Shown: positions 1 to 5,377 of the stretch, piece after piece
Layout of the letters: each line of letters starts with the position of its first letter
How positions within the stretch are numbered: position 1 is the stretch's first letter
Source: Phycisphaerales bacterium
GTDB taxonomy: Bacteria > Planctomycetota > Phycisphaerae > Phycisphaerales > UBA1924
Direction: 5' to 3'
Length of the DNA stretch: 5,377 bases
Assembly (NCBI GenBank): GCA_019747615.1
Contig: JAIEQQ010000257.1
Coordinates: 1-5,377, forward strand
The notes under the pieces: generated by a model
What the model was told of the DNA's origin: nothing
The model's input: the letters and a program-made list of their open reading frames with translations, nothing else
Database searches by the model: none
Program-made: the position numbers and the translations under genes

Positions 1-281
1 AGATCGGCGATCGTCCCCAGCAGTTGAGGCAACGCCCCCTCCGCACGCCCGGCTTCTTGACGCCCGATCGCGAACGTGTCCAGGCCGATGCACCCGGTGA
101 CCACGCAAGGCGTGTCAAGCTCGCAAAGGCCGGTCGCCATCTGCCGGATCGTGGCGGGCGTGCCGATCAGCACCACGCCCGTCTTGGGCAAGACGCCCGG
201 CGGCGCATCGGGCAGCGGCCCCAGCACATCGATCTCAAGATCGGACACGGGCAACGCAGCGGGATGGGGCAAGGCGCTCAT
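1..281 (-). CDS. N-terminal part of an unidentified protein, possibly a sugar-phosphate transferase (runs off left edge)
   Basis: An open minus-strand frame starts at ATG 281-279 and reads 93 codons to the window edge without a stop. An in-frame TGA ten codons upstream of the ATG limits any extension. The protein begins MSALPHPAALPVSDLEIDVL. A hydrophobic beta-strand (GVVLIGTP), a helix (ATIRQMATGL), a second strand (TPCVVTGCIGLD) and then PQLLGTIADL follow. This strand-helix-strand order ending in 'LLGTIADL' resembles the nucleotide-binding-like domain before the catalytic part of polyprenyl glycosylphosphotransferases, where the sequence often reads 'vvGfld...vlGt..dL'. That reading is inference and the catalytic part lies outside the window. 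A GDP-mannose gene nearby is compatible with a glycan role. No clear Shine-Dalgarno is present. Opposite-strand frames here look like shadows, being rich in Arg, Gln and His without recognisable motifs. Confidence 0.55.
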   Translation of the reverse strand, partial: MSALPHPAALPVSDLEIDVLGPLPDAPPGVLPKTGVVLIGTPATIRQMATGLCELDTPCVVTGCIGLDTFAIGRQEAGRAEGALPQLLGTIAD

Positions 282-444
282 CAGGTATCGCTCACTTCGT
301 TCGGCGGATCACCAATCATCAGCGACTGAACAACTCCCCTCGTTATCGGCGTTTGCAGCGCCCGAACCGAGCCGGGCGGGCAAGAGATCCGCGAAAATAT
401 CGGTCGGCTGTCCGGCGGAAGTTCGGATTCGCTATGCTCGCCCC
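282..444. other. Divergent intergenic region between the left-edge gene and ruvA
   Basis: This 163-nt gap separates the minus-strand gene from ruvA and should hold promoters for both. The ruvA side has a -10-like hexamer at 433-438. The only AT-rich patch is GAAAATAT around 393-400. Read on the minus strand it gives GATATT or TATTTT, possible -10 elements for the left gene, but I found no convincing -35 at the right spacing. The minus strand also has a purine run GAGGGGAG (334-341) and a 12-codon frame starting at 319 whose TGA overlaps the ATG of the left gene. No other gene is supported here. Confidence 0.5.
433..438 (+). promoter_or_regulatory. -10-like hexamer TATGCT of ruvA, leaderless arrangement
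   Basis: TATGCT (matching TATAAT at positions 1, 2, 3 and 6) ends 6 nt before the ruvA ATG at 445. Initiation about 7 nt downstream of the -10 would fall on the A of ATG, giving a leaderless mRNA. A weak -35 candidate CTGTCC lies at 408-413, 19 nt upstream. The same geometry occurs at two other genes in this window, which is the main support. There is no Shine-Dalgarno sequence in the last 15 nt before ATG. Confidence 0.55.
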
Positions 445-1164
445 ATGATCGCCCGCGTGCGTGGAATCATCGAGTCGATCGAAGGCCAGACGGTGGTGCT
501 GCGCAGTGGGCCGGGGCTGGCGAACGACCCAACCGGCGCCGCGGCCGCCGGGCTCGGCGCTTCGGGCCTGGCGGGCTTTGATGTCTGGCTCGAGGTGATG
601 ACGCCCCAGTACGTCGCCCGACGCTTGGCGACCAGCATCGGTCAGCCGGTCACCTTCTGGACGATGGCCTATCTCGAAGGCCAGAACCAGGGCTCCAGCT
701 TCATCCCGCGTCTCATCGGTTTTTCGACCGCTCGCGAGCGGGAGTTTTTCGAGCTCTTCACCACCGTCAAGGGCATCGGCAATCGGCGGGCGCTGCGGGC
801 GCTTGCGGAGGATCCGGGCGCCATCGCAGGCGCAGTGATGCGGGGCGACGCCAAGGCCCTCACCCAACTGCCCGAAGTCGGCAAGCGCCTGGCCGAGACG
901 ATCATCGCCGAACTCAAGGGCAAGGTGGACGCGTTCGCGGATCTTGAAGTCGAGATCAAGGGCACCGGGCGTCGCGCCGGCGGCGGCGTCGCGCCCACCT
1001 CAACCCGCAGCACCGCCGAAGAAGACGCGGTCGCCGCCCTGATGAACCTGGGCCAGAAGCGCGACGAGGCCGAGCGGAACATCGCCAAGGTCGTCGGCGC
1101 TCACGAGGCCGGGCGGGCGTGGACCGTCGATGAACTCGTGCGCTCGGTTTTCGCCACTCGCTGA
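445..1164 (+). CDS. ruvA: Holliday junction branch migration complex subunit RuvA
   Basis: RuvA binds four-way DNA junctions as a tetramer or octamer and loads the RuvB motor for branch migration in recombinational repair. The 239-residue product starts MIARVRGIIE, the family's usual N-terminus, so I chose ATG 445 although the frame is open upstream to 76. The OB-fold domain spans about 1-93. Two helix-hairpin-helix motifs follow, VKGIGNRRALRAL (108-120) and LPEVGKRLAETI (142-153). After a Gly/Ala/Thr linker (173-190) comes domain III (191-236), which contacts RuvB, with AVAALMNLGQKRDEAERNI. The usual length is about 200. The extra length is a Gly/Ala-rich insert at about 22-44 and a longer loop at 79-89, where the acidic pin sits in E. 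coli. No ruvB or ruvC is in view. The gene is probably transcribed from its own leaderless-type promoter, and the next gene has its own as well. Confidence 0.95.
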   Translation: MIARVRGIIESIEGQTVVLRSGPGLANDPTGAAAAGLGASGLAGFDVWLEVMTPQYVARRLATSIGQPVTFWTMAYLEGQNQGSSFIPRLIGFSTAREREFFELFTTVKGIGNRRALRALAEDPGAIAGAVMRGDAKALTQLPEVGKRLAETIIAELKGKVDAFADLEVEIKGTGRRAGGGVAPTSTRSTAEEDAVAALMNLGQKRDEAERNIAKVVGAHEAGRAWTVDELVRSVFATR

Positions 1165-1185
1165 GCGTCACCCGCTGATTCGCAG

Positions 1186-1216
1186 TTGACTCAGCCCCGG
1201 CGCGAACCGATACAGT
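1186..1216 (+). promoter_or_regulatory. Promoter of the guanylyltransferase gene (TTGACT ... TACAGT), leaderless arrangement
   Basis: TTGACT (1186-1191) matches the -35 consensus at 5 of 6 positions. TACAGT (1211-1216) matches TATAAT at 4 of 6 after a 19-nt spacer. Shifting to GATACA (1209-1214) gives the standard 17-nt spacer with a poorer hexamer. TACAGT ends 6 nt before ATG 1223, so transcription would begin at or next to the start codon. No Shine-Dalgarno is present. This is the best-formed promoter in the window and lies wholly in the 58-nt gap after ruvA. Confidence 0.65.
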
Positions 1217-1222
1217 GCGTCT

Positions 1223-2350
1223 ATGCGATACGCGATGATCATGGCCGGCGGTGCGGGCACGCGACTCTGGCCCATGAGCCGACTGGACAAGCCCAAGCAA
1301 CTGCTGCCGCTGGTGCGCGGCTCGGGCTCCAACACCGCCGCCCGCAGCCTGCTGGAAGTCTCCGCTGCGCGCCTCGACGGCCTCGTGCCGCCGGAACGCC
1401 GCTACATCTGCACCGGCGAGGGCTACCGCTCGCAGATTCGCGAGAGTCTCAGCGCGTTCAGCGATGCCCAAGTCCTCGGCGAGCCCGCGGCTCGCGACAC
1501 CGTCAACGCGGTGGGCTTCACCGCCGCCGTGCTTCACAAGCTGGACAAGGACGCGATCTTCGCGGTCTTCACTGCGGACCATGTCATCGAACCGGCGGAT
1601 GTCTTTCGCGCACGCGTCGAGGCGGGCTTCAAGCTCGTCGAGGCGGACCCGCAGCGACTGGTGACCTTCTCTATCAAGCCCACGCACGCCGCGACGGGCT
1701 TTGGCTACATCGAGCGCGGCTCGCCAGTGCAAGGCGTCAAAGGTGCCGAGGGCGTCGCGTGGCGCGTGGCGCGATACGTCGAAAAGCCGAGCATCGAGCG
1801 TGCGCAGGCGTATGTGCAATCCGGCCACTTCGGATGGTCCAGCGGTATGTTTGTCTGGAAGGCCAGCACGGTGCTCAGCGCGATCAAGAAGTACAAGCCC
1901 GAGTGCTACGAAGGGCTGATGAAGATCCAGGCGGCCTGGGGCACCAAGGACCAGCAGAAGGTGCTGGGCGAGATCTACCCGACGCTCCCGAAGATCAGCG
2001 TGGACTACGCAGTGATGGAGCCCGCCAGCACCAGCGGCGACTTCCCCGTCTGCACCGTGCTGATGGACCTGAGCTGGCTCGATGTTGGCTCATGGCCGAG
2101 CTACGGCGAGACGCTGGTGCCGGACGCCGCGGGCAACCGCGTGGGCGGCTCACTGGACAAGGACCACGCGACGATCGTCAGCGGCAAGAACAACCTGCTG
2201 GTCAGCAGCGACCCAAACCACACGATCGCGGTCCTGGGCTGCGAGGACATGATCGTGGTGCACACGCCGGAAGCAACGCTGGTGATGCCGCGAAGCAAGG
2301 CGGAGGAGTTGAAGGCGCTGCATGGCCTCGTTGACAGCAAACTCAAGTGA
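1223..2350 (+). CDS. manC: Mannose-1-phosphate guanylyltransferase (GDP-mannose pyrophosphorylase)
   Basis: This cytosolic enzyme makes GDP-mannose from mannose-1-phosphate and GTP, feeding mannose, fucose or rhamnose-type glycans. The 375-residue protein has the nucleotidyltransferase signature MAGGAGTRLWPMSRLDKPKQ (7-26). It also has TADHVI (117-122), TGFGYIERG (158-166), YVEKP (185-189), SGMFVW (207-212), SVDYAVME (259-266) and WLDVGSW (285-291). A C-terminal segment (316-360) carries the 'vl...D.ivv.T..atLv' pattern of the family. The isomerase cupin domain of bifunctional ManC/AlgA proteins (about 470 residues) is absent, so this is the single-function form. Several usual residues differ: the NTAP block reads DTVN (92-95) and WNSG reads WSSG (205-208). 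ATG 1223 is fixed by MRYAMIMAGG at the expected distance from the signature. The gene name is by function; 'manC' versus other GMP names is a convention. Confidence 0.93.
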   Translation: MRYAMIMAGGAGTRLWPMSRLDKPKQLLPLVRGSGSNTAARSLLEVSAARLDGLVPPERRYICTGEGYRSQIRESLSAFSDAQVLGEPAARDTVNAVGFTAAVLHKLDKDAIFAVFTADHVIEPADVFRARVEAGFKLVEADPQRLVTFSIKPTHAATGFGYIERGSPVQGVKGAEGVAWRVARYVEKPSIERAQAYVQSGHFGWSSGMFVWKASTVLSAIKKYKPECYEGLMKIQAAWGTKDQQKVLGEIYPTLPKISVDYAVMEPASTSGDFPVCTVLMDLSWLDVGSWPSYGETLVPDAAGNRVGGSLDKDHATIVSGKNNLLVSSDPNHTIAVLGCEDMIVVHTPEATLVMPRSKAEELKALHGLVDSKLK

Positions 2351-2386
2351 CCGTGGCGGCTTCGGCGACAAACGCCGCGCCAGGGA

Positions 2387-2499
2387 CGGCAATCGGGAAT
2401 CGGCAATCGGCAACCGGGGAAAGGCAAGTGCAACGGCGACCCGCCGGCGCGCGAAGGAAGCTCAGCGTGCGTTGGCTTCATCACGATTCCCGATTGCCG
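2387..2499. repeat. Intergenic inverted repeat with 16-bp perfect arms and a tandem duplication
   Basis: CGGCAATCGGGAATCG (2387-2402) is the exact reverse complement of CGATTCCCGATTGCCG (2484-2499). The arms are 81 nt apart. The left arm is also tandemly extended: CGGCAATCGG occurs at 2387-2396 and again at 2401-2410, a 14-nt period, followed by a degenerate CAACCGGGG. The element fills most of the 219-nt gap between the guanylyltransferase gene and ruvX, which holds no supported gene. I see no target-site duplication. Words such as 'AATCGGGAATCGG' recur in intergenic repeats of some GC-rich bacteria (I recall this from Xanthomonadaceae), so this may be one copy of a dispersed family. It could act as an RNA stem or transcript-end barrier, but it has no T-tract. 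Confidence 0.75.
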
Positions 2500-2557
2500 A
2501 TCCGCTGCCCGCCATTCTGAACGCCAACCACCGACCTACGCCGCGGCCATCCTCCGC

Positions 2558-2563
2558 TACCCT
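2558..2563 (+). promoter_or_regulatory. -10-like hexamer TACCCT of ruvX, leaderless arrangement
   Basis: TACCCT (matching TATAAT at positions 1, 2 and 6) ends 6 nt before the GTG at 2570, the same distance as at ruvA and the guanylyltransferase gene. Its sequence alone is weak and no good -35 is visible at 16-19 nt. The call rests on the repeated geometry and on the lack of any Shine-Dalgarno sequence before the start. Confidence 0.45.
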
Positions 2564-2569
2564 GTTCTC

Positions 2570-3076
2570 GTGCGATACCTCTGCATCGATCTTGGCGACA
2601 AGCGCACGGGGCTTGCGGTGGGCGATACCGAGACTTGGCTCGTCTCGCCGGATGATGTCCTCGAAGTGCCGGTGACGCACGACGGGGGGCGGGCGATCTT
2701 GGATGCCCTTGTCCGCGCGGCGCGCGACCGTGGTGCGGGCTCGCTCGTCGTCGGCCTGCCCATCAACATGGACGACACCGAGGGCCCGCGGGCCAAGAAA
2801 GTCCGCGGCCTGGCCGACAAGATCGCCGCCGCGACCGGACTCCAGATCCAATTTCAAGACGAACGCCTCAGCAGCGTTCAGGCCGATTGGCAGATGAGCC
2901 GCAGCGGCATGACCCGCGGCGAAAAGAAATCCCGGCGCGATGCCCTCGCCGCCGCGAGTATTCTCACGGACTTCTTCACGCACTTGAAGGAGCAATCAAC
3001 GCGGGCAGCCGCAGGCTCCGCGGCGGACTCGACCCCAGAATCCGCGCCCGGCGACGCAGCGAATACACAGCATTGA
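2570..3076 (+). CDS. ruvX: RuvX/YqgF family RNase H-fold nuclease (putative Holliday junction resolvase, pre-16S rRNA processing)
   Basis: YqgF-family proteins have an RNase H-like fold. They are annotated as putative Holliday junction resolvases, and the E. coli member acts in maturation of the 16S rRNA 5' end. The 168-residue product has the N-terminal strand-loop IDLGDKRTGLAVGD (6-19), VVGLPINMDDTEGPRA (60-75), QDERLSSVQA (96-105) and RRDALAAASILTDFF (122-136). The three acidic positions expected of the active site are visible as D7, E98 and D124. Core length is normal at about 140 residues. The tail (143-168) is a low-complexity Ala/Ser/Thr/Asp stretch that is probably disordered. The start is GTG, chosen because RYLCIDLG directly follows, as in the family. 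The gene sits 58 nt before the LolA-like gene and likely leads that transcript. Confidence 0.93.
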   Translation: MRYLCIDLGDKRTGLAVGDTETWLVSPDDVLEVPVTHDGGRAILDALVRAARDRGAGSLVVGLPINMDDTEGPRAKKVRGLADKIAAATGLQIQFQDERLSSVQADWQMSRSGMTRGEKKSRRDALAAASILTDFFTHLKEQSTRAAAGSAADSTPESAPGDAANTQH

Positions 3077-3090
3077 ACGTACAACCGAGA

Positions 3091-3107
3091 GCCGGCCAAC
3101 GGCCAGC
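3091..3107 (+). repeat. Short hairpin between ruvX and the LolA-like gene
   Basis: GCCGGCC (3091-3097) and GGCCAGC (3101-3107) can form a 7-position stem with one C-A mismatch around an AAC loop. No T-run follows, so it is not a typical intrinsic terminator. It lies 18 nt before the Shine-Dalgarno of the downstream gene and might tune or separate the two messages. This could equally be chance in GC-rich DNA. Confidence 0.3.
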
Positions 3108-3124
3108 GCCCCGCCACGAGATCC

Positions 3125-3128
3125 AGGA
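3125..3128 (+). promoter_or_regulatory. Ribosome binding site AGGA of the LolA-like gene
   Basis: AGGA lies 6 nt before ATG 3135 and fixes this start over the in-frame ATG six codons later (3153). It is the only convincing Shine-Dalgarno before a main gene in the window. It fits an internal operon position, since no -10-like hexamer occurs at the 6-nt distance used by the three upstream plus-strand genes. Confidence 0.6.
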
Positions 3129-3134
3129 CCACCC

Positions 3135-4124
3135 ATGCCCAACGCACGCCAGATGCCGATTGCCACTCCCAACGCCCGCCGACTCGCAACGCCGCTGGCA
3201 CTCATCTGCGCCGCAGGCGTGACGATCGCGGGAATCTGGCCCGGGGCGATGGCGATGGCCCAGCCCACAAGCGCTCCGACGCCGGTGCCGACGCCCGATC
3301 CCAGCGCGCCCCCGGCGCCGCCGCAGATCCTGCCCGGCACGATCGTCATCAAGCCCGCGCCACCTGCCGACGCAGCCGCGCCGGCCGTTCAGGCGAAGCC
3401 GGATGAACGCACCGAGAAGCTCCTCACAGATATCGAAGCCGCGGACAAGGGGCTCAGCGGGCTCTCGTCCACGGTGCAGTATGTCAAGCGCTTCCCAGAA
3501 ATCCAAGGCGGCGGCACCCACGTCTGGCGCGGCAGCGTTCACTATCGCGAAGCCGCCAAGGGTAAGCGCCAGTTCGCGGTCATGTTTGACACCAAGGTCG
3601 TCGATGACAGCGTGCGCAACGACCGGGAGGAGTACGTCTTCGACGGGCGGTGGCTCATCACTCGGAACCCCGTGGAGAAGCAGTTCAACCGCATCGAACT
3701 GATCAACGACGCCGGCGGCAAAGACCCGCTGAAGATCGGCGAGGGCCCCGTGCCCTTGCCCATCGGCCAGCGCAAGGACGACATGATCGCCCGGTTCACG
3801 CTCACATCGCCGGAAAACTCGCTGGATGGGATCGGCGAGGGAAAAGAGCTCGAATCGCTCCGCTCGCTGCTCAAGAACACCCGCCAGCTCCGCCTGAAGC
3901 CGACCGCCGGCAGCGCCGAGGCTCGCAACTTCCGCGAGATCTCGCTCTGGTATCGCAACGGCGACAATCTGCCCGTCTTCGCTCAAACTTCCAACACCGA
4001 TGACAGCAAGGCCGAGGTGCTGCTGGTCGATATCAAGACGAACGCCGCCGCGGCTCTTGGTGACGCGATGTTTGACACCAAGGCCCCCGCAGGCTGGCAG
4101 GGCGAAGAACGCCCACGACGCTAA
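3135..4124 (+). CDS. Secreted LolA-like protein (outer-membrane lipoprotein carrier fold)
   Basis: LolA carries lipoproteins across the periplasm in an open beta-barrel; LolA-fold relatives bind other lipids or acyl groups. This 329-residue protein has a signal peptide with a hydrophobic run from L17 to about A40, probably cut after AMA at 40 or 42. There is no lipobox Cys. A Pro/Ala-rich linker follows (44-89). The LolA-like domain runs from about 90 to 322: an N-terminal helix (ERTEKLLTDIEAADKGLSGL), strands around 112-153, the hallmark EYVFDGRWLITRNPVEKQF (166-184), and a C-terminal LLVDIKTNAAAALGDAMF (296-313) ending in 'DTKAPAGW', like LolA's 'i..n..i....F.f..P.G'. It is longer than LolA (about 200 residues) because of the linker and extra segments. 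With no LolB or LolCDE in view, the cargo is unknown. It lies between ruvX (58 nt) and the TPR gene (54 nt), probably in one operon. Confidence 0.8.
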   Translation: MPNARQMPIATPNARRLATPLALICAAGVTIAGIWPGAMAMAQPTSAPTPVPTPDPSAPPAPPQILPGTIVIKPAPPADAAAPAVQAKPDERTEKLLTDIEAADKGLSGLSSTVQYVKRFPEIQGGGTHVWRGSVHYREAAKGKRQFAVMFDTKVVDDSVRNDREEYVFDGRWLITRNPVEKQFNRIELINDAGGKDPLKIGEGPVPLPIGQRKDDMIARFTLTSPENSLDGIGEGKELESLRSLLKNTRQLRLKPTAGSAEARNFREISLWYRNGDNLPVFAQTSNTDDSKAEVLLVDIKTNAAAALGDAMFDTKAPAGWQGEERPRR

Positions 4125-4178
4125 CGCCCCACGATCACCCGACTTCGGCGTGGTCCGATGGACCTTTCGAGACCACAC

Positions 4179-5377
4179 ATGCGGCAACATCACACACACG
4201 CCCGCGTCGCCACCCGCCTGATACCGATCGCTGGTGAATCGCATGCCTTTGGGTACCCCCTCTCTCCGAGAGGGGTCCGGCGCTCACGGTCTTGCCACAC
4301 CGGCGCTTCGCCGGCGATCCGTCTGATCGCCTTGATCGCCCTCGCCGGATTGCTTGCACCCGTATCCCGCGCCGCATTCGCTCACGCCAACCAGCCCGTC
4401 ATCATCGAACCGGGCGCGCCCGCCCCTCCCGAAGCCACCGCGCCCGCGGCCGCTGGCGACCTTGCTCGCGTCTCGCCCGTCTTGCGGCTTGCGCTCGAAT
4501 CCGAGTTCCTCACCGATATCGAGCGGGCTCGGCTGCGCGTGCGTCATGGCCTGGCGACCGAAGCCGACATCCAGCTCCCGGCCTTGCGCGCCAAGCTCGC
4601 GCTCCAACGCGGGTGCTGGGATGACGATGCGCTCATCGGCGCCCGCTCGCCCGCCGCCGATCCTCTCGATCGCGCCGAGGCCGCGATCAATCGCGGCGAG
4701 ATCGACGACGCGCTGGCGATCCTCAGCGGTAATTTCGGCGAGCCGGGCACCGAGAGCTCGCTTCGGGCGCTGCGATTGCTCAGCGAGGCCCGAGAGATGC
4801 TGGGGCTGAACGAGCTGGCGGTGATGAGTGCGATGCAATGCCTGCGCGAGCTCAGCGCGGCCAAGCCGCGCACCGCAATGGGAATCGTCGAAGCGGCGCG
4901 GGCGGGCGCCGTGATCCTGCGGCGTGGTCAGCGCGCCGGCGCCGATCAGGCCGATGCGGTGCAGAACGATCTGAACACGTTGATGACCCTCCTGGCCGAG
5001 GCGCGCCGGCTTGATCCACTCTCGTGGGAGGCCCGCGTCGTCGAAGCTGCGCTGCTAGTCGATCGCGGCAACTTCGAACAGGCCGGAGCGGCGCTTCAGG
5101 AAGCCGCGGCGCTGAACCCCAATGCCAGCGCGATGTCGTTCCTGGGCGGACAGATGGCGGTGATGAGCTTCGATACCGCCGGCGTCGAGCGCTTCGCCCG
5201 CGCGCTGGATGCGATGGCCGTCATGCCCGGTGAAACGGTCGAAGCGAAGGACGGCCAGGAACCGCATGAGGCCCGCATGGGCCGCTCGGTGTTCGCAACC
5301 GTGCTGCGGGTGCGCATCGCCCTGCGCGTGGATGACATCGCGCGGGCTCGCGAGCTCATCGACCGCGCGCTGGGCAC
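4179..5377 (+). CDS. Exported TPR-repeat protein, incomplete at right edge
   Basis: The frame is open from just after the LolA-like stop to the window end (399 full codons from ATG 4179). A hydrophobic signal segment LIALIALAGLLAPV (49-62) is followed by SRAAFA, a plausible signal peptidase I site. Downstream is mostly helical and Ala/Leu-rich. TPR-like pairs are visible at about 165-182 (RAEAAINRGEIDDALAIL) and 279-316 (DPLSWEARVVEAALLVDRGN, then FEQAGAALQEAAALNP). A further helical pair begins near the end (VRIALRVDDIARARELIDRA). TPRs are protein-interaction scaffolds; any catalytic domain would lie beyond the edge. The start is uncertain: ATG 4158 (seven codons earlier) is also in frame and neither has a clear Shine-Dalgarno. 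The 48 residues before the hydrophobic segment are unusually many and include a 35-codon palindromic insertion. It is likely cotranscribed with the LolA-like gene. Confidence 0.75.
   Translation, partial: MRQHHTHARVATRLIPIAGESHAFGYPLSPRGVRRSRSCHTGASPAIRLIALIALAGLLAPVSRAAFAHANQPVIIEPGAPAPPEATAPAAAGDLARVSPVLRLALESEFLTDIERARLRVRHGLATEADIQLPALRAKLALQRGCWDDDALIGARSPAADPLDRAEAAINRGEIDDALAILSGNFGEPGTESSLRALRLLSEAREMLGLNELAVMSAMQCLRELSAAKPRTAMGIVEAARAGAVILRRGQRAGADQADAVQNDLNTLMTLLAEARRLDPLSWEARVVEAALLVDRGNFEQAGAALQEAAALNPNASAMSFLGGQMAVMSFDTAGVERFARALDAMAVMPGETVEAKDGQEPHEARMGRSVFATVLRVRIALRVDDIARARELIDRALG
4218..4327. mobile_element. Palindromic MITE-like element inserted in frame in the TPR gene, with flanking 5-bp duplication
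   Basis: CTGAT occurs at 4218-4222 and 4323-4327, like a target-site duplication. The 100 bp between (4223-4322) start with ACCGATCGCTGGTGAATCGC and end with the reverse complement of ACGGATCGCCGGCGAAGCGC. The two arms are identical at 16 of 20 positions, and 18 of 20 can pair if G-U is allowed. Inside lie a perfect 8-bp hairpin (4257-4275) and a 6-bp hairpin overlapping the 3' arm (4300-4314). Insert plus one duplication is 105 nt, exactly 35 codons, with no stop. Removing it joins MRQHHTHARVATR to LIALIALAGLLAPV, a standard signal peptide. It encodes no transposase, so it would be non-autonomous. The alternative is an ordinary long N-terminal region with chance palindromes. Confidence 0.65.
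4257..4275 (+). repeat. Perfect 8-bp hairpin at the core of the palindromic element
   Basis: CCCCTCTC (4257-4264) pairs fully with GAGAGGGG (4268-4275) around a TCC loop. It lies near the centre of the 100-bp element, so with the outer arms it would make a long branched or cruciform structure. No T-tract follows, so it is unlikely to be a terminator, and it lies inside the reading frame of the TPR gene. Confidence 0.8.

Follow-up and report, generated by a model that had tools for sequence, protein, structure and literature searches.

Rickettsia palindromic elements are in-frame palindromic insertions. They are cited as such in the available part of PMC3733652, which also reports REPs inside open reading frames of Opitutus terrae and others, with the frame intact and with many inserts of 20–30 residues and some longer ones, as well as intragenic REPs in tRNA synthetases. 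Intragenic in-frame REPs are already in print (PMC3733652; PMC6006769; both in extracts). The accessible sections of PMC8266576 describe REP_Sm of Stenotrophomonas (group 3) as a 16-nt perfect palindrome split by 3 nt with GTAG directly before it, and RAYTs as domesticated, without evidence of own mobility. A few unexpectedly long TnpA_Y1 proteins, from fusions or annotation errors, were discarded according to excerpts of PMC6006769. The REPIN model is set out in PMC3116915 (extracts).

The window (the whole 5,377-nucleotide stretch of DNA analysed, a Phycisphaerales contig) contained genes with RuvA-type, ManC-type and RuvX-type Pfam matches. Its last two genes showed signal-peptide-like starts and were without any match in the Pfam scan of the window; the name "TPR" for the exported protein came from the original prediction only. 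The program listing open reading frames placed the start of this frame at ATG 4158, whereas the start common to the window and its closest record was ATG 4179. This closest record was locus L001 in a Phycisphaerales MAG (genome G001), with a 99% identical ManC protein and long aligned DNA pieces of 84–92% identity. A protein search gave no homologue of the exported protein at E ≤ 0.001 among 7997 scored candidates; orthologues were located instead beside ManC with tblastn.

A CTGAT direct repeat, terminal arms matching in 16 of 20 positions and a perfect 8-bp hairpin had been claimed at 4218–4327, and all were present in the sequence (Table 1). The frame from ATG 4179 was open throughout, so the insert indeed had no stop codon, and the added stretch was Arg-rich and Ser-rich as stated. 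When the 110 nt were shuffled 2000 times with dinucleotides preserved, no shuffle reached arms of 16/20, and five had an 8-bp hairpin whose loop was 3 nt long. Among the 929 pairs of 5-nt direct repeats lying 65–139 nt apart in the window, only the CTGAT pair had arms of at least 15/20. The RNA fold had z = −3.4 on the + strand (0/200 shuffles as good) and z = −2.7 on the − strand (2/200). The 27-nt core was free of stop codons in all six frames, whereas the 110-nt stretch was closed in three of six. Rfam gave no match within the window at gathering thresholds, the 26-nt core had no matches in viral contigs and the phage search none, and the plasmid search returned four weak records, none spanning 80% of the query.

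Table 1. Features of the insert and of the gene that carries it (window coordinates).
Feature	Position	Strand	Remarks
Exported-protein gene	4179..5377	+	Runs off the window; start ATG 4179 common to L001; no Pfam match
Direct repeat CTGAT, left copy	4218..4222	+	L001 has CTGCT at its single site
Left terminal arm	4223..4242	+	16/20 complementary to right arm; largely common to copy L101 only
5' extension TGCCTTT ahead of tag	4244..4250	+	TTT and GC in consensus of 14 G001 copies
Tag GGGTAC	4251..4256	+	GTAC where canonical REPs have GTAG
REP core hairpin, 8-bp stem CCCCTCTC/GAGAGGGG, loop TCC	4257..4275	+	Stem halves 4257–4264/4268–4275, perfect
Second small hairpin CCGGCG-CTT-CGCCGG, right half, no GTAC tag	4300..4314	+	By eye
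Right terminal arm	4303..4322	+	16/20 complementary to left arm
Direct repeat CTGAT, right copy	4323..4327	+	Read in sequence

The orthologue in L001 read MRQQHTHAGAAGRLLALIAIAGLLTPLGAQALA where the window had MRQHHTHARVATRL, 35 further residues and IALIALAGLLAPVSRAAFA (by eye); the joined stretch of L001 was MRQQHTHAGAAGRLLALIAIAGLL, and the additional residues of the window followed MRQHHTHARVATRL. Residues 14–48 were thus absent from L001, the sole orthologue alignable at the N-terminus, and against this orthologue the first refuting condition set with the original prediction did not hold. The 105-nt net gain is genuine, because L001 reads through without the 35 residues, and the exact end points of the insert are approximate, because the DNA round the junction differs between the window and L001. 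The other tblastn loci were too diverged to align at the N-terminus, several having a short signal-peptide-like start by eye and some an unreadable upstream frame. As a single outgroup, L001 does not separate a gain in the window from a loss in L001.

Further copies of the element, sought in relatives with blastn and exact 24-mer searches, were found. At E ≤ 0.001, five of 61 genomes matched the 110 nt in blastn. Among 400 relatives, the exact 24-mer occurred 11 times in G001, nine times in G214, once each in G024 and G225 and in none of the other 396; its reversed control gave 0 in every row of the 400. The repeated unit of about 30 nt was TTTGGGTAC followed by the hairpin CCCCTCTC-TCC-GAGAGGGG, with unrelated flanks beyond. 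The lined-up copies (14 in G001, including near-exact ones, and nine in G214) agreed over about 30 nt and then diverged, the common unit of the G001 copies being TTTGGGTACCCCCTCTCTCCGAGAGGGG. Blastn matches of the G001 hairpin copies ended at base 74 of the 110-nt query or earlier, the right arm lying at 86–105. In one G001 copy, L101 (query 9–66), the match took in the greater part of the left arm, in a few others only its last bases; neither arm was shared by the nine G214 copies (by eye). The original prediction had defined the family as a 100-bp unit with 20-bp terminal repeats and a 5-bp duplication, which was not supported, no copy seen reaching the right arm. Because the copies share only the core, the long arms, and probably also the 5-bp repeat, a candidate target duplication observed at the window copy, are traits of the window insertion and not of the family. 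The relatives showed the REP trait of a short dispersed palindrome in many copies, with modest copy numbers; the MITE trait of copies sharing both terminal inverted repeats was not found. The G001 and G214 assemblies were both fragmented. Hairpins of a different family (CGACCTGTCCTCAGGTCGGTGC, CGACGACTTCAGTCGTCGGTGCC) lay close beside GTAC-type hairpins at L105, L109 and L118.

The same tag and loop carried other stems in other genomes (16 hairpin rows, drawn from the window together with 11 genomes). Six of the eight stem pairs in these rows had changes on both sides and none had one-sided changes; 4 of 128 cells were unpaired (96.9% paired, against 30.5–53.1% when slid), a percentage biased by taking the rows from hairpin screens, which does not bias the stem diversity. 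The constant tag before the window-type stem was GTAC, with GTAG, GTGG, GGAG, GGGG and others beside related embedded RAYTs. At L202, L212 and L213 the inverted GTAC hairpins round the RAYT had identical or almost identical stems, and at L127, L188 and L128 differing ones (one mismatch upstream at L128). The REP trait of inverted copies flanking a RAYT was therefore present for the hairpin class in relatives; no RAYT flanked by the exact stem of the window was found among the relatives examined. As in group 3 REP/RAYT systems, the window element had its tag directly before an 8-bp stem with a 3-nt loop, and dispersed copies were single, tandem or in inverted pairs, with inverted ones round RAYT genes in relatives. 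It differed in the tag (GTAC, against GTAG in REP_Sm), and the RAYTs with a GTAC tag here sat in frame inside LeuRS or glycine C-acetyltransferase. Judged by these sequence features, the window element is probably a REP of the GTAC class, an assignment that replaces the earlier one as an unknown element with terminal inverted repeats.

The parallel to Rickettsia palindromic elements drawn in the original prediction stood insofar as an in-frame palindrome was readable in place and its 35 residues were within the roughly 30–50 given there. It did not stand as the closest known kind, which was REP/RAYT: the phylum is different, the hairpin class of the window is shared with RAYT flanks, and the likeness is one of description. 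Like the intragenic REPs of Opitutus terrae, the window element was a REP in an open reading frame without a frame break, but it differed in its phylum (Planctomycetota), its GTAC tag, its place in the n-region of a signal peptide and its net gain of 105 nt.

The most surprising result was that RAYTs were lodged in frame in housekeeping enzymes. PF01797 matches in six relatives included L127, a RAYT lying between two inverted GTAC hairpins, a second such RAYT at L128, with its upstream mismatch, and some very long open frames, which were unexpected. HMM scans explained these frames. At L127 a RAYT (81 bits, cut-off 80) lay between the parts of LeuRS (778 bits), and L129 was LeuRS with a RAYT of 83.6 bits. 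L128 combined a RAYT of 93.1 bits with glycine C-acetyltransferase (414 bits, against a cut-off of 460 for the host model), and L126 combined HscA (572 bits, cut-off 620) with a RAYT that scored 75.9 and 81.4 bits in two scans; at L133, ValRS contained a RAYT truncated where the contig ends. In 200 relatives of G001, NF047646 had a match at E ≤ 1e-8 in at least 120 and above its cut-off in at least 96. Among the matches listed, 40 rows with new frames of at least 368 aa were taken (L183–L222), one (G152, 368 aa) being omitted. Their hosts were ValRS (17), RdgB (11) and LeuRS (7), with no host assigned in five (L217–L221). An NCBIfam scan of 10 of the 11 RdgB cases gave RdgB/HAM1 together with an above-cut-off RAYT in all ten.

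The resulting 42 embedded cases (L126–L129, L133, L274, L276 and 35 of L183–L222, not L217–L221) were picked for long frames and give no share among all RAYTs. They occupied six in-frame sites in five kinds of host: LeuRS (two sites), ValRS, RdgB/HAM1, HscA and glycine C-acetyltransferase; the one place in ValRS, one in RdgB and two in LeuRS were read by eye. For 38 of the 42, a further member of the host family matched both flanks without a change of frame; of the other four, L126 and L128 were the sole members of their host (shown by HMM), and L133 and L222 ended at contig ends. Uninserted LeuRS site A had 28–34 residues from WIGRS to TTRPDT (G001, G002, G009 and G024; readable in four of eight genomes). 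A strict inverted hairpin pair surrounded 26 of the 42 embedded RAYTs, the other 16 failing the strict screen. The HUH motif was regular in 40, with none found in L186 and an odd DHEH in L208. Ten RdgB fusions, 50–56% identical to the first, were invariant at the HxH and Tyr of their RAYT part and at many positions of RdgB; selection therefore seems to maintain both halves. One RdgB-RAYT fusion, used as query in a protein search, matched 972 proteins at E ≤ 1e-40, including plain RdgB. Both Pfam domains were present in 61 of the 120 matches listed of these 972; they came from several sources, and some were named transposase, others RdgB. As such fusions recur in proteins from several sources, an assembly artefact is unlikely. 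A literature search, among the matches listed and covering few subscription papers and no bioRxiv, returned no paper on a RAYT gene inside a host gene, and the extracts of PMC3733652 and PMC6006769 describe none. These cases suggest that long RAYT fusion proteins are real genes and not annotation errors. Together with the in-frame hairpins, the embedded RAYTs make the spread of REPs, the movement of RAYTs and the survival of mobile DNA in needed genes testable.

A branch with SH-aLRT 95 set the 42 embedded RAYTs apart from the rest in a quick tree of 80 rows, with L131 just outside. L278, L279 and L280 were standalone RAYTs with their own stop codons and near kin of the embedded group; they were flanked by inverted hairpins (tags GGGG, TGTG and GTGG) and may serve as models for an ancestor of the embedded RAYTs. 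When these three, of similar model coverage, were added, the free tree needed two changes; a tree holding the 42 embedded RAYTs together was more likely with them included and was not rejected (p-AU 0.85). The 42 embedded RAYTs fall in one RAYT group, for which a single origin was not rejected. LeuRS RAYTs (tags mostly GTAC; GTAG at site B) grouped with the glycine C-acetyltransferase one, and the other half of the tree held the ValRS, RdgB and HscA RAYTs (tags GTGG, GGGG, GGAG and others), except for two ValRS rows within the LeuRS half; inner supports were moderate, with 30 of 75 branches open. TAG occurred in 4/52 tags of embedded RAYTs, against 6/20 in standalone ones, but avoidance of TAG by the embedded kind is not claimed, as a hairpin pair was obtained from only 10 of 41 standalone rows and the nearest standalone kin, L278–L280, were also without TAG.

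The GTAC tag and TCC loop were common to the window hairpin and the flanks of LeuRS-type RAYTs, and L202 had the same TCCG after its stem as the window. In G214, the only RAYT found was inside LeuRS, flanked by inverted GGTAC hairpins with a different stem. Seven of the nine window-type copies in this genome had a similar 3' tail by eye (three exactly CGAACTG), and an inverted pair (L270) joined a window-type hairpin with a RAYT-flank hairpin. G001 had 11 window-type copies and one RAYT, located in HscA and flanked by GTGG hairpins; no GTAC-type RAYT was found in this nearest relative. Its LeuRS was interrupted just before site B by a contig break, at which about a dozen residues were lost. 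A RAYT hidden in this break (contigs C45/C48) was considered and was not supported, sites A and B reading uninserted apart from the few residues missing at the break. Because G001 has no GTAC-type RAYT and its LeuRS is uninserted at both sites, the step from the REP to a RAYT is one that we infer.

Open frames at GTAC copies were scanned (n = 20), with a Pfam match in seven and none in 13. At L111, a window-type G001 copy lay in frame in LipB, and the match, 176 model positions over 211 residues, spanned the copy. GTAC-type copies, putative in-frame insertions, also lay in an open frame of RlmN, between its two Pfam domains (L138), and in an open frame of ThiC, before the radical SAM domain (L114). 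The GTAC copy at L137 lay between two domains, and those at L117 and L264 were next to domain ends, the L264 domain being below its cut-off. In G214, a window-type copy (L258) was found in a DnaE-type gene with its N-terminal and later parts in different frames, an apparent disruption and not an in-frame insertion, and as such a counter-example to the in-frame habit. Several G001 copies were directly after a stop codon (by eye).

We consider it probable that the window holds a REP insertion with flanking DNA, most likely moved in trans by a RAYT, which added 35 residues. Once the L001 lineage had split off, a REP (GTAC tag, 8-bp stem, TCC loop) and flanking DNA would have entered the start of the exported-protein gene, as a gain in the window rather than a loss in L001. 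The extra residues would be translated and would separate the n-region of the signal peptide from its hydrophobic core. The most likely mobiliser is a RAYT (HUH/Y1 transposase) that works on the hairpin in trans and belongs to the lineage found in relatives with GTAC-hairpin flanks, in frame inside LeuRS; selection may have favoured the in-frame copies. The second hairpin of the window, which is not a GTAC REP, counts against the REP reading. HUH/Y1 transposition is, to our knowledge, not known to make target duplications, yet CTGAT is repeated in the window. A wider proposal, which we advance tentatively and rate a little under an even chance, is that a Phycisphaerales RAYT lineage lives as a stop-less in-frame domain of housekeeping enzymes, co-expressed with its host enzyme and seeding in-frame REPs. 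The window insert would be the trans-mobilised offspring of a LeuRS-housed one, and essential genes would act as a refuge that an insert can leave without killing the cell only by excising precisely.

The arms and direct repeat, beyond chance in the window, and the presence of most of the left arm in L101 would also fit a classical 100-bp MITE with 20-bp terminal inverted repeats, which a DDE transposase had moved with a 5-bp target duplication, the hairpin being incidental. This is unlikely, given that the right arm was in no other copy seen, that the shared unit was the core and that GTAC hairpins flank RAYTs in relatives. Slightly less credible again is a downstream start of translation, for example at the in-frame TTG in LIALIALAG, which would put the element in the 5' untranslated region with a hairpin that only regulates expression. 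Di Nocera et al. argue so for many N-terminal REPs (PMC3733652, available part), and a TTG codon follows the element in frame (by eye), but ATG 4179 and the following residues are common to L001, a TTG start would leave no n-region, and the frame is kept. The open frame and the Arg/Ser-rich stretch might instead reflect an adapted signal-peptide extension whose 35 residues serve, for example, the timing or route of export. With L001 lacking them and the hairpin being a dispersed repeat, we regard this as very improbable, and a REP insertion with flanking DNA as the preferred explanation.

Elsewhere in the window, an inverted, partly repeated motif (CGGGAATCGGCAATCGG ... CGATTCCCGATTGCCGAT) was observed at 2380–2500, between manC and ruvX. 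A 30-nt piece of it matched L001 at 14941–14970, and it is perhaps a second dispersed repeat family.
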